A DNA stretch of 64,000 nt from Labrenzia sp. DG1229. GTDB lineage: Bacteria; Pseudomonadota; Alphaproteobacteria; Rhizobiales; Stappiaceae. Under the pieces are notes generated by a model. That model had not been told where the DNA came from. It saw only the letters and a program-made list of their open reading frames with translations, and searched no databases. Positions 1-64,000 of the stretch are shown here, piece by piece (positions within the stretch are counted from its first letter, which is position 1; the number at the start of each line of letters is the position of its first letter). The DNA lies in assembly GCF_000521215.1 (NCBI RefSeq), contig NZ_KI928927.1:94440-158439 (forward strand), written 5' to 3'. The translations under genes and the position numbers were made by a program.

Positions 1-336
1 GGCGCCGAACGATCTGATGTGGGACTTGTTGTGCTGGAAGCACCTTACACCGCACTCGTTGACATGGCAGGCGAAAGCTATCCATGGCTTCCTGTTGAAA
101 TGCTGATGAAGGACCCGATGAAAACACGTGAGCGGATCGGGAAAGTCGATGCTCCGGTGATGATCATTCATGGAACCGAGGACGCGGTCATTCCGGTCGA
201 CCATGGCAAGCGGTTGTACGAATTCGCATCTGATCCAAGGGAACTCCTGATCATTGACGGCGCGGGTCATAGCGATTTGTGGACAAGCGGTCTCTGGGAT
301 GCCGTCCGGGACAAATGGACCCGGGAAGGGACCTGA
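1..336 (+). CDS. Alpha/beta hydrolase, C-terminal fragment
   Basis: The window opens inside this gene; about 111 C-terminal residues are visible and the frame is open from base 1. The sequence carries HGTEDAVIP, which holds the catalytic acid Asp of alpha/beta hydrolases, and GAGHSDLW, which holds the catalytic His. The nucleophile Ser lies outside the window. The spacing of these motifs resembles Bem46/YhfR-like serine hydrolases or dipeptidyl peptidase-like esterases. Substrate cannot be inferred from this part. The next gene starts 142 bases downstream on the same strand. Confidence 0.8.
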   Translation, partial: GAERSDVGLVVLEAPYTALVDMAGESYPWLPVEMLMKDPMKTRERIGKVDAPVMIIHGTEDAVIPVDHGKRLYEFASDPRELLIIDGAGHSDLWTSGLWDAVRDKWTREGT

Positions 337-478
337 ACCACAGCTCCGGGCAGCTTGGCCTGGAGCGAGTCGGACATAGAACACGCTCTGGCTTGGCGAA
401 CCTGAAACAAGCCGCATCATTGCTGCACCTACCTGCTCAAATTTTTAGGCATTGTTTGTGAAAGGAACAAATCAAAAC

Positions 479-1105
479 ATGATGCAGCTAGATCGAGCTT
501 ATTCAGCCGTTCTGTTCGATATGGATGGAACGCTTTTGGATTCCCGCGTGGTGATTGAGCGTGTTTTGACAGATTGGGCAGTTGCCAACAAACTCGATCC
601 CATTTCCATACTTGAAGTTTCACATGGCCGAAGAACCATTGACGTAGTTCGAGAATTCGCGAAAGCTGGCACGGATTGCGAATCCGAGGCTGACAAAATC
701 GAAGCTGCAGAAACCGACGATGTCCGCGGAATAGTGGCAATCCCCGGAGCCGCTGGTTTGTTGAACCAACTGCCGACCGGGCGTTGGGCCATTGTTACAT
801 CTGCCGGTCGCGATCTTGCTGTCCGCCGGCTAACCGCAGCCGGCCTGCCCATTCCCGACGTGATGATAACCGCCGAAGATATCGAACACGGGAAACCTGA
901 TCCTTCCGGTTACACTCTGGCTGCAGAAAAGCTCGGTACCAGTGCCGGACAATGTTTGGTCTTTGAAGACGCCCCGGCAGGAATTCAGGCCGGGTTGAAT
1001 GCAGGAAGCGACGTGATCGCGATCGGCTTTGCCAGCCCGGGTGGTGCAAAACCCGATTGTCCGGTGATTTCAGACTTCCGGGCAATCGAATTCAGGTTGA
1101 GCTGA
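479..1105 (+). CDS. HAD-superfamily (subfamily IA) phosphatase
   Basis: Soluble HAD hydrolase of about 208 residues. Motif I is FDMDGTLLDS with both aspartates, motif II is VTSAG, motif III contains the Lys of HGKPDPSG, and motif IV is FEDAPAGIQAG. This set is typical of phosphoglycolate/sugar-phosphate phosphatases (Gph, YfbT, HxpB type), so dephosphorylation of a small phosphorylated metabolite is the likely reaction; the substrate is not known. I start it at the ATG at 479, which follows AAAGGA by 12 bases; a second ATG follows directly at 482. It converges with the porin gene. Confidence 0.85.
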   Translation: MMQLDRAYSAVLFDMDGTLLDSRVVIERVLTDWAVANKLDPISILEVSHGRRTIDVVREFAKAGTDCESEADKIEAAETDDVRGIVAIPGAAGLLNQLPTGRWAIVTSAGRDLAVRRLTAAGLPIPDVMITAEDIEHGKPDPSGYTLAAEKLGTSAGQCLVFEDAPAGIQAGLNAGSDVIAIGFASPGGAKPDCPVISDFRAIEFRLS

Positions 1106-1161
1106 AAATCGTGGGTCGGCTCGCGCTCCTGATGTCACCGGCCCTTCAGGTGATGGAAGCC

Positions 1162-1200
1162 GTTCACCGGCAGCGCCCCGACGTGTCTTGCCGGGTGAAC
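1162..1200. terminator. Stem-loop between convergent HAD and porin genes
   Basis: The arms GTTCACCGGCA (1162-1172) and TGCCGGGTGAAC (1189-1200) pair over 11 base pairs with one bulged base. The element lies in the 137-base gap between two convergent stop codons. On the plus strand CGCTTTTC follows, so a weak terminator is possible, but there is no proper T run. Confidence 0.35.
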
Positions 1201-1242
1201 CGCTTTTCGACATCTGGCAATCCAGCATTCAAGGGATGCGCC

Positions 1243-2427
1243 TTAGAAGGAACGCTGCATCCGGAAGGTGCCATAAAGCTGGTAGGTATCGTCCAGGCCT
1301 GAAGCGGCGCTGTAGTCGATGTCGCGGTACTGGAGTTCAGGACCGATGATTAGACCTGAAACCGGTTCCCAGACGAGGTTGCTTGTCACACTCCACTGCG
1401 TGAAATCATAAGCACTCGTACCCGCATCAACATTGTGATAACCGCCTTCGACGTTGAGTTCGACAGTTTCAGTCAGGCCGAGGCTCACACCGCCGAAAAC
1501 GTTCCAGGTTTTTGTGGTTTCCGTGCTGTTGCCGTCCCAGACCGCATCGGTAATGCGGCTGTCCCAGCCGGTCGAACCGTAGGCGCTCGCTCCGTCGGTA
1601 TAAACGCCCTGTAGTGCGATGCTGCCGCCGTTTGCAAAGCCGCCGAATTCAATTTCGACACCTGCACCGACGGCCCATCCGAGTTCATCTTCAGAACCGC
1701 CGGTCGTGCCGTTGTAAACGGAGTTCGGGTAAACCTGGTGCAAGGCGCCCATGATCTGGGCTTCACCCCAGCCCTGACTTACGCCGAGGACACCAATCGC
1801 ATCCGGTATCCGGGTTCCGCCATATCCAAGCGTACCGCCGTTGAGACCGATGCTGGCCTCACGATCGGAACGGTCCTCCAGGGCAATCGTTGCGTTGAAC
1901 CCGTTGCCGAAGGCGTAGGTATAGGCCACCTGGTTCAGCGACTGGTCCGAATAGCTTTCGACCTGGGCGTTGAACGAGTAACCGGTAAAGAAATCGAAAT
2001 TCGAGTTTGTCAGGCCTGCGAGCAATCCGCCCCATTGGATATAGGCGTTGTCGATTGAATAGCCTGCGCTTTCGTTCGTCTGCTGCATGTACATTTCGAT
2101 GAAGCCGCGCAGCGTACCGAATTCCGTCTGCGTGCGTGCATCGAGATAAAGGTAGCCGCGGGAGCGCCACTGATACCCGTCTGAGTCCCTGTTACCCCAT
2201 GAATTTTCGGCTTTGCCGAAATTGCGAACCCGGAATTCGGTACGGACCCTGCCGCGAACGCGCAAACAAGTCTCGGTGCCGGGAATGTAGTAAAAACGGG
2301 AACCATAGGCATCGCAAATGCGGACGTAGTCGATGGGCTCCGGCGCAACCGGCAAATCGGCGGCGTTGGCGGAACCGGTCGCGCTGGCAATGCCGGCAAG
2401 CAGACCAAGAGCAACAAGACGGGACAT
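1243..2427 (-). CDS. Rhizobiales-type outer-membrane porin
   Basis: 394-residue precursor with a signal peptide ending near ANA-AD (residues 1-23). The mature start has the PVAPEPIDYVRICDAYG signature with two cysteines (CDAYG and ETCLRVRGRVR) that marks the Porin_2 family (Brucella Omp2b/RopA type). The rest is rich in alternating aromatic and polar strands and ends in RSF, the terminal aromatic used by the BAM machinery. Such proteins form 16-stranded trimeric pores for small hydrophilic solutes in the outer membrane. It is a single-gene unit; about 600 bases separate its start from the tadA/rluB divergent promoter, with tadA encoded in between. Confidence 0.93.
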   Translation of the reverse strand: MSRLVALGLLAGIASATGSANAADLPVAPEPIDYVRICDAYGSRFYYIPGTETCLRVRGRVRTEFRVRNFGKAENSWGNRDSDGYQWRSRGYLYLDARTQTEFGTLRGFIEMYMQQTNESAGYSIDNAYIQWGGLLAGLTNSNFDFFTGYSFNAQVESYSDQSLNQVAYTYAFGNGFNATIALEDRSDREASIGLNGGTLGYGGTRIPDAIGVLGVSQGWGEAQIMGALHQVYPNSVYNGTTGGSEDELGWAVGAGVEIEFGGFANGGSIALQGVYTDGASAYGSTGWDSRITDAVWDGNSTETTKTWNVFGGVSLGLTETVELNVEGGYHNVDAGTSAYDFTQWSVTSNLVWEPVSGLIIGPELQYRDIDYSAASGLDDTYQLYGTFRMQRSF

Positions 2428-2569
2428 TTTAAACTCCAGCGTTCACGGGTGCCGATGCCTGCAAGTATGGGTGATGGACCCGGCGGTTTGCCAACGGAAA
2501 ACGTGAGCGAGAAATGGTTCTGGCACTTTTAGCGAAGTGATGTGGCTTCTGCGCAACGCAAGATTGCCG

Positions 2570-3037
2570 TTACCGCTTGGAAATAAAGAAGTTTTTAAGT
2601 ATTTTTGCGGAGTCGGTTTCTCCTATGCCCGCATAGACCTCTGGTGCGTGGTGGCAGGTTGGCTGACAGAAGAATCGCGTTCCGTGATCCACCGCGCCGC
2701 CCTTTTCGTCACCGGCTCCGTAATAAAGACGTCTGATCCGGGCAAAGGATATCGCCCCGGCGCACATCGGACATGGCTCCAGAGTGACATAGAGATCGCA
2801 ACCGGTCAGGCGTTGAGATTCCAGCAGCGTGCACGCGGTCCGGATGACGAGAAGCTCTGCATGCGCTGACGGGTCGTGCAGCTCCAGCGTCCGGTTGCCG
2901 TTGCGGGCCAGGATGTTGCCGTTCCTGACCAGAACGGCACCTACCGGAACTTCCCCTCTTGCGGCAGCGGCTTCTGCTTCCTCAAGGGCGATGTTCATGA
3001 AAGAGTTTTTCTCGGTCTTGATGCTGGTTATGGTCAT
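2570..3037 (-). CDS. tadA: tRNA-specific adenosine-34 deaminase
   Basis: TadA converts A34 to inosine in the anticodon of tRNA-Arg(ACG). The zinc/catalytic signature is complete: SAHAELLVI supplies the His ligand and the proton-shuttling Glu, and PCPMCAG supplies the two Cys ligands. The rhizobial hallmark SFARIRRLYYG and the C-terminal PTCHHAPEVY also match. The open frame extends far upstream, but rhizobial relatives begin a few residues before the ALEEA helix, so I choose the ATG at 3037 (155 residues); the ATG at 2998 is the alternative. It diverges from the pseudouridine synthase gene. Confidence 0.92.
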   Translation of the reverse strand: MTITSIKTEKNSFMNIALEEAEAAAARGEVPVGAVLVRNGNILARNGNRTLELHDPSAHAELLVIRTACTLLESQRLTGCDLYVTLEPCPMCAGAISFARIRRLYYGAGDEKGGAVDHGTRFFCQPTCHHAPEVYAGIGETDSAKILKNFFISKR

Positions 3038-3214
3038 GTGTCGAGGATGTTTCAGGTTCGCCGGATAGGTCTTCAAGTCGTCCGCACGGATCCCCTCAAG
3101 GGTCCTGTGCGCAAGTTGTTTCGCACGTGCCATGCACCAGGAAAAGGGCTCCAATGCAGAATTGGACGTCAACTGGCGATTTCCGAAACGGTCCAGCTCT
3201 GCTATGACGCATCC

Positions 3215-4549
3215 ATGACGACAAGAAAACCTTCTCAAAAGCGCCCGGAACCGCAATCAGGCCGAGGGCGCGGAAAAAGCGTGCAGGGCAAAAAGCCCTC
3301 CAGGGCTCCCGCCAGGAAAAGGCCGGATGCCGAGCCGGCCAACGTGGTCTCTGACAATACTCTGGAGCGCGGCGAACGCATCGCGAAGGTCATGGCCCGC
3401 GCAGGGCTGTGTTCGCGCCGGGAAGCGGAGACCTGGATCGAGGCAGGGCGCGTCCAGCTGAACGGCAAGGTGCTGGCCACACCTGCCATCACCGTTTCGG
3501 CGAACGACAAGGTTCTCGTCGACGGAGAGCCATTGCCAATGCGCGAGCGGACGCGTCTGTGGCTTTATCACAAGCCGCGCGGACTGGTGACGACCAACAA
3601 GGATCCGGAAGGCCGTCCGACGGTGTTCGAAAGGTTGCCGAAGGAACTGCCCCGAGTCCTGACTGTCGGCAGGCTTGATATCAATACCGAGGGACTGCTG
3701 TTGCTGACAAACGACGGCGGCCTTGCACGCGTTCTTGAACTGCCGTCGACGGGATGGCTGCGGCGGTACCGTGTGCGTGCCTTCGGCAAGATCACCCAGG
3801 CGGATCTTGACGGGCTGCAGGACGGCATTGCGGTAGAGGGAGTTCTCTACGGCGCCATCGAGGCAACCCTCGACAAGGAACAGGGTGGCAATATCTGGCT
3901 TACGGTCGGTTTGCGCGAAGGCAAGAACAGGGAAGTCAAGCGGGTCCTCGAGCATCTGGGTCTTACGGTGAACCGGCTCATCCGGATTTCCTATGGGCCA
4001 TTCCAGCTGATGGACCTGCCGGACAACGATGTCCGTGAAATCCGGGGCAGGATCCTGCGGGACCAGCTTGGGGAGGCACTGGCAAATGAAGCTGGTGCGG
4101 ACTTTGATGCGCCGATTTTTCATCAGCCTCAACAGGAAACTCCGAAAAAGAGCCCTGCCAACCGCCGCAGTTCCGAATCCGGCTCCGGACGCAAATCCGG
4201 TGACCGGGGTGGTAATCAGGGCAAATGGCTGACCGCGCGGGAAGGCAAGTCCGAGACCGACAAACGCAAAACTGCAAAGACCGACCGGCAGGATCGAAAG
4301 CAGGCCAAGCGTGGCGGCGCTGGTCCCCGGCAAGAAAAGGTCTCACCGAGATCCAAGTTTCGCATGACGTCCGAACCGAAGCCGCGAAAGGAATTTGGCG
4401 AACAGCGCCGGTCACCGCAACGCCGTATATGGAGCGAAGACGGCTTGCTGGAGGACAAGGCACAGCAAAACAGGGCGGATCAAGACAATAAGGATGGTCG
4501 CCGACCACCAAAAGGCGGTGGTCGTCCGCGCGGAGGCGGTCGTTCTTGA
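3215..4549 (+). CDS. rluB: 23S rRNA pseudouridine synthase, RluB/RsuA family
   Basis: About 444 residues from the ATG at 3215. Residues 1-45 are a basic leader, 52-105 an S4 RNA-binding domain (RIAKVMARAGLCSRRE), then the RsuA/RluB/E/F catalytic domain with the GRLDINTEGLLLLTNDG loop, whose Asp (about residue 155) is the catalytic nucleophile. From about residue 300 the protein is a long low-complexity tail rich in Arg, Lys, Gly and Ser, common in alphaproteobacterial RluB and probably disordered RNA-binding sequence. It shares TTGA with rsmD, so two ribosomal RNA modifying enzymes are translationally coupled. Confidence 0.9.
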   Translation: MTTRKPSQKRPEPQSGRGRGKSVQGKKPSRAPARKRPDAEPANVVSDNTLERGERIAKVMARAGLCSRREAETWIEAGRVQLNGKVLATPAITVSANDKVLVDGEPLPMRERTRLWLYHKPRGLVTTNKDPEGRPTVFERLPKELPRVLTVGRLDINTEGLLLLTNDGGLARVLELPSTGWLRRYRVRAFGKITQADLDGLQDGIAVEGVLYGAIEATLDKEQGGNIWLTVGLREGKNREVKRVLEHLGLTVNRLIRISYGPFQLMDLPDNDVREIRGRILRDQLGEALANEAGADFDAPIFHQPQQETPKKSPANRRSSESGSGRKSGDRGGNQGKWLTAREGKSETDKRKTAKTDRQDRKQAKRGGAGPRQEKVSPRSKFRMTSEPKPRKEFGEQRRSPQRRIWSEDGLLEDKAQQNRADQDNKDGRRPPKGGGRPRGGGRS

Positions 4550-5109
4550 GAATTGTTTCCGGGCGTTTCAAGGGAAAGGCGATTGCCGCGCCAAAATCCC
4601 GGATGACCCGACCGACGAGCGATCGGCTGCGTGAGACCATCTTCAATATTCTTGCACATGGTGTTGCAGTCGACGTCGAGGACGCTCGGGTTCTGGATCT
4701 CTTCGCAGGCACCGGTGCTCTCGGCCTTGAGGCACTGAGCCGTGGCGCCCGCCACTGTACTTTCATAGAGGAGGGTGCGGAGGCGCGAGGCGTCATCCGA
4801 CGCAACATGGAAAATCTCGGTCTGAACGGCGTGGCCAAGATTTTTCGCCGTGATGCGACCCGCCTCGGGGACGCTGGAACAATCGAGCCGTTCGATCTTG
4901 TTTTTGCCGACCCGCCTTACGGGAAGGCACTGGGGGAAGCGGCACTGGGTTCTGCCGTGAAGGGCGGATGGCTGAAGCCCGAAGCGATCTGCGTTCTGGA
5001 AGAACGTGCTGGCGTTGCGCCTGATTTTCCCGATTGTTTTTCTGAAATCGACCGGCGTCTGACCGGAGACAGCCAGGTGATATTTCTCCGCTACCAGTTT
5101 GCTGATTGA
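4546..5109 (+). CDS. rsmD: 16S rRNA (guanine-966-N2)-methyltransferase
   Basis: 187-residue Rossmann-fold methyltransferase that methylates G966 of 16S rRNA in the assembled small subunit. The start MRIVSGRFKGK and TSDRLRETIFNIL are RsmD signatures; VLDLFAGTGALGLEALSRG is the SAM-binding motif and FADPPYG the catalytic (D/N)PPY motif. The start codon is TTG at 4546, overlapping the TGA of the upstream synthase by four bases; no later start would keep the conserved N-terminus. Its stop lies 14 bases from the convergent metallo-beta-lactamase-fold gene. Confidence 0.93.
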   Translation: MRIVSGRFKGKAIAAPKSRMTRPTSDRLRETIFNILAHGVAVDVEDARVLDLFAGTGALGLEALSRGARHCTFIEEGAEARGVIRRNMENLGLNGVAKIFRRDATRLGDAGTIEPFDLVFADPPYGKALGEAALGSAVKGGWLKPEAICVLEERAGVAPDFPDCFSEIDRRLTGDSQVIFLRYQFAD

Positions 5110-5123
5110 CCTTTCAACAGGCG

Positions 5124-5981
5124 TCAGATCCCTCCGGGCATCATAATGTAGACCGTCGGTTTCACAGGCAATGAGGATCGGCTGATTACGAGTTTCGGCG
5201 TTTCTGCCCTGACGATCTGAAAGCCGGCTTCCGTTGCCCTTCCCATGAAGGCCGGAAGTGCACCTGCAAAGTGAAAGTGCATCGGGATGACCATGGTTGG
5301 GCCGATGCCTGCCAAGACATCCATCAGGCTGTCCAGGCGGAGCGTCGAGGAATTGTCGATCGCCGCGAAAACAACATCGATCTGACCAAGTCTGGCGAGG
5401 TCGTCCTTTGTCAGCCTGTGATGCAGGTGCCCCAGATGTGCAATACACAAATCGGCAATTTCGAAGATGAAGATGGAATTGCCGAGCCTGCGGGTTTCCC
5501 CGTCCCAGCCGCGAATGTTTGTCTGGATGTTCCGGATGCGGACATCTTCAACCGTCAGGTCGTGGTCCATTGGACCACCTTCGCGATTCCAGCCGTAGAG
5601 CAGATATTCGATACTCGGGTCGGGTGCTAGCGAGTAGTGGGTCGTATGAGCCCCGTTCATCGTCGCGACCGTGGGTGGGAGAAAGGGCCGGACACTGTCG
5701 TTGTAGTCGGTCGCGATGCGCACGCCGTCTGGAGTTTCGAGTTCAAACGTTGAGTGGCCGATGTAACGGATTTGAACTTCTCCGGCCTGAAGCGAGGCCT
5801 GCCAGACCCGGGCGGCATCTGTCTCGGGCTGAAGATAAGGGCCGTTTGCGATCAGCTGACAAATTGCAAAAGCCGGTTGGGCCACAAACGAGAGGAATAT
5901 GCCCAGAAGAACCGCAATCAGGCAGCAAGAATTGTTTTCCCGATGCCGGGACAGTTTGAGAACGGAAACGCCTGAAGCCAT
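5124..5981 (-). CDS. Exported metallo-beta-lactamase-fold protein (UlaG-like)
   Basis: 285 residues with a hydrophobic signal segment at about 18-39 (CCLIAVLLGIFLSFVAQPAFA). The core begins QIRYIGHSTFELETPDG, the usual opening strand of the beta-lactamase superfamily domain, and includes LGHLHH and PMHFHF, which look like metal-site histidine clusters. The usual first motif HxHxDH is not visible: the matching place reads GAHTTHYS. It may be a divergent metal-dependent hydrolase or a derived non-catalytic member. Cleavage after PAFA would place it in the periplasm. Substrate unknown. Confidence 0.75.
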   Translation of the reverse strand: MASGVSVLKLSRHRENNSCCLIAVLLGIFLSFVAQPAFAICQLIANGPYLQPETDAARVWQASLQAGEVQIRYIGHSTFELETPDGVRIATDYNDSVRPFLPPTVATMNGAHTTHYSLAPDPSIEYLLYGWNREGGPMDHDLTVEDVRIRNIQTNIRGWDGETRRLGNSIFIFEIADLCIAHLGHLHHRLTKDDLARLGQIDVVFAAIDNSSTLRLDSLMDVLAGIGPTMVIPMHFHFAGALPAFMGRATEAGFQIVRAETPKLVISRSSLPVKPTVYIMMPGGI

Positions 5982-6111
5982 GTGTCTGGTCCCGGTTTCT
6001 ATCAGTTCTCTAAAGAGTAGCGGTCAGATCGTCACTGGCAAGCATGAATAGCCGAGATCATGTTCAAATCCGGTTTCAGGATCATTTCGGCAAGGCTTTT
6101 GGAAAGAAAAG

Positions 6112-6151
6112 GGCAACCGGCCTGCGTATCACGTATACGGAGGCGGTTGCC
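6112..6151 (-). terminator. Long stem-loop terminator, minus strand
   Basis: GGCAACCG (6112-6119) pairs with CGGTTGCC (6144-6151). Inside it CCT pairs with AGG and CGTAT with ATACG, leaving a five-base loop. Read on the minus strand the stem is followed by CCTTTTCTTTCC. It lies 46 bases beyond the stop of the small minus-strand gene at 6197-6535, so it probably terminates that transcript. Confidence 0.65.
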
Positions 6152-6196
6152 GCAGGTGGGGGCAGGAGGGAGGAAGTACCCGCCCCGAATGAACTG

Positions 6197-6535
6197 TCAA
6201 ACAACGTAGAGGCTGACGGGTGCCTTACCGCCCCTCGGACGTCTGTCGGCGTCAACATCGCTGATAGTGTTTGCCTGTGCCTGCATGTGGATGAGTTCAC
6301 CGGCATGACCGGCTTCCATCATCAATGCGGCCCGGTTGCAAAGGGCTGCGAGCGCCAAGCCGAGTTGGCGCAAGTGCGAGCGCCGGTAACAATAGACGGC
6401 AAGAGCGGCGCGCTGGGGTTCTGTCAACTGGGATCCGACATCCGAGATTGCATTCAGTGTCGCGTCGAGCAGGCGTTTGAGTAGATCCTCTGGAACTGGG
6501 CAGTCCTCCAGATCTATAGACCGCGTATGTTGCAT
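6197..6535 (-). CDS. Small protein of unknown function
   Basis: 112 residues, no family recognised. The start ATG at 6535 is preceded by AGGGGC at a workable distance. The protein is mostly helical in character: an acidic N-terminal third (LEDCPVPEDLLKRLLDATLN), a central LTEPQRAALAVYCYRRSHLRQLG segment shown here only in outline, and a hydrophobic Ala/Leu/Met stretch. It has its own AT-rich upstream region (6536-6650) and a strong stem-loop after the stop, so it looks like a real monocistronic gene rather than a chance frame. Cytoplasmic; no signal peptide or clear transmembrane helix. Confidence 0.65.
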   Translation of the reverse strand: MQHTRSIDLEDCPVPEDLLKRLLDATLNAISDVGSQLTEPQRAALAVYCYRRSHLRQLGLALAALCNRAALMMEAGHAGELIHMQAQANTISDVDADRRPRGGKAPVSLYVV

Positions 6536-6650
6536 TGTTTTGCCCCTATTTATTCAAGAATAAGATCTCATTAAATCGTTAAACAACAATTAATTTGAAA
6601 ATATTTTGCAATAAAATCCAGTTGTCTGGTAAAATTTACTTATGTGACAT

Positions 6651-7514
6651 TCAGGTTACTTTCATTGTCTCTTTTATCAATTTGGCTAATTGTTCTCTGG
6701 TCGTTGCCCGCAAATGTTCCGCTCTGTCCAGAATCCGATCCGCTTTCATGAAATCAAGGACGCGAGTTGTGTCATGCGGAGGGCGAACCAGAATATCCGG
6801 CTGTTCCATTTTGAGTTTCTGGTTGGTGATGGTCTGCATGAGGATTTGCGCGGACCCGAACAGCGAGTCCAGCATGTTGATATCGGACTTTTCAGGCCGC
6901 GGCACCGGTGCTCCCACGACGTCGACCGCGATGACAATGTCGCAGTTGGAGCGCATGCCTTCGAACGGAAGAGGGTTGACGACACCGCCGTCGATCAGGA
7001 ACCGGTCTCCGTGCTTCACAGGACGAAACAGCGCCGGAATTGCGATTGATGCGGCAACCGCCGGAAGGAGCGGCCCTTTTTCGAAATCGATTTCCTCGAC
7101 GCCGAAGAAGTCCGTTGCAAGCAGGCGTAGCGGTATCTGCAGATCTTCAAAATTCTCTGGCAGATATTCAGAAACGAAGACCTCAAGGACACGCTCGGGG
7201 TCGAACTGAACCGGACCGGGCCGGAACATGTCACCGAACCGCCGCGGCCTCAATTGCCAGACCTTGGACAGGACAGTGTTTCTGTCGGCAAAAATGTCGA
7301 GAACAATCTGGCGGATATCCCGCCCGCTATGCCCGCTTGCATAAGCAGCGCCAAGGATTGCTCCGATCGAGGTGCCCGCGATCTGGACCGGTCTCAAACC
7401 GAGGTCATCGAGTGCTTCCAGAACCGGAATGTGGGCAAGGCCACGTGCGCCGCCACTGCCAAGGGCCAGACCTATGCGTGGTTGGGACCCTGCGGGAAAG
7501 GGTGTCGAGGCCAT
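6651..7514 (-). CDS. Patatin-like phospholipase, RssA family
   Basis: Cytoplasmic patatin-fold lipid acyl hydrolase. The oxyanion glycine loop is LALGSGGARGLAH, the nucleophile elbow GTSIG and the second dyad residue lies in IDGGVVNPLP. This resembles RssA/YchK-type one-domain patatins. I start it at the ATG at 7514 (287 residues), directly before ASTPFPAGSQPRIGLALG. The frame remains open to a TTG at 7652 that would overlap the upstream GGDEF/EAL stop as TTGA, adding 46 residues of unpatterned sequence; this alternative cannot be excluded. Same strand as the c-di-GMP gene upstream. Confidence 0.87.
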   Translation of the reverse strand: MASTPFPAGSQPRIGLALGSGGARGLAHIPVLEALDDLGLRPVQIAGTSIGAILGAAYASGHSGRDIRQIVLDIFADRNTVLSKVWQLRPRRFGDMFRPGPVQFDPERVLEVFVSEYLPENFEDLQIPLRLLATDFFGVEEIDFEKGPLLPAVAASIAIPALFRPVKHGDRFLIDGGVVNPLPFEGMRSNCDIVIAVDVVGAPVPRPEKSDINMLDSLFGSAQILMQTITNQKLKMEQPDILVRPPHDTTRVLDFMKADRILDRAEHLRATTREQLAKLIKETMKVT

Positions 7515-7648
7515 CTGAATTGCCCTATCCCCTGTGTGCCTTGGGACAGATGGGTGCCGGACTGTGTCTTGCCAAGCTTCGGCTGGACCGTTCCCCTGTG
7601 AAAGAGTGCTGTCAACGAGCGAAAATTGTCGCGCCGCTTGTCGCACGG

Positions 7649-10600
7649 TCAAATGACGAAGTAGATATCGTCGGACGCTTCATTCATCCATTCGGTCATT
7701 TGATCGAGGGGCATTGGTTCGGCAATCAGGAAGCCCTGGATGGAAAAATCGCCCATCATGCGCAGGCGATCATATTGCGCTTCTGTTTCCACGCCTTCGC
7801 AGACAATGTTTATGTTAAGCGATCGGGCAAGGTGGATAAGCTGATTGACCACTGCTTCCTTTCTGGGGTCATCAATCATTTGGTTCGTGAAGGACCGGTC
7901 GATTTTCAATCCGTTTATGGGCAGGTCGGCCACATGGGTGAGCGAGGCATAACCCGTGCCGAAATCATCAAGTTCGATGTGAACACCCAGCTCGTACAAT
8001 TCCCTAAGCGCAGCCAGATGGCCTGAACGATTGTCGCTCAGGAAGACCGATTCGAGCACTTCGGCGGTAACGCGGTCAGGCGGGACCTGATATTTCGCCA
8101 TTGCGGCCTTGAAATGGTCGACAAGAAGACCGGACGCCAAGTGTGCAGGTGACACGTTTATCGAGACCCGTCCAAAGTCGAGTCCCGTGTCGAGCCAGTA
8201 TTTCGCCGCCGCCATGGCCCGATCGATGACGACTTCGCCCAGTACCGGCGCAAGGCTCGTTTTTTCGACGACAGACAGGAAGCCACCGGGCGACAGAACA
8301 CCTCGGTCTGGATGGTCCCACCGGATCAGGGCCTCGATGCCGGTTATCGTTTGCGAGCGAAGATTGACCTGCGGCTGGAACACCATGAAAAACTGGTTGT
8401 TCTTGACCGCGTCTTGAAGTTCCCGCTCGATCCTGGCTTCCGTTTCGCTTTCGGTCTTCATGCTCGTCCGGAAGAACGTGAGCCGATCCTTGCCGTTTTC
8501 CTTCGACTGGTAAAGCGCCAGGTCAGCATTGAAAAGCAGGTCTTCGAAGTTCGATCCGTCCTCTGGGCACAGCGAAATGCCCATGCTGACGGTTGGCCAG
8601 AACCGATTGCCTTTGAACTCCATCGGCATGCGCATGAGTCTACGTGCGCGCTCGCAAAGTTCGTTCGGATCGGAGTCGCTCGCTTCGGCAATAATGACGA
8701 ACTCATCACCGCCCCACCGATAAGGCGTGCCCAGCCCGCGCGAGACTTCACGCAATCTGCGGCCGGTTTCTTCAAGGCAATAGTCGCCGGCAAGATGCCC
8801 GAGCGTATCGTTCACACGCTTGAAATTGTCCATGTCGACATGCACCAGGAATGCTGGCTTGGTATCGTGGCCGAAGCGCTGTTTCGCATCACGCTGACAT
8901 CCAGCCCGATTGGACAGTTTGGTGAGTTGATCGAAATAGGCCAATCGTTCGGCCCGAACTCTGGCCTCGCGGGTTTCTGTCTCCCGCAGGACCCTTTCTG
9001 TGACATCATTTGCAATGATGACGAAAAGGTCGTGGTCCTTGTCCTTGTGCAATTGTACGCGCAGATCGACCGGATACTCCGAACCATCGACACGCTTGTG
9101 CAGACATTCCGCTGCTACGCCCTCAATGTCACCGTTCTGAAGAGGCCTGGTCTGTCGCTCGATCGTATCCCGATCATAGATGGAATTTATGTCCCAGATC
9201 TGCAGCGATTTGAGTTCGTCGAGCTTGTAGCCGAGGTTGTTCAGGGCACATTTGTTGGCGTGTTCAAAGCGGAAGGACTTGGCGTCGAGAATGTAAATTT
9301 CATTGAGCGAAGATTCCAGAATATTGGCCAGCAGATTGTTTTTGCGGTCCGCCCGTGTGCGTTCGGTTATGTCATGCACGGTTCCAACGACTTTGGTCGC
9401 CGTTCCGTCCCGGCCGGAAAGCACATAGCCGCGGATGTGGAGGTAGCGTGGAGAACCGTTCTCCGGCACCAACGAGTGTTCGAAATCGAATTCGCCGCAG
9501 GTCTCGATCGCACGCCTGACCATCAGTTTGGCTGCCTGTGCCTCGTTTTCCGGTATTTGGGCGTATACTCTTTCGATGATCTTCTTCGAGGAAAGACCTG
9601 CTGGAAGGTTCATGATCCGGTAATATTCTTCCGTCGCGCTGACCTCGTTCGTGGCAACATCCCGTTCCCAGCTTCCAACTAATGCAATTCGTTGTGCCTC
9701 TATAAGTTTTGAAGCATTGCTTTCCAGCTTTTCAGTGTAATCCCTGACTTCTGCCTCGAGCCGCGCACGGGTTTTCTGAACAGACGATTGCAAGCGTGAA
9801 AGAAGGCGATGGATGACGGCCCAGGCAATGAACGAGAGGCCGACACCGGCAAGCAGAGAAATGACAATACCGTTCAAGAATGCCCAGACGTTGTCGGTAA
9901 TGTCCTTGACCAGCAGCAGCTTGAATGCGTGATCGTTCTGCGCGATCGAGATAGGAAGGTCGCGAACCATGAAGACCTTGCCGTCCTGAAGGTACAACGG
10001 ATGTATCCTGGCAAGGTTTCGGTCGTTGGAAGAAAAAACACCCAGATCAAACCCCGAGGGAGCAAGGTTTCCAAGGATCTTGTAACGTGTCGAACCGGCA
10101 GGATCTCCGTTGGCTGCGGACAATTCACACAATTTCACGATCTGCGCGTCCACAGTGGCACTTGCAAGTGCCAGGGATCGTTCGATGTCTATTGCCAGCT
10201 TCAGATATCCCAGCAATTGACCTTCGGAAATCCATGGGCGAAAGACACTGACCACGAACTGGTTGTTCGGGCCGAATTCGATGCCGTCGCTCCGGCCGGG
10301 GGCGGTTGAATTCAGGTCGGACTTGAAGACTGCGCCGGGGACGCGGTCGGGTGCCGTGCCATTGACGGGGTAGATCAGGTTCCGGTTGGCGGAATAAATC
10401 GCAAGTTCCACTATGTTGAGACTGTCGAATTTCACGGCAAACAGTGCGTCCGCAACCTGTTTGATCTTTCGATGATCATTCTTCCTGATCGCGTTTTGAA
10501 GATCTTCGTTCGCCCCAAGCGCACCGACGATTTCGTCAAGCGTTTCGGAGCCGACCTTCTTTTGCTGCATCAGCAGGCGTTCAGCGGTGTTAACGAGCGC

Positions 10601-10837
10601 TTCCTGGGGTTCACGCAAATTCCTGTATTCGGAAACGATGTTCTGAACAGTAAGAACACAAACGGTCAAGGCCAGAAAGGACAGGAAAACGATCCGCAAG
10701 GGCTTTTCGAAATGCAGGTCATCCGGACAAAGCTGATCGACGAGGCGGTCCAGAAAACTGTTGAACCGGTCCTGACGAGGCGCGTGTCCCCGCAGGTTCT
10801 CCTGTTCCCCAGCCACTTGTTTGCCCATACTCAGCAC
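7649..10837 (-). CDS. Membrane PAS-PAS-GGDEF-EAL c-di-GMP protein
   Basis: 1062-residue bifunctional cyclic-di-GMP signalling protein. A transmembrane helix at about 47-66, a periplasmic sensor region of about 250 residues, a second helix at about 320-343, a coiled segment, PAS folds at about 380-492 and 500-617, a GGDEF domain with intact RWGGDEF (GGDEF at 709-713), and an EAL domain with GIEALIRWD (835-837), SINVSP and ELDDFGTGYASL. Both catalytic signatures look complete, so the protein could make and degrade c-di-GMP. The GTG at 10837 has GGGGG five bases upstream; the ATG at 10828 is an alternative. Ligand of the sensor is unknown. Confidence 0.92.
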   Translation of the reverse strand: MLSMGKQVAGEQENLRGHAPRQDRFNSFLDRLVDQLCPDDLHFEKPLRIVFLSFLALTVCVLTVQNIVSEYRNLREPQEALVNTAERLLMQQKKVGSETLDEIVGALGANEDLQNAIRKNDHRKIKQVADALFAVKFDSLNIVELAIYSANRNLIYPVNGTAPDRVPGAVFKSDLNSTAPGRSDGIEFGPNNQFVVSVFRPWISEGQLLGYLKLAIDIERSLALASATVDAQIVKLCELSAANGDPAGSTRYKILGNLAPSGFDLGVFSSNDRNLARIHPLYLQDGKVFMVRDLPISIAQNDHAFKLLLVKDITDNVWAFLNGIVISLLAGVGLSFIAWAVIHRLLSRLQSSVQKTRARLEAEVRDYTEKLESNASKLIEAQRIALVGSWERDVATNEVSATEEYYRIMNLPAGLSSKKIIERVYAQIPENEAQAAKLMVRRAIETCGEFDFEHSLVPENGSPRYLHIRGYVLSGRDGTATKVVGTVHDITERTRADRKNNLLANILESSLNEIYILDAKSFRFEHANKCALNNLGYKLDELKSLQIWDINSIYDRDTIERQTRPLQNGDIEGVAAECLHKRVDGSEYPVDLRVQLHKDKDHDLFVIIANDVTERVLRETETREARVRAERLAYFDQLTKLSNRAGCQRDAKQRFGHDTKPAFLVHVDMDNFKRVNDTLGHLAGDYCLEETGRRLREVSRGLGTPYRWGGDEFVIIAEASDSDPNELCERARRLMRMPMEFKGNRFWPTVSMGISLCPEDGSNFEDLLFNADLALYQSKENGKDRLTFFRTSMKTESETEARIERELQDAVKNNQFFMVFQPQVNLRSQTITGIEALIRWDHPDRGVLSPGGFLSVVEKTSLAPVLGEVVIDRAMAAAKYWLDTGLDFGRVSINVSPAHLASGLLVDHFKAAMAKYQVPPDRVTAEVLESVFLSDNRSGHLAALRELYELGVHIELDDFGTGYASLTHVADLPINGLKIDRSFTNQMIDDPRKEAVVNQLIHLARSLNINIVCEGVETEAQYDRLRMMGDFSIQGFLIAEPMPLDQMTEWMNEASDDIYFVI

Positions 10838-11104
10838 AAATACCCCCGGCAGCCGCAGCTGCTAACTGATTGGTCAGGATGCCGGGGTCTCGTCGCCGCA
10901 AGTATGAAGCGCCGTTTTTTTCCAAGCGTTCTCTGCCCATTCTCTCAATAGACTATATTAGTTAAATTGGTTTGAATGGAATTCTTAAGCGCTATTAAGT
11001 GACAATTCACGCAACTTTAAAAAAGTCGGGTTTTTCAGCTTTTTTTCCAGGTAGTACTGATGAATTGAAGTTTATCGTCCAAATTTTATTCAAGCTTTAT
11101 TCAA

Positions 11105-12010
11105 TCAGGAGCTGAAAAAGCCGAGCAGGGTCTCGCCAGTGGCCTTTGGTGCTTCCTCGGGCAGAAAGTGGCCCGCGGCAAGGGAGCGTCCTTCGACATG
11201 TGGACACCAGGCCTGCCATACCGCCAGAGGGTCGTCGACGCTTGTTGCAATGCCTTTGTCGCCCCAAAGGGCCAGCATTTTCGCCCTTATGATGTTGCCG
11301 GTGTTCCGGTCGGCGATGTCGTGCTCATAGTCGATTGTCGCGCCTGCCCGGTAGTCTTCGCAGCATGCGGAGATCCGATCGGGTTCGCAGAACCAGGCAC
11401 GGGTATGTTCCAGGGCCCCTTCCGTAAAACAGTCGAGGTTTTTTTTCGCTGTCCAGCTCGCCAATGTGTGTTCCAGATATCGGACCGGTGCAGCGGCTAT
11501 CATTTTCTCCGGAAATGGAAATGGCTGGGCGAGAAACATCCAGTGATAGACCTTAAGACCGAAGACGCGGTCCATCCGATCCCAATAGTCCGACGTGGGA
11601 AGGATATCGAGCACGGCCAGCCTGGGGATCGTTTCCGGATGGTCCAAGGCCAGTCTGTATCCAACTCGGCCGCCCCGGTCGTGCCCCGCTGCGAAAAACG
11701 TCCGGTGCCCCAGTACACGCATCAATTCGCGCATCACGGAAGCCATTGACCGCTTTGAATACGCCTCGTGATTGCCGGACACCGGAGGAATGGAGGACAT
11801 TCCGTAGCCGGGAAGATCGGGCATCACGAGGGTGAAATGTGCCGACAGGATCGGCGCGATTTCATGCCAGATGACGTGCGATTGGGGGTAGCCGTGCAGT
11901 AGCAGGAGAGGAGGACCGGACCCACCGGTCCGGCAAAACAGGGATATCCCGTTCGCTTCGACAAATCTGGTTTCGAATCCGGGAAATAGATCCGGCAAAT
12001 CACTCTTCAA
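11105..12010 (-). CDS. Haloacetate (fluoroacetate) dehalogenase-like hydrolase
   Basis: 301-residue alpha/beta hydrolase. The nucleophile region GHDRGGRVGYR has Asp in place of Ser, followed by the two arginines that bind the substrate carboxylate in fluoroacetate dehalogenase. Other residues of that enzyme also appear: HW in KVYHWMFLA (halide pocket), Tyr in EDYRAG, the catalytic acid region LDILPT and the His of AAGHFLPEE. The predicted reaction is hydrolysis of haloacetates through an aspartyl ester; epoxide hydrolase activity is the main alternative. No signal peptide. It stands alone between purD and the c-di-GMP gene. Confidence 0.8.
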   Translation of the reverse strand: MKSDLPDLFPGFETRFVEANGISLFCRTGGSGPPLLLLHGYPQSHVIWHEIAPILSAHFTLVMPDLPGYGMSSIPPVSGNHEAYSKRSMASVMRELMRVLGHRTFFAAGHDRGGRVGYRLALDHPETIPRLAVLDILPTSDYWDRMDRVFGLKVYHWMFLAQPFPFPEKMIAAAPVRYLEHTLASWTAKKNLDCFTEGALEHTRAWFCEPDRISACCEDYRAGATIDYEHDIADRNTGNIIRAKMLALWGDKGIATSVDDPLAVWQAWCPHVEGRSLAAGHFLPEEAPKATGETLLGFFSS

Positions 12011-12121
12011 GACGCTCTCCCCGGGTCGCGAACGCCGAGACAGTAGCGGCTACCAGAACATGCTGCCAAGACGAACTTTCAGACTTGTTGTTCACTTCAA
12101 TTCGCAAAGGTCTCCGGATTT

Positions 12122-13414
12122 CTATTCGTCTCCTCTGCCTTCGGCTACTTCGCGCTCAACGGCGCGCCAGCCGATGTCGTTTCGGCAAAAGCCCTCCGGC
12201 CAGTCTATTTGCCCGACTGCCGCATAGGCGCGGGCTTTTGCGTCGCGAACCGTATCACCGAGCGCGGTCACATTCAGCACCCGGCCTCCGTTCGCCAGCA
12301 ATCGTTCATCCTCGCGTTTGGTGCCGGCATGAAACACTTCGAGCGTCTCGGATCCTATCTTTTCGAGGCCGCGAACTTCGGTGCCCTTTTCATATGCTGC
12401 CGGATATCCGTTTGCAGCCATGACGACAGCAAGCGCGCTCTCATGGGTCCAGTCGGCATTTGCGGATGACAATGTTCCTTCAACGCTGCCCTGCATGAGT
12501 TCCAGAAGGTCGCTCTTGAGGCGCACCATCAAGACCTGGCACTCCGGATCGCCGAAACGGGTGTTGTATTCAATCAGCTTCGGACCAGCCGCAGTGATCA
12601 TCAGGCCGGCATAGAGAACGCCTTTGAAAGGGGTTCCGCGGTCCGCAAGGGTTTTGATCGTCGGGTTGACGATTTGCTCCATGACCTGGGTGACCAGGTC
12701 GTCCGTCAAGACGGGGGCCGGTGAGTAAGCGCCCATTCCGCCGGTATTGGGTCCTTCATCGCCGTCATAGGCGCGTTTGTGATCCTGGGCGGTTGCCAGG
12801 GGGAGGGCGTGGGTACCGTCGGAAAGGACGAAGAAGCTGGCTTCTTCGCCTTCCAGAAATTCCTCTATGACCACTTCGGCACCGGCATCCCCGAACGAAC
12901 CTTCGAAGCAGGCCTTGACCGCGTCTTCCGCTTCACCAGGGGTCATCGCGACCACGACACCCTTTCCGGCCGCAAGACCATCTGCCTTGACGACGATGGG
13001 TGCTCCCCGGTCGCGGACATAGGAAAGTGCGGCATCGCAATCGGCAAAACGGCCATATCCGGCTGTCGGAATTGCCGCTTCGTCACACACACCCTTTGTG
13101 AACGCCTTGGATCCCTCCAGCTGTGCAGCGGCTCGGCTTGGTCCGAATGCCTTGATGCCGGCCGCTTCAAGGTCGTCGACAATCCCGGCAACAAGCGGTG
13201 CTTCAGGACCGACAACCACGAGATCGATCTGTTTTGCACGACAGAACCCGATCACGGCATCATGATCGGATACATTCAGGTCGATCAGGTCGGCGATTTC
13301 TGCGATCCCGGCATTTCCGGGAGCGGCGTAAAGCTTGGTCAGTTTCGGGGATTTCGCCAAGGCCCAGGCAAGGGCGTGCTCACGCCCGCCGGACCCGATA
13401 AGCAGCAGTTTCAT
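12122..13414 (-). CDS. purD: Phosphoribosylamine-glycine ligase
   Basis: GAR synthetase, second step of de novo purine synthesis: phosphoribosylamine + glycine + ATP to GAR. 430 residues from the ATG at 13414, which gives the classic N-terminus [19 protein letters not shown]. The ATP-grasp core shows [18 protein letters not shown], the [15 protein letters not shown] segment, [20 protein letters not shown] and [12 protein letters not shown], all highly conserved. The frame stays open another 27 codons upstream without family resemblance. Diverges from ubiA across a 312-base spacer. Confidence 0.97.
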
Positions 13415-13726
13415 GTATCGCCGATCTTTCGAAAACGATCCGTCTCGCTGACGCGGATTCGGGTTCGCCAGCGTTGCAGTTGCGCGGTCTATCATGGCAG
13501 GTCGGTCCCTGCAAATCGGGCAAACAAGTGCAGGTGAGACCGTCCTGCAGACATTGAAGATAGAGATCTTGTTGGGAGCGGCGAACCGTCATATGGACGC
13601 GGAGACGGGGAAGGCAGATCATCATTCATCATCGGGACGGGAAGACTGTTCGATATCCCGAGGGCAATTGCAGGATGTATTTCGTCGCGAATTTGGTAGA
13701 AGTTCGGAACTCGAAGAGGGCAGTGA
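13415..13726. other. Intergenic spacer between purD and ubiA
   Basis: 312 bases between divergent genes. Short open frames cross it on both strands, but none has a ribosome-binding site, recognisable family or clear coding character. It must hold the promoters for both genes. The ubiA ribosome-binding site AGAGGG is at 13715-13720. No riboswitch, tRNA or clear terminator was recognised. Confidence 0.6.
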
Positions 13727-14674
13727 ATGTTTTTTTCCACCAAGGACACGGGACCGGTGGCTGACGCGGTGAAGCAGCACTGGGTCGACACACGTTTGCC
13801 CACTGGACTCCGTCCCTATGCCCGACTTGCAAGATGGGAGCGGCCTATCGGATGGTGGTTGCTCCTTTGGCCGTGCTGGTGGTCAGCTGCGCTTGCTGCA
13901 ATTGCAGCCGGCAACGGTTGGCCCAACCCCTGGCACCTCGTTTTGTTCTTCGTAGGAGCCGTGGCAATGCGCGGTGCCGGATGTACCTACAACGACATTT
14001 TGGATGTTGACATTGATGCCAGGGTCGAGCGGACGCGGTCCCGACCAATACCGGCAGGTCAAGTGTCCAAAAACCAGGCCAGAATATTCCTGATCGTGCA
14101 GGCTTTGATCGGGCTGCTGGTTTTGTTGCAGTTCAACACATTCTCGATAGTTCTCGGCCTTGCCTCACTGTTGCCGGTCGCGATCTATCCTTTCATGAAG
14201 CGCATCACGAACTGGCCACAACTGTTCCTCGGATTTGCATTTTCCTGGGGAGCCCTCATGGGGTGGGCAGCAGTGTTCGGGTCGTTGTCGCCAGCGCCCG
14301 TCCTATTGTATTTTGGGGGCATTTGCTGGACGATCGGTTATGACACGATATACGCGCATCAGGACAAGGACGATGACGCACTTGTCGGTGTCAGGTCGAC
14401 GGCGCGCCTTTTCGGGAATCGCACGAAACCGGCCCTGATCGCCCTTTATGGATGTGCGACGGTGCTCTTCTCGTTGGCAGCTGCATTTGCCGACGCCGGG
14501 CCATTGGCATTCGCAGGCATCCTGGCAGGCGTGGCTCATCTGGGGTGGCAAGTGATCGTTCTCGACATCGACGATGGCGACCAGTGCCTGAAGCTCTTTC
14601 GTTCCAACGGAACCTATGGCTGGATCCTGTTTGCCGGGTTTGTCGCCGATGCGCTGATCGGCGCAGGGCTCTGA
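13727..14674 (+). CDS. ubiA: 4-hydroxybenzoate polyprenyltransferase
   Basis: Integral membrane prenyltransferase that attaches the polyprenyl chain to 4-hydroxybenzoate in ubiquinone synthesis. 315 residues with about nine hydrophobic helices. The first Asp-rich motif is NDILDVDIDARVERTRSRP and the second YDTIYAHQDKDDD; both bind the Mg-diphosphate. WERPIGWWLLLWPCWW is the usual first helix. The ATG at 13727 has AGAGGG six bases upstream. The window holds a second UbiA-fold protein, ctaB (heme O synthase), distinguishable by its different motifs. Confidence 0.95.
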   Translation: MFFSTKDTGPVADAVKQHWVDTRLPTGLRPYARLARWERPIGWWLLLWPCWWSAALAAIAAGNGWPNPWHLVLFFVGAVAMRGAGCTYNDILDVDIDARVERTRSRPIPAGQVSKNQARIFLIVQALIGLLVLLQFNTFSIVLGLASLLPVAIYPFMKRITNWPQLFLGFAFSWGALMGWAAVFGSLSPAPVLLYFGGICWTIGYDTIYAHQDKDDDALVGVRSTARLFGNRTKPALIALYGCATVLFSLAAAFADAGPLAFAGILAGVAHLGWQVIVLDIDDGDQCLKLFRSNGTYGWILFAGFVADALIGAGL

Positions 14675-14715
14675 GACCTGGGGGTGCCTTCCGGCTACGG
14701 GAAATCGGAAAGGCT

Positions 14716-15306
14716 TCAGGTTCTTGCGATGATTTCCCGCTCATGTCCGAAAATTGCCGGGGTAGCGGACACTGTTCCAGGCATGCGTCTGTTCAAAAAA
14801 CGGGGACGGCGGCCTGTCAACAGGCGCAGCTTGCGGCGCGGAGCCGGATTTGCGGCGGGTGTCGCGCAGAATGCGTCTATCGGTTTAACTTCACCGCCAA
14901 GATCGCATACGAGCATTGGCAGTTTCAAAGTTTGGGCCCAGCGGCTCCAAAGCACAGCCAGTTCGTCGGAGTTTTCCGTCTCTGCGAGCGTGATTGAAAG
15001 TGCACTGTCGGGATGTTTCAGGATCAGCGCAGCCGTAATGTTACCGGGCGCGGCACCTGGCACGATCCGAACCATGACACCATCGAAACCGTTTGCAGGG
15101 ACAATGACCCTGACGGGAACACCTGCAATGAGCCGCTTGATGATGACCCTTGTACGGTCGATACAAATTTCAGCAGGAAGAGAAGGTGTTCCGGGGCGGC
15201 ATTCGAGCCTTTGTTCAAATCGGACCGGCAGGCAACCGGGATGCAGTATTGTTTCTGCACTGCTCCCGGTTGCTTTTGGCGCCTGTTGTTCTGTTTGACG
15301 TCTCAA
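14716..15306 (-). CDS. DUF6101 family protein
   Basis: 196 residues, recognised by the C-terminal RLLTGRRPRFLNRRMPG and HEREIIART segments of the Rhizobiales-restricted DUF6101 family; function unknown. The middle (VIIKRLIAGVPVRVIVPANG) resembles a PilZ-like or OB-like beta fold, but I do not claim homology. The start is TTG at 15306 with GGAGAG four bases upstream, the best site in the region. Cytoplasmic. It is convergent with ubiA (41-base gap) and divergent from pmbA. Confidence 0.75.
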   Translation of the reverse strand: MRRQTEQQAPKATGSSAETILHPGCLPVRFEQRLECRPGTPSLPAEICIDRTRVIIKRLIAGVPVRVIVPANGFDGVMVRIVPGAAPGNITAALILKHPDSALSITLAETENSDELAVLWSRWAQTLKLPMLVCDLGGEVKPIDAFCATPAANPAPRRKLRLLTGRRPRFLNRRMPGTVSATPAIFGHEREIIART

Positions 15307-15615
15307 ATGACTCTCCGTCGGACCTTTAGGTCTCTTGATGAAGCTGAATGTAATGGAGAAAAGTCGTGAACCACTTAAGAGATAGAGTTAAAAAACTCTG
15401 ATTTTAAAGAGGGTTACCGGAGTGTAAGCGTGGTGCAAACGATCTGTTCATGCCTGTGTTCAAAATGGGCCGAAACGGAAATTTCAAAGGCGGTTCAACA
15501 TGCTGGCCATGTCCACAACGTGTTGTCTGCGCGCAAATTGTTGCGGAGCACGGGCGCTGGGCGTAAACAACAGCCGAAGCGGGGCGAATAAAGCAGACCC
15601 ATCAAGGCGGAACGA
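15307..15615. other. Intergenic spacer between DUF6101 gene and pmbA
   Basis: 309 bases between divergent genes. It includes a small AT-rich hairpin (AGAGTT-AAAA-AACTCT near 15383) and must contain both promoters. I see no additional gene or regulator site that I can name. Confidence 0.5.
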
Positions 15616-16959
15616 ATGTCGGAAATGATTGATCAAAGCGAATTGCAGTCGCGTGCTGTGCGTCTTGTCGAAGCGGCCCGGAAGGCCGGAGCCGATTCCT
15701 GCGATGCCGTGGCGGTGACAGGTGTCTCCCTCGCCGTTGATGTCAGGGAGGGAAAGGTCGAAGAGACCGAACGTGCCGAAGGCGACGACGTCACCTTGCG
15801 CGTTTTTGTGGGCAAGCGGACAGCGGCGGTCTCCGCAAATCAGCTGGATGATCCCGGCACCTTGGCTGAGCGTGCCGTGGCGATGGCTCGTGTCGCGCCG
15901 GAAGATCCCTATGCCGGGCTTGCCGACGAACACCTCCTTGTAAGGAACATGCCAGGACTGGAACTTCTTGACAGCAGGGAAATGACTGCAGATGTGCTCG
16001 CCGATATCGCACTTGAAGCGGAAACAGCGGGACTGGCGGTTGCCGGGGTCAGCAAATCTGGTGGTGCCGGAGCATCCTGGCGCCTCGCCGGCGTCGTGCT
16101 GGCCACAAGTCATGGATTTGAAGGGTCTTACATGACATCCCGCTATGGCATGTCGATGACGGCGGTCGCCGGTGAAGGCACCGGCATGGAACGTGACTAT
16201 GACTTTGACAGCAGGACGTATTTCGAAGACCTCGATGCACCCGCTGCAATCGGCAGAAGGGCAGGCGAGCGTGCTGTTCGCCGGCTCAATCCGCAAAAGC
16301 TTTCCACGCGCACGACCAATGTCATTTACGAATCGCGCGCTGCTCGCAGCATTCTCGGTCACCTGACCGGCGCCATAAATGGTGCCTCCATTGCCCGGAA
16401 AACCAGTTTTCTCAAGGATCGGATGGGAGAAGCGATTTTCGCACCCGGAATTCAGGTTGTCGATGACCCGTTCAAGCGCAGGGGAGGGGCTACCCGGCCG
16501 TTCGATGGTGAGGGGACGGCTGCCTCCGTCTTGCACATGATCGAAGATGGCATTCTTCAGCACTGGTTTCTTGATGGTGCGTCCGCTCGTGAACTGGGTC
16601 TGGATCCAAATGGACGCGCGCACAGAAGCGGAAGCGGCACGTCACCCGGTGCCACCAACATAACCCTGATGCCGGGAGAGTTGTCGTTGGACACGCTTAT
16701 GGCTGAAGCCGGCAGCGGCTTGCTGGTCTCCGATCTCATTGGCCACGGAGTCAACGGTATCACCGGGGACTATTCGCGCGGGGCTGCCGGATTCTGGTTC
16801 GAAAACGGTGAAATTGTCGAACCCGTCAGTGAAATTACGATTGCTGGCAATTTGAACGACATGTTCAAGCGACTGGTTCCCGGGAGCGACCTCGACAACC
16901 GCTACTCGGCAGCGACACCCTCTGTGATGATTGAAGGAATGGCGCTTGCCGGAAGCTGA
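15616..16959 (+). CDS. pmbA: TldE/PmbA family protein
   Basis: 447 residues. PmbA (TldE) is the non-metal partner of TldD; together they form a heterodimeric protease known to process microcin B17, CcdA and other unfolded or modified peptides. Typical segments are VREGKVEETERAEG near the start, PFDGEGTAASV, HRSGSGTSPGATNI and SDLIGHGVNGITGDYSRGA near the end. The HExxxH motif of TldD is absent, as expected for this subunit. tldD itself lies 5 kb downstream at 22129. The stop overlaps the start of the next gene. Confidence 0.93.
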   Translation: MSEMIDQSELQSRAVRLVEAARKAGADSCDAVAVTGVSLAVDVREGKVEETERAEGDDVTLRVFVGKRTAAVSANQLDDPGTLAERAVAMARVAPEDPYAGLADEHLLVRNMPGLELLDSREMTADVLADIALEAETAGLAVAGVSKSGGAGASWRLAGVVLATSHGFEGSYMTSRYGMSMTAVAGEGTGMERDYDFDSRTYFEDLDAPAAIGRRAGERAVRRLNPQKLSTRTTNVIYESRAARSILGHLTGAINGASIARKTSFLKDRMGEAIFAPGIQVVDDPFKRRGGATRPFDGEGTAASVLHMIEDGILQHWFLDGASARELGLDPNGRAHRSGSGTSPGATNITLMPGELSLDTLMAEAGSGLLVSDLIGHGVNGITGDYSRGAAGFWFENGEIVEPVSEITIAGNLNDMFKRLVPGSDLDNRYSAATPSVMIEGMALAGS

Positions 16960-17758
16960 TCAGGATGCCGACGGGTGTGACCTCGTTGCGGATCTTCAAT
17001 TGCTGGAAACGGCGGCTCGTCAGGCAGGTGAACTGGCGTTGGGTTATTTTGGGCAAGGTTTGGAAACCTGGTTCAAGGGTAACAAGTCACCTGTCTCCGA
17101 GGCGGACATCGCGGTGGACCGGTTTCTGGCGGACCGCCTTCTGACCGCTCGTCCGGACTACGGCTGGCTTTCGGAGGAAACCGCCGACGACCGCGCCCGT
17201 CTGGAATGTAGACGCGTCTTCATTGTTGACCCAATAGACGGTACCCGCGCGTTCCTGGCTGGCGGCGATGAGTGGACGATATCGATCGCTGTGGTTGAAG
17301 ATGGTCGGCCAGTGACCGGGGCAGTTTTCTGTCCGCGGCGGAACGAAATGTTCACGGCACGTGCGGGTGGCGGAGCGTTCCTGAACGAAGCAGGGATCAG
17401 CGTCTCCGGCCGCACGAGTGTTTCTGGTGCGACGTTGACCGGTCCGCATTCGATCATTTCGAATACGGATGTGCTTGCTGCCGGTTTCCGGAAAACCGAG
17501 ATACTCAGGTCATTGGCCTACAGGCTCGTCATGGTTGCTGCAGGGCGTATAGATGTCGGAACAGCGCGTGGTGGTCCGAGCGACTGGGATCTTGCAGCGG
17601 CCGACCTTCTGGTGAAGGAGGCTGGCGGCCGGATAACTGACGTTTCCGGCCAGGATCTGACCTATAATCGCAGCCGGACCGGTCACCCGGCATTGATCGC
17701 GGCTTCGACCGGGCTTATAGGACCTGTGCGTGCTGTGCTTGAGAACATTATCCGGTAG
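16946..17758 (+). CDS. Inositol monophosphatase family (CysQ-like) phosphatase
   Basis: About 270 residues of the lithium-sensitive Mg-dependent phosphatase fold. Metal-site motifs are complete: LSEETADD (Glu), VDPIDGTRAF (Asp/Asp) and SDWDLAAADLL near the C-terminus. The family includes inositol monophosphatase, fructose bisphosphatase and 3'(2'),5'-bisphosphate nucleotidase CysQ; the position before DUF4170 and Kdo genes is usual for the rhizobial CysQ-annotated member. I choose TTG at 16946, preceded by AAGGA seven bases away, giving a 14-base overlap with pmbA; TTG at 16931 is possible. Confidence 0.85.
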   Translation: MPEADQDADGCDLVADLQLLETAARQAGELALGYFGQGLETWFKGNKSPVSEADIAVDRFLADRLLTARPDYGWLSEETADDRARLECRRVFIVDPIDGTRAFLAGGDEWTISIAVVEDGRPVTGAVFCPRRNEMFTARAGGGAFLNEAGISVSGRTSVSGATLTGPHSIISNTDVLAAGFRKTEILRSLAYRLVMVAAGRIDVGTARGGPSDWDLAAADLLVKEAGGRITDVSGQDLTYNRSRTGHPALIAASTGLIGPVRAVLENIIR

Positions 17759-17795
17759 ATGACCAGCGCCTGTATTAAACTTAGCGAGGATGCTC

Positions 17796-18036
17796 ATGAG
17801 CGAGACAGACACCCCGAAACAGCTTTTGCACCTGGTCTTTGGCGGTGAACTGGAATCGCCGGATGGGTTGACCTTCCGGGATCTGGATGAACTGGATATT
17901 GTGGGCATCTATCCAAATTTATGCCGAGGCAAGCAAAGCCTGGAAGGCCAAGGCCCAGGCCACGGTTGACAACGCGCACATGCGTTACTTCATTGTACAC
18001 ATGCATCGCCTTCTGGATCCGGAAGCGGCGGCATAG
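17796..18036 (+). pseudogene. DUF4170 protein gene, split by a one-base insertion
   Basis: The start ATG at 17796 has GAGGA five bases upstream. The first frame encodes KQLLHLVFGGELESPDG and TFRDLDELDIVGIYPN, then shifts and stops at 17967-17969 (57 residues). In the next frame from 17920 the family continues with YAEASKAWKAKAQATVDN, HMRYFIVHMHRLLDPE and a TAG at 18034-18036. Removing one base from the AAATTTA stretch (17916-17921) restores a complete DUF4170 protein of about 79 residues. Both halves keep full conservation, so this is a very recent mutation or a sequencing error. The position between IMPase and DUF374 genes is typical for the family; function unknown. Confidence 0.85.
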
Positions 18037-18064
18037 CTCAGAAACATTCAGGCGATAAGAAAAA

Positions 18065-18763
18065 ATGATCAAACGCCTTGGCCGCCATCCATGGGTACTT
18101 GCAGGCGTGGGTTCCGCGCTCGCCGGATACCTTAAGCTGGTCTATCACACCAACCGTTTCAACGTTGATCCCGAAGGTATTCACGACGAGACCGAGAAAG
18201 AGTTGCCTGTCATCGTGGCGATGTGGCACGGGCAGCACTTCATGGTGCCGTTTGCAAAACCGAGGCACTGGCCTGCCAAGGTCATGATCTCCCGGTCGGC
18301 CGACGGGGAGGTGAACGCAATCGCCGCTAGCAAGTTCGGTCTGGGGTTGATCCGGGCCTCCGGTGGCCGGAATGCGCGCCAGATCAAGAAGCGCGGTGGT
18401 ATGCGCGGTTTTATCGAAGCGGTCAGAGCATTGAAGGACGGCTACAGCATTGCCATGACGGCTGACGTGCCGAAAGGGCCTGCTCGCAAGGCCGGCGAGG
18501 GAATTGTACAACTTGCCAAGCATTCGGGCCGCCCAATCCTTCCTGTCGCCGTCGCAACGAGCCGTAGCATCGAGCTCAACAGCTGGGACAAGGCAAGTGT
18601 GAATCTGCCGTTCGGGCGCGGCTGCATTGCGGTAGGCGAACTGATCTGGATTCCTTCTGATGCGGAAGAAGAAGCGCTTGAGGCCTGTCGCCGGGAAGTG
18701 GAAGGCGAACTGAATGCCGTGACCAGGCGGGCCTATGAACTGGTCGGCAGGTCGGATGGTTGA
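18065..18763 (+). CDS. DUF374 lysophospholipid acyltransferase family protein
   Basis: 232 residues. A short N-terminal hydrophobic segment precedes the domain that begins VIVAMWHGQHFMVPF, an LPLAT-type HGQ block in place of the canonical HX4D, followed by SRSADGEVNAIAA and TADVPKGPARKAGEGI. This DUF374 group sits beside Kdo transferase in many alphaproteobacteria and is thought to act in lipid A or envelope acyl transfer; that role is inferred. Its stop overlaps the waaA start by eight bases (ATG 18756, TGA 18761), implying translational coupling. Confidence 0.88.
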   Translation: MIKRLGRHPWVLAGVGSALAGYLKLVYHTNRFNVDPEGIHDETEKELPVIVAMWHGQHFMVPFAKPRHWPAKVMISRSADGEVNAIAASKFGLGLIRASGGRNARQIKKRGGMRGFIEAVRALKDGYSIAMTADVPKGPARKAGEGIVQLAKHSGRPILPVAVATSRSIELNSWDKASVNLPFGRGCIAVGELIWIPSDAEEEALEACRREVEGELNAVTRRAYELVGRSDG

Positions 18764-20075
18764 GAAGCGCCCAGTTTTGCTCAGTCTCTATCGGGCCGCT
18801 GCGCAAGGCGTTTCACCTTTGTTTCATGTGCTATTTGAGCTCAGGAGCCGCTCATCGAAGGAAATTCCCGCCAGAAAGGGAGAACGTTTCGGCAGGAGCG
18901 ATTTAGCCCGTCCAGCGGGTAGTCTGATATGGATTCATGCCGCAAGCGTCGGAGAAACCATGTCGGTGCTGCCACTGATTGATGCGTTGACCGGAGATGG
19001 TCACGCGGTGTTGCTGACAACGGTGACTGTGACTGCCTCCGAGCTTGCCGAAAAAAGACTGCCGGACGGTGCCCTTCATCAGTTCGTACCCTATGACGCA
19101 CCGGTTCCACTCAATCGGTTTCTTGAGCATTGGTCGCCCGACCTTGCGATGGTTGTCGAATCCGAGATCTGGCCGTGCCTGTTTGACGAAATGCGTGGCC
19201 GTAACGTGCCATTTGTCTTGTTGAATGGCAGGCTTTCGGATGGGTCCTTGCGGAATTGGTCCCGTGTCCCGAACACATCCCGGTTCATCTTCAGATGCCT
19301 GGACCTGGTTCTTGCGCAAAGTCCGGCGGATGCCGAAAGATTTGAAAAGCTTGGCTGCCATGATGTAAAGGTCCCGGGAAACCTGAAGTTCGATGCGCCT
19401 GAGCCGGCGGTCGATGACGAGGCGATCACGGGTCTGCAGACGCAAATCGGTGAACGAAGGATCTGGGTGGCAGCACTGACCCATCCCGGTGAGGATGAAA
19501 TCGTGTTCGACGCCTACAAAAGGCTCCGGCAGGAATTTCAGGATCTGCTGCTGGTTCTGGTGCCAAGACATCCGGCGCGCGCGCAGGACGTTGTTGACCT
19601 GGCTGCAGCCTGCGATCTTTCTCTCGTGTCGCGCAGTTCTCAACAATCGGTCACACGGAAAACCGAGATCTTTCTTGGTGATACGCTTGGTGAGATGGGA
19701 TTGTACTACCGTTTGTCGCCTGTCACGTTTCTGGGTGGGTCCTTTGTCGATGTCGGCGGGCACAATCCGGTTGAGGCCGCGCTCAGCGGGTCCGCTCTGG
19801 TGACGGGACCGAAAGTTGCAAATGCACGCGCGGTCTACAAGGAATTCTGGAGCAATGGCGCTGCTGTCCGGGTGCAGGATCCGTCGAAACTCGCCAATGA
19901 AGTCGGCGAGTTGTTCCGTAATCCTGATAAGGTCCGCCGACAGATTGAAACAGCGAGAGAGCTCGTCGAAGCAGGACGTGGTGCACTCGACAAATCCTTG
20001 GCATTGCTACAACCCCTTTTGAATGGAGATCGCGCAAAGCGGCCCCAGGAGGCGGCGGATGAACAAATCACCTGA
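18756..20075 (+). CDS. waaA: 3-deoxy-D-manno-octulosonic acid (Kdo) transferase
   Basis: About 439 residues; membrane-associated GT-B glycosyltransferase that adds Kdo to lipid IVA. Signatures: IWIHAASVGETMSVLPLI, the VESEIWPCLFDEMRGRNVP block with the catalytic Glu region, LAQSPADAERFEKLG and the C-terminal FLGGSFVDVGGHNPVEAA with the donor-binding residues. I start at ATG 18756 rather than the upstream frame opening, because it gives the MVEKRPVLLSLYRAA start. Overlaps lpxK by 17 bases. Confidence 0.95.
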   Translation: MVEKRPVLLSLYRAAAQGVSPLFHVLFELRSRSSKEIPARKGERFGRSDLARPAGSLIWIHAASVGETMSVLPLIDALTGDGHAVLLTTVTVTASELAEKRLPDGALHQFVPYDAPVPLNRFLEHWSPDLAMVVESEIWPCLFDEMRGRNVPFVLLNGRLSDGSLRNWSRVPNTSRFIFRCLDLVLAQSPADAERFEKLGCHDVKVPGNLKFDAPEPAVDDEAITGLQTQIGERRIWVAALTHPGEDEIVFDAYKRLRQEFQDLLLVLVPRHPARAQDVVDLAAACDLSLVSRSSQQSVTRKTEIFLGDTLGEMGLYYRLSPVTFLGGSFVDVGGHNPVEAALSGSALVTGPKVANARAVYKEFWSNGAAVRVQDPSKLANEVGELFRNPDKVRRQIETARELVEAGRGALDKSLALLQPLLNGDRAKRPQEAADEQIT

Positions 20076-21081
20076 TTTCTGGTGGCAGCCGTCACTGTCT
20101 CCAGTTTCGGCTCTTTTGATGCCTTTCAGCTGGGTCTACGGTTTTGTGTCCGGCAGGAGACTTTTCAAAAAACCCAAGGCCAGGAGCCGGTTGCCGCTAA
20201 TCTGCATCGGCAACTTCGTTGTCGGCGGAACCGGAAAGACACCCTTTGCAATTGCGCTGGCCGGTTTACTGCGGGACGAGGGCTTTGCGCCCGGCTTTCT
20301 TCTGAGAGGCTACGGCGGGCGGGATAAAGGGCCAACGCTCGTGGACCCTGCAAGGCACCGTGCGGAGGACGTTGGCGACGAAGCGCTGCTTCTGGCTGCA
20401 CATGGACCGGTGGTCATATCGTCGGATCGTCCGAAGGGTGCGCTCCTTGCGGAGACACTGCCGATTGACCTTCTCTTGATGGACGACGGATTCCAAAACC
20501 CGGCTCTGGCCAAGGATCTGAACCTTGTTCTTGTCGACTGCGCGACTGGATTTGGAAACGGATATTGCCTACCCGCGGGGCCGTTGCGGGCACCCGCCGA
20601 CAGGCAAATCGTCAAGACAGACTGTCTTGTGCTGGTCGGTGAGGGCGAGGCAGCGGACGAGGTGGTTCATCTGGCAGGACGCAAGGGTTTGCCAATACTG
20701 CACGCTCACTTGCAACCGCAGTCCAATGACGCTCTGGCAGGCACTGGACTGTTCGCTTTCGCAGGTATCGGACGCCCGCAAAAGTTCTTCAAGTCGCTGA
20801 AAGACCTTGGGTACAGCGTCAGGAAAACACGCGAGTTTGCCGATCACCACAAGTATGAGGAAACAGACGCACGAGCCTTGTTGACTGGAGCCGAAAACGA
20901 CGGCCTGCAATTGGTGACAACGCAGAAAGACATGGTGCGGCTTGCATCTTCGAACGGTGAACTGTTCCGTTGGCTGGTCGCAAAGTCACAGGTGCTCGAT
21001 GTGTCGATGAAAATCGATGACGCAGAACGTCTCATCACGCTTATCCGCGAGAAACTGCGTGCAAAGTCCTTCGAAGGCTAG
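20059..21081 (+). CDS. lpxK: Tetraacyldisaccharide 4'-kinase
   Basis: 340 residues; inner-membrane P-loop kinase that phosphorylates the 4' position of the lipid A disaccharide, making lipid IVA for WaaA. An N-terminal hydrophobic patch (ALLMPFSWVYGFVSGRRL) precedes IGNFVVGGTGKTP, the Walker A. RGYGG, DVGDEALLLA, LMDDGFQNPAL and FAFAGIGRPQKFF are all LpxK signatures. ATG 20059 follows GGAGGCGG directly upstream and lies within the waaA end. The usual Kdo-lipid A gene order is preserved. Confidence 0.96.
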   Translation: MNKSPDFWWQPSLSPVSALLMPFSWVYGFVSGRRLFKKPKARSRLPLICIGNFVVGGTGKTPFAIALAGLLRDEGFAPGFLLRGYGGRDKGPTLVDPARHRAEDVGDEALLLAAHGPVVISSDRPKGALLAETLPIDLLLMDDGFQNPALAKDLNLVLVDCATGFGNGYCLPAGPLRAPADRQIVKTDCLVLVGEGEAADEVVHLAGRKGLPILHAHLQPQSNDALAGTGLFAFAGIGRPQKFFKSLKDLGYSVRKTREFADHHKYEETDARALLTGAENDGLQLVTTQKDMVRLASSNGELFRWLVAKSQVLDVSMKIDDAERLITLIREKLRAKSFEG

Positions 21082-21090
21082 GCGAAAACG

Positions 21091-21303
21091 TTAGCGTGTT
21101 TCCAGATACCGCTTCATGGATGCCTTGGCATCGACATAGGCTTCCTGGTGCTCGACCGACCAGTATTTCAGCTCATCCAGAGGGATCGCCGACCCTGTAA
21201 CGGCGCAGCGCACGAAAGTTCCCGGCGTTTCGACCTGATAGTCGCCATCCAGGTATCGGACGCGGGCTTCACTTGGAATGCGCGGATTTTCGTATCGGTT
21301 CAT
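21091..21303 (-). CDS. DUF2093 family protein
   Basis: 70 residues starting at ATG 21303. The sequence RIPSEARVRYLDGDYQV, FVRCAVTGSAIPLDEL and YWSVEHQEAY matches DUF2093, a small alphaproteobacterial family usually convergent with lpxK, as here with a nine-base gap. Function unknown. The Cys of FVRCAVTG and the compact strands suggest a small ribbon-like fold. The open frame extends 30 codons upstream without conserved character. Confidence 0.88.
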   Translation of the reverse strand: MNRYENPRIPSEARVRYLDGDYQVETPGTFVRCAVTGSAIPLDELKYWSVEHQEAYVDAKASMKRYLETR

Positions 21304-21402
21304 TGTCGCCGGTTTGCCGTGTTGTTTCGCAGTTTCTCCCCGTCTTTTACGGTACTTTGCGCCTATCCGGCAAGCCGTGAAGCAAATAAACAAACCGGTT
21401 AT

Positions 21403-21630
21403 TCAGAACGCCGGAGTGGAACGACGGTCACTGCCGATAAGATAGCGGCAGCGCGACATGACCACCGCCCACTCCTGCAAATCCTGCTTCAGCCGAAACA
21501 TCTCGTCATCCCGGTCCTCGCGGCAGGTTTCGATATTCGACCAGCGCTTTGTATTCACGGACATGTCCTGACAGACAAGAAGATCCGGCTGACAGGCGAC
21601 CAGGTGCATGGCAACGAGGATCAACTTCAT
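21403..21630 (-). CDS. Small cysteine-containing protein of unknown function
   Basis: 75 residues from the ATG at 21630, with GGAAAG seven bases upstream. It starts MKLILVAMHLVACQPDLLVC and ends near VVMSRCRYLIG. Four cysteines, a short hydrophobic start and a CRYL ending recall small exported proteins of alphaproteobacteria that I cannot name. It overlaps the preceding frame as ATGA and lies 99 bases upstream of the DUF2093 start on the same strand, so the three may be cotranscribed. Confidence 0.5.
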   Translation of the reverse strand: MKLILVAMHLVACQPDLLVCQDMSVNTKRWSNIETCREDRDDEMFRLKQDLQEWAVVMSRCRYLIGSDRRSTPAF

Positions 21631-21854
21631 TTCGATGCTTTCCGGTCCGGGGGCGGAAAACTTGACCTTGAGCTGAAGTCAACGGGGATGATGTTCCAGT
21701 CACGCGTTGTGTTTTCGGCGGGTGGACCGGAAACATGCCCGGTTTTTTCCAATGCCTCCAACAGCCTGGGGTGAAGTCCGTCGCCGCGTAGCATGGCAAT
21801 GTCATGAAACGCGATTATGCTGCCGCCTGGGGTCACATTGATTGGTCTGGACAT
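21627..21854 (-). CDS. Possible small gene or gene remnant
   Basis: 75-residue frame from the ATG at 21854. The N-terminal part INVTPGGSIIAFHDIAMLRG reads like an internal segment of a SAM-dependent methyltransferase or polysaccharide-deacetylase-type protein, while the second half (PPAENTTRDWNIIPVDFSSR) is unpatterned. I translated upstream in the same frame as far as the TGA at 21945-21947 and found no extension of the domain. It ends in an ATGA overlap with the next small gene, which favours a real gene. May be a decayed fragment. Confidence 0.3.
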   Translation of the reverse strand: MSRPINVTPGGSIIAFHDIAMLRGDGLHPRLLEALEKTGHVSGPPAENTTRDWNIIPVDFSSRSSFPPPDRKASK

Positions 21855-22128
21855 ACCGGTCCCTGTTCCGCAAGCTCTTCGGCAGCGGGATTGGTTCGAG
21901 TTTTCGGGGAATTGGCTAGGCGGTGTGGCGCGCCAGGCTGTGCCTCAGCTTCTCGCTCGGTGAATTTAAGTTGAGTTTTATATTCAAGTAAAAATTTCCT
22001 CAAGCGGATTTTGCTGCTTTTCGTGTGAAAAACGGACGCAATGCACCTATGTTGTGGGAAACAGGATCACCGGTTTGCGTCTCCACGCAGATTCGCGCCT
22101 CGAAACCCGGGCGAAGACAGGACACGAC

Positions 22129-23553
22129 ATGACCCTATCAACGACAGATCTCATCGAAACCTCTGGCCTTGGACTGGACTCCGCCAAGCGAATTACGCAG
22201 GAGGCGTTGGCGGGGGCGGATGATGGCGAATTGTTTGTCGAGTACCGGCAGACGGAAGGTCTGGTGTTCGACAACGGACGCTTGAAGGGGGCCAATTATG
22301 ACACGGCTCAAGGCTTTGGCTTGCGGGCTGTTGCCGGCGAAGCAGCCGGTTATGCTCATGCAGGTGACATCTCCGAGGCCGCGCTGAAGCGTGCGGCGGA
22401 CGCTGTCAGTGCGGTGACGAAGGGATATTCGGGCAGCTACGCAGCAGCACCCGCACGCACCAACCAGTCTCTTTACACCGATGCCAATCCACTGGGAGGA
22501 CCGAGTTTCGAGGAAAAGGTCAAGCTGCTGCAGGAGATCGATGCATATGCAAGGGCAAAAGACCCGCGGGTCCGCCAGGTGACGGCGTCACTTGCCGGCT
22601 CCTGGCAGGTCGTGGAAATCCTTCGTGCAGATGGACATCTCGTCCGCGACGTCCGACCGATGGTGCGCCTTTCCATCTCCGTGGTTGCCGGCAATGACGA
22701 ACGCCAGGAAAGCGGAATGTTCGGCTGCGGCGGCCGTGAGGGTTTCGAACGTTTTGTCACGGCCGAGAACTGGCAGGGCGGTGTTGACGAAGCCCTTCGC
22801 CAGGCGCTCGTCAATCTTGAAGCCGTGCCTGCACCGGCAGGGTCTTTCGATGTCGTGCTCGGTCCGGGGTGGCCGGGAATTCTGCTGCATGAGGCAGTCG
22901 GCCATGGCCTGGAGGGTGATTTCAACAGAAAGAAGACTTCTGCGTTCGCCGGATTGATGGGAGAGCGGGTCGCGTCGCCGGGCGTCACGATTGTCGACGA
23001 TGGCACGATACCCGATCGGCGCGGGTCCCTGAGTGTTGACGACGAGGGCACTCCGGCCGGTCGCACGGTCCTTATCGAGGACGGTATTCTCACGGGATAT
23101 ATGCAGGACCGTCAGAACGCCCGCCTGATGGGAATGGAGCCGACCGGCAACGGCCGCCGGCAATCCTTTGCACACATTCCGATGCCGCGCATGACCAACA
23201 CCGTGATGATGTCAGGAGACAAGGATCCGGAAGAGATTCTTCAGTCGGTGAAGGATGGCATCTACGCTGTTTCGTTCGGTGGCGGCCAGGTTGACATCAC
23301 CTCCGGAAAGTTCGTGTTTTCCTGCACGGAAGCCTACCGGGTTGAAAACGGCAAGGTCGGTGCACCTGTAAAGGGGGCGATGCTGATCGGCAATGGCCCA
23401 GACGCCCTGACCCGCGTCGCCATGATCGGCAATGACATGAAGCTCGATCCCGGTATGGGAACCTGCGGCAAACAGGGGCAGGGTGTCCCGGTGGGTGTCG
23501 GGCAACCCTCCATGCGCATCAACGAGTTGACTGTCGGAGGGACGGCTGTCTGA
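22129..23553 (+). CDS. tldD: Metalloprotease TldD
   Basis: 474 residues; the zinc-bearing subunit of the TldD/TldE protease. The HExxxH motif is LLHEAVGHGLEGD, preceded by GPGWPGIL and followed by KTSAFAGLMGERVASPGVTI. The C-terminal segments FGGGQVDITSGKFVFSC and AMIGNDMKLDPGMGTCGKQG, given here in parts, are family signatures. ATG 22129 has AGGA seven bases upstream; the frame is open earlier but without homology. The partner pmbA is at 15616. In related genomes tldD lies just before the cox operon; here three genes intervene. Confidence 0.96.
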   Translation: MTLSTTDLIETSGLGLDSAKRITQEALAGADDGELFVEYRQTEGLVFDNGRLKGANYDTAQGFGLRAVAGEAAGYAHAGDISEAALKRAADAVSAVTKGYSGSYAAAPARTNQSLYTDANPLGGPSFEEKVKLLQEIDAYARAKDPRVRQVTASLAGSWQVVEILRADGHLVRDVRPMVRLSISVVAGNDERQESGMFGCGGREGFERFVTAENWQGGVDEALRQALVNLEAVPAPAGSFDVVLGPGWPGILLHEAVGHGLEGDFNRKKTSAFAGLMGERVASPGVTIVDDGTIPDRRGSLSVDDEGTPAGRTVLIEDGILTGYMQDRQNARLMGMEPTGNGRRQSFAHIPMPRMTNTVMMSGDKDPEEILQSVKDGIYAVSFGGGQVDITSGKFVFSCTEAYRVENGKVGAPVKGAMLIGNGPDALTRVAMIGNDMKLDPGMGTCGKQGQGVPVGVGQPSMRINELTVGGTAV

Positions 23554-23573
23554 TCAGGAACGCGGATTTTTTC

Positions 23574-24188
23574 ATGCCTGATATCAGGTTCGTGATCTTC
23601 GATATGGATCAGGTGCTCTACGACTACGATCACCGGATCCGGCTCCGTCTGCTGGAGGAGCTGACCGGTCGGTCTGCGACCGAGATTGACGCCGCCGTCT
23701 GGGGTGGACCGCATGAAGCGGCGGCCGAAGCCGGATCTCCCGACACCGCGAAAGGCTATCTGGCTCAATATGCCCGCCTGCTCGGGTACCCGATTGATTT
23801 TGATACCTGGGCGGACATTCGCAGGCAGATGATGCGCGCAAGACCTTTGGTTCTGGCGCATGTCCGCAGGCTCAAGGAGCGAACCGATCTGGCGCTTCTG
23901 ACGAACAACGGCATGATGCTCAAGGCCGCTTTGCCTGTCTGCGCACCGGAAGTGATTGAGATATTTGGTGAAAAATCCCACGTTTCCGCCGAATTCAAAG
24001 CCCGGAAACCAGATCCGGTCGTCTATCGTCGCCTCTGTGCAAAATACGGATACGGGCCTGAAGAAAGCGCCTTTGTCGATGACAATGCGGCAAACGTGTC
24101 CGGTGCGGAGAAGGCTGGTCTGACAGGACATGTTTATACATCGGACGGTGCTCTTCTGGCATTCCTGCAGCGGCACGGACTGATCTGA
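23574..24188 (+). CDS. HAD-superfamily hydrolase, subfamily IA
   Basis: 204 residues. Motif I reads VIFDMDQVLYDYD: both catalytic aspartates are present, but the usual DGTL/DGVL is DQVL. Motif II is LLTNNG, motif III the Lys of FKARKPDP and motif IV FVDDNAANVSGA. This resembles YihX-like glucose-1-phosphatases and DMDDVLCDYD-type alphaproteobacterial HADs. Substrate unknown. It begins 20 bases after tldD and is probably cotranscribed with it. Confidence 0.85.
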   Translation: MPDIRFVIFDMDQVLYDYDHRIRLRLLEELTGRSATEIDAAVWGGPHEAAAEAGSPDTAKGYLAQYARLLGYPIDFDTWADIRRQMMRARPLVLAHVRRLKERTDLALLTNNGMMLKAALPVCAPEVIEIFGEKSHVSAEFKARKPDPVVYRRLCAKYGYGPEESAFVDDNAANVSGAEKAGLTGHVYTSDGALLAFLQRHGLI

Positions 24189-24561
24189 CAACAGTTCAGT
24201 TCGTCTTCCTGCCATCTGCCCGGTGCCGGATTTGGATAGTGCAAGATCGAAATGACCCAGGCGAGAAAAAGGACCGGCCAGTACAGGGTCATACAGGTAA
24301 AAGGACGATTTGGTTCCGTCGTCGAACAAGTTTATATCGCTCGAGAGTGCATAAATTTCTTGAAGGGATTTTGCCCGATCTGCACTCGGATTAGAATTTC
24401 GCAACTTGTTTTGGCAGAATTGACCGTTTTTTGGTCACTAATTCCTGTCTTGTTTTAGATTTGTCAAAGTTAATGCAGCTGATTTTTGTTAATATGGAAT
24501 CAACTCCCTGGCATGCATGCTGGGGCAAGGGAATTTTCAGCCGCACGGCAGAGGAGATAGG
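24189..24561. other. Intergenic region upstream of the Kef antiporter
   Basis: 373 bases without a convincing gene. A hairpin TGACC-GTTTTTT-GGTCA lies near 24420 in an AT-rich stretch that probably carries the promoter of the antiporter gene. The ribosome-binding site GAGGAG is at 24551-24556. Confidence 0.5.
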
Positions 24562-26352
24562 ATGGCTGCGGAAGGCGCACCTCCGTTTTTTGCTGAATCG
24601 ATTGTGTTCCTGGCAGCGACCTGCGTCGCCGTTCCGATTGCCAAAAGGTTGGGTCTCGGCTCGGTTGTGGGCTATCTGGCTGCTGGAGCAGCGATTGGTC
24701 CGCACGGCCTTCAGCTTCTGGGCTCGGGCGAGGACGTTCTGCATGTCGCGGAGCTCGGCGTCGTGCTTCTGCTGTTTGTGATCGGGCTTGAGCTCGACCC
24801 GCAAAAGCTCTGGCGCATGAAAAGGGACATCTTCGGGTTGGGAACGGCCCAGGTCATCCTGACGGGCGCCAGCCTGTTTGCAGTCGCCCTTTTTGTCGGA
24901 ATGCCTTTTTCGACTGCACTTGTTGCCGGCTTTGGTCTCGCCTTGTCCTCAACGGCGTTTGCCCTGCAAATTCTGCAGGAGCGGGCTCAGCTGTCGTCAC
25001 CTTATGGACAGCGGGCCTTCGGAATTCTGTTGCTTCAGGACATTGCCATCGTGCCGCTTCTGGCGATGGTCGCGATCCTGGCGCCGGGGGAAGGACCTTC
25101 GACAACAGCGGAGATCCTGAACGAAATCCTGATCGTTCTCGGAGCGGTGGCGGCCGTTATCCTGACGGGCCGATATCTGATTTCACCGATATTCCTGTTT
25201 CTGGCGGCAAGCCGTGCCCGCGAAGTCATGTTGACTGCGGCACTTCTGGTCGCCCTCGGCAGTGCCGGGATCATGCATTCCGTCGGCCTGTCGATGGCTC
25301 TGGGGGCTTTCCTGGCGGGTGTGCTTCTGGCCGAATCCAGCTTCAGGCATACGCTCGAGGCTGATATCGAGCCGTTCCGGTCGCTGCTCATGGGCCTGTT
25401 TTTCGTTGCTGTCGGCATGTCGCTGGATGTGTCGCTGGTCATAAAGCACTGGATTGTGGTCGCCGCCGGCGTCACTGTGGTCATGGGGCTCAAGGGCGTC
25501 TTCCTTTGGGCCCTGTCACGCGGAACCGGCTCGTCGAATTCGGATGCCATGCGAATTGCGGTGACGCTGCCACAAGGCGGCGAGTTCGCCTTTGTTCTCT
25601 TCACTGCAGCCGTCAGCAACAGCCTGTTGACGTACCAGACGGCCAACTTGCTGAATGCCATCGTCATCTTGACAATGCTGCTGACACCGCTCGCCTGTCT
25701 GGGGCTCGACAGGCTTGCCGCAAGAGCCAAGGCCAAGGGCATTGAAAACCCGTCTATCGAAACCTTCGAGGAGGCGGCGCCGACCGTTCTGGTCATCGGA
25801 TTCGGTCGTTTCGGCATGGTTGTTGCGCAGATACTGACCTCCGAGGGCCTTGAAATCACGGCGATCGACAACCGGCCCGACCGCATCGATTACGCTCGAA
25901 AACAGGGCTACAAGGTCTACTATGGCGATACGACCCGGGCCGACGTTCTGGCCGCCGCCGGGGCTGGCAACGCCGCGCTGGTTGCCATGTGCATCGAAAA
26001 TGACAAGGTGATGGCAAAGGCGATCGACCTGATCCGCGACGGATTTCCCGAAGCACTGATCTTCTGCCGTGCAACCGATCGCGCCCATGTGCTGGACCTG
26101 ACAAGGCGGGGCGTGGATTTCCAGATTCGCGAGACATTCGAGTCCAGCGTGGTATTTGGCCGCGCGGCGCTTGAAGCGCTCGGTACACCGCTGGACCGGA
26201 TCGACCAGATCGAAGAAGATGTGCGCGGCAGGGATGAGGAACGCCTCGCCGTCCAGCTTGAAAAGGGAATGTATGCCGGTGCAGACCGCCTGCACAAGGT
26301 GACGCCGCGCAAGGAAGTCGCCAAGGATCAGCAGGACGTGCCCGTCGCGTGA
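24562..26352 (+). CDS. Kef-type K+/H+ antiporter (CPA2 family) with RCK domain
   Basis: 596 residues. About twelve transmembrane helices of the Na+/H+ exchanger fold (residues about 10-385) include the conserved LGLGSVVGYLAAGAAIGP, FVIGLELDP, GLALSSTAFALQIL and LLLQDIAIVPLL. From about 400 a Rossmann TrkA-N/RCK domain with VLVIGFGRFGMVVAQIL and YGDTTRADVL binds nucleotide and gates the channel. This is the KefB/KefC architecture used for potassium efflux and electrophile protection; no KefF/KefG ancillary gene is next to it. ATG 24562 follows GAGGAG; the upstream frame is ignored. Confidence 0.93.
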   Translation: MAAEGAPPFFAESIVFLAATCVAVPIAKRLGLGSVVGYLAAGAAIGPHGLQLLGSGEDVLHVAELGVVLLLFVIGLELDPQKLWRMKRDIFGLGTAQVILTGASLFAVALFVGMPFSTALVAGFGLALSSTAFALQILQERAQLSSPYGQRAFGILLLQDIAIVPLLAMVAILAPGEGPSTTAEILNEILIVLGAVAAVILTGRYLISPIFLFLAASRAREVMLTAALLVALGSAGIMHSVGLSMALGAFLAGVLLAESSFRHTLEADIEPFRSLLMGLFFVAVGMSLDVSLVIKHWIVVAAGVTVVMGLKGVFLWALSRGTGSSNSDAMRIAVTLPQGGEFAFVLFTAAVSNSLLTYQTANLLNAIVILTMLLTPLACLGLDRLAARAKAKGIENPSIETFEEAAPTVLVIGFGRFGMVVAQILTSEGLEITAIDNRPDRIDYARKQGYKVYYGDTTRADVLAAAGAGNAALVAMCIENDKVMAKAIDLIRDGFPEALIFCRATDRAHVLDLTRRGVDFQIRETFESSVVFGRAALEALGTPLDRIDQIEEDVRGRDEERLAVQLEKGMYAGADRLHKVTPRKEVAKDQQDVPVA

Positions 26353-26419
26353 ACCAACGTGTTGTGTGTGTTGGATCTCCTGTTTCCACTGATTTCGGTC
26401 TCGAACGCAGCGAAGCGAA

Positions 26420-26525
26420 GATCCGGGACTGACGGATCTGAAACTGCAATCTTGCCGCTGGACTGACCGCAGGGATCCTCGTCCGGGCTTCGTCGGACCT
26501 CCACGGCACAAGCAGAAACTTGTGC
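26420..26525. repeat. Cluster of three small hairpins between convergent genes
   Basis: Three perfect inverted repeats lie in a row: GATCCG/CGGATC (26420-26438), GTCCG/CGGAC (26481-26498) and GCACAAG/CTTGTGC (26506-26525). The block fills the 198-base gap between convergent kef and ialB genes. None has a T run. They may be termination or mRNA-end stabilising structures, or a REP-like element. Confidence 0.5.
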
Positions 26526-26550
26526 GCTGACAAACGGATGGTTTTCCGGC

Positions 26551-27111
26551 TTAGGGCAGCGTGTCGAAACCTTCCGAAAATCCGTTCAGCGAAATCGGGA
26601 TGCCGATACCTTCCTCGGGTGTCTGGAAGATGATGAAGGTTGCTTGAGCACCGGCCTTCAGTTTCGTCAGCAATTCATCTTCCAAAATGACTTCCGCGAT
26701 ACAGCCGTTCGGCAGGCAGCGAACGAACCCGGCTCGTCCGATGTCCGCATTGTCGACGCGCAATCCCAGACCGGAGGGCAAAAGGACACCCAGCGGCGCA
26801 AGAACGCGCAGGATGCGAGCCTGTTTGTCGGCGGTTTTGAGAACAATCACGGAAAGGCCGACATTCTCGCGATCTGAAGCCGTGACATTTTGAATGAGGG
26901 CGCATTGCTCGCCGGAAGCACCAGGAGGTGTATCGCAGCGCATCTGCCAATCGCCATGGCTGGATCGGACCTCGCCTTGAGCCTGAGCGGGTGGATTTCC
27001 ATGGACAAGCGTGCCCAGGAAAAGCCCGGCAATGGCGGCCAGTTTCAAAATGGAAAGCCCGGTTTTTCCCGAGCTGTGTGGTTGGAAGGACTGCTGCGTA
27101 TGAGTTGACAA
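26551..27111 (-). CDS. Invasion-associated locus B (IalB) family protein
   Basis: 186-residue exported protein. An unusually long N-region precedes a hydrophobic segment (LSILKLAAIAGLFLGTLVHG) ending near AQAQ. The mature part has GDWQMRCD, EQCALIQNV, RCLPNGCIAEVIL and the FQTPEEGIGIPISLNGF ending typical of IalB. The family is periplasmic and of uncertain function despite its Bartonella name. The start is TTG at 27111 with a strong GGAGGA four bases upstream; no ATG lies nearby. Two conserved Cys pairs suggest disulfides. Confidence 0.88.
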   Translation of the reverse strand: MSTHTQQSFQPHSSGKTGLSILKLAAIAGLFLGTLVHGNPPAQAQGEVRSSHGDWQMRCDTPPGASGEQCALIQNVTASDRENVGLSVIVLKTADKQARILRVLAPLGVLLPSGLGLRVDNADIGRAGFVRCLPNGCIAEVILEDELLTKLKAGAQATFIIFQTPEEGIGIPISLNGFSEGFDTLP

Positions 27112-27290
27112 GAAATCCTCCGGTCAATCGTTGTCCGATTCTGCAAAAGCGTATGAACTGGTTTTCAGTCCGCTTAGCGAATCATGGTTTAATCCCGGCC
27201 AGACATTGCCGCACAATGGCCGTTGATTCCAGTCTGCCGGGGGGCCGAGCCGTCGATTAGCCCGAATTTTTGTCGAAAATCCGTGTGTCC

Positions 27291-27304
27291 TTGACGTGCG
27301 TCAA
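27291..27304. promoter_or_regulatory. Candidate FNR/FixK-type box
   Basis: TTGAC-GTGC-GTCAA is a perfect palindrome that fits the FNR/FixK family pattern TTGAY-N4-RTCAA. It lies 322 bases upstream of the coxB start and 180 bases upstream of ialB. Oxygen-dependent control of the terminal oxidase would fit, but the distance leaves the target unclear. Confidence 0.45.
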
Positions 27305-27431
27305 TCTGGCAAGGCCATTCTGAGGATGTGAAAAGTTGGAAATTCCGTTGCAGCTCGGCGTTTCTTGTGGTTTTTGTGCGGCACAATGGTGTCGGCGGGG
27401 TGATGCGGCAGATCGCCGCTCTGGCCGATTG

Positions 27432-27463
27432 TAACCATCGCCCTTCATAGGGGTTTATGGTTA
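27432..27463 (+). promoter_or_regulatory. Stem-loop or operator upstream of coxB
   Basis: TAACCAT (27432-27438) and ATGGTTA (27457-27463) form a perfect inverted repeat enclosing CCCT/AGGG. It lies about 160 bases before coxB and overlaps a TATAGT-like promoter element. It could be an operator or a leader structure. The rest of the 514-base gap between ialB and coxB holds no gene I recognise. Confidence 0.35.
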
Positions 27464-27625
27464 TAGTCCGGCTATCTGATGATCCTGTCCGATGAACGGT
27501 TATGGCAGATTCAGGCTTGCGAACTCGCGCCAAGCCCGTTACTGCCCGACCGGATTGGTCCGGATCGTGGGTCCAGGATGTATGCAGGTGCCGCTTACAG
27601 GCGGCTGAGGGAAGGGAGCGTGGAC

Positions 27626-28549
27626 GTGAAGGCAGTCTTCAAGCGTCTCATGACAATGGCCGGAGCGGCGGCAACATTTGCTGGAGTGTCCACCGCGGCC
27701 CTGGCAGCCGAATCCGGTATGACAAACTGGCAGCTGGGCTTTCAGGCCTCGGTGTCTGACATGATGGACGACATCACGTGGTTCAACGCGTTCACGCTGG
27801 TGATCATTACGGTGATCACGCTGTTCGTGCTGGCTCTGCTGGTCGTTTGCATGGTGAAGTTCAGCTCCAAGGCAAATCCGGTGCCCTCCCGCACCTCGCA
27901 CAACACGATGATTGAAGTGGCCTGGACGGTCGTGCCGATCCTGATCCTTGTTGTCATCGCGATCCCGTCGTTCCGTCTGCTCTACAAGCAGCTCGATATC
28001 CCCGAATACGACATGACGATCAAGGCGATCGGATACCAGTGGTACTGGGGATATGAATACACCGACGAAGGCATGGGCGATCTCTATTATGATTCCTACA
28101 TGATCGCTGATGATGATCGTCAGGCGGTTGCCGAAGCACGTGGTGTGTCGCTGAACGAAGTGCCTCGGCTTCTGGCGGTTGATTATGATCTCGTCGTTCC
28201 TGTCGATACCACCGTTCGTCTTCAGGTGACGGCTGAAGACGTTATCCACGCATTCGCAATGCCTTCGATGGGTCTCAAGATCGATGCGATCCCGGGTCGT
28301 CTGAACGAGACGTGGTTCCGCGCACGCGAGGAAGGTGTCTACTACGGTCAGTGCTCCGAGCTTTGCGGCGTCAATCACGCCTTCATGCCGATTGCTCTTC
28401 GCGTAGTGTCCAAGGAACAGTACAAGACCTGGGCAACAGCGGCGCAGGAAGACCTGGACACGGCCAATGAACAGCTGATGGCATCCATTAAAGATCAAAA
28501 GAAGCTTGCTGCCGGCAAGCTCGAAGACATCTCCGTCGCCGCGAAATAA
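27626..28549 (+). CDS. coxB: Cytochrome c oxidase subunit II
   Basis: Subunit II of aa3-type oxidase; receives electrons from cytochrome c through CuA. About 307 residues: signal peptide (KAVFKRLMTMAGAAATF to ALAAES), two transmembrane helices and the periplasmic cupredoxin domain. The copper site is complete in YYGQCSELCGVNHAFMPI (two Cys, His, Met), with GYQWYWGYEY as the electron entry aromatic motif. I choose GTG 27626 because AAGGGAG lies seven bases upstream and it gives a clean signal peptide; ORF extensions upstream lack both. First gene of the cox operon. Confidence 0.95.
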   Translation: MKAVFKRLMTMAGAAATFAGVSTAALAAESGMTNWQLGFQASVSDMMDDITWFNAFTLVIITVITLFVLALLVVCMVKFSSKANPVPSRTSHNTMIEVAWTVVPILILVVIAIPSFRLLYKQLDIPEYDMTIKAIGYQWYWGYEYTDEGMGDLYYDSYMIADDDRQAVAEARGVSLNEVPRLLAVDYDLVVPVDTTVRLQVTAEDVIHAFAMPSMGLKIDAIPGRLNETWFRAREEGVYYGQCSELCGVNHAFMPIALRVVSKEQYKTWATAAQEDLDTANEQLMASIKDQKKLAAGKLEDISVAAK

Positions 28550-28601
28550 CGCGGCGGCTTTCATTTGACCGGTGACGCGCGATAACACGCAGCGCTGCTG
28601 A

Positions 28602-30221
<1,620 letters not shown>

Positions 30222-30231
30222 AACTGCGGAC

Positions 30232-30287
30232 GGAGGCACGGCCTCCGACCTGAAATCGGCACCGCACCGGCAATCGGCGCGGTGCCT
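30232..30287 (+). repeat. Two tandem stem-loops between ctaD and ctaB
   Basis: CGGAGGC-ACG-GCCTCCG (30232-30248) and GGCACCGC/GCGGTGCC (30259-30287) are perfect GC-rich hairpins just after the ctaD stop. No T run follows, so they more likely limit read-through or protect the coxB-ctaD message 3' end, giving more subunit mRNA than assembly-factor mRNA. Confidence 0.55.
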
Positions 30288-30336
30288 CCATTGAAAAGCT
30301 GCCAGGGCAGTACAACGGAATTTGAAGGACGCGCCC

Positions 30337-31272
30337 ATGTCGCTCGTCGAGCGCCAGGATACGATCAGTCAGGACAGCGCCGTCTGGAACGGTGGAATGG
30401 GATCGGTGAGCGACTATGTAGCGCTGCTGAAACCGCGCGTCATGTCTCTCGTCATATTCACGGCCTTTGTTGGCCTGATGCTGGCTCCGGGGTCCGTGCA
30501 TCCGGTACTGGGCGGCGTTGCGATCCTGTGTATCGCCATCGGTGCAGGTGCATCGGGTGCCCTGAACATGTGGTACGACGCCGACATCGACGAGATCATG
30601 TCGCGCACTCAAAAGCGTCCGATTCCCGCTGGAAAGATCACCGGGGAGGAGGCCTTTGCCTTCGGCATGACATTGGCGATCGGGTCCGTGGTCACGCTCG
30701 GGTTGCTGGTCAACTGGTTCGCGGGTGCGTTCCTGGCATTTACGATTTTCTTCTACGTCGTCATATACACGATGTGGCTGAAACGCTCCACGCCACAGAA
30801 TATTGTCATTGGCGGTGCAGCCGGCGCATTTCCTCCAATGGTTGGCTGGGCGTCCGTAACCGGCTCGGTGAGCCTGGAGAGTTTCGTGCTCTTCCTCATA
30901 ATCTTCACGTGGACGCCGCCGCATTTCTGGGCGCTGGCCCTGTTCAAGAGTGGCGACTATCGTGCTGCGGGCATTCCGATGCTGCCGGTTGTTGCCGGTG
31001 AAACCAGCACGCGTCATCACATTCTCGCTTATTCACTCATCCTTGCACCCGTCGGCATGTCTCCGTATTTCCTGGGATTTGCGAGCCCTGTTTACGGGGC
31101 TGCTTCTGCGGTGCTGGGACTGGCTTTCTTTGCGCTTGCCGCCAACGTCTGGCGCAGGCGCGAAGGCGATGAAGCACGCAAGGCCTGCGTCAACCTGTTC
31201 AAGTTTTCCATCTTCTATCTGTTTCTTTTGTTTGCCCTGTTGCTGGGCGAAAGTCTGGTCGCAGGGGCGTAG
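30337..31272 (+). CDS. ctaB: Protoheme IX farnesyltransferase (heme O synthase)
   Basis: 311-residue UbiA-fold membrane enzyme that farnesylates heme b to heme O, the precursor of heme A. The first Asp motif is [19 protein letters not shown]; the family-specific [14 protein letters not shown] and [12 protein letters not shown] are present. [17 protein letters not shown] is the usual first helix. ATG 30337 has AAGGAC eight bases upstream. The position after ctaD is standard for alphaproteobacteria. No heme A synthase gene (ctaA) is seen in the window. Confidence 0.96.
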
Positions 31273-31273
31273 G

Positions 31274-31438
31274 ATGATGGCGGAAGATGAACAGGGTATC
31301 AGGCTGACAACGGAACAGCAGAAGAAGCGGCGTTCTCGCTCGATTGCGATCGCAATTGTGTTGCTGGCGCTTGTGGTTCTCTTTTATGTGGTCACCATCG
31401 TCAAGCTGGGACCGAGTATCATGGATCGGGCTCTTTAG
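31274..31438 (+). CDS. Small single-helix CoxF-type protein
   Basis: 54 residues (ATG 31274, alternative ATG 31277). A charged N-terminus (RLTTEQQKKRRSRS) is followed by one transmembrane helix (IAIAIVLLALVVLFYVVTIV) and KLGPSIMDRAL. Genes of this size and character sit between ctaB and ctaG in many alphaproteobacteria and are annotated CoxF or cytochrome oxidase small assembly protein. It begins directly after the ctaB stop and ends 10 bases before ctaG, so it is translated as part of the operon. Role inferred from position. Confidence 0.8.
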   Translation: MMAEDEQGIRLTTEQQKKRRSRSIAIAIVLLALVVLFYVVTIVKLGPSIMDRAL

Positions 31439-31448
31439 GGAAACGCAC

Positions 31449-32054
31449 GTGGGAAACGAGCAGAACAACAATCAGGTCGCAAGCAGCAATCGCAGGGTCG
31501 CCCTTGCGTGCGTCAGCGTATTCGGACTGATGGTGGGTGCTGCCTATGCTGCCGTTCCCCTTTACGATCTCTTTTGCCGCGTGACCGGTTTTGGCGGAAC
31601 TCCGCAAGTTGCGACCAGTGACAGCGACATTGTCATCAACCGGATGATCACCGTGCGCTTCGACGGGAATGTCAATCATTCCCTGCCCTGGAAATTCAAG
31701 CCGGCACAACGGTCGGTGACCCTCAAGATGGGTGAGAGCGCGCAACTTGCTTATCTGGCGACCAATACCGGTAGCGAGGAGACCGTTGGAACCTCGACCT
31801 TCAATGTGTGGCCTCCGTCAGCAGGCGCATATTTCAACAAGCTGGATTGCTTCTGCTTTACCGAGCAGAAACTGGCGTCCGGCGAAACCGTCGAAATGCC
31901 GGTCGTCTTCTTCGTCGACCCGGAGATGGACAAGGATCCTGAGCTGGAACACGTGAAGGAAATCACTTTGTCCTATACTTTCTTCCCGGTAGAAGAACCG
32001 GAACAACCTGTTGCAGCACGGGCTGAAGCGCCTTCTGCTGAAACGAACTTGTGA
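31449..32054 (+). CDS. ctaG: Cytochrome c oxidase assembly protein CtaG/Cox11
   Basis: 201 residues; membrane-anchored copper chaperone that delivers Cu to the CuB site of subunit I. One N-terminal helix (VALACVSVFGLMVGAAYAAV) leads to PLYDLFCRVTGFGGTP, the conserved Cox11 opening with its Cys. The copper ligands are in KLDCFCFTEQ. The C-terminal beta domain ends TLSYTFFPVE. The start is GTG 31449, with AGGGA eight bases upstream. Confidence 0.96.
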   Translation: MGNEQNNNQVASSNRRVALACVSVFGLMVGAAYAAVPLYDLFCRVTGFGGTPQVATSDSDIVINRMITVRFDGNVNHSLPWKFKPAQRSVTLKMGESAQLAYLATNTGSEETVGTSTFNVWPPSAGAYFNKLDCFCFTEQKLASGETVEMPVVFFVDPEMDKDPELEHVKEITLSYTFFPVEEPEQPVAARAEAPSAETNL

Positions 32055-32103
32055 GCGATTGCGCTTGTTGCGCATGACATGATTGTGTTTGGGGAGCTTG
32101 CCG

Positions 32104-32982
32104 ATGGCTGAGGCACATACCAATAACCACGACTACCACCTGGTGGAGCCGAGCCCGTGGCCTTTCATCGGGTCGATTGGCGCTTTCATCATGGCGATTG
32201 GCGCAATCGCATGGATGAAATCCGCAGCCGGTGAATCATTCGAGCTTTTCAGTATCGACTTCGCCGCGGCAAGCTGGGGGCTGTTTGCCATCGGTCTGCT
32301 GGTGGTTCTTTACGTGATGTTCGGTTGGTGGAGCGATACCATCAAGGAATCGCGTGAGGGGCATCATACACGTGTTGTGTCCCTTCACCTTCGCTATGGC
32401 ATGCTGTTGTTCATTGCCTCGGAAGTGATGTTCTTCGTTGCCTGGTTCTGGGCATATTTCGACGCAGCGCTTTTTGCCGGAGAAGCCATTCAGTTCAGCC
32501 GAGTCGAAGCGACCGGTGGTCACTGGCCGCCGGACGGAATTGCAACATTCGACCCGTGGCACCTGCCGCTCTTGAACACGTTGATCCTGCTCTGCTCCGG
32601 AACGACGGTGACCTGGGCGCACCACGCTCTTCTGCACGACGATCGTGAGGGCCTGAAATGGGGTCTGACGCTGACCGTTCTGCTCGGCGTCCTGTTCACG
32701 ATCGTTCAAGCCTACGAATATGGCCATGCCGCATTCTCATTCGACGGCAACATCTACGGCGCGACCTTCTTCATGGCGACCGGCTTCCACGGCTTCCATG
32801 TGATTGTGGGAACAATCTTCCTGCTGGTCTGCCTGCTGCGTGCGCTGGCCGGACAATTCTCCGTGGAAAAACACTTCGGCTTCGAGGCCGCCGCCTGGTA
32901 CTGGCACTTCGTGGACGTCGTCTGGCTGTTCCTGTTTGTCGCCATCTATATCTGGGGCGCAGGGACTCCCGCCGCGCACTAG
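32104..32982 (+). CDS. ctaE: Cytochrome c oxidase subunit III
   Basis: 292 residues with seven membrane helices; subunit III stabilises the oxidase core and its proton uptake. [16 protein letters not shown] is the typical N-terminus, and [47 protein letters not shown] and [16 protein letters not shown] are diagnostic. ATG 32104 follows GGGGAG. A rho-independent terminator follows the gene at 33007-33039, ending the main oxidase transcript. Confidence 0.97.
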
Positions 32983-33006
32983 GTGAGTAAGCCACTCCAT
33001 CAGGAA

Positions 33007-33039
33007 GCGCCCGGTTTGTTGGACAGACCGGGCGTTTTT
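33007..33039 (+). terminator. Rho-independent terminator after ctaE
   Basis: CGCCCGGT (33007-33014) pairs with ACCGGGCG (33026-33033), followed directly by six T residues. It lies 25 bases after the ctaE stop and separates the oxidase genes from DUF983/SURF1. Confidence 0.9.
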
Positions 33040-33065
33040 TGATTTTCGAACCTTAGGCATCAGGT

Positions 33066-33455
33066 ATGGAAGACAAGGCCCATTTTCCGCCGGTCAATCC
33101 GGTGACCTCCGGACTTTCCGGAAAGTGCCCCCGCTGCGGCCAGGGAAAACTCTTCAGCGGATTTCTCAGCGTCAAGAAGGCCTGCAGTGCTTGTGGCCTC
33201 GACTATTCCTTCGCCGACAGCGGCGACGGCCCCGCGGTCTTTGTCATCATGCTCGTCGGTTTTGTCGTCGTCGGACTGGTTCTGTTTGTGGAACTGTCCT
33301 TTCAGCCACCGATTTGGCTGCATCTCTTGCTTTGGCTTCCACTGACAGTCGTCCTCGCGGCTGCCGTGTTACGCCCGCTAAAAGGGTTGATGATCGCACT
33401 TCAGTTCAGGCACAAAGCCGAAGAAGGCCGACTGGATAATCCGGACGACATTTGA
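33066..33455 (+). CDS. DUF983 family membrane protein
   Basis: 129 residues. An N-terminal zinc-ribbon type CPRCGQGKLFSGFL plus CSACGLDYSF is followed by two transmembrane helices (FVIMLVGFVVVGLVLFVEL and LHLLLWLPLTVVLAAAVL). DUF983 genes lie between ctaE and SURF1 in many alphaproteobacteria, so a part in oxidase assembly is likely but unproven. Starts 27 bases after the terminator. Confidence 0.9.
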   Translation: MEDKAHFPPVNPVTSGLSGKCPRCGQGKLFSGFLSVKKACSACGLDYSFADSGDGPAVFVIMLVGFVVVGLVLFVELSFQPPIWLHLLLWLPLTVVLAAAVLRPLKGLMIALQFRHKAEEGRLDNPDDI

Positions 33456-33477
33456 ACCAAAGAGACATGATCGGCCC

Positions 33478-34242
33478 ATGGGCGGACTAAAGAAACTTCT
33501 CATCCCCACAATTGCCGCGGCACTTGGTCTTGTTGTTCTTCTGAACCTCGGCTTCTGGCAGCTCAACCGGCTTGAGTGGAAGACCAACCTCATCGCTCAA
33601 GTCGAATCAGGTATCACGATGCCGCCAGTCGAAGCGCCACGCCCGGCAGTGTGGCGGGATGGCCTCGGGAAAGAGTACGACTATCGCCGTGTCAAATTGA
33701 AAGGTGCATTCCTTGAAGGTAACACCTTCTACTACAACGCGCTTTCAAACCCTGTAGGGCTGGCGGAAGGTCCCGGTGTTTTGGTTTATGCGCCGTTCAG
33801 AACGTCGGAAGGCTGGCTGGTTCTCGTCAACCGGGGATTTCTGCCGCAGGGACTTGCGGAACCTGCAAAGGCGGCTGCCTTGAAAATTCCCGGCGGGCAA
33901 GTGGGTCTGACAGGTCTCCTGAGGTTGAGCGAGAAACCGAACTGGACCACTCCGGACCCGAGTGCCGATGACAGGTTATGGTTTGCCCGCGATACGGAGG
34001 CGATGGGAGAGGTGCTGGGGTTAAATCCCCGAGATCTTGCGCCATACAGCATTGATCTGGATGTCGCGTTCACACCCGAATCCGGGTTGCCGCAGGCCGG
34101 TGAAACCATTGTCCGGTTCAAGAATGACCATCTTGGATATGCTCTGACATGGTTCGGATTGGCTGCGACACTTCTGGGTGTGTTCCTAACCTACGCGGCC
34201 ACGATACTCTGGCCGCGTAGCAAGGGCAGTGGAAGCGCTTAG
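33478..34242 (+). CDS. SURF1 family oxidase assembly protein
   Basis: 254 residues with one transmembrane helix at each end (IAAALGLVVLLNLGFWQL and ALTWFGLAATLLGVFLTYA) and a periplasmic domain between. GFWQLNRLEWK, NTFYYNALSNPVG, VLVNRGFLP and FKNDHLGYALTWF are SURF1 (Shy1) signatures. The family helps insert heme A into subunit I. The stop codon shares bases with the convergent peroxiredoxin stop (34239-34242). Confidence 0.93.
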   Translation: MGGLKKLLIPTIAAALGLVVLLNLGFWQLNRLEWKTNLIAQVESGITMPPVEAPRPAVWRDGLGKEYDYRRVKLKGAFLEGNTFYYNALSNPVGLAEGPGVLVYAPFRTSEGWLVLVNRGFLPQGLAEPAKAAALKIPGGQVGLTGLLRLSEKPNWTTPDPSADDRLWFARDTEAMGEVLGLNPRDLAPYSIDLDVAFTPESGLPQAGETIVRFKNDHLGYALTWFGLAATLLGVFLTYAATILWPRSKGSGSA

Positions 34243-34727
34243 CCGAGCGCTTCAAGTATGGCGGCAGCGCCTGTCTTCGTTGCTTCGCCGGGAGTTTCCT
34301 CAACGGCCAGGAAGGTAACTTCGCCATCCTTCGCGATGAGCGCGAAACGTTGCGAACGCAGATGGCCGAAAATAGGTGCCGGTCCAAGACCCAGGCCGAT
34401 AGCCTCGACAAATTCCGCACCGGTGTCAGCCAAAAAGGTGACTTTACTACCCGTATTGGAGGCTTTTTCCCAGGCATCCATGACGAACACATCGTTGACG
34501 GACAGGACCGCAATCGTGTCGACACCCTTGTTTTTCAGGGTTTCGGCATGCTCGACGAAACCGGGAAGATGATTCATATGGCAGGTCGGCGTGAATGCGC
34601 CGGGCACGCCGAACAGAACGAGAGTCTTGCCGCCTGCGATGTCATTCAACGACATCTCGCCGGGCCCGTCGCTGGTCATGATCTTGAAAGTGGCGTCCGG
34701 AAGGCGCTCCCCAACCTTGATTGTCAT
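34239..34727 (-). CDS. Peroxiredoxin, Prx5 type
   Basis: 162 residues; reduces hydroperoxides using glutaredoxin or thioredoxin. The peroxidatic Cys is in PGAFTPTCHMNHLPGF. VLSVNDVFVMDAW, FLADTGAEFVEAIGL and the C-terminal AVEETPGEATKTGA are typical of the bacterial Prx5/AhpC-TSA group. ATG 34727 follows AAAGGGA; upstream open codons are ignored. It converges on SURF1 with a four-base overlap of the two stop codons. Confidence 0.93.
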   Translation of the reverse strand: MTIKVGERLPDATFKIMTSDGPGEMSLNDIAGGKTLVLFGVPGAFTPTCHMNHLPGFVEHAETLKNKGVDTIAVLSVNDVFVMDAWEKASNTGSKVTFLADTGAEFVEAIGLGLGPAPIFGHLRSQRFALIAKDGEVTFLAVEETPGEATKTGAAAILEALG

Positions 34728-34841
34728 ATCGAATATCCCTTTGCTGGATGACTTAACGAAGAACTTGTCCGCTTGCACAGATAGAGCGTTGTTCGTTCAA
34801 CGTCGAGTAAAGCTTGAACGAAACCGGTCAATGGATGCGCT

Positions 34842-35660
34842 CTAGTCGATCCAATCCGCAGAAATGGGCTCCAGGCGTTCGACGCCTATTCCGTTCGAAG
34901 ACAGCACAAGCCTGAGCTGGCGGTCACTTTCAGTTGTCGCCAGTCCTTTCGTCGAAAGACGCCATATCGCCTTGTCTCCGTTCCTTCCCAGAGGTTTCGG
35001 AAGACCGATAAAGGATCCTTCCGGGCCTGCTGCAAAGAGGTCGGCCTCACCATCATCGCCAACTGTGGCCTCGACAAGGAGAAAACCCTTGCCGTCATGT
35101 GTCACGGAATTGATTTCCAGTCCGTCACTGGTTTTCTGGCTAGGAACCGCGGTGAGGTCCCGATCGATAAGGCGTTTTGACAATGCATCCTTGTTGCCGT
35201 TCGGGTTGAATTCCAGTGTCAGGACAGCGTCTCCTGGAACGCAAATATCCTTGCAGATCCCGAAAAAGACCTCGACTTCCAGCTTGGCATCCTGATCCTT
35301 CTCCGCTGGAGTAATCCGGAACGGCAGAACTATTCCGTCGTGATAGACGATCGATTCCGAAAAACCGTCATCGTAACGCTCAGGCACGGGGTACAGAATT
35401 TCGAGACTTTCGAGATTGTCGGACGCGGTTACCGAAATCTGTGGCGGAATACCGGCCTCACCGGCATATCGCCAATAGGTGTGCCAGCCGGGCTCCAACA
35501 GGAACTCCAGCCCGGCCATGTAGTGTCCGTCCTGAAGGGGGCCTGCGGAGATCAGACGAACAGCGCCACCTTGAACCTCGACCCAGTCAGTCATCTCGGC
35601 GCGGGCGGGGGCAAAGGCGCACAAAAGCATCATGAGCGCAATCTGGACGGTGTATTTCAT
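34842..35660 (-). CDS. Exported DsbD alpha-domain-like protein
   Basis: 272 residues: signal peptide (KYTVQIALMMLLCAFAPARA) then a domain like the N-terminal thiol-exchange domain of DsbD. LLEPGWHTYWRYAGEAGIPP is the conserved opening and VEVFFGICKDICVPGDAVL carries the paired Cys residues. It lacks DsbD's membrane and thioredoxin parts, so it may be a stand-alone periplasmic disulfide reductase or an electron acceptor from a CcdA-type protein. Divergent from yqgE. Confidence 0.85.
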   Translation of the reverse strand: MKYTVQIALMMLLCAFAPARAEMTDWVEVQGGAVRLISAGPLQDGHYMAGLEFLLEPGWHTYWRYAGEAGIPPQISVTASDNLESLEILYPVPERYDDGFSESIVYHDGIVLPFRITPAEKDQDAKLEVEVFFGICKDICVPGDAVLTLEFNPNGNKDALSKRLIDRDLTAVPSQKTSDGLEINSVTHDGKGFLLVEATVGDDGEADLFAAGPEGSFIGLPKPLGRNGDKAIWRLSTKGLATTESDRQLRLVLSSNGIGVERLEPISADWID

Positions 35661-35717
35661 GGGCTCAGTGCTACACGAGTTTCGCCGGCACGTCATGGGT
35701 CCGAGCCTCTGGCGGCA

Positions 35718-35760
35718 GTCATTTCCTTGTGACGGTCACGTTACGGCAAAGTGAAATGAC
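35718..35760. promoter_or_regulatory. Nested palindromes in a divergent promoter region
   Basis: An 8-base inverted repeat GTCATTTC (35718-35725) and GAAATGAC (35753-35760) encloses a second palindrome GTGAC-G-GTCAC (35729-35739). It lies between the divergent DsbD-like and yqgE genes and may be a regulator binding site. Confidence 0.4.
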
Positions 35761-35854
35761 GGACGACTGGCACGGGAAACAGTCATTAACAAAGCCGTTC
35801 AAAGGCGGTATGCTTTTGATCGGACGGCAAGCGTCAAACTCAGTCGAGGTGTTT

Positions 35855-36454
35855 ATGGTCGGAGCGGAAGAAACAGACTCTCTTGAAGGACAGTTTCTGA
35901 TTGCAATGCCGAGCATGGCTGACAGTCGGTTCGAACACTCAGTGATCTACCTGTGCTCTCACTCCGATCAGGGTGCCATGGGACTGGTTGTCAATCAGGT
36001 TGCAAGGCACCTTTCCCTTGAGGAATTGCTGATCCAGCTGGATATCTTGAATGATGATGAGAGCGCTATCCGGTTGCCGGACAGTGTTCGCGGTATGAAT
36101 GTTCACAAAGGTGGTCCGGTAGAAGTCGAGCGTGGCTTTGTGCTTCACAGCGATGATTTCATGCTCAATCAGTCAACACTGACGATCGACAACGGTATTT
36201 GTCTTACCGCGACACTGGAGATTTTGCGGGCTCTTGCCCAGGGCGACGGCCCGGAACAGGCTATTCTGGCACTTGGATATGCCGGGTGGGCTCCCGGACA
36301 GCTGGAGAACGAAATTCAGGCGAACGGTTGGCTGACCGCGCCGGCCGATCCGGAAATCCTGTTCGATACGGATTTCGACGCCAAGTGGCGCAGGGCACTC
36401 ACATCAATGGGGATCGATCCGGCAATGCTTTATTCCGACGCAGGGCACGCCTGA
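35855..36454 (+). CDS. YqgE/AlgH family protein
   Basis: 199 residues of the UPF0301 family. DSLEGQFLIAMPSMADSRF, SVIYLCSHSDQGAMGLVVN, KGGPVEVERGFVLHS and ALGYAGWAPGQLENEI are the conserved blocks. Function is unresolved; AlgH was named from an alginate phenotype. Relatives begin a few residues before the FLIAMP strand, so I choose ATG 35855 with GAGG five bases upstream rather than the GTG at 35729. Single gene, followed by a 210-base gap before thrC. Confidence 0.92.
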   Translation: MVGAEETDSLEGQFLIAMPSMADSRFEHSVIYLCSHSDQGAMGLVVNQVARHLSLEELLIQLDILNDDESAIRLPDSVRGMNVHKGGPVEVERGFVLHSDDFMLNQSTLTIDNGICLTATLEILRALAQGDGPEQAILALGYAGWAPGQLENEIQANGWLTAPADPEILFDTDFDAKWRRALTSMGIDPAMLYSDAGHA

Positions 36455-36664
36455 CCTTTTCGATGCAGTGGCGTTGCACAAGCCTTGTCGGCTCACGGTC
36501 ATCATTTAACCCAAAAGCGACTTGCGCTTGAATGTTATGGCGCGTAAGTCGGCTGAATGGCATGGTTTGTTTCAAAGCAGCCGGGTTTCAAGTAGGTTGG
36601 GGGTCTGGCTGCCGGGCAGGAGCGGGCAAAGTCCGTTGAAACGATCAAAGAGGGAAATGGCAGG

Positions 36665-38071
36665 GTGAAATACAGCAGTACGCGTGGCGAAGCACCGGTC
36701 TTGGAGTTTTCCGATGTTCTGCTGCAGGGGCTGGCCCGCGACGGAGGTCTCTATCTTCCCGAATCCTGGCCCCAAATCGATGCGGATACGATTGCCTCTT
36801 TTGCAGGTAAACCTTACGCCGACGTTGCGTTGGAAGTGATCCGGCCGTTTGTCGGCGATGCAATTCCGGAAAAAGATCTGAAGGCGATGATCGGGGAAGC
36901 CTATGCCGGTTTCCGACATCCTGCCGTGACACCGCTCGTCCAGATCGGTGCAAACACATTCATTCTTGAACTTTTTCACGGCCCGACCCTTGCCTTCAAG
37001 GACGTCGCCATGCAGCTGCTCGGGCGCATGATGGACTACGTTTTGACCAAAAAAGGTTTGCGTGCGACAATTGTCGGGGCGACCTCCGGTGATACGGGTG
37101 GTGCGGCTATCGAAGCTTTCAGGGGGCGCGAGCGCACGGACATATTTGTCTTGTACCCCGATGGCCGTGTTTCCAACGTACAGCGCCGCCAGATGACGAC
37201 GCCGACGGAAGACAACGTCCACGCGCTCGCCCTCACCGGAAACTTTGACGATTGCCAGGCGATCGTCAAAGGCATGTTCAACCACTTTTCGTTTCGTGAT
37301 CGGGTCGCCCTGTCTGGCGTCAATTCAATTAACTGGGCGCGTATTCTGGCGCAGATTGTCTACTACTTTGTTGCCGGCGCCGCCCTTGGCGCACCGCATC
37401 GCAAAGTGTCCTTCACGGTCCCTACCGGCAACTTTGGCGATATTTTCGCTGGTTACGCGGCAGTGAAGATGGGGCTTCCGGTCGAAAAGCTCATTGTTGC
37501 GACCAATGTGAACGACATTCTGGCGCGCACCCTCGAAACCGGCCGCTACGAAAAGCGGGGCGTGACGCCGACCATTTCACCTTCGATGGATATCCAGGTT
37601 TCGTCAAACTTCGAACGGCTTCTGGCGGAGGTTAGCGGTCGCGACGGGTCGTCGGTCCGCCGGATGATGGACCAGCTCGCCCAGTCGGGCAGCTTCTCGA
37701 TAGAACAAGGGCCGCTTGCTGAAATGAGAGCCCATTTCGGAGCAGGGCGCTGTGACGAAGCGCAGACGGCGGCGACAATTGCCGGGACGTGGGGGGAGAC
37801 CGGATATCTTCTGGATCCACATACGGCGATCGGCGTTCACGTGGCCAGGGACCACGAAGACGGTTCGGTGCCCATGGTGGTGCTGGGAACGGCTCATCCG
37901 GCGAAGTTCCCGGATGCGGTTGAAAAAGCCTCAGGTGTTCGGCCCGAATTGCCGGACAACCTGAAAGATATGATGACTGCGGAGGAGCGCCAGCAGGTTT
38001 TGGCGGCAGAACTGGACGAGGTGGAACGATTTATCGAGACACACGCCCGCGCCGCCACCGCCAGGGTGTAG
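36665..38071 (+). CDS. thrC: Threonine synthase
   Basis: 468 residues of the long (yeast/gram-negative) type. PLP enzyme converting O-phosphohomoserine to threonine. KYSSTRGEAPVLEFSDVLL is the usual N-terminus; the PLP lysine is in FHGPTLAFKDVAMQ, with ATSGDTGGAAIEAF and PTGNFGDIFAGY for phosphate binding. The start is GTG 36665 with AGAGGGA upstream. The last steps of threonine synthesis are both in the window: thrB is at 44421. I saw no threonine leader peptide upstream. Confidence 0.97.
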   Translation: MKYSSTRGEAPVLEFSDVLLQGLARDGGLYLPESWPQIDADTIASFAGKPYADVALEVIRPFVGDAIPEKDLKAMIGEAYAGFRHPAVTPLVQIGANTFILELFHGPTLAFKDVAMQLLGRMMDYVLTKKGLRATIVGATSGDTGGAAIEAFRGRERTDIFVLYPDGRVSNVQRRQMTTPTEDNVHALALTGNFDDCQAIVKGMFNHFSFRDRVALSGVNSINWARILAQIVYYFVAGAALGAPHRKVSFTVPTGNFGDIFAGYAAVKMGLPVEKLIVATNVNDILARTLETGRYEKRGVTPTISPSMDIQVSSNFERLLAEVSGRDGSSVRRMMDQLAQSGSFSIEQGPLAEMRAHFGAGRCDEAQTAATIAGTWGETGYLLDPHTAIGVHVARDHEDGSVPMVVLGTAHPAKFPDAVEKASGVRPELPDNLKDMMTAEERQQVLAAELDEVERFIETHARAATARV

Positions 38072-38075
38072 CTAT

Positions 38076-39365
38076 ATGAAAGTACAAACAACTGTCCTGG
38101 AAAACGGGATGACGGTCGTAACCGACCAGATGCCGTACTTGAAGACGGCGGCACTGGGAGTTTGGGTGCGGACCGGGTCCCGAGCGGAAACGGTGCAGCA
38201 AAATGGCATCACGCACCTTTTGGAGCATATGGCTTTCAAGGGAACCAAGACCAGGACAGCGCGCAGCATAGCTGAAGAGATCGAAGCGGTTGGAGGCGAA
38301 TTGAACGCGTCGACCAGCATCGAGCATACCAACTACTATGCGCGGATCCTGGCAGAAGACACCCCTCTCGCGGTCGACCTTTTGTCCGACATTCTGCAGA
38401 ACTCAACGTTCGATTCGCAGGAACTGGCCCGTGAACAGCATGTGATCCTGCAGGAAATTGGTGCCGCGAACGATTCGCCCGATGATCAGGCGTTCGATCT
38501 GTTTCAGGAAACCGCCTGGCCGGACCAGGCGATAGGCAGACCGATTCTCGGCACGCCGGAAACCGTTCAGGGGTTTAACCGGGACGTACTTAACACCTAT
38601 CTTTCCGATCGCTACAGGGCACCGGATATGGTGCTTGCGGCGGCAGGCGCGGTCGAACACGACGAACTGGTTGCTCTGGCCAGGGAAAAGTTCAGTGGTT
38701 TCAGCGGCGAGGCGGCCACCCAGGATGCCACAGCCAAGTATGGTGGTGGTGAGACGCTTCGAAACAAGGACCTGATGGAAGCCCAGGTACTGATCGGTTT
38801 TGAAGGCCTGGCCTACAAGTCCAAGGACTATTATGCCATTCAGATCCTTGCATCCGTTCTGGGGGGAGGCATGTCGTCAAGGCTCTTCCAGGAAATACGC
38901 GAAAAGCACGGATTGTGTTATGCAATCTACAGTTTCCACTGGGCGTTTTCCGATACCGGCCTGTTCGGATTGCACGCTGCAACCAGTCATGACGACCTGG
39001 CGGCGCTCATGCCGATGATCACGGACGAACTTGTATCCGCCTCGCAGACGATCTCCGATGATGAAGTTGCCAGATCACGTGCGCAGATAAGAGCAGGGCT
39101 GATGATGGCTCTTGAAAGTCCGGCCGCCCGTGCCGGTCAGATTGCACGTCAGATTCTGGTTCACGGAAGGGTACTTGGTCCGGACGAAATTTCCAGTAAG
39201 ATCGAAGCTGTTACGGCCGAGGATATTCGCAGAGTTGCGCACGAAACTTTTGTCGGAACCACGCCGACGCTGACGGCGATCGGTCCGATTGACGGCATCA
39301 TGAAAGCGGATGAACTGGCAGGACGACTGGAACAGGCCCCGGTGCTGCGGGCCGCGTCATTATAA
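38076..39365 (+). CDS. M16 family zinc peptidase (MPP-like)
   Basis: 429 residues. The inverted zinc motif HLLEHMAFKG (HxxEH) is intact, and VGGELNASTSIEHTNYYARI follows as in mitochondrial processing peptidase beta and bacterial PqqL/YmxG. GGGMSSRLFQEIREKHGLCY is the substrate-binding region of the second half. It begins four bases after thrC, a pairing seen across alphaproteobacteria. Substrate unknown; no signal peptide. Confidence 0.94.
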   Translation: MKVQTTVLENGMTVVTDQMPYLKTAALGVWVRTGSRAETVQQNGITHLLEHMAFKGTKTRTARSIAEEIEAVGGELNASTSIEHTNYYARILAEDTPLAVDLLSDILQNSTFDSQELAREQHVILQEIGAANDSPDDQAFDLFQETAWPDQAIGRPILGTPETVQGFNRDVLNTYLSDRYRAPDMVLAAAGAVEHDELVALAREKFSGFSGEAATQDATAKYGGGETLRNKDLMEAQVLIGFEGLAYKSKDYYAIQILASVLGGGMSSRLFQEIREKHGLCYAIYSFHWAFSDTGLFGLHAATSHDDLAALMPMITDELVSASQTISDDEVARSRAQIRAGLMMALESPAARAGQIARQILVHGRVLGPDEISSKIEAVTAEDIRRVAHETFVGTTPTLTAIGPIDGIMKADELAGRLEQAPVLRAASL

Positions 39366-39383
39366 AACTACGAGGTTCGGGGC

Positions 39384-40022
39384 ATGGCATTGCTACGGCC
39401 GGGATCGTCACCTGACGCCGAGCTGTTGATTGAGGCGGGTGGATATCTACTCCGCCCGCCATTGATGTCCGACTTCAAGGACTGGGCGGAACTGCGAGAT
39501 GAGAGCCGCGCCTTCCTGAAGCCTTGGGAACCGTTATGGCCGTCCGATGATCTGACCAAATCCGGATTTCGCCGGCGCTTGCGGCGCTATGCCAAGGATC
39601 GCAAGGAAGGTCGAAGCCTGACATTTCTTCTCTTCCGGTCGAGGACGAACGAGGTCCTGGGAGGTCTGACGCTCAGCAACATCCGGCGCGGTGTGAGCCA
39701 GACCGCCACGTTGGGATACTGGATGGGTGAACGTCATGCGGGAAAGAGACACATGTCCGCAGCGGTCGCCATGATCTTGCCATTTTGTTTCGACGTTTTG
39801 AACCTTCACCGTCTCGAGGCGGCCTGCATTCCGGTCAATACGGCGTCAATACGATTGCTTGAGAATGCAGGATTTCGCCGAGAGGGATACGCACGTAACT
39901 ACCTGTTAATTAACGGGACTTGGCAGGATCATTTGCTTTACGCCTGTCTTGCGGAGGATCACGCTGTTCTTTCCGGAAAAATTAGCCCCAGTGTTGAGGG
40001 TATCTTGAAAGAATTCTTGTGA
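39384..40022 (+). CDS. GNAT family N-acetyltransferase (RimJ-like)
   Basis: 212 residues. The fold is that of RimJ/RimL ribosomal protein alanine acetyltransferases: YLLRPPLMSDFKDWAELR, GYWMGERHAGKRHMSAAV (acetyl-CoA loop), LHRLEAACIPVNTASIRLL and AGFRREGYARNYLLING. Substrate not deducible. It begins 18 bases after the peptidase stop and is probably part of the thrC-M16-GNAT operon. The c-di-GMP gene starts one base after its stop. Confidence 0.9.
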   Translation: MALLRPGSSPDAELLIEAGGYLLRPPLMSDFKDWAELRDESRAFLKPWEPLWPSDDLTKSGFRRRLRRYAKDRKEGRSLTFLLFRSRTNEVLGGLTLSNIRRGVSQTATLGYWMGERHAGKRHMSAAVAMILPFCFDVLNLHRLEAACIPVNTASIRLLENAGFRREGYARNYLLINGTWQDHLLYACLAEDHAVLSGKISPSVEGILKEFL

Positions 40023-40023
40023 C

Positions 40024-42964
40024 ATGCGCCACAACCCGGTAGTTCTTCGCCCCATGTCGATTTTGTTGCCGGACCCGATCAATAGTGTGATCAGACGTGT
40101 TGTTTTAGCTTTTTGCGTGATCGTCTCGGTGTTTGCGGCGTTGCCCGTTCAAGCACTTGAGCCGATTCCCGTTCCAATCGATATCGAGGCACTCGATGTT
40201 ACGAACTCCATCGAACTGCATCGGGACGCCGGAACACGTCTGCAGGTGTCCACAGCACCCGGTGCGGACGGCATCGTGCGCAGGATCGAAGTTCCATCGC
40301 TTGACGGCAACAACACGAACTGGGCTGTTTTCGCGCTTGCCAATACCAGTGACGAACAGATCGATCGTCTCATCGTTGCGCCGAATTACAAGCTGGTCGG
40401 ATCGGATCTCTTCTGGCCGGACCTCGGTTCGTCGCGCATAGCCGCGATCACGCCGAGCCAGGGCATTGCGCCCGAAAGACTGAAGAGCCTGGAAGCAGAC
40501 GTTTTCCTGGTAACGCTCGATCCTGGTTCGATCGTCACATTCGTGGCCGAACTGACGACGCCCAAACTTCCCGAAGTGCGCATCTGGGAACCCGACGTCT
40601 ACAAGGAAACGATCAACGCCTACACCCTCTACCGCGGCATCATTTTGGGAATTTCCGGTCTTCTGGCCTTGTTTCTGACCATCTTGTTCGTGGTCAAGGG
40701 AACCGTCATGTTTCCTGCCACCGCGGCGCTGGCGTGGTCGGTCCTGGCCTATCTGTGTATCGATTTCGGCTTCTGGGGCCTTGTCTTCAATCTCGACGGT
40801 GGCGGCAGTCAATTGGCGCGGTCCTGCGCTGAAGTCATGCTTGCAGCCAGCCTGCTCATCTTTCTCTACGCCTATCTCAATCTCAATCGCTGGAACATAC
40901 ACTACTCCCACCTGGCGCTGACGACCCTGATCCTCATCCTCGGGCTTCTGGGCGTTGCGGTCTGGGATCCGTCAATTGCGGCGGGCGTTGCGCGCTTGTC
41001 GCTCGGCGTTATCGGTGCACTTGGTTTCATCACGATTGCCGTGCTGGCTTTCCAGCAATACGACCGGGCAATCCTGCTGATCCCCACCTGGTGTCTTTTG
41101 ATTGCCTGGCTTGTCGGCTCTGCCATGACGGTGACGGGGTATCTATCCAACGATATCGTTCAACCAGCGCTCGGAGGCGGCCTTGTTCTGATCGTCCTGC
41201 TCATCGGTTTCACGGTGATGCAGCACGCTTTTGCCGGTGGTGCAATCGCTCAAGGGCTGATCTCCGATGTCGAACGCAAGGCACTGGCGGCTCACGGGCG
41301 CCGGCGACATTATCTGGGATTGGGATATCGACCGTGACCGGATCTATACGGGCAACGAGGTCGAGGAGTTGCTCAATCTCAAACGCGGAGCACTTGAAGG
41401 GCCGGCGAGGGACTGGCTGGAAGTTCTGCATCCACAGGACCGCGACCGGTTCCGGGCGACGCTTGACGCCGTTATCGACCAGCGTCGCGGCAAGGTCATG
41501 CAGACATTCCGCCTGCGATCTGAAGATGGACACTTCCGCTGGTTCAGGTTGCGCGCCCGGCCGATCATCGGGTCCGACGGTGAGGTGATACGCTGCGTTG
41601 GAACATTGCTCGACGTCACGGAGGAGCGCACGGCAGAAGAGCGGCTGCTTCATGATGCGGTGCATGACAACCTGACCGGATTGCCGAACAGGGAACTGTT
41701 CGTCGATCGCCTGCGCACCAGCGTTGTGCGCTCGAAGGCGGAAGAAACAGCCAAACCCACTTTGCTCGTTCTCAATCTTGACCGCTTCAAGCAAGTCAAT
41801 GACAGCATCGGCCTGTCGGCAGGTGACAGCATTCTCCTGACGGTGGCACGCCGTCTCGGCCGCCTGATTGGCCAGCAGGACACGCTTGGCAGGTTGTCCG
41901 GCGACCAGTATGGCCTGGTGCTCTTGTCGGAACAGGAGCCGGACAGGATCGTCGCCCTGGCGGATTCCCTGCGTAAAGCGGTGCGCGCACCGATCACGTT
42001 CGGAGACCGGGAGATCTTTCTGACCTGTTCGGTCGGGATTGCCTTCTTCGAGGGCGGCAAACAGGCCGTCGAGGATATGGTCACCAACGCGGAGATCGCG
42101 CTCAATCACGCCAAGCGACTGGGCGGTGACCGACAGGAAGTGTTCAGACCCATCCTGCGGCCGCTCGACAAGAATATCGTCGATCTGGAGGCGGACCTGC
42201 GTGAGGCCATCAAGAAGGAAACGCTCGGCGTATTCTTCCAGCCGATCATTCGCCTGGAAGACCAGTCCATTGCCGGTTACGAGGTTTTGGCGCGCTGGAA
42301 CCACCCGAAGCGCGGAAAGATTGCACCATCCGAGTTTATCCCGATCGCAGAACAGTCTGGCCTGATCAACGAGCTCGGGATGTACATGCTGGACAAGGGG
42401 GCTCAGCAACTCGCCTTCTGGCAGAGAGAGTATCCGATGCAAAGGCCGCTGTTCGCATCGGTGAACCTGTCGTCGCGCCAGTTGTTGAAACAGGATCTCA
42501 TCAACGATGTGAAGGCGGTGCTTTCAAGAACATCTCTTGAACCGGGAACCTTGAAATTGGAACTGACGGAATCCCTCGTCATGTCAAATCCGGAATACTC
42601 GGCAAAGGTACTGGAGCGGCTGCGCAGCCTCGGGGCCGGGCTGTCCCTGGATGATTTTGGAACTGGTCATTCCTCCCTGTCGTATTTGCAGCGCTTCCCG
42701 TTCGACACGATCAAGATCGACCAGTCCTTCGTGAAGACCAATGGGTCGTCTGCCCGGTCCGTGCTGCTTGGAACAATCGTCGCCATGGGCCACGATCTCG
42801 GCATGTCCGTTGTCGCGGAAGGCGCAGAGAGTGAGACGGATGCGCTGGAGCTCTATCAGCTCGGTTGCGAATATGCACAGGGCTTCTTCTTCGGAGAAGC
42901 GATGTCTTCCTCAGAAGCGACCAAGATGCTCCGGAAAATGCCGGCAGAGGCTGAAAGCGCATAG
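40024..42964 (+). pseudogene. 7TM-PAS-GGDEF-EAL c-di-GMP gene split by a frameshift
   Basis: The first frame (40024-41337) encodes a signal peptide, a periplasmic sensor domain (about 45-200) and about seven membrane helices, then reads DVERKALA and shifts. The second frame continues from 41291 with LTGAGDIIWDWDIDRDRIY (PAS), a GGDEF domain and an EAL domain to 42964. One extra G at 41289-41290 separates them; without it the product is about 979 residues. The GGDEF signature is degenerate (GRLSGDQYGL) while the EAL side is complete (GYEVLARW, ELTESLVM, LDDFGTGHSSL), so the intact protein should be a phosphodiesterase. Start at 40024 or 40054 is uncertain. Confidence 0.88.
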
Positions 42965-43013
42965 GCGTTCCCACCCTTGAATTCGTGTGGCGCCCTGCGG
43001 CAGACAACTGGTG

Positions 43014-43937
43014 TCAGGGAACCAGTACCGGCACTGTCTTCTCCGTTTGACTGATTTCCAGTGGTGTAGTGCCGAAAGGATCGCCGTCAACCTGGGCAGC
43101 CACAGGCGAGGCTGAAGCGATAGTGGCAACAGAAAACGGCCGGACGGTTGCGCCGCGCGCCTTGTGTATTCGCCCAAACATCAGCGCCAATCCATAGCGC
43201 AGGGAAGACCAGGGGTCGTCCTTGTCCAGCACCAGCATATGCAGACCCGGGTCTGTCGCCCCGTGCGGGCAGATGACGAAGGGGCCGCCATAGTGGCGTG
43301 CATTGCTGGCGACCGCGAATTTTCCATTTATCGTTTCGCCGTCCAGTGAAATCTCCAGATGGCTCGCCTTGCGTTTGAAACCGATCCTGAAAGCAGTGAT
43401 CACGTAGGCAAGCTTGCCGAACTTTCGCTTGAGAGCCAGCGGCACGGCGTGAACGATTTCTGCATCGAAGCCGCTGGATGCCATGAGAACAAAAGGATGA
43501 CCGTTGACAAGTCCGAAGCGCAGAGATTTGGTCTTCTGCCGCCAGATCATGTCAGCGATAGCAACTGGCTTTCGCGGCAGACCGAGTTCGAGAGCAAGGA
43601 CGTTCGCCGTCCCAAAGGGGATGACCGCAAGCTGCGGCGGGTCGGGATTGTTCTGAAAGCCTGTCAGTGCCTCGTTGATCGATCCATCGCCCCCGGCAAC
43701 CACAAGCGTTCGAACACCCAGGCCAGGGTTGGTGCAGACTTCGCCGATTTCACCGGCATGCCTGGTGAGTCTGATTTCTGTGCGGAAACCGAGATCTTCC
43801 AGTCTTGTGCGGACGCTGTCGAGGAATTCCGCATTGTATCCGCCGGAAGTGGGGTTCGCCATGATCAGCACTGACCCTGGAATGTCGGGTGCGGCTTGAC
43901 GCCGCGATGCGGGAGCGGACCAGCAGAGATCTCTCAC
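43014..43937 (-). CDS. Diacylglycerol/lipid kinase family protein
   Basis: 307 residues with the DAGK catalytic fold: IMANPTSGGYN nucleotide strand, VVAGGDGSINEAL (GGDGS), IPFGTANVLALELGLP and a C-terminal beta-sandwich ending AAQVDGDPFGTTPLEI. Members phosphorylate diacylglycerol, undecaprenol-like or sphingoid lipids; which one is not clear. GTG 43937 has GAGGA six bases upstream. It follows rnhA on the same strand after 34 bases. Confidence 0.9.
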   Translation of the reverse strand: MRDLCWSAPASRRQAAPDIPGSVLIMANPTSGGYNAEFLDSVRTRLEDLGFRTEIRLTRHAGEIGEVCTNPGLGVRTLVVAGGDGSINEALTGFQNNPDPPQLAVIPFGTANVLALELGLPRKPVAIADMIWRQKTKSLRFGLVNGHPFVLMASSGFDAEIVHAVPLALKRKFGKLAYVITAFRIGFKRKASHLEISLDGETINGKFAVASNARHYGGPFVICPHGATDPGLHMLVLDKDDPWSSLRYGLALMFGRIHKARGATVRPFSVATIASASPVAAQVDGDPFGTTPLEISQTEKTVPVLVP

Positions 43938-43971
43938 TTGATTTCCTCAGCGCGTCGGTCGGGAGCTGTAT

Positions 43972-44424
43972 TCAATCGCCGTTCTTATACGGTGCCATGC
44001 CACCGCGCGCCAGTTCGTCCGCGCGTTCGTTGTCAGGATGCCCTGCATGACCCTTGACCCAGTGCCAGGAAACGTCATGGCGTTCGCGTGCTTCGTCAAG
44101 GGCCTGCCAGAGGTCGGCATTCTTCACCGGTTTATTGGCAGCAGTCCGCCAGTTTTTCCGTTTCCAGCCGTCAAGCCACTCGCGGATTCCGCTCCGCACG
44201 TAGGTGCTGTCCGTGTAGAGGTCGATCGCGCAGGGGCGCTTGAGCGCATTCAGTGCCTCGATTGCTGCGGTCAATTCCATGCGGTTGTTGGTGGTTTCCG
44301 GCTCCCCGCCCTTCAGTTCCTTTTCATGCTCGCCGAAGCGAAGCAACACACCCCATCCGCCGGGACCCGGATTTCCGGAACAGGCACCATCGGTAAAAAC
44401 CGTCACGCGATTCTGATTGCTCAT
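43972..44424 (-). CDS. rnhA: Ribonuclease HI
   Basis: 150 residues; cuts RNA in RNA-DNA hybrids. The four catalytic acids are in [43 protein letters not shown] and [15 protein letters not shown]. The basic [20 protein letters not shown] handle is present, as in the E. coli enzyme. Its ATG overlaps the thrB stop (ATGA), so the ispH-thrB-rnhA order forms one coupled operon, as in other alphaproteobacteria. Confidence 0.97.
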
Positions 44425-45386
44425 CGTTCCAGCCCGTAAGCCTCCGTACCGCCAATTGTCTGATGGAATTTCAGTTTCTTGAGGTACTCCAGCGGGTTCT
44501 TGGGTGTAACAAGGGCTCCCTCGGGCACACTCAACCAGTCATAAAGCCGCGTGAGCAGGAACCTTAAGGCAGCACCGCGGCAAAGGGTCGGTAACGCGTC
44601 GTATTCGTTGGAGTCGAGCTGGCGAACGGATGTGTACCCCTTCAACAGTGCCCTGGCCTTTGTCACGTTGAACGAAAGATCGATTTCAAAACACCAGGCG
44701 TTCAGGCAGATCGCGATATCGTAGGCAAACGCATCGTTGCAGGCGAAATAGAAGTCGATCAGACCCGAGAGCTCATTGCCGAGAAAAAAGACATTGTCCG
44801 GAAAGAGGTCGGCGTGAATGACACCGTGCGGCAGTTCTGACGGCCAGGTCGCTTCGAGATGGGCAAGTTCCCGCGTAATCTCGTCTCCCAGTCCCGGGTG
44901 AACAGTGTCGCTCCGGTCTCCGCATTGTTCGAACAAGGGTCGCCAGCCGGCGACATTCAGCGCATTGGTCCGAAAACCGCCATAGTCCTGGCCGTCAAGA
45001 TGCAGTTCGGCCATCGCCTTGCCAAGGCCTGCGCAATGTTCAACGCGCGGGCGCTTGACCCACATGCCTTCCAGAAATGTGACAAGAGCGGCCGGGCGCC
45101 CCGCCAGTGTCCCAAGCAGTTTTCCATCCTTTGACGGAACAGGTGTCGGGCAGGAAAGACCTTTGCCGGCAAGGTGCTGCAAAAGATTGAGGAAATAGGG
45201 CAGGTCGTCCGGATCTACCCGTTTTTCGTAAAGCGTCAGAATGTAGGAGGCCTTGTCGGTATGGACGAGAAAGTTGCTGTTCTCAACGCCCTCGGCAATG
45301 CCTTTGAACGAAAGCAGGCGCCCCACATCGTAGGTGCCGATGAAGTCTTGCAGTTCCTCATCGGTCACTTCGGTATAAACGGCCAT
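44421..45386 (-). CDS. thrB: Homoserine kinase
   Basis: 321 residues of the aminoglycoside phosphotransferase-like ThrB type, which phosphorylates homoserine for ThrC. The N-terminus [19 protein letters not shown] and [13 protein letters not shown] are family-specific. The catalytic loop is [15 protein letters not shown] and the metal Asp is in [12 protein letters not shown] 45386 is chosen; upstream codons run into ispH. It begins four bases after ispH. Confidence 0.95.
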
Positions 45387-45390
45387 GATC

Positions 45391-46389
45391 TTATCCGGTA
45401 GCCGCCTGGGGCGTCGAGACCACGTCTCTGAGTTCCCGTGGCAGATTGAAGGAAATTGTTTCCTCAGCGGTTCGCACGGTTTCGACGATGACATCGAACC
45501 GGGTGGAAAACGCGTCGATGATTTCCTCTACCAGAGTTTCGGGCGCCGAAGCACCTGCCGTCAGTCCAAGGGATCGTGCGCCTTCGAAATCCGGCCACTC
45601 GATGTCGCTTGCACGCTGTATCAGAACCGCAACCTTGCAGCCGGCGCGTTCAGCAACTTCCCTCAGGCGCTGGGAATTGGAAGAATTCGGCGCACCGACA
45701 ACAACCATTGCATCAACATCCGGCGCGACATGTTTCACCGCTTCCTGCCGGTTCGTTGTTGCGTAACAGATATCTTCCTTGTGCGGGGCAACGATATCGG
45801 GAAAACGCTCCTGCAGGACCGAAACAATTCCCGCCGTGTCGTCAACCGATAGAGTCGTCTGGGTAATGTAGGCGAGCGATCTGTCCGACTTGGGTTGAAA
45901 TTTGCGGGCGTCTTCTTCGGTTTCGATGAGCGCAACGGTTCCCGCCGGCAGTTGGCCCATCGTCCCGATGACTTCCGGATGACCGGCATGTCCGATCAGA
46001 AGCACTTCACGATCGCGCCGATCGTGGATCTGCGCTTCCTTGTGCACCTTGGAAACCAGGGGACACGTTGCGTCGAGAAAGAACATGTTGCGTGCTTCGG
46101 CGTCTTCGGGCACCGATTTCGGGACGCCGTGCGCGGAAAAGATCACGGGCCTGCCGGCATCAACAGCGGGAATTTCGCTCAATTCCTCGACAAAGACTGC
46201 TCCCTTTGCCTTAAGACCATCGACAACGAATTTGTTGTGAACGATTTCGTGGCGCACATAGACGGGACGGCCGTATTTTTCCAGCGCAAGTTCAACAATC
46301 TGGATCGCTCTGTCTACACCGGCGCAGAACCCGCGTGGCGCACAGAGTTTTATCGTAAGTGGCGGTTTTATCTGCTTGGTATCGCTCAT
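45391..46389 (-). CDS. ispH: 4-hydroxy-3-methylbut-2-enyl diphosphate reductase
   Basis: 332 residues; the [4Fe-4S] enzyme that makes IPP and DMAPP at the end of the MEP pathway. The three cluster Cys are in [25 protein letters not shown] and [31 protein letters not shown] and [15 protein letters not shown] are also diagnostic. First gene of the ispH-thrB-rnhA operon; the 190-base gap upstream toward the lipoprotein gene carries the divergent promoters. Confidence 0.97.
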
Positions 46390-46579
46390 GGTGCTCTTTC
46401 AGCAAACCTTCCTGGCCGCAATAAGGGCTTCAAGGTCATGCCTGTCAAGTAGATGCGCTGATGTGCACACTATTTCGGCCACAAAGAGATGCTTCAAGCT
46501 TTCAGGCGATCAAGCCTCGCCAAGCAAATGTACACCTGCTATGACACTCCGCCAAGTTGCTTTTCGATCCGATGGGTAG

Positions 46580-47167
46580 ATGATGATCAGTGCGTTCCAG
46601 GCCGTATTCGACGTGAAACTGAAGACAATTCTGACAGCAGGTTTGTGCGCTGCGACCCTGGCAGGTTGCGGCGGAGGTTCCGACAGTATTGCCAGCAAGA
46701 TAATCACGGGCGGACAGGAACCGATCGAAGTTTCTCCGGCAACCTTTGCACCGCCGGTGCCTTGTCCGTCCATGGAGCTGAAGTCAAACGCTTACCTGAT
46801 CAGGAATTACGTTCGCGGCAAAGAGGATGAATCCGAAGGCCTTCTCTATCAGGCAACGGTCGAAGACTGGGCAAACAGCTGCACCCAGCAGGCGGACGGT
46901 CAGCGGCTCATGAAAGTCGGGCTTTCCGGCGACGTAACACCCGGCCCGGCCTGGAAAGGCGGTGAGATCGTTCTGCCGCTGCGGGTCGCGATCGTGCCCG
47001 GCGGCACTGGCGCCAAACCCCTGAGCTCTGAAGTGCTGACCGTTCCTGTAACGCTTGGCGAGAGCGCTCCGGCGGAAAAGTGGACGTTGATCGAGGAAAA
47101 ATTCACGATTCCACAAGGCGAAAGCGTCAAGGTGGTGTTCGGATTTGACGAAGGGCGTCGCCGCTGA
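46580..47167 (+). CDS. Putative lipoprotein of unknown function
   Basis: 195 residues. The lipobox is TLAGC (Cys at about residue 30), preceded by the hydrophobic ILTAGLCAA segment. The mature part starts GGGSDSIASKI and includes PCPSMELKSNAYLIRNY and EDWANSCTQQADGQR; the rest is beta-rich. GTG 46613 would give a shorter and tidier signal peptide, MKLKTILTAG, and is a good alternative start. I do not recognise a function. Likely anchored in the outer or inner membrane facing the periplasm. Confidence 0.75.
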   Translation: MMISAFQAVFDVKLKTILTAGLCAATLAGCGGGSDSIASKIITGGQEPIEVSPATFAPPVPCPSMELKSNAYLIRNYVRGKEDESEGLLYQATVEDWANSCTQQADGQRLMKVGLSGDVTPGPAWKGGEIVLPLRVAIVPGGTGAKPLSSEVLTVPVTLGESAPAEKWTLIEEKFTIPQGESVKVVFGFDEGRRR

Positions 47168-47299
47168 GCGGCGTCTTCTGCGGAAACGCACATACGCCAT
47201 TACCCACGGATCGCAAGACTGTCGGGAAGCCGCTACGTTACCCTGGCTGCTGTGGGTCTTGTTTTGAAAGACTTCAATCCCGGCCGGATTAATCCTGTA

Positions 47300-47328
47300 T
47301 TGACAAGGGTATTCCCCGCTCGCAAAAT
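47300..47328 (+). promoter_or_regulatory. Candidate promoter of the gcv operon
   Basis: TTGACA at 47300-47305 and CAAAAT at 47323-47328 are separated by 17 bases. The expected start lies near 47335, about 50 bases before the first glycine aptamer. Confidence 0.6.
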
Positions 47329-47382
47329 CCCGCCCGCAATCAGGGTCGTGACCTGTTTGGCGCGGCAACGCGCGTGCCCCAC

Positions 47383-47582
47383 GCGGGAGAGCCCAGGTCA
47401 AATGACCCGGCGCCGAAGGAGCAACCGCCCCGGAAACTCTCAGGCAAAAGGACCGCATGGGGAACAACGCTCTGGAAAGCAGTGCTCCACTGAACTGCTC
47501 AGTGGACTGCTCACCGAAGGAGTAACTGCCGCGCGACTCATGGCGTTCGACAGGAAAACTCTCAGGTACTCGGACAGAGGGG
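47383..47582 (+). ncRNA. Tandem glycine riboswitch
   Basis: Two glycine aptamers in series. The first (about 47383-47461) shows GCGGGAGAGCC, GCCGAAGGAGCAA and GGAAACTCTCAGGCAAAAGG. The second (about 47470-47582) shows CTCTGGAAAGC, CACCGAAGGAGTAA and GAAAACTCTCAGG then CGGACAGAGG. These are the conserved core elements of the class. Glycine binding normally turns on the downstream cleavage genes. gcvT starts 63 bases after the second aptamer; I see no clear T-run terminator, so control of translation initiation is possible. Confidence 0.95.
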
Positions 47583-47644
47583 GTGCTGGTTGACCGGTTC
47601 ATGATCTGCCGGAATGCCAAGCAACGCCCTGCATTCGAGGACCA

Positions 47645-48799
47645 ATGATGGCAATGGCCACCGAAGCGACAGAATTGATGCAGACGCCACTTCACGATCT
47701 CCATCTGGAGCTCGGCGCACGCATGGTTCCGTTCGCGGGTTACACAATGCCGGTGCAGTACCAGAACGGCATACTGGCCGAGCACCTGCTCACGCGCAGC
47801 AAGGCCGGGTTGTTCGATGTGTCTCACATGGGACAGCTTGTTCTCGTCGGGCCGGACCACGAGACGACAGCACACGCACTCGAAGCGTTGACCCCATCCA
47901 GTTTCGTCGACCTGCCTCGCGGGCGGCAGCGTTACACTGTCCTGCTCAACCGCGAAGGCGGTGTCATCGACGATCTCATGGTGACACGACCTGAAACTGA
48001 CGCGGAAGACGGGCGTCTTTATCTGGTCGTCAACGCGGCGCGTAAAGAGGTTGATATCGCGCATCTTCGGGAAAATCTGTATGACGCGGTCAGGCTCGAA
48101 GTCATCGAGGACCGGGCGCTAATTGCCGTACAGGGGCCGGAAGCTGTCAGTGCTGTCGCGGCACATGCTCCGGAAGCAGCGAACCTCGCGTTCATGTCGG
48201 CATGTTCCACGCAATTTGACGGCATTGATTGTCAGGTCGGACGTGCCGGTTACACCGGTGAAGACGGCGTGGAATTGTCGGTTCCGGCCGGGGCTGCCGA
48301 ACCGATCGCCCGCGCACTGCTGGCTGACGAGCGTATTGACTCGGTCGGCCTGGGAGCGCGTGACAGTCTTCGGCTCGAGGCAGGCCTGTGCCTTTACGGT
48401 CACGATCTTGATGAAACAACATCACCGGTCGAAGCAAGCATAACTTTCTGCTTGCAGAAACGCCGGCGTGAGGAGGGCGGCTTTCCGGGAGCGGACCGTA
48501 TTCAACGGGAATTGAAGAACGGTCCGGGCCGGGTCCGGATCGGCGTCAGGCTCGACGGCAGGGTTCCCGCCCGCAACGGTGCGGAGATCGCGCAACCGGA
48601 TGGGCCGGTTATCGGCACCGTCACCAGTGGCGGCTTTTGCCCCGTGGTCGGCGCGCCTGTTGCGATGGGATATGTCCCGGCCGGGTTTGCAAAGACCGGC
48701 ACCGGATTGGAGCTGATCGTCCGCAATCATCGTCTGCCGGCAACGGTTTCAGATATGCCCTTCGTGTCAAATCGCTACTATCGCAAATCAAACCCTTGA
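47645..48799 (+). CDS. gcvT: Glycine cleavage system T protein
   Basis: 384 residues; tetrahydrofolate-dependent aminomethyltransferase of the glycine cleavage complex. Family blocks: HLELGARMVPFAGYTMPVQY, KAGLFDVSHMGQ, GGVIDDLMVTR, ALIAVQGPEA, GRAGYTGEDGVELSVP and GLGARDSLRLEAGLCLYGHD. Two neighbouring ATGs (47645, 47648) follow GAGG at 47637. It is the first gene under the glycine riboswitch. Confidence 0.96.
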   Translation: MMAMATEATELMQTPLHDLHLELGARMVPFAGYTMPVQYQNGILAEHLLTRSKAGLFDVSHMGQLVLVGPDHETTAHALEALTPSSFVDLPRGRQRYTVLLNREGGVIDDLMVTRPETDAEDGRLYLVVNAARKEVDIAHLRENLYDAVRLEVIEDRALIAVQGPEAVSAVAAHAPEAANLAFMSACSTQFDGIDCQVGRAGYTGEDGVELSVPAGAAEPIARALLADERIDSVGLGARDSLRLEAGLCLYGHDLDETTSPVEASITFCLQKRRREEGGFPGADRIQRELKNGPGRVRIGVRLDGRVPARNGAEIAQPDGPVIGTVTSGGFCPVVGAPVAMGYVPAGFAKTGTGLELIVRNHRLPATVSDMPFVSNRYYRKSNP

Positions 48800-48823
48800 A
48801 CAATCGAGAGGACGGATAAGGAC

Positions 48824-49195
48824 ATGACCACCTATTACTCCAAGGATCACGAGTGGATTTCAGTTGACGGAGGCATCGCAACAGTCGGCATCACCTCATA
48901 TGCTCAAGAACAGCTCGGTGACGTTGTTTATGTCGAGTTGCCGGATGCTGGCACCGAACTCGCCCAGGGCGACGAAGCGGGTGTCGTGGAGTCCGTGAAG
49001 GCAGCAAGTGAGGTCTACGCACCGATTGACGGTGAAGTGGTCGAGGCCAACGAAGTGCTTTCCGATGAGCCAGGGAAAGTGAACGAGGACCCGGAAGGCG
49101 CTGCCTGGTTTCTGAAAATGAAGGTTGGCAATGAAAGCCAGCTTGCCGAACTCTTGGACGAAGCAGGCTACAAGGCCTTTGTCGGGTCTCTTTGA
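48824..49195 (+). CDS. gcvH: Glycine cleavage system H protein
   Basis: 123 residues; lipoyl carrier that shuttles the aminomethyl group between the P, T and L proteins. [20 protein letters not shown] is the N-terminal strand set and [19 protein letters not shown] contains the lipoylated Lys. The 24-base gap to gcvT holds GAGAGGACGGATAAGG. gcvP, usually the next gene, is absent from this locus. Confidence 0.97.
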
Positions 49196-49198
49196 ACC

Positions 49199-49684
49199 AT
49201 GGCAGGGCACTACTATACGGCTCAGGTGGAGTGGGCATGCGACGGCGACTATGCAGCCAATGCTTATTCCCGAGGCCATATCTGGCGTTTTGACGGCGGC
49301 CTGGAGGTACCGGCAAGCGCATCACCGACTGTGGTCGCTCCACCACATTCAATAGAGGCGGCCGTTGATCCGGAAGAAGCTTTCGTGGCCGCGATTTCTT
49401 CTTGCCACATGCTCTGGTTTCTCGATCTGGCCCGGCGGGCGAATTTCAATGTCGCCAGTTATCGGGATCACGCGGAGGGCGAAATGAGTCGCATTGGTCG
49501 TGGCAAGATGGCCATCACCAAAGTGGTTCTGCGTCCGGAAATCACTCTGATCGCCAGGGAACAACCCGACGAAACCTGGTTAACCGACATGCATGAAAAG
49601 GCGCACGACGTCTGCTTTATCGCCAATTCCGTCAGTTGCGAGATTGTCATTGAGCAGGGGCCGGTAAAGCTGATCGCCCCCTAG
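49199..49684 (+). CDS. OsmC/Ohr family protein
   Basis: 161 residues. OsmC-fold with VDPEEAFVAAISSCHMLWFL, holding the first reactive Cys, and HDVCFIANSVSCEI, holding the second. The family reduces organic hydroperoxides or binds thiols with lipoyl-dependent reductants; Ohr/OsmC enzymes can use lipoylated proteins, which would suit its place next to the lipoyl protein GcvH. It starts three bases after the gcvH stop, so it is under the riboswitch too. Confidence 0.9.
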   Translation: MAGHYYTAQVEWACDGDYAANAYSRGHIWRFDGGLEVPASASPTVVAPPHSIEAAVDPEEAFVAAISSCHMLWFLDLARRANFNVASYRDHAEGEMSRIGRGKMAITKVVLRPEITLIAREQPDETWLTDMHEKAHDVCFIANSVSCEIVIEQGPVKLIAP

Positions 49685-49716
49685 GTCTCCAGAAGCCAAT
49701 TCGGATTGTGTCATGC

Positions 49717-49740
49717 TGCCCCGGCCCTTGTGCCGGGGCA
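49717..49740 (+). terminator. Strong hairpin after the gcv operon
   Basis: TGCCCCGGC (49717-49725) and GCCGGGGCA (49732-49740) form a perfect nine-base stem with a six-base loop, 33 bases after the osmC-family stop. No T run follows, so it may stabilise the message end or work with Rho. Confidence 0.6.
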
Positions 49741-49837
49741 CTTGCATTTAACAAACCTCTCCCGGGAAATGGGACTCTGATGCTGCCTGGAAGGACAACA
49801 CCCTTACTTGGAAACCAGATTTACAGACTTTTTATAT

Positions 49838-49874
49838 TGACAAATATATTGTCATTATGACAGTAACCATGTCA
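49838..49874. promoter_or_regulatory. Double inverted-repeat operator for the MarR gene
   Basis: TGACAA-ATATA-TTGTCA (49838-49854) and TGACA-GTAACCA-TGTCA (49858-49874) share the TGACA/TGTCA half sites. Their centres are 20 bases apart, two helical turns, and both lie directly upstream of the marR start at 49887, beside a TATATT promoter element. Autoregulation by the MarR protein is the simplest reading. Confidence 0.65.
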
Positions 49875-49886
49875 AGTGAGGGTGTC

Positions 49887-50354
49887 ATGAAGAAATCCGT
49901 GGAATTGTATGAAATTGTCCGGCTTATTCGCCCGGTTCACCGCCGCCTGGCGCGCGCTGTGGAAGCGAAGCTGAACGGGACCGGTGTCACCGTCGGTATG
50001 CGCGCGGTTATGGAGATCCTCGACGAGGCAGGACCGTTGTCGGTTCCAGAAATCGGCCGGGTCCTGTTCCTGACGCGCCAGCAGATCCAGTTGATCGTGA
50101 ATGCTCTCGAGGAAGCAGGTGTTGTTGAACGGCAATCCAATCCCGCACACCGGCGTTCACCGCTCTTTTCCCTGACAGACCATGGCAAGACGGTTTTTGG
50201 AGAAATCAGGGCTCGGGAAAATGACGAGATCGATGCAGTCTGCGAGCTTTTTTCAGCAGACGATATTCTGGCAACGCAACGCGTCCTCTGCGCCATGCTC
50301 GACCACTTTGCAGAGTTTGAGGACGATCCGGATCGTCCCAAGACGCTGGAGTAA
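49887..50354 (+). CDS. MarR family transcriptional regulator
   Basis: 155 residues. Winged-helix repressor fold: helices around RPVHRRLARAVEAKL, then LSVPEIGRVLFLTRQQIQLIVNALEEAG (recognition helix) and the wing RRSPLFSLTDHGK. ATG 49887 follows GAGGG by four to five bases; earlier ATGs at 49857 and 49869 would put the operator inside the gene. Ligand unknown. It precedes an isochorismatase-like gene by 21 bases and probably controls it together with itself. Confidence 0.88.
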   Translation: MKKSVELYEIVRLIRPVHRRLARAVEAKLNGTGVTVGMRAVMEILDEAGPLSVPEIGRVLFLTRQQIQLIVNALEEAGVVERQSNPAHRRSPLFSLTDHGKTVFGEIRARENDEIDAVCELFSADDILATQRVLCAMLDHFAEFEDDPDRPKTLE

Positions 50355-50375
50355 TTCTGAAGCAGGAGAAGTACC

Positions 50376-51029
50376 ATGTCCGTCCTTTGGAGTATAATCG
50401 GTGGCCTTGTTTTGCTGTTGGTGGCGTTGTTCGGCTATGTCGGGTTTTTCGTCAGGAAGCTCGGCACGCCAACGAAAGGGGAGTTGATCAACCTGACTGA
50501 AAGGCCGTCCAAAGCGCTCCTCATCATCGACGTTCAGGAAGATTTCACGCGCAACACCGGCAAACATAGCTTCGATCCGCAAGTTCGGGACGCGGCATTG
50601 AAGGTCATGAATCAGGAAATCGCTGAGGCCCGGTCTCACGGCAGCAAGGTTGTTTTCGTAAAGAACATTTTTCGGGACTGGCCCGTCATCCAGATGATGA
50701 AACTTGTGGCCGGCGGCATCGGAACACCGGGCCGGGAAGGTCTGAAGTTCGACCGTGACATTGTTGTCGGAGACGCGCCGGTATTTGAAAAATCCGTTGG
50801 AGACACTTTCTCAAATCCCGATTTCGAGACCTGGCTCGCCGAAAAGAAGATCGGGCGTCTGACATTGGTTGGCCTGGATGCGTGCCATTGCGTCCAGCTG
50901 ACGGCGAAGGGGGCACGCTCGCGCGGTTATGACGTGGAAATCCGCGAACCCGCGACCCTGACCGCAACGCCCGCGAAATGGCCTTCCTTGAAAAGCGAAC
51001 TTGACGCGGCAGGGGTCGTGGTTTGTTGA
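50376..51029 (+). CDS. Membrane-anchored isochorismatase-like hydrolase
   Basis: 217 residues. An N-terminal transmembrane helix (IIGGLVLLLVALFGYVGFFV) anchors a cysteine hydrolase domain with catalytic Asp in LLIIDVQEDFTRN, Lys in VFEKSVGDTFSN and Cys in LVGLDACHCVQLTAKGA. The family includes isochorismatase, nicotinamidase and N-carbamoylsarcosine amidase. Anchoring of this fold is not common. Substrate unknown; its pairing with MarR suggests a small aromatic or amide compound. Confidence 0.85.
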   Translation: MSVLWSIIGGLVLLLVALFGYVGFFVRKLGTPTKGELINLTERPSKALLIIDVQEDFTRNTGKHSFDPQVRDAALKVMNQEIAEARSHGSKVVFVKNIFRDWPVIQMMKLVAGGIGTPGREGLKFDRDIVVGDAPVFEKSVGDTFSNPDFETWLAEKKIGRLTLVGLDACHCVQLTAKGARSRGYDVEIREPATLTATPAKWPSLKSELDAAGVVVC

Positions 51030-51129
51030 GCCCTTCGTCCGACCGACAAACTGTGACCTTTGCGAAGATGGCGTCCTGTGGCAGGTTTACCGTGCGATAT
51101 CTCGCTTATTCCATTTCGTCGGAGGTTCT

Positions 51130-53182
51130 ATGTTTCGACCACTTGTTTTTGCAATTACAGCATTATCCGTTTTTTCCTCTCATTCCCTGGCCGCTGACAA
51201 GGTCGCAATTGTGTTCGACGGTTCGGGCTCCATGTGGGGCCAGATCGAAGGCCGTACCAAGATTGAAATCGCACGCGATGCCATGACAAATGTTTTGGGA
51301 ACGCTTCCAGCTGACCTGGAACTGGGGCTCTTTGCCTATGGACATCGTGAAAAAGGCAATTGCGCTGATATCGAGCTGATCGTTCCCCCGGCAACCGGGA
51401 CCGGTGCGGCCATCAAGGCAGCAACAGACAGGATCACGCCCAAAGGAAAGACGCCGTTGTCTGCATCGGTGCGCCAGGCCGCCGAAACCATGCGCTTCAC
51501 GGAAGACAAGGCGACCGTTGTGCTCGTCACGGACGGGATTGAGACCTGCAATGCGGATCCCTGTGCTCTTGGCAACGAACTTGCGCGGCTCGGCGTGAAC
51601 TTCACCGCACATGTGATTGGCTTTGGCTTGAGCGAGGAGGAAGGACGCCAGGTCGCCTGCCTGGCGGAAAACACCGGAGGTCTTTACATCCAGGCCGGCA
51701 GCACGGCGGAACTTTCCGATGCGTTGACCGCAACAGTCGAGACGGCTCCCGTGGAAGAAACTGCGGCTGAGCCGGCGCAACTGCCGGAAGCGTTGCTTGA
51801 GGCACCGGACGAAGCCGAGATCGGTTCACGGATTGAAGTCGTCTGGCAGGGTCCGGGTGGTCGGTACGACCAGATCGAGTTGCATGACCCGATGGCACGG
51901 GGAGGAGAGGGAAAGCGCCTGCGCTCGAAAGCGATCGTGAACGGTGACTTTGACAACAACCAAGTCACCATGACTGTGGTGACCGATCCCGGCACGTATG
52001 AACTGCGTTACTGGGACGGCACAGGTCGCCAGATCCTGACGACACGTGCGATCGACGTGATCGCGGCCGAGGTGGCCCTGTTCGCCCCGTACGAAACCGC
52101 CATGGCCCGGCCGGTGACCGTGGAATGGATCGGCCCCGGAGGCCGTTACGACGCGGTGCAACTCTATGACGCGTCCGCACGCGGCGGCGAGGGCAAGGTT
52201 CTGCACAACAAGCGCCTGCGCAACGATGATTTCGACAACAACAAGGTGACTCTGCCGACACCGGCAAAACCGGGCGCATATGAGCTTCGTTATTATGCTG
52301 GGGAAGACAAGACCGTTCTGGCGACACGTTCACTGGACATCATCGAAGCTCCGGTCACGCTTGAAACGGAAGAAGCGGCTGAAGCCGGCAAGCCGATTGT
52401 CGTCGACTGGGTCGGTCCGGGAGCACGGTATGACAGTGTTCGGCTGGTCGATCCGGCGAACGGCAAGAAACTCCATGAAAAACGACTGCGCAACGACGAT
52501 TTCGACAATCAGAGAGTAACCTTGCCGGGACCGGTCAAGGCTGGGCCTTATGAGTTGCACTACTACAACGGGGACAACAAGGCTGTGCTCGCCACCGTGC
52601 CTGTCGAGGTGACCGCGGCAGTCGTTGCACTCGAAGCTCCCGACCAGATCGGTCAGGGGCGCCATGTCACCGTCATCTGGACCGGCCCCGGTGCACGCTA
52701 CGACAGCGTACAGTTCTTTGACCCGCGGGCGCGCGCCGGTGACGGCCGACGTTGTTCATCAAAAACGACTGCGTAATGACGATTTCGACAACAGCAAGGT
52801 CACATTGCCGAGCGCGGCAAAACCGGGCGACTACGAGTTGCGCTACTACAATGGTGACAACAAGACGGTGATGCTGACACGTCCGATTGCTGTCGTTCCG
52901 GTTGAAATCGCGATTGAAGGGCCGGAGAGTGTTGAAACGGGGACGACGTTCTCTGTCTCCTGGAAAGGGCCCGGGGCCCGGTATGATTCGGTACAGATCT
53001 GGGACCCTACAGCACGTGGCGGCAATGGCAGAGCTGTATTTGAAAGGCGCGTATGGTCGGGAGACATTGACGCCCAGACCGTCAATCTGAACGCCCCGAA
53101 GGAAGCCGGTGATTACGAGCTTCGCTATTTCAACGGCGATAACAAGGCTGTACTCGTCACCCGGCCACTATCGGTTCAGTAG
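51130..53182 (+). pseudogene. VWA-domain protein with five tandem modules, frameshifted
   Basis: The ATG at 51130 has GGAGG five bases upstream. A signal peptide (RPLVFAITALSVFSSHSLAA) precedes a von Willebrand A domain with the MIDAS motif FDGSGSMWG and the later TDGIETC. From 51796 five modules of 90-94 residues follow. The first frame stops at 52774-52776 inside module 4; the second frame carries on from 52748 (DVVHQKRLRNDDFDN) to 53182. One extra C at 52746-52747 causes the break; removing it gives a continuous product of about 683 residues. Exported, likely periplasmic or surface located. Function unknown. Confidence 0.88.
51796..53182 (+). repeat. Five tandem Ig-like modules within the VWA gene
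   Basis: Units begin at 51796, 52078, 52360, 52630 and 52913, with lengths 282, 282, 270, 283 and 270 bases. Each contains GPG(G/A)RYD, a DP-containing strand, a (N)DDFDN motif (degenerate in the fifth) and Y-E-L-(R/H)-Y followed by an L-x-T segment. The 283-base unit is the one with the inserted base. The pattern suggests beta-sandwich domains made by duplication. Confidence 0.85.
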
Positions 53183-53240
53183 ACGTCAGGCCTTTCGAAA
53201 AGCCGGCGGGGCCTGCGCCCCGCTGGCAGGGCGTATTCGG

Positions 53241-53945
53241 TTACCGGGTAGATTGCAAAAGGGTCTCGGTCTCGGCCGTCAGCATTAATCCGGTGATCCA
53301 GCTGCCTTTTTTCAACAAAAAGGCACGCAGAAGCATTGCATAATCGTCAGTAACCGCATTCGCTACCGAGGGGCGCACAGCCAAAGCAGACCGCCAGCGC
53401 CCGACCCGGGGAAGGTCTTTGAAAATTCCAAGGTCGGTGAACGTCTCGAAGACATCGAAATAGCGAAAAACCGGGCCGAAGGCGGCATCGACGATAGAAA
53501 ATCGGTCTCGATCGAAAAAAGGACCCGTTGCATCAATTCGGGTATCAAGATGCTCGAATTTCGATCGCAGGGCATGCTTCGCGTTTTCGAAACTCTGTTC
53601 ATCAGCTGCGCTGTAAAGAGTGCCAATCCCGTTCAGGATCTGCGAAGCGAATTCGACGTAAGCGCGATGAGTTGCGCGCTCAACTGGATCGTCAGGATGG
53701 AGTCTTTCGGCTTGTGTTTCGTCGATGAACTCCACGATCGGTGCCGATTCGAACAGGTACCTGTCGTTACCGGTTTTCAGCAAGGGGACCTTTCCAAGTG
53801 GTGAAGCGGCCTTGAACCAGTCTGGCTTGTCCGAAAGATCGATGTAGGTTCGGTCGAATGGAATGGACTTTTCCGCAAGAACGATGGCCGCCCTTTGAAC
53901 GTATGGGCAAAGACTGTGGCTGATCAGGGTGAAGGGGTATGTCAT
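53241..53945 (-). CDS. Glutathione S-transferase family protein
   Basis: 234 residues. Thioredoxin-fold N-terminus YPFTLISHSLCPYVQRAAI with a CPYV redox motif (omega/glutaredoxin-like active Cys), KVPLLKTG with the cis-Pro and YLFESAPIVEFIDE for glutathione binding, then an all-helical domain. ATG 53945 has AAGGAG six bases upstream, a strong choice; the frame runs on upstream without homology. Divergent from a MarR regulator with shared operator sites. Confidence 0.92.
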   Translation of the reverse strand: MTYPFTLISHSLCPYVQRAAIVLAEKSIPFDRTYIDLSDKPDWFKAASPLGKVPLLKTGNDRYLFESAPIVEFIDETQAERLHPDDPVERATHRAYVEFASQILNGIGTLYSAADEQSFENAKHALRSKFEHLDTRIDATGPFFDRDRFSIVDAAFGPVFRYFDVFETFTDLGIFKDLPRVGRWRSALAVRPSVANAVTDDYAMLLRAFLLKKGSWITGLMLTAETETLLQSTR

Positions 53946-53960
53946 GTCAAACTCCTTTTT

Positions 53961-54020
53961 AATGCACTTGCATTTAAGTAGATGCAGATGCATTGAAATA
54001 CAAGATTGATGCAGATGCAT
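53961..54020. promoter_or_regulatory. Three operator copies between GST and MarR genes
   Basis: AATGCA-CT-TGCATT (53961-53974), ATGCA-GA-TGCAT (53982-53993) and ATGCA-GA-TGCAT (54009-54020) are palindromes of the same form. The centres are 20 and 27 bases apart. They fill the 95-base region between the divergent starts at 53945 and 54041, so a MarR protein bound here could repress both genes. Confidence 0.75.
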
Positions 54021-54040
54021 TAAAGTTCTATGCGTTGACC

Positions 54041-54490
54041 ATGACTGAAAACCTGAAAGACCGGCATTCTCCGGACGTGATGGAAAGTTGGGCGCGGCTG
54101 CAACGGGCAAGTGGTGCAGTTCTCTCCCGCGTGGAAGTTCACCTGAAGGCCGAGGGTTTCCCGCCACTTGGCTGGTATGATGTTCTTCTGGAACTGCGGC
54201 GTGCGGGCGGGGTTGGCCTCAGGCCCGTCGATATTGAGAAGCGAATGCTTCTGGCGCAGTATAACGTCTCCAGGCTGATCGAGCGGCTGGTTGCGGCCTC
54301 CTACGTGGACAAGAGACGGGCTCCGGATGATGGTCGAGGGGTGATGGTTTGCTTGCGACCGGAAGGTGAGGCACTGCTCGAGAAGATGTGGCCGGTCTAC
54401 CGCGAAGCGGTCGAAGTCGAGTTTGCGGCGCATCTGGACGAGGAAGAGGCTGAAACGCTCTGGAAATTACTGGGCAAGTTGTTGCCCTGA
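54041..54490 (+). CDS. MarR family transcriptional regulator
   Basis: 149 residues: SWARLQRASGAVLSRVEVHL (dimer helix), PPLGWYDVLLELRRAG, LRPVDIEKRMLLAQYNVSRLIERL (helix-turn-helix) and the wing VDKRRAPDDGRGVMVCL. This looks like the group that senses redox or phenolic signals next to GST genes. ATG 54041 is chosen since earlier starts would read through the operator block. No strong ribosome-binding site is visible. Confidence 0.9.
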   Translation: MTENLKDRHSPDVMESWARLQRASGAVLSRVEVHLKAEGFPPLGWYDVLLELRRAGGVGLRPVDIEKRMLLAQYNVSRLIERLVAASYVDKRRAPDDGRGVMVCLRPEGEALLEKMWPVYREAVEVEFAAHLDEEEAETLWKLLGKLLP

Positions 54491-54655
54491 AAACGAGGAT
54501 AATTTTCGAATAATTGCATGATTGACGTTTCGCAAACTTGATTTCGACGGGCGCAGATTGGTTGGTGACAGATGATACCCCTGATAAGAGTAAGCAACAG
54601 GAAGCTGACCGACCTGACGCACCAGTTGCTGTCCAAACGAAGGCTGACAGCGCAT

Positions 54656-55240
54656 ATGACCGACCCGCTTGATATCGATAGTCGTCAGGACCTGCCGCAG
54701 GAGTGGCTTTTTCTTCTCCGGGAATACCCCAGGAATGAGTGGCTGGAGCATGGCAATCTTGGCCCGTTGACGAATTTCTGGCTCAACCGTCATGACGGTT
54801 TCCGCAATTTCGGCAACACCCTGATTTCCATGTTGCGCCAGTTTCGGGAAGGCCAGATTCCACCCGAAAGGTTTGGAGGCATGTTCGCCCCGCAGCTCCA
54901 GCATTTCCTCACCGAATTGCACAATCATCACATGATCGAGGATCACCACTATTTTCCCGTCTTCATGGAGGCGGAAAAACGCTTGCTCCCTGGCTTTGAG
55001 CTTCTGGAAAACGATCATGAGGTCATTCATCACCGCATCGAGACGGTGATCGGCAGCGCCAATGAACTGATCGGTCAGCTGCAGGAGGGCGATCGGGACG
55101 CAATTCGGCGGGCCTCGGACAATTATGCGGCGACCAGCGATTTGCTTCTCATGGGGCTCAAGCGGCATCTTGCCGATGAAGAGGATCTGATCGTCCCGAT
55201 CGTACTTTCTCGAGGCGAAAGTGAACTGGGTCTGTCTTGA
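54656..55240 (+). CDS. Hemerythrin HHE domain-containing protein
   Basis: About 194 residues. A four-helix hemerythrin-like bundle with metal-binding histidines and acids in LHNHHMIEDHHYFPVF, LLENDHEVIHHRI and LKRHLADEEDLIVPIVL. The N-terminal part (WLEHGNLGPLTNFWLNRHDG) adds another His-rich helix. The family binds di-iron for O2 or NO sensing or storage. ATG 54656 and ATG 54572 are both possible starts; neither has a clear ribosome-binding site. Confidence 0.85.
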   Translation: MTDPLDIDSRQDLPQEWLFLLREYPRNEWLEHGNLGPLTNFWLNRHDGFRNFGNTLISMLRQFREGQIPPERFGGMFAPQLQHFLTELHNHHMIEDHHYFPVFMEAEKRLLPGFELLENDHEVIHHRIETVIGSANELIGQLQEGDRDAIRRASDNYAATSDLLLMGLKRHLADEEDLIVPIVLSRGESELGLS

Positions 55241-55289
55241 GACAAATGCGAAACTGACACGGTCATGAAACTATCCTTTAAACATCCGG

Positions 55290-55318
55290 CTTGACTCTGG
55301 GTGCCGGATAAAGCATCT
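55290..55318 (+). promoter_or_regulatory. Candidate promoter for the tyrS leader transcript
   Basis: CTTGAC (55290-55295) and GCATCT (55313-55318) are 17 bases apart, an arrangement like the rhizobial CTTGAC-N17-CTATAT, though the -10 matches at only three of six positions. The start of transcription would fall at about 55325-55328, on the ATG of the leader ORF at 55327. Confidence 0.45.
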
Positions 55319-55326
55319 AAAATGGC

Positions 55327-55392
55327 ATGACCAAGATCGCAGCATCCTTCGCGTATTTTTATTACGTCACCGACATACCGGCGGCTGCGTAG
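55327..55392 (+). CDS. Tyr-rich leader peptide upstream of tyrS
   Basis: 21 codons from ATG 55327 to TAG 55390-55392. Tyr is at residues 10, 12 and 13 and Phe at 8 and 11, in the run FAYFYYV. There is no ribosome-binding site upstream and the predicted transcript start coincides with the ATG, so it may be translated as a leaderless message. The Tyr codons lie 14 bases before an antiterminator segment, as needed for ribosome stalling to control the terminator ahead of tyrS. Leaderless leader peptides are known for trpL in Sinorhizobium. Confidence 0.7.
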   Translation: MTKIAASFAYFYYVTDIPAAA

Positions 55393-55446
55393 GATCTTGC
55401 TCACTTGATCGAAACCTAAAAAAGCCGCCGCGTCAGGCGGCTTTTT
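55338..55446 (+). terminator. Transcription attenuator of tyrS
   Basis: Segment 1 CGCAGC (55338-55343) pairs with segment 2 GCTGCG (55384-55389). Segment 2, as CGGCGGCT (55379-55386), also pairs over eight bases with segment 3 AGCCGCCG (55423-55430). Segment 3 in AAAAGCCGCC (55420-55429) pairs with segment 4 GGCGGCTTTT (55436-55445), closing a terminator that ends in TTTTT at 55446. The 1:2, 2:3 and 3:4 pairs are mutually exclusive. A ribosome stalled at the Tyr codons leaves 2 free to pair with 3; one at the stop codon covers 2 and lets the terminator form. Confidence 0.8.
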
Positions 55447-55486
55447 GGTTTCAAGGGCTCCTGGCGGGGAAACCAGGAAGCCGAGA

Positions 55487-56764
55487 ATGACCAAACACAT
55501 GATCGAAGCCGGTAAACCGGCGACCAAGCTCAAATCGGAAGCGCTCGCGGTGCTTCTGGAACGCGGCCTCGTGCACCAGTGCACAGATGTGGAAGCGCTG
55601 GACCGAACGCTTTCCGAAGGACCGGTCACCGCATATGCCGGGTTCGATGCCACCGCCGCCAGTCTCCATGTCGGGCACCTGATGCCGCTGATGACCATGC
55701 GCTGGCTGCAAAAGCTAGGTCATCGTCCCATCGTCGTCCTCGGTGGCGGCACCAGTCAGATCGGCGATCCGAGCTTCAGGAATGATGCAAGGCCGCTTCT
55801 GGAAGAACGGCAGATATCCGCCAATATCGCTACCATTCGCCGGTCAGTCGAAAGGCTTGTCGACATGAACGGTCCCGATGGTGCCCTGCTTGTCGACAAC
55901 GCGGAGTGGCTCAACGAGTTCCGCTTCCTGGAATTTCTCCGCGACTATGGTTCCCAGTTCACTGTCAACCGCATGATGACGTTCGACAGCGTCAAGTCGC
56001 GCCTCGATGCGCAGATGCCGCTGACCGTGCTGGAATTCTGTTACATGATGCTGCAGGCGGTGGACTTCCTGGAATTGGCGAAGCGCCACGACTGCGTGTT
56101 GCAGGTCGGGGGATCCGATCAGTGGGGCAACATCGTCAACGGTGTCGAACTCGGCCGACGTGACGGCCGCAAGCTGCACGGCCTCACGGTTCCTCTGCTG
56201 ACGACTGCAAGCGGGGCCAAGATGGGCAAGACAGCCGCCGGTGCTGTCTGGTTGCATCCCGAACATCTGTCACCGTTCGGCTTCTGGCAGTTCTGGCGCA
56301 ATACGGCGGATGCCGATGTCGGCAAGTTCCTCCGCCTTTTCACGGAATTGCCGATCAAGGAAGTCGAAAGATTGTCCGAATTGCAGGGTGTGGAGCTGAA
56401 TGAAGCCAAGAAGATCCTTGCGACCCAGGTAACGACCATCGTTCACGGACCCGAGGAAGCGCGTGCGGCCTTGCAACAGGGAGATGCCTTGTTCTCAGGC
56501 GGCGATGACCTCCTCGAACCGACCCACAAGCTGCCGCTTGAACACCTTGCCGAAGGTCTGGGACTTCTCGAGCTCGTCGTCGCAATCGGATTTGCGGCAT
56601 CCAATGGCGAAGCCCGGCGTCTGGTGGAAGGTGGTGGTGTACGGCTCAACAACCGGATCATCGAGGACCCGCGCCGCCGGATCGGCACCGGTGACCTGAA
56701 AGCAAACGATCGGCTCGCCGTTTCGGTTGGAAGGCGCCGTAAGGCGTTGGTCGGGTTCGAGTGA
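55487..56764 (+). CDS. tyrS: Tyrosyl-tRNA synthetase
   Basis: 425 residues; class I synthetase charging tRNA-Tyr. Tyr pocket AYAGFDATAASLHVGHL includes the HVGH form of the HIGH motif; VGGSDQWGNIVNGVEL and GAKMGKTAAGAVWL (KMSKS equivalent) follow. The C-terminal S4-like domain begins near NGEARRLVEGGGVRLNNR. ATG 55487 has AGGAAG upstream; a second ATG is at 55499. It is the only structural gene after the attenuator, so transcription of the gene itself is probably controlled by Tyr-tRNA supply. Confidence 0.97.
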   Translation: MTKHMIEAGKPATKLKSEALAVLLERGLVHQCTDVEALDRTLSEGPVTAYAGFDATAASLHVGHLMPLMTMRWLQKLGHRPIVVLGGGTSQIGDPSFRNDARPLLEERQISANIATIRRSVERLVDMNGPDGALLVDNAEWLNEFRFLEFLRDYGSQFTVNRMMTFDSVKSRLDAQMPLTVLEFCYMMLQAVDFLELAKRHDCVLQVGGSDQWGNIVNGVELGRRDGRKLHGLTVPLLTTASGAKMGKTAAGAVWLHPEHLSPFGFWQFWRNTADADVGKFLRLFTELPIKEVERLSELQGVELNEAKKILATQVTTIVHGPEEARAALQQGDALFSGGDDLLEPTHKLPLEHLAEGLGLLELVVAIGFAASNGEARRLVEGGGVRLNNRIIEDPRRRIGTGDLKANDRLAVSVGRRRKALVGFE

Positions 56765-56774
56765 TGGTGTCGGC

Positions 56775-57335
56775 CTAAGCGGGTTCGTTGTCAGATACGA
56801 ACTCGCTGGGCTCGATCGATCCTTCGTAGCCGAAAACCTTCCCGATCAACGGGAAACTGACGTTGACGGAAAACCTGTAGCGGCCATCAACGACACGTTC
56901 GCGGCCGATAGCCTTCGGGGCAAGAAATGACGGGATTTTCACGGGTCCGAGAAAGACGAATTCCGGGGACAGGTCGAGGCCGGTCGGGCTCGCCGTCACA
57001 CGCATTTTGAACAAGAACGGCCCAAGGCGTTCAAGCATGCAGGGAAACGGTTCGCCTTTGCCAGCAATCATGTCCGTTTCAAATGGTTGGCCGTCAAATC
57101 GGCGCGTCCAGCGCTCACCGCCATCGAATTCGACAAAGGATGTTTCTATCTGGACATTTTCGCGCGCCATTGGCAGGGAAGCCAAACAACAAATGAGATT
57201 TGCTACCGGCGATCGACCGCGAGTGACATTTGCGGTACCGATCGCACGTCTTGCGAAGGTGTGCATGTCGCGAATTTGTATCGGAACTTGCTCGAAGCTC
57301 TGACCCAGAATTGTCTGGTACAAGATGCGAGGCAT
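56775..57335 (-). CDS. DUF4166 domain-containing protein
   Basis: 186 residues from ATG 57335, preceded by AGGA six bases away; ATG 57386 is a weaker alternative. TILGQSFEQVPIQIRDMH, GTANVTRGRSPVANLICCL, GGERWTRRFDGQPFET and GLDLSPEFVFLGPVKIPSFL match the DUF4166 layout, which elsewhere is also fused to saccharopine-dehydrogenase-like proteins. Probably a stand-alone beta-rich domain of unknown function. Convergent with tyrS (ten-base gap). Confidence 0.8.
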   Translation of the reverse strand: MPRILYQTILGQSFEQVPIQIRDMHTFARRAIGTANVTRGRSPVANLICCLASLPMARENVQIETSFVEFDGGERWTRRFDGQPFETDMIAGKGEPFPCMLERLGPFLFKMRVTASPTGLDLSPEFVFLGPVKIPSFLAPKAIGRERVVDGRYRFSVNVSFPLIGKVFGYEGSIEPSEFVSDNEPA

Positions 57336-57452
57336 CGCAATTCCTATGGTGTCCGGGGCGCCTTTTGAAGCTGAAAGACTGAACATTCAATTCAAAATTG
57401 TACAGTCGTGAACTTGCGTGATGATTAACGAAGTCCGTTTGATGGAAAGACG

Positions 57453-57478
57453 AAAAGCCGGGTACAAGACCCGGCTTT
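57453..57478 (-). terminator. Rho-independent terminator, minus strand
   Basis: AAAGCCGGGT (57454-57463) and ACCCGGCTTT (57469-57478) form a ten-base stem with a five-base loop. On the minus strand TTTTCG follows. It lies just after the tautomerase stop at 57492 and ends the GST-NTF2-tautomerase transcript. Confidence 0.8.
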
Positions 57479-57491
57479 CAAGAGAGAGTGT

Positions 57492-57707
57492 CTATTTTAA
57501 ACTCACCGGGTCTTTTGCGCGAAACTGCTCAACCGGCAGTCCGCCGATCCCCCAACTCTCCATCCCGACTTCATCGATCACCACGAACGTCGTCATCGGG
57601 TTCTTGTCGAGAACCTCGACGAGCAGATCGGTCGCGCCCTTTATGAGCCTGGCTTTCTGCTCCGATGTGACACCTTCGCGGGTCACCTGGATATTGACAT
57701 AGGGCAT
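57492..57707 (-). CDS. 4-oxalocrotonate tautomerase family enzyme
   Basis: 71 residues starting MPYVNIQVTREGVT. After Met removal Pro-1 is the catalytic base, the mark of the 4-OT fold. KARLIKGATDLLVEVLDKNP and TTFVVIDEVGMESWGIGG are conserved in the family. Small hexameric or trimeric enzymes; substrate not known here. ATG 57707 is chosen so Pro is second; longer frames would bury it. Third gene of a small minus-strand operon. Confidence 0.88.
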   Translation of the reverse strand: MPYVNIQVTREGVTSEQKARLIKGATDLLVEVLDKNPMTTFVVIDEVGMESWGIGGLPVEQFRAKDPVSLK

Positions 57708-57709
57708 GG

Positions 57710-58096
57710 CTATGCGGCTCCTTCGGCTTGTGCGTTCATCTGGAAGATCTTTGCCATGATCCGCCAACGCCGGCCTTCACGGACGAAAGTCAGGAAATCG
57801 ACATAGGCCTTGCCTGCCATGGTGCAGCGAACGCGGGCAAAGGCCGCGTTGTCACCTGCGAACTGGATCTCCTCGATGACATCGTTGCGAGCCTCTCCAC
57901 GCGAGGCGGGTGACACCCGGGCCGCGACCACGGGAACATACTCTTCCATGGTCCGGTGCAGCAGGGGAGACTCATCTGCAGTCGCATAAACCGCCTTGGG
58001 ATGAAACACCTTCTGCAGCAGATCCGTATCGCAGTGATAAAGCGCATCGAAATAGTCGGTGATCACACCGGTCAGTTCCTCGATCGGGCTGGTCAT
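57710..58096 (-). CDS. NTF2-like (SnoaL/DUF4440-type) protein
   Basis: 128 residues. The NTF2 cone fold is seen in ITDYFDALYHCDTDLLQKVF, HPKAVYATADE, EYVPVVAARVSPAS and a final strand FLTFVREGRRWRIMAKIF. Such proteins are ketosteroid isomerase-like enzymes or small-molecule binding domains. Overlaps the GST stop as ATGA and ends two bases before the tautomerase start, so the three genes are tightly coupled. Confidence 0.85.
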   Translation of the reverse strand: MTSPIEELTGVITDYFDALYHCDTDLLQKVFHPKAVYATADESPLLHRTMEEYVPVVAARVSPASRGEARNDVIEEIQFAGDNAAFARVRCTMAGKAYVDFLTFVREGRRWRIMAKIFQMNAQAEGAA

Positions 58097-58707
58097 GCGG
58101 CAAGCCCTTCTTCTTGCAGGGTTTTGCGAGTTGATGGCCGAGCGGCGATACGCGTGACATAGGCCTTCGTTTCCGGCCAGGTATCCAGGGAAACCCCGAT
58201 GAAGTTGGCCCAGTTCAATATGACGAATGCGTAGGCATCGGCGACGGAGAACGCGTTTCCGATCAAATAAGACTGTCCTTGCGCAAGCAGGTCATTGAAC
58301 TGACCGAGCTTGGCGTCCAGCCTTGACCGGTTTGCCGCTTGTTCTGTGTCCGCGAAGGTCTTGCCGGAAAAGTAGGGGCTGAAGGCCTTGTGCAATTCGG
58401 AAGACAGGAAACTCAGGAGTTCAAGCTGCCGAAAACGTTGCAATGGCTGGTCGTTGAAATCAGGTGCAAGCTCCGGAAACTGTTCGCCGATCCAGTGCAG
58501 GATCGCGACATTTTCCGTCAGGACCGCGCCGTCATCCAGCCTCAGGGCAGGTACGTAACCGCGCGGATTCGTCGTCAGGTAAGATACACCGGTTTCTGTC
58601 GTGCCCTGTTCGGTATCCACCTTCTCCAGCAGATAGGGGGCACCGGCTTCGTTCAGAAGGATATGCGCCGCCATGGAACAGGCGCCGGGTTTGTAAAACA
58701 ACTTCAT
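58093..58707 (-). CDS. Glutathione S-transferase, beta class (GstA-like)
   Basis: 204 residues. The N-terminus KLFYKPGACSMAAHILLNEAG matches bacterial beta-class GST with its Cys in GACS. NPRGYVPALRLDDGAVLTEN has the cis-Pro and the glutathione-binding Glu-Asn pattern. The C-terminal helical domain ends with SYLIGNAFSVADAYAFVIL. It is the first gene of the GST-NTF2-tautomerase operon, divergent from hxlR with putative operators between. Confidence 0.93.
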   Translation of the reverse strand: MKLFYKPGACSMAAHILLNEAGAPYLLEKVDTEQGTTETGVSYLTTNPRGYVPALRLDDGAVLTENVAILHWIGEQFPELAPDFNDQPLQRFRQLELLSFLSSELHKAFSPYFSGKTFADTEQAANRSRLDAKLGQFNDLLAQGQSYLIGNAFSVADAYAFVILNWANFIGVSLDTWPETKAYVTRIAARPSTRKTLQEEGLAA

Positions 58708-58772
58708 CGTTTCGCTCCATTACTGAATGTTGATGACGGGAAGGTGTTTGTTAAGGTCACTGTTGACAAGTA

Positions 58773-58806
58773 GGTAACTGATGGTAACTATGTTTTTCGA
58801 GTTACC
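58773..58806. promoter_or_regulatory. Candidate HxlR operator
   Basis: GGTAACT occurs at 58773-58779 and 58783-58789 as direct repeats ten bases apart, with the inverted copy AGTTACC at 58800-58806. The last two form a palindrome with an 10-base spacer. It lies between the divergent GST (58707) and HxlR (58843) starts. HxlR-family sites elsewhere use related GTTAC/GTAAC half sites. Confidence 0.6.
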
Positions 58807-58842
58807 CGGGAGAAACCTGATTTCTGCGGAGTTACAGGCAAT

Positions 58843-59217
58843 ATGACACTGAAAATGCGCAAGAACCGAAGCCCGCAGCCGCCGGAACCGTGTCTGCTGA
58901 CGGAATGCATGCAAGTGATTGCAGGTGCTTGGGCGCCCAATGTCATCTGGAGCCTGAGAGCCGGACCACGCCGTTTCAACGAGCTGAAGGCAGACATTCC
59001 GCCCGTATCATCAAAGGTTCTTTCCGCGCGGCTGTCCGAGCTTGAAGAGCGCGGTGTGCTTTTGCGTCATGTGCGCCCGACGTCGCCACCGTCGGTCGAA
59101 TACGAGTTGACCGGACTGGGGGAAGAATTGATCCCGGCTCTCGAAGCGATCGTCGAGGTCGGGCACAAACTGAAGCAACTGCGTGGTTATGAAGTTGCCT
59201 CTGAAGCTGCTGAATAG
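58843..59217 (+). CDS. HxlR family transcriptional regulator
   Basis: 124 residues. Winged helix with PPEPCLLTECMQVIAGAWAP containing the conserved Cys, NVIWSLRAGPRRFNELKADI, VSSKVLSARLSELEERGVLLR and VEYELTGLGEEL. The single conserved Cys in the N-terminal region suggests quinone, aldehyde or thiol-electrophile sensing, as for YodB and HypR. It probably controls the divergent GST operon and the hydrolase gene 29 bases downstream. Confidence 0.93.
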   Translation: MTLKMRKNRSPQPPEPCLLTECMQVIAGAWAPNVIWSLRAGPRRFNELKADIPPVSSKVLSARLSELEERGVLLRHVRPTSPPSVEYELTGLGEELIPALEAIVEVGHKLKQLRGYEVASEAAE

Positions 59218-59246
59218 TCTAGAAAAACTGCATTGAAAGACCATTC

Positions 59247-59960
59247 ATGGAGACAAAGACCTTTGTTCTCGTTCACGGCGTGTGGCACGGCGGCTGGTGC
59301 TGGTCGCGGGTTGCGAACCTGTTGAGGGCGCGGGGCCACCGCGTCACGGCACCAACCCAGACCGGCCTCGGAGAACGGTCGCATTTGCTGTCGCCGGACA
59401 TCACCATCCAGACCTTCGTTGACGATATCGTCCAGCATCTTCGCTTCGAGAACCTCAAAAATGTCGTTCTGGTCGGTCACAGCTTCGGCGGAATCCCGAT
59501 CACCGGCGTCGCGGATGTCGTTCCTGACCGGATTGCCAAGCTGATCTATCTCGATGCCATCATGTTGGACGCGGGTGAAACATGGCTTGGTCTGCTGCCG
59601 GAAGACATGGCCACAGACCGTACCGAATTGGCCAGGAAAACCAGCGGCGGTCTCACCCTGCCACCGGCACCGGCAGAGAGCTTCGGTGTTTCCCGCTCCG
59701 AAGACGTTTCATTTGTCGAGCCGCGTCTGACGCCTCATCCTTTTCGAACCTTTACCACCGCGCTCGATCTCAAGAACCCGGTGGGCAACAGCCTGCCAGC
59801 CGACTATATCCGCTGCACCGACCCGCTTTACCGGCCGGCCATCGTTGCCCTGGAACGCGCCAGAAAACTTGGATGGCCCATCGAGGAAATCGCAAGCGGG
59901 CACGACGCCATGGTAACTGAACCTTTGGCACTTGGGGATTTGTTGGAAGGGCTCGGCTGA
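59247..59960 (+). CDS. Alpha/beta hydrolase, plant methylesterase-like
   Basis: 237 residues. It begins FVLVHGVWHGGWCWSRVA with the oxyanion motif and carries VVLVGHSFGGIPI (nucleophile Ser) and ASGHDAMVTEP (His). Those motifs are typical of the salicylate-binding/methyl esterase and hydroxynitrile lyase group. The substrate is unknown. It lies 29 bases after hxlR on the same strand and is probably cotranscribed. Confidence 0.88.
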   Translation: METKTFVLVHGVWHGGWCWSRVANLLRARGHRVTAPTQTGLGERSHLLSPDITIQTFVDDIVQHLRFENLKNVVLVGHSFGGIPITGVADVVPDRIAKLIYLDAIMLDAGETWLGLLPEDMATDRTELARKTSGGLTLPPAPAESFGVSRSEDVSFVEPRLTPHPFRTFTTALDLKNPVGNSLPADYIRCTDPLYRPAIVALERARKLGWPIEEIASGHDAMVTEPLALGDLLEGLG

Positions 59961-59987
59961 GTCGGCGCAAAGGTTAAAAAAGAAAAA

Positions 59988-60010
59988 CCCGCCTCCTTGA
60001 GGGAGGCGGG
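59988..60010 (-). terminator. Rho-independent terminator of ccrM
   Basis: CCCGCCTCC (59988-59996) and GGGAGGCGGG (60001-60010) form a GC stem with a TTGA loop. On the minus strand TTTTTCTTTTTT follows. It lies about 53 bases beyond the ccrM stop. Confidence 0.9.
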
Positions 60011-60062
60011 AGTTAAGTGCTATCGCGGGGAACGCGAAGTTCGCTTCTGCTTGTCAGCCTGC

Positions 60063-61211
<1,149 letters not shown>

Positions 61212-61252
61212 TTACCTCACGCAATTTCGAGTGTCATGGTTACCGGGTTTGG

Positions 61253-61267
61253 TAAATCAGCGGTTAA
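61253..61267 (-). promoter_or_regulatory. Candidate CtrA half-site pair upstream of ccrM
   Basis: On the minus strand TTAA-N7-TTTA (complement of TAAA at 61253-61256 and TTAA at 61264-61267) matches the CtrA pattern TTAA-N7-TTAA except for one base. It is 51-65 bases before the ccrM start. A GAATC (GANTC) site is at 61292-61296. In related bacteria ccrM is controlled by CtrA, so a functional site is plausible. Confidence 0.4.
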
Positions 61268-61333
61268 GTCGGAAAAAGAAAAATTCCCTTTGAATCAAGG
61301 CTTTGTTTACAATCGTAAAAGCTGAATGAGAAG

Positions 61334-62020
61334 TTAATGACTTGTGCCGACCGAAAAGGCCAGAATTCTGCTGATTTCGTTGAAACTGCGACCGGAAGTT
61401 GTCTTCCAATCGTTAAGGGCAATCTGAATTTCCTTCAGATTTTTTTTCGACATGCGCTCATTCTCAATGACATTTTCACGGATCAGGGCGTTAACCACGT
61501 CTCCTGTCAGGATGAAACTTTCCTTTCCCATGAATCGCAGTGCGAGTTGGCCCGTTGTTCCGCCGAGACGGCTGCCACGCTTTTTCATGAGTTCCATCAG
61601 GCCAATCTGATCGGTCACCGGATAGTGTGAGAAAAAGCGTGCGGCACTCCCGTGTTCTATGGCCAGGTCCTTCAGGAACACCGCATTGTCCTGAACGGCC
61701 TTGATCTTGGCACCATTGCGTACGATCCGGGTATCCTTGAGCAGAGCCTCGAAGGCTTCATCGGGCAGAAAGGAAAGGCGGGCGACGTCAAATCCCTGGA
61801 AAGCCTCTTCGAACCCCGGCCATTTCTGCTCGATGACCTTCCAGCTGAACCCGGCCTGGAAGACGCATCTGGTAAACATGGCAAGCCAGCGATCGTCGCC
61901 GATTTTGTCGAGTTCGACCTCTGACTTTGCCAGATTGTGCTCGCCGAGAAGTGCTGCGAGCTTTTCCGCTCCGCCTTTCTTCTGTGCGGCGAGTGCCTCG
62001 ATCTCTTCAAAGGAACGCAT
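61334..62020 (-). CDS. DNA-3-methyladenine glycosylase I family protein
   Basis: 228 residues of the Tag/adenine glycosylase family: WLAMFTRCVFQAGFSWKVIE with the conserved QAG-SW block, FEEAFQGFDVARLSFL, EALLKDTRIVRNGAKIKAV and a Gly-rich segment. It is longer than E. coli Tag at the N-terminus and lacks the zinc-binding pattern near the ends that E. coli Tag has. ATG 62020 follows GGAG. Likely removes alkylated bases from DNA; substrate range uncertain. Confidence 0.75.
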   Translation of the reverse strand: MRSFEEIEALAAQKKGGAEKLAALLGEHNLAKSEVELDKIGDDRWLAMFTRCVFQAGFSWKVIEQKWPGFEEAFQGFDVARLSFLPDEAFEALLKDTRIVRNGAKIKAVQDNAVFLKDLAIEHGSAARFFSHYPVTDQIGLMELMKKRGSRLGGTTGQLALRFMGKESFILTGDVVNALIRENVIENERMSKKNLKEIQIALNDWKTTSGRSFNEISRILAFSVGTSH

Positions 62021-62159
62021 TTGCCATGTCTCCGTTAAGTCTTTCCCGCTTTTAGTGTCTACCGGATTCCTGCCTGAGTTCACACTCGCAGAAGCAGGCA
62101 CAGCAAGACAAGAAAGAATGAATGCTAGCGTCGGATCGGTCAGGCAGTTCTGCCGAGGC

Positions 62160-62966
62160 TTACCGCCCCCCTATATCCTTCGACCGCTCGAACCTGCGCA
62201 ACGCAAGGGAAAGCGTAATGGTCATCATCAGGTAGATCAGCGCGACGACATTGTAGGTCTCGAAGTAGCGGAAAGACCCGGCGGCGTAGACCTTGCCAAG
62301 CTGGGTGATGTCGGCGACGCCGAGAACGGAAACCAGCGAACTGTCCTTGATCATGGCAACAAAGTCGTTACCGAGCGGCGGCAGGATCGTCTTGAGCGCC
62401 TGGGGGAAGATGATCAGGCGAAACCGAAGCCACCTGTTCATGCCAAGCGCTTCCGCCGCCTCGATCTGGCCCTTGTCGACGGCCTGTATCCCGGCGCGGA
62501 AAACTTCTGCGATAAATGCGGAGTATCCGATCATCAGGGCGACGATGGCGCGCCAGAGCAGGGGAAAGTCGCGGGTACGCATCGTGCCGGTACCAAGTGG
62601 TTCCAGAACGGCATTGATGGCGGCAACTATCAGCGGCGTGCCAACAAAGGCGATATAGAGCAGCAGGACGATGATCGGCAGACCACGCACTACCTCGACG
62701 TAAAACCTTGCACTTTGGCGCAGGACGATCGAGCCGGAGAGAGAAGCAAGTGCCAGCAGCAGACCGATGACCGACGCCAGGAAAAACGCGACGAGCGTCA
62801 CGAAAATGGTTAGTCCGACGCCTCGGGAAACCGTCGTCATGACTTGCGTATAAATTTCGTCGGTTCCGATCTGAAACAGGAGAAAAACCGCAATAGCGCT
62901 GGCGGCAACGAGCCAATAAGGAAAATCCTGTTGCGGGGATACCGTTGAAGTCTTTTTTCGGAACAT
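62160..62966 (-). CDS. Polar amino-acid ABC transporter permease
   Basis: 268 residues with about five membrane helices. GVGLTIFVTLVAFFLASVIG starts the HisM/GlnP permease domain; EVVRGLPIIVLLLYIAF, FIAEVFRAGIQAVDKGQIEAAEALGM (EAA loop, quoted in parts) and PPLGNDFVAMIKDSSLVSVL are characteristic. Works with the binding protein just upstream; the partner ATPase is not in the window. A hairpin in the gap may lower its expression relative to the binding protein. Confidence 0.92.
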   Translation of the reverse strand: MFRKKTSTVSPQQDFPYWLVAASAIAVFLLFQIGTDEIYTQVMTTVSRGVGLTIFVTLVAFFLASVIGLLLALASLSGSIVLRQSARFYVEVVRGLPIIVLLLYIAFVGTPLIVAAINAVLEPLGTGTMRTRDFPLLWRAIVALMIGYSAFIAEVFRAGIQAVDKGQIEAAEALGMNRWLRFRLIIFPQALKTILPPLGNDFVAMIKDSSLVSVLGVADITQLGKVYAAGSFRYFETYNVVALIYLMMTITLSLALRRFERSKDIGGR

Positions 62967-63039
62967 GTCGGTGTCTTGTGTCGGTCGCTGGGTCGGGACG
63001 CCCCGCAGTCAGGTAAGGATACGTAACTTCGAAAAGAAA

Positions 63040-63075
63040 GTGGCCGGTGCCGGGCGCTGTCCCGATACCGGCCAC
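63040..63075 (-). terminator. Stem-loop between binding-protein and permease genes
   Basis: GTGGCCGGT (63040-63048) and ACCGGCCAC (63067-63075) form a nine-base stem with an inner CGGG/CCCG stem. On the minus strand TTTCTTTTC follows. A partial terminator here would explain the higher need for binding protein than for permease. Confidence 0.7.
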
Positions 63076-63116
63076 GTGGCAGCTTGTCCATCCGTCGGGA
63101 GACGGTTCGGAACCTG

Positions 63117-63917
63117 TTACTGGGCGGCCTTGTAGTCGAAAAACCATTTCTTGTTCAGCGCATCCAGCGTGCCGTCTTCCCGCATGCTGGCAATCGCTGC
63201 ATTGAACGGTGCGATCAGTTCGGAACCCTTGGGGAAGATGAAACCGAAATCCTCCGTACCCATCGGATCGCCGATCAGTTTGAACGTGTCCGGGTTGGCA
63301 TTGACGTAGCCCTGGCCACCGGTGCTGTCGGTCAGAACCAGATCAACATCACCTATCTTGAGCGCCTGCACGGCAGCTCCGAATGTTTCGAAGAGTTTGA
63401 TGCGTTGATTGTTTTCATCGCCGTCGAGAACTTCGTAGACTGTAACGTAGAACGGGGTCGTACCCGGTTGCGCGCCGGCCAGGAAATCGTCATTGGCCCC
63501 AAAGCCCTCGGGATCTGTGAAACGGTCCTCGTCGGCGCGTACCAGCATGAACATTTCCGAACGCATGTAGGGGTCGGAAAAGGCAACTTTTTCGGCCCGG
63601 TCTTCGCGGATGGTGATGCCGTTCATGGCCAGATCGTATTCACCGGCCGACACCGCAGGGATCATGGCATCCCAGCTGACATTCTCGAATTCGACGTTCA
63701 TGTTCAGCCGCTTGGCGATCTCTGCGATCGCCTCGTATTCCCAGCCGCCGGCCTGACCTGTCTTTGGATCGACGAACTGAAGCGGCGGATAGGTGTTCTC
63801 CGAAGCAATGACGACCTCCCGGCCACCAAGATCGGGGAGTTCGGCTGCAACCGCTGCAAAACCGGTCCCAATCAATGAGGATACAGCAACCGCAAGGTTC
63901 AAAAGGATACGTTTCAT
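63117..63917 (-). CDS. Polar amino-acid ABC transporter substrate-binding protein
   Basis: 266 residues: signal peptide ([20 protein letters not shown] to VAAEL) then the SBP family 3 fold. [20 protein letters not shown] is the ligand-binding N-terminal segment, [21 protein letters not shown] the hinge-adjacent motif (quoted in part), and [19 protein letters not shown]-like and [11 protein letters not shown] segments follow. Periplasmic receptor for a polar amino acid or related compound; the exact ligand is not deducible. First gene of its operon. Confidence 0.93.
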
Positions 63918-64000
63918 GGGAAGCTCCTAGTCAGAATTTGCAAGGATAGTATCGGCATTAGGTGTATCGGAAAAGGCTGTTCCTGCGCGCGCTTGGTTCC

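Follow-up and report, generated by a model that had tools for sequence, protein, structure and literature searches.

What controls the second of two tyrosyl-tRNA synthetase (TyrRS) genes in a bacterium that carries both? The question is raised by a locus of Labrenzia sp. DG1229 within the window, as we call the whole 64,000-nucleotide stretch of DNA that was analysed. Tyrosine is known to be sensed through TyrR or T-boxes. The original prediction proposed transcription attenuation of this tyrS gene by a leader peptide containing Tyr, and we are highly confident that this first level of control, Tyr-codon attenuation at the terminator, is real. Although attenuation is supported, the prediction covers the transcriptional half only, and a hairpin at the Shine–Dalgarno (SD) sequence together with an alternative pairing (4:5) adds a probable translational half. 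Our preferred reading, which we consider probable, is that a Tyr-responsive, ribosome-mediated attenuator with two levels, and not a plain attenuator, controls the second TyrRS gene. The case is built by sequence comparison, from conservation, spacing and the covariation of the outer 3:4, the 4:5 and the 5:6 pairings (Table 1), and from these we infer the transcript start, ribosome stalling, termination, SD release and the link to tRNA charging.

Table 1. Features of the tyrS2 leader region, with positions in the window
Feature	Position	Strand	Remarks
Candidate promoter: TTGACT (55291-55296) and weak -10 (about ATCTAA, 55315-55320)	55291..55320	+	predicted +1 at or adjacent to the leader ATG
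Leader ORF, 21 codons, MTKIAASFAYFYYVTDIPAAA, probably leaderless	55327..55392	+	Tyr-rich ORF at 50/50 named TyrS2 loci and in 64/64 distinct leaders
Regulatory codons Tyr-Phe-Tyr-Tyr (TAT TTT TAT TAC)	55354..55365	+	
Segment 2 (CGGCGGCT), antiterminator 5' arm	55379..55386	+	complementary to segment 3; nearly invariant
Terminator hairpin 3:4, outer pairs GAAACC/GGTTTC	55411..55452	+	terminator scan, folds, swap test
Segment 3 (AGCCGCCG), 5' arm of terminator	55423..55430		
Terminator 3:4 core (GCCGCC/GGCGGC), loop GCGTCA	55424..55441		T-run TTTTT at 55442-55446
Part of segment 4 (CGTCAGG), able to pair with segment 5	55431..55437	+	swap test, 19 loci, 13 families
SD hairpin 5:6	55456..55482		absent from the original prediction
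Segment 5 (GGCTCCTGGCG)	55456..55466	+	CCTGGCG (55460-55466) pairs with 4; GGCTCCTGG (55456-55464) with 6
Segment 6 (CCAGGAAGCC) with tyrS2 SD AGGAAG (55475-55480)	55473..55482	+	in hairpin 5:6
tyrS2, controlled gene, second tyrosyl-tRNA synthetase, 425 aa	55487..56764	+	NCBIfam tyrS 348 bits against a cut-off of 113.8

The 86 loci compared reduce to 64 distinct Stappiaceae leaders once those with the same sequence from the ATG onwards, in many cases a single genome listed under different names, are dropped (L050 was added by hand to the 64 leaders and its duplicate L026 left out). Because the leader is conserved in 64/64 of these, it is more than a product of chance. The 21-codon reading frame first noted in the window, with Tyr at codons 10, 12 and 13, was recovered exactly. 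Tyr codons number three in 59/64 leaders and two in 5/64, and one to three Phe codons are also present in 63/64, so that Phe shortage might act too. Segment 2 lies 14 nt after the last Tyr codon in 61/64 leaders and 17 nt after it in 3/64, and this conserved spacing bears out the codon placement that had been proposed for a stalling model. Given the ribosome footprint, a ribosome with the last Tyr codon in its A site would halt right before segment 2, which a ribosome at the leader stop codon would cover. The alignment of relatives suggested with the original prediction was carried out on the Stappiaceae and showed conservation of the Tyr codons, of segments 2 to 4 and of the spacing of these elements. 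In Roseibium-type leaders the stretch from after the Tyr codons through GGATCTTG (55366-55399) is nearly base-invariant, third codon positions and an ATA codon included, which exceeds the apparent need of 2:3 pairing.

A transcript start on the leader ATG had also been proposed, and the promoter spacing fits. TTGACT lies 36 nt before the ATG in the window, and TTGAC is found 34-38 nt before it in 64/64 leaders (at 36 nt in 39), an exact distance that is biased because, among in-frame ATGs, the one nearest 36 nt was chosen. The strict sigma-70 rule of the promoter scan called no promoter at the leader. In all 64 leaders, GGAG, AGGA, GAGG, AAGG and GGAA are absent from the 13 nt before the ATG. 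Promoter spacing and the absent SD both fit a leader mRNA that is probably leaderless, its transcript starting on the ATG; the trpL RNA of Sinorhizobium meliloti starts on its ATG according to excerpts of two reports (PMC7298713, PMC10117765).

Segment 2 is, as originally read, perfectly complementary to segment 3, and the T-tailed terminator 40 bases before tyrS (ATG at 55487) was called by a terminator scan, which gave 3 terminator-like sites between 55000 and 55700 against 0.5 expected. The RNA from 55327 to 55447 folds at -45.2 kcal/mol, compared with -28.8 (sd 3.7) in 200 shuffles (z -4.5). Since both use segment 3, the 2:3 and 3:4 pairings are mutually exclusive. The outer 3:4 stem covaries in swap tests, whose permutations ignore shared ancestry (0/2000 with 64 rows, 1/2000 with 31 rows; L174, L180 and L196, which are near copies, and L188 and L191 were left out of the swap tests). 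The same test of 2:3 gave 5837/20000, which is uninformative because segment 2 is nearly invariant and no covariation is possible. General 1:2 pairing gave 25/2000 (64 rows) and 97/2000 (31 rows); the particular pair proposed for 1:2, CGCAGC/GCTGCG, is present in the window but in only 8/64 leaders, and was rejected as a conserved stem. After the terminator stem, 49/64 leaders have 6 T in 8 nt. Only 3-4 T of 8 are found in 5/64 (Pannonibacter carbonis type and Pseudovibrio hongkongensis type), and these leaders keep hairpin 3:4, as would suit a hairpin that may also serve an SD switch.

That such a switch might exist is suggested by the hairpin 5:6. At least three-quarters of the SD is paired in local folds of 32/35 loci (the exceptions being L187, L170 and L206), and 5:6 covaries (cognate -15.48 against permuted -11.84), with 0/20000 permutations as good both in 31 loci and in 19 loci. 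The competing pairing 4:5, tested as the terminator loop plus the start of arm 4 against segment 5, also covaries when 19 loci from 13 families are compared (-11.68 kcal/mol for cognate partners and -9.21, sd 0.52, for permuted ones; 0/20000), and the loop alone against segment 5 gave 37/20000 in 31 loci. Controls yielded 1697/20000 for the first 30 nt of the gene, 11876/20000 for the spacer before the hairpin, 988/20000 for the reversed region and 11014/20000 for the SD arm. Because segment 3 plus the loop covaries with the same region too (14/20000), the exact 4:5 helix is not fixed. The 4:5 signal is weaker within Stappiaceae alone (47/5000 and 153/5000), and in 6/22 rows (L155, L183, L190, L193, L198 and L203, the last with a wrong gene start in that test) the cognate pairing was matched or beaten by at least 9 of 21 noncognate partners.

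Folding bears on when the SD could open. In transcripts ending before segment 6, forced 2:3 and forced 3:4 structures differ by a mean of 0.0 kcal/mol (sd 3.8, 64 leaders); the 2:3 conformer lies at or below 3:4 in 34/64 leaders and forms 4:5 in the six folds inspected. Equilibrium folds of the whole leader favour 3:4 even when a ribosome is stalled (mean probability 0.93) and give no SD release, the mean unpaired fraction of the SD being 0.15 in the stalled state, 0.13 with 2:3 forced and 0.17 with the ribosome at the stop codon. Release at equilibrium was rejected, given that the SD is mostly paired in every ribosome state, so any opening must be kinetic. Among 50 gene starts in the window, that of tyrS2 has the tightest fold (-17.8 kcal/mol, the mean being -8.1), an optimum that pairs GGTTTC of the outer terminator arm with GAAGCC at the SD and is not 5:6, which alone gives -15.4. 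This competitor, the local optimum in the window and in many Roseibium leaders, works against SD release because antitermination would free GGTTTC. With the SD paired at equilibrium and such a competitor at hand, the second level is probable and not settled.

The two-level switch would have an OFF state of 3:4 with 5:6 and an ON state of 2:3 with 4:5. Transcription would begin on the leader ATG, and ribosomes would load without an SD. When Tyr-tRNA is ample, the ribosome should reach the stop codon and cover segment 2, so that the 3:4 terminator forms; in any read-through RNA, 5:6 would form and hide the SD of tyrS2. When Tyr-tRNA is low, a ribosome stalled at the Tyr codons would leave segment 2 free to pair with segment 3 and the terminator would fail, whereupon the freed segment 4 might pair with segment 5 during RNA synthesis and the SD in segment 6 could stay open.

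The distribution of the leader among the Stappiaceae follows that of tyrS2. The other tyrS copy of the window's genome (G000:C4) is 49% identical to tyrS2, and 66/87 genomes of the family have a TyrS2-level match (66-100% identity) as well as a second tyrS; TyrS2 is absent from the remaining 20, which make up three genera, and from G016. The model R1, which spans the Tyr codons to the terminator and was built from 26 Stappiaceae leaders, gives 66-110 bits immediately before tyrS2 in 66/66 TyrS2 genomes, scores that are high by construction among the leaders used to build it. The informative parts of the survey are the absence from the 20 genomes without TyrS2 (R1 at most 22.3 bits, with 0/20 above 23 bits) and the presence in G016 (48.9 bits), where the leader is followed by no more than a remnant of tyrS2 with two stops. 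G016 (L164, L220) is a Pseudovibrio genome, and its Tyr leader is still recognisable before the decayed tyrS2.

Other tyrS genes gave little of the kind. The leader hairpin occurs in 0/14 Stappiaceae TyrS1 upstream regions of 330 nt each, and 11/14 contain no ORF of 6-60 codons holding at least two Tyr; at L122 and L123 there are ORF fragments that finish in MYYSA or MYYSV and resemble the 3' end of a glutamine synthetase gene lying upstream, and L125 has one ORF with scattered Tyr. Among 30 other alphaproteobacterial tyrS loci, 27 are without such a Tyr-rich ORF, and at L099, L104 and L108 the ORFs hold two or three Tyr in scattered positions. Searching 397 genomes of the order for TyrS2 at E <= 1e-146, a cut-off too strict for the leader-linked TyrS of G349 (E 2e-132), found 13 Stappiaceae and, at 55-58% identity, 7 others. 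Six of these seven lack an upstream ORF shorter than 45 codons with two Tyr, and L139 has one with scattered Tyr.

Leaders of the same build occur outside the Stappiaceae. Matches to R1 at E <= 0.01 were found in 45/297 order and 42/289 class genomes, and matches to the model R2 at E <= 0.003 in 136/385 class genomes, most of them weak in both cases. Inspection of 23 weaker R1 matches gave 10 aromatic leaders, 2 trpL and 11 rejected by eye; among 29 R2 matches inspected, 21 had aromatic leader ORFs, and L194, L195, L199, L200, L202, L204, L205 and L207 were set aside. With five loci in both sets counted once and L164 (G016) removed, the 10 and 21 leaders amount to 25 separate loci, spread over 14 families besides the Stappiaceae. 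Of the 21 aromatic R2 loci, 16 had not been used to build R2, and 20 show a -35-like box upstream of the start at a distance of 35-39 nt (35-37 nt in 19 of them); the box stands at 35 nt in L170 (TTGAA), L172 and L174 (GTGAC) and L173. Neither the promoter nor segments 5 and 6 were put there by the search, because R1 and R2 cover none of them.

For the genes behind these leaders, NCBIfam searches with fragments of about 115 residues, whose scores lie below full-length cut-offs, point to TyrS (L170, L176), prephenate dehydrogenase (L158, L173) and DAHP synthase of class II (L155) and class I (L172). Translations read by eye add further DAHP synthases (L174, L189, L192, L196, L197, L198, L206), trpS behind the L190 leader and a GNAT-like gene behind L179, L180, L183, L184 and L187; in these last five leaders Trp, Tyr and Phe codons follow one another directly, as though a shortage of any aromatic amino acid were being sensed. 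Behind L191 and L203 is an ORF without assigned identity. A stand-alone S4-domain ORF resembling the TyrRS C-terminus follows aromatic leaders with the codon runs YF (L186, G728), WYF (L188, G832), WYF (L193, G755) and YYYWF (L201, G664), and each of these four genomes has a full TyrS elsewhere. Three of the small S4 proteins align with TyrS residues 345-422 (E 2e-7 to 7e-4).

G349 and G672 again have two TyrS, one of them behind a leader. In a 51-row TyrS tree, a single branch, modestly supported (64/91; present in 66% of the bootstrap trees), has the leader-linked TyrS on one side, and L214 and L218 are sisters (100/95). On balance we lean towards an old alphaproteobacterial family of leaderless aromatic-codon leaders with a terminator and an SD lock, whose codons were retuned into a ribosome-read aromatic regulon. 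The codons would, on this mildly favoured reading, be Tyr, Trp or Trp-Tyr-Phe mixtures, and its targets might well comprise tyrS2, trpS, DAHP synthases, prephenate dehydrogenase, the S4-domain protein and the GNAT-like gene. In the window's own genome a trpE(G)-like gene is likewise preceded by a leader, here with Trp-Trp-Trp (L165, G000:C3:36403-36493), and the similarity of its segments 2 and 3 to those of the Tyr leader hints at common descent of the Trp and Tyr leaders.

The reading that competes most directly with a two-level switch is a plain transcription attenuator, in which the Tyr switch acts on the terminator only, the SD hairpin sets basal translation and 4:5 has no role. The equilibrium folds, with the SD closed in every state, and the good T-run of most leaders speak for it, but 4:5 covariation across 13 families and the persistence of the 3:4 hairpin where the T-run is poor speak against it; we regard this reading as unlikely, though deserving of serious weight. 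Those same poor T-runs might instead mean that 3:4 does not terminate and that SD exposure alone is controlled, a proposal we find very improbable given that an intrinsic terminator is called in the window and that 49/64 leaders have the 6 T of 8.

We give still less credence to T-box-like or protein-mediated control of the leader in place of ribosome stalling. The near invariance of the block from the Tyr codons to GGATCTTG in Roseibium-type leaders, beyond apparent pairing needs, speaks for it. However, a T-box match is found neither in the window at the gathering score nor in 55250-55600 up to E 1, the conservation of the ORF, of the spacing at its start and of the distance between Tyr codons and segment 2 is characteristic of a ribosome, and the residues read vary with the gene, being Trp before trpE and trpS and mixed aromatic before DAHP synthase. 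There is a negligible chance that the ORF is accidental and the terminator serves the upstream gene (ORF 54572-55240). The hairpin does lie downstream of that ORF, but upstream of the promoter the species diverge widely in sequence and yet retain the leader, which accompanies tyrS2; leader conservation already contradicts this idea.

The two-level attenuator, if it operates as proposed, would apply a known mechanism to a new amino acid and a duplicated synthetase, probably with an SD lock coupled to it. In the Gram-positive tyrS T-box, tRNA-Tyr charging controls the TyrRS gene and the RNA reads the tRNA directly, without a leader ORF. The tyrS2 leader would respond to the same cue, but through a leader ORF, and a T-box was not found. 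Rhizobial trpL (rnTrpL) and the trp, phe and his attenuators are alike in having a leader ORF with regulatory codons, 2:3 against 3:4 and a terminator; the tyrS2 leader departs from the trpL type in that its codons are for Tyr, its target is a duplicated synthetase gene, and the 4:5 and 5:6 pairings around its SD covary. Excerpts of PMC8632094 supply the closest precedent, uORFC-8-2 before cysS in Rhodobacterales, which combines an alphaproteobacterial synthetase gene, tandem cognate (Cys) codons in a leader ORF and a terminator; it differs in reading Cys rather than Tyr and in having two prominent stems, with no SD switch described in those excerpts. From the same source, uORFC-13-1 before aroF is similar in its aromatic-codon leader before a DAHP synthase near a terminator, and differs in being from Acholeplasma, RBS-led and with a Phe codon (PMC8632094, in excerpt). 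Translational T-boxes of ileS in Actinobacteria share the synthetase gene and the sequestor/anti-sequestor hairpins at the SD but, as described in the excerpted parts of PMC1262725, sense tRNA without ribosome stalling.

The original prediction had presented Tyr-leader attenuation of tyrS as not known to be described in this group, and no Tyr leader attenuator was found in the literature searched, to which the 2004 survey by Vitreschak and colleagues did not belong; none appears in the excerpts of PMC9413887, PMC1262725 and PMC5343134. Every Rfam family stayed below its gathering threshold on this leader (best leader family on the + strand, Phe_leader, 21.5 bits against 55), with 0 matches in 13 related loci. 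If true, a Tyr-codon attenuator would add tyrosine to the amino acids read by stalling ribosomes, and with a 4:5/5:6 relay a switch that is read by the ribosome would govern termination as well as the initiation of translation. A route from a transcriptional to a translational switch is suggested by relatives whose T-runs are poor. A possible reason for keeping a second TyrRS is to have a copy that is made when Tyr-tRNA falls. Elsewhere in the window, at 47374-47465, lies a glycine riboswitch aptamer (Rfam RF00504, 67.9 bits).
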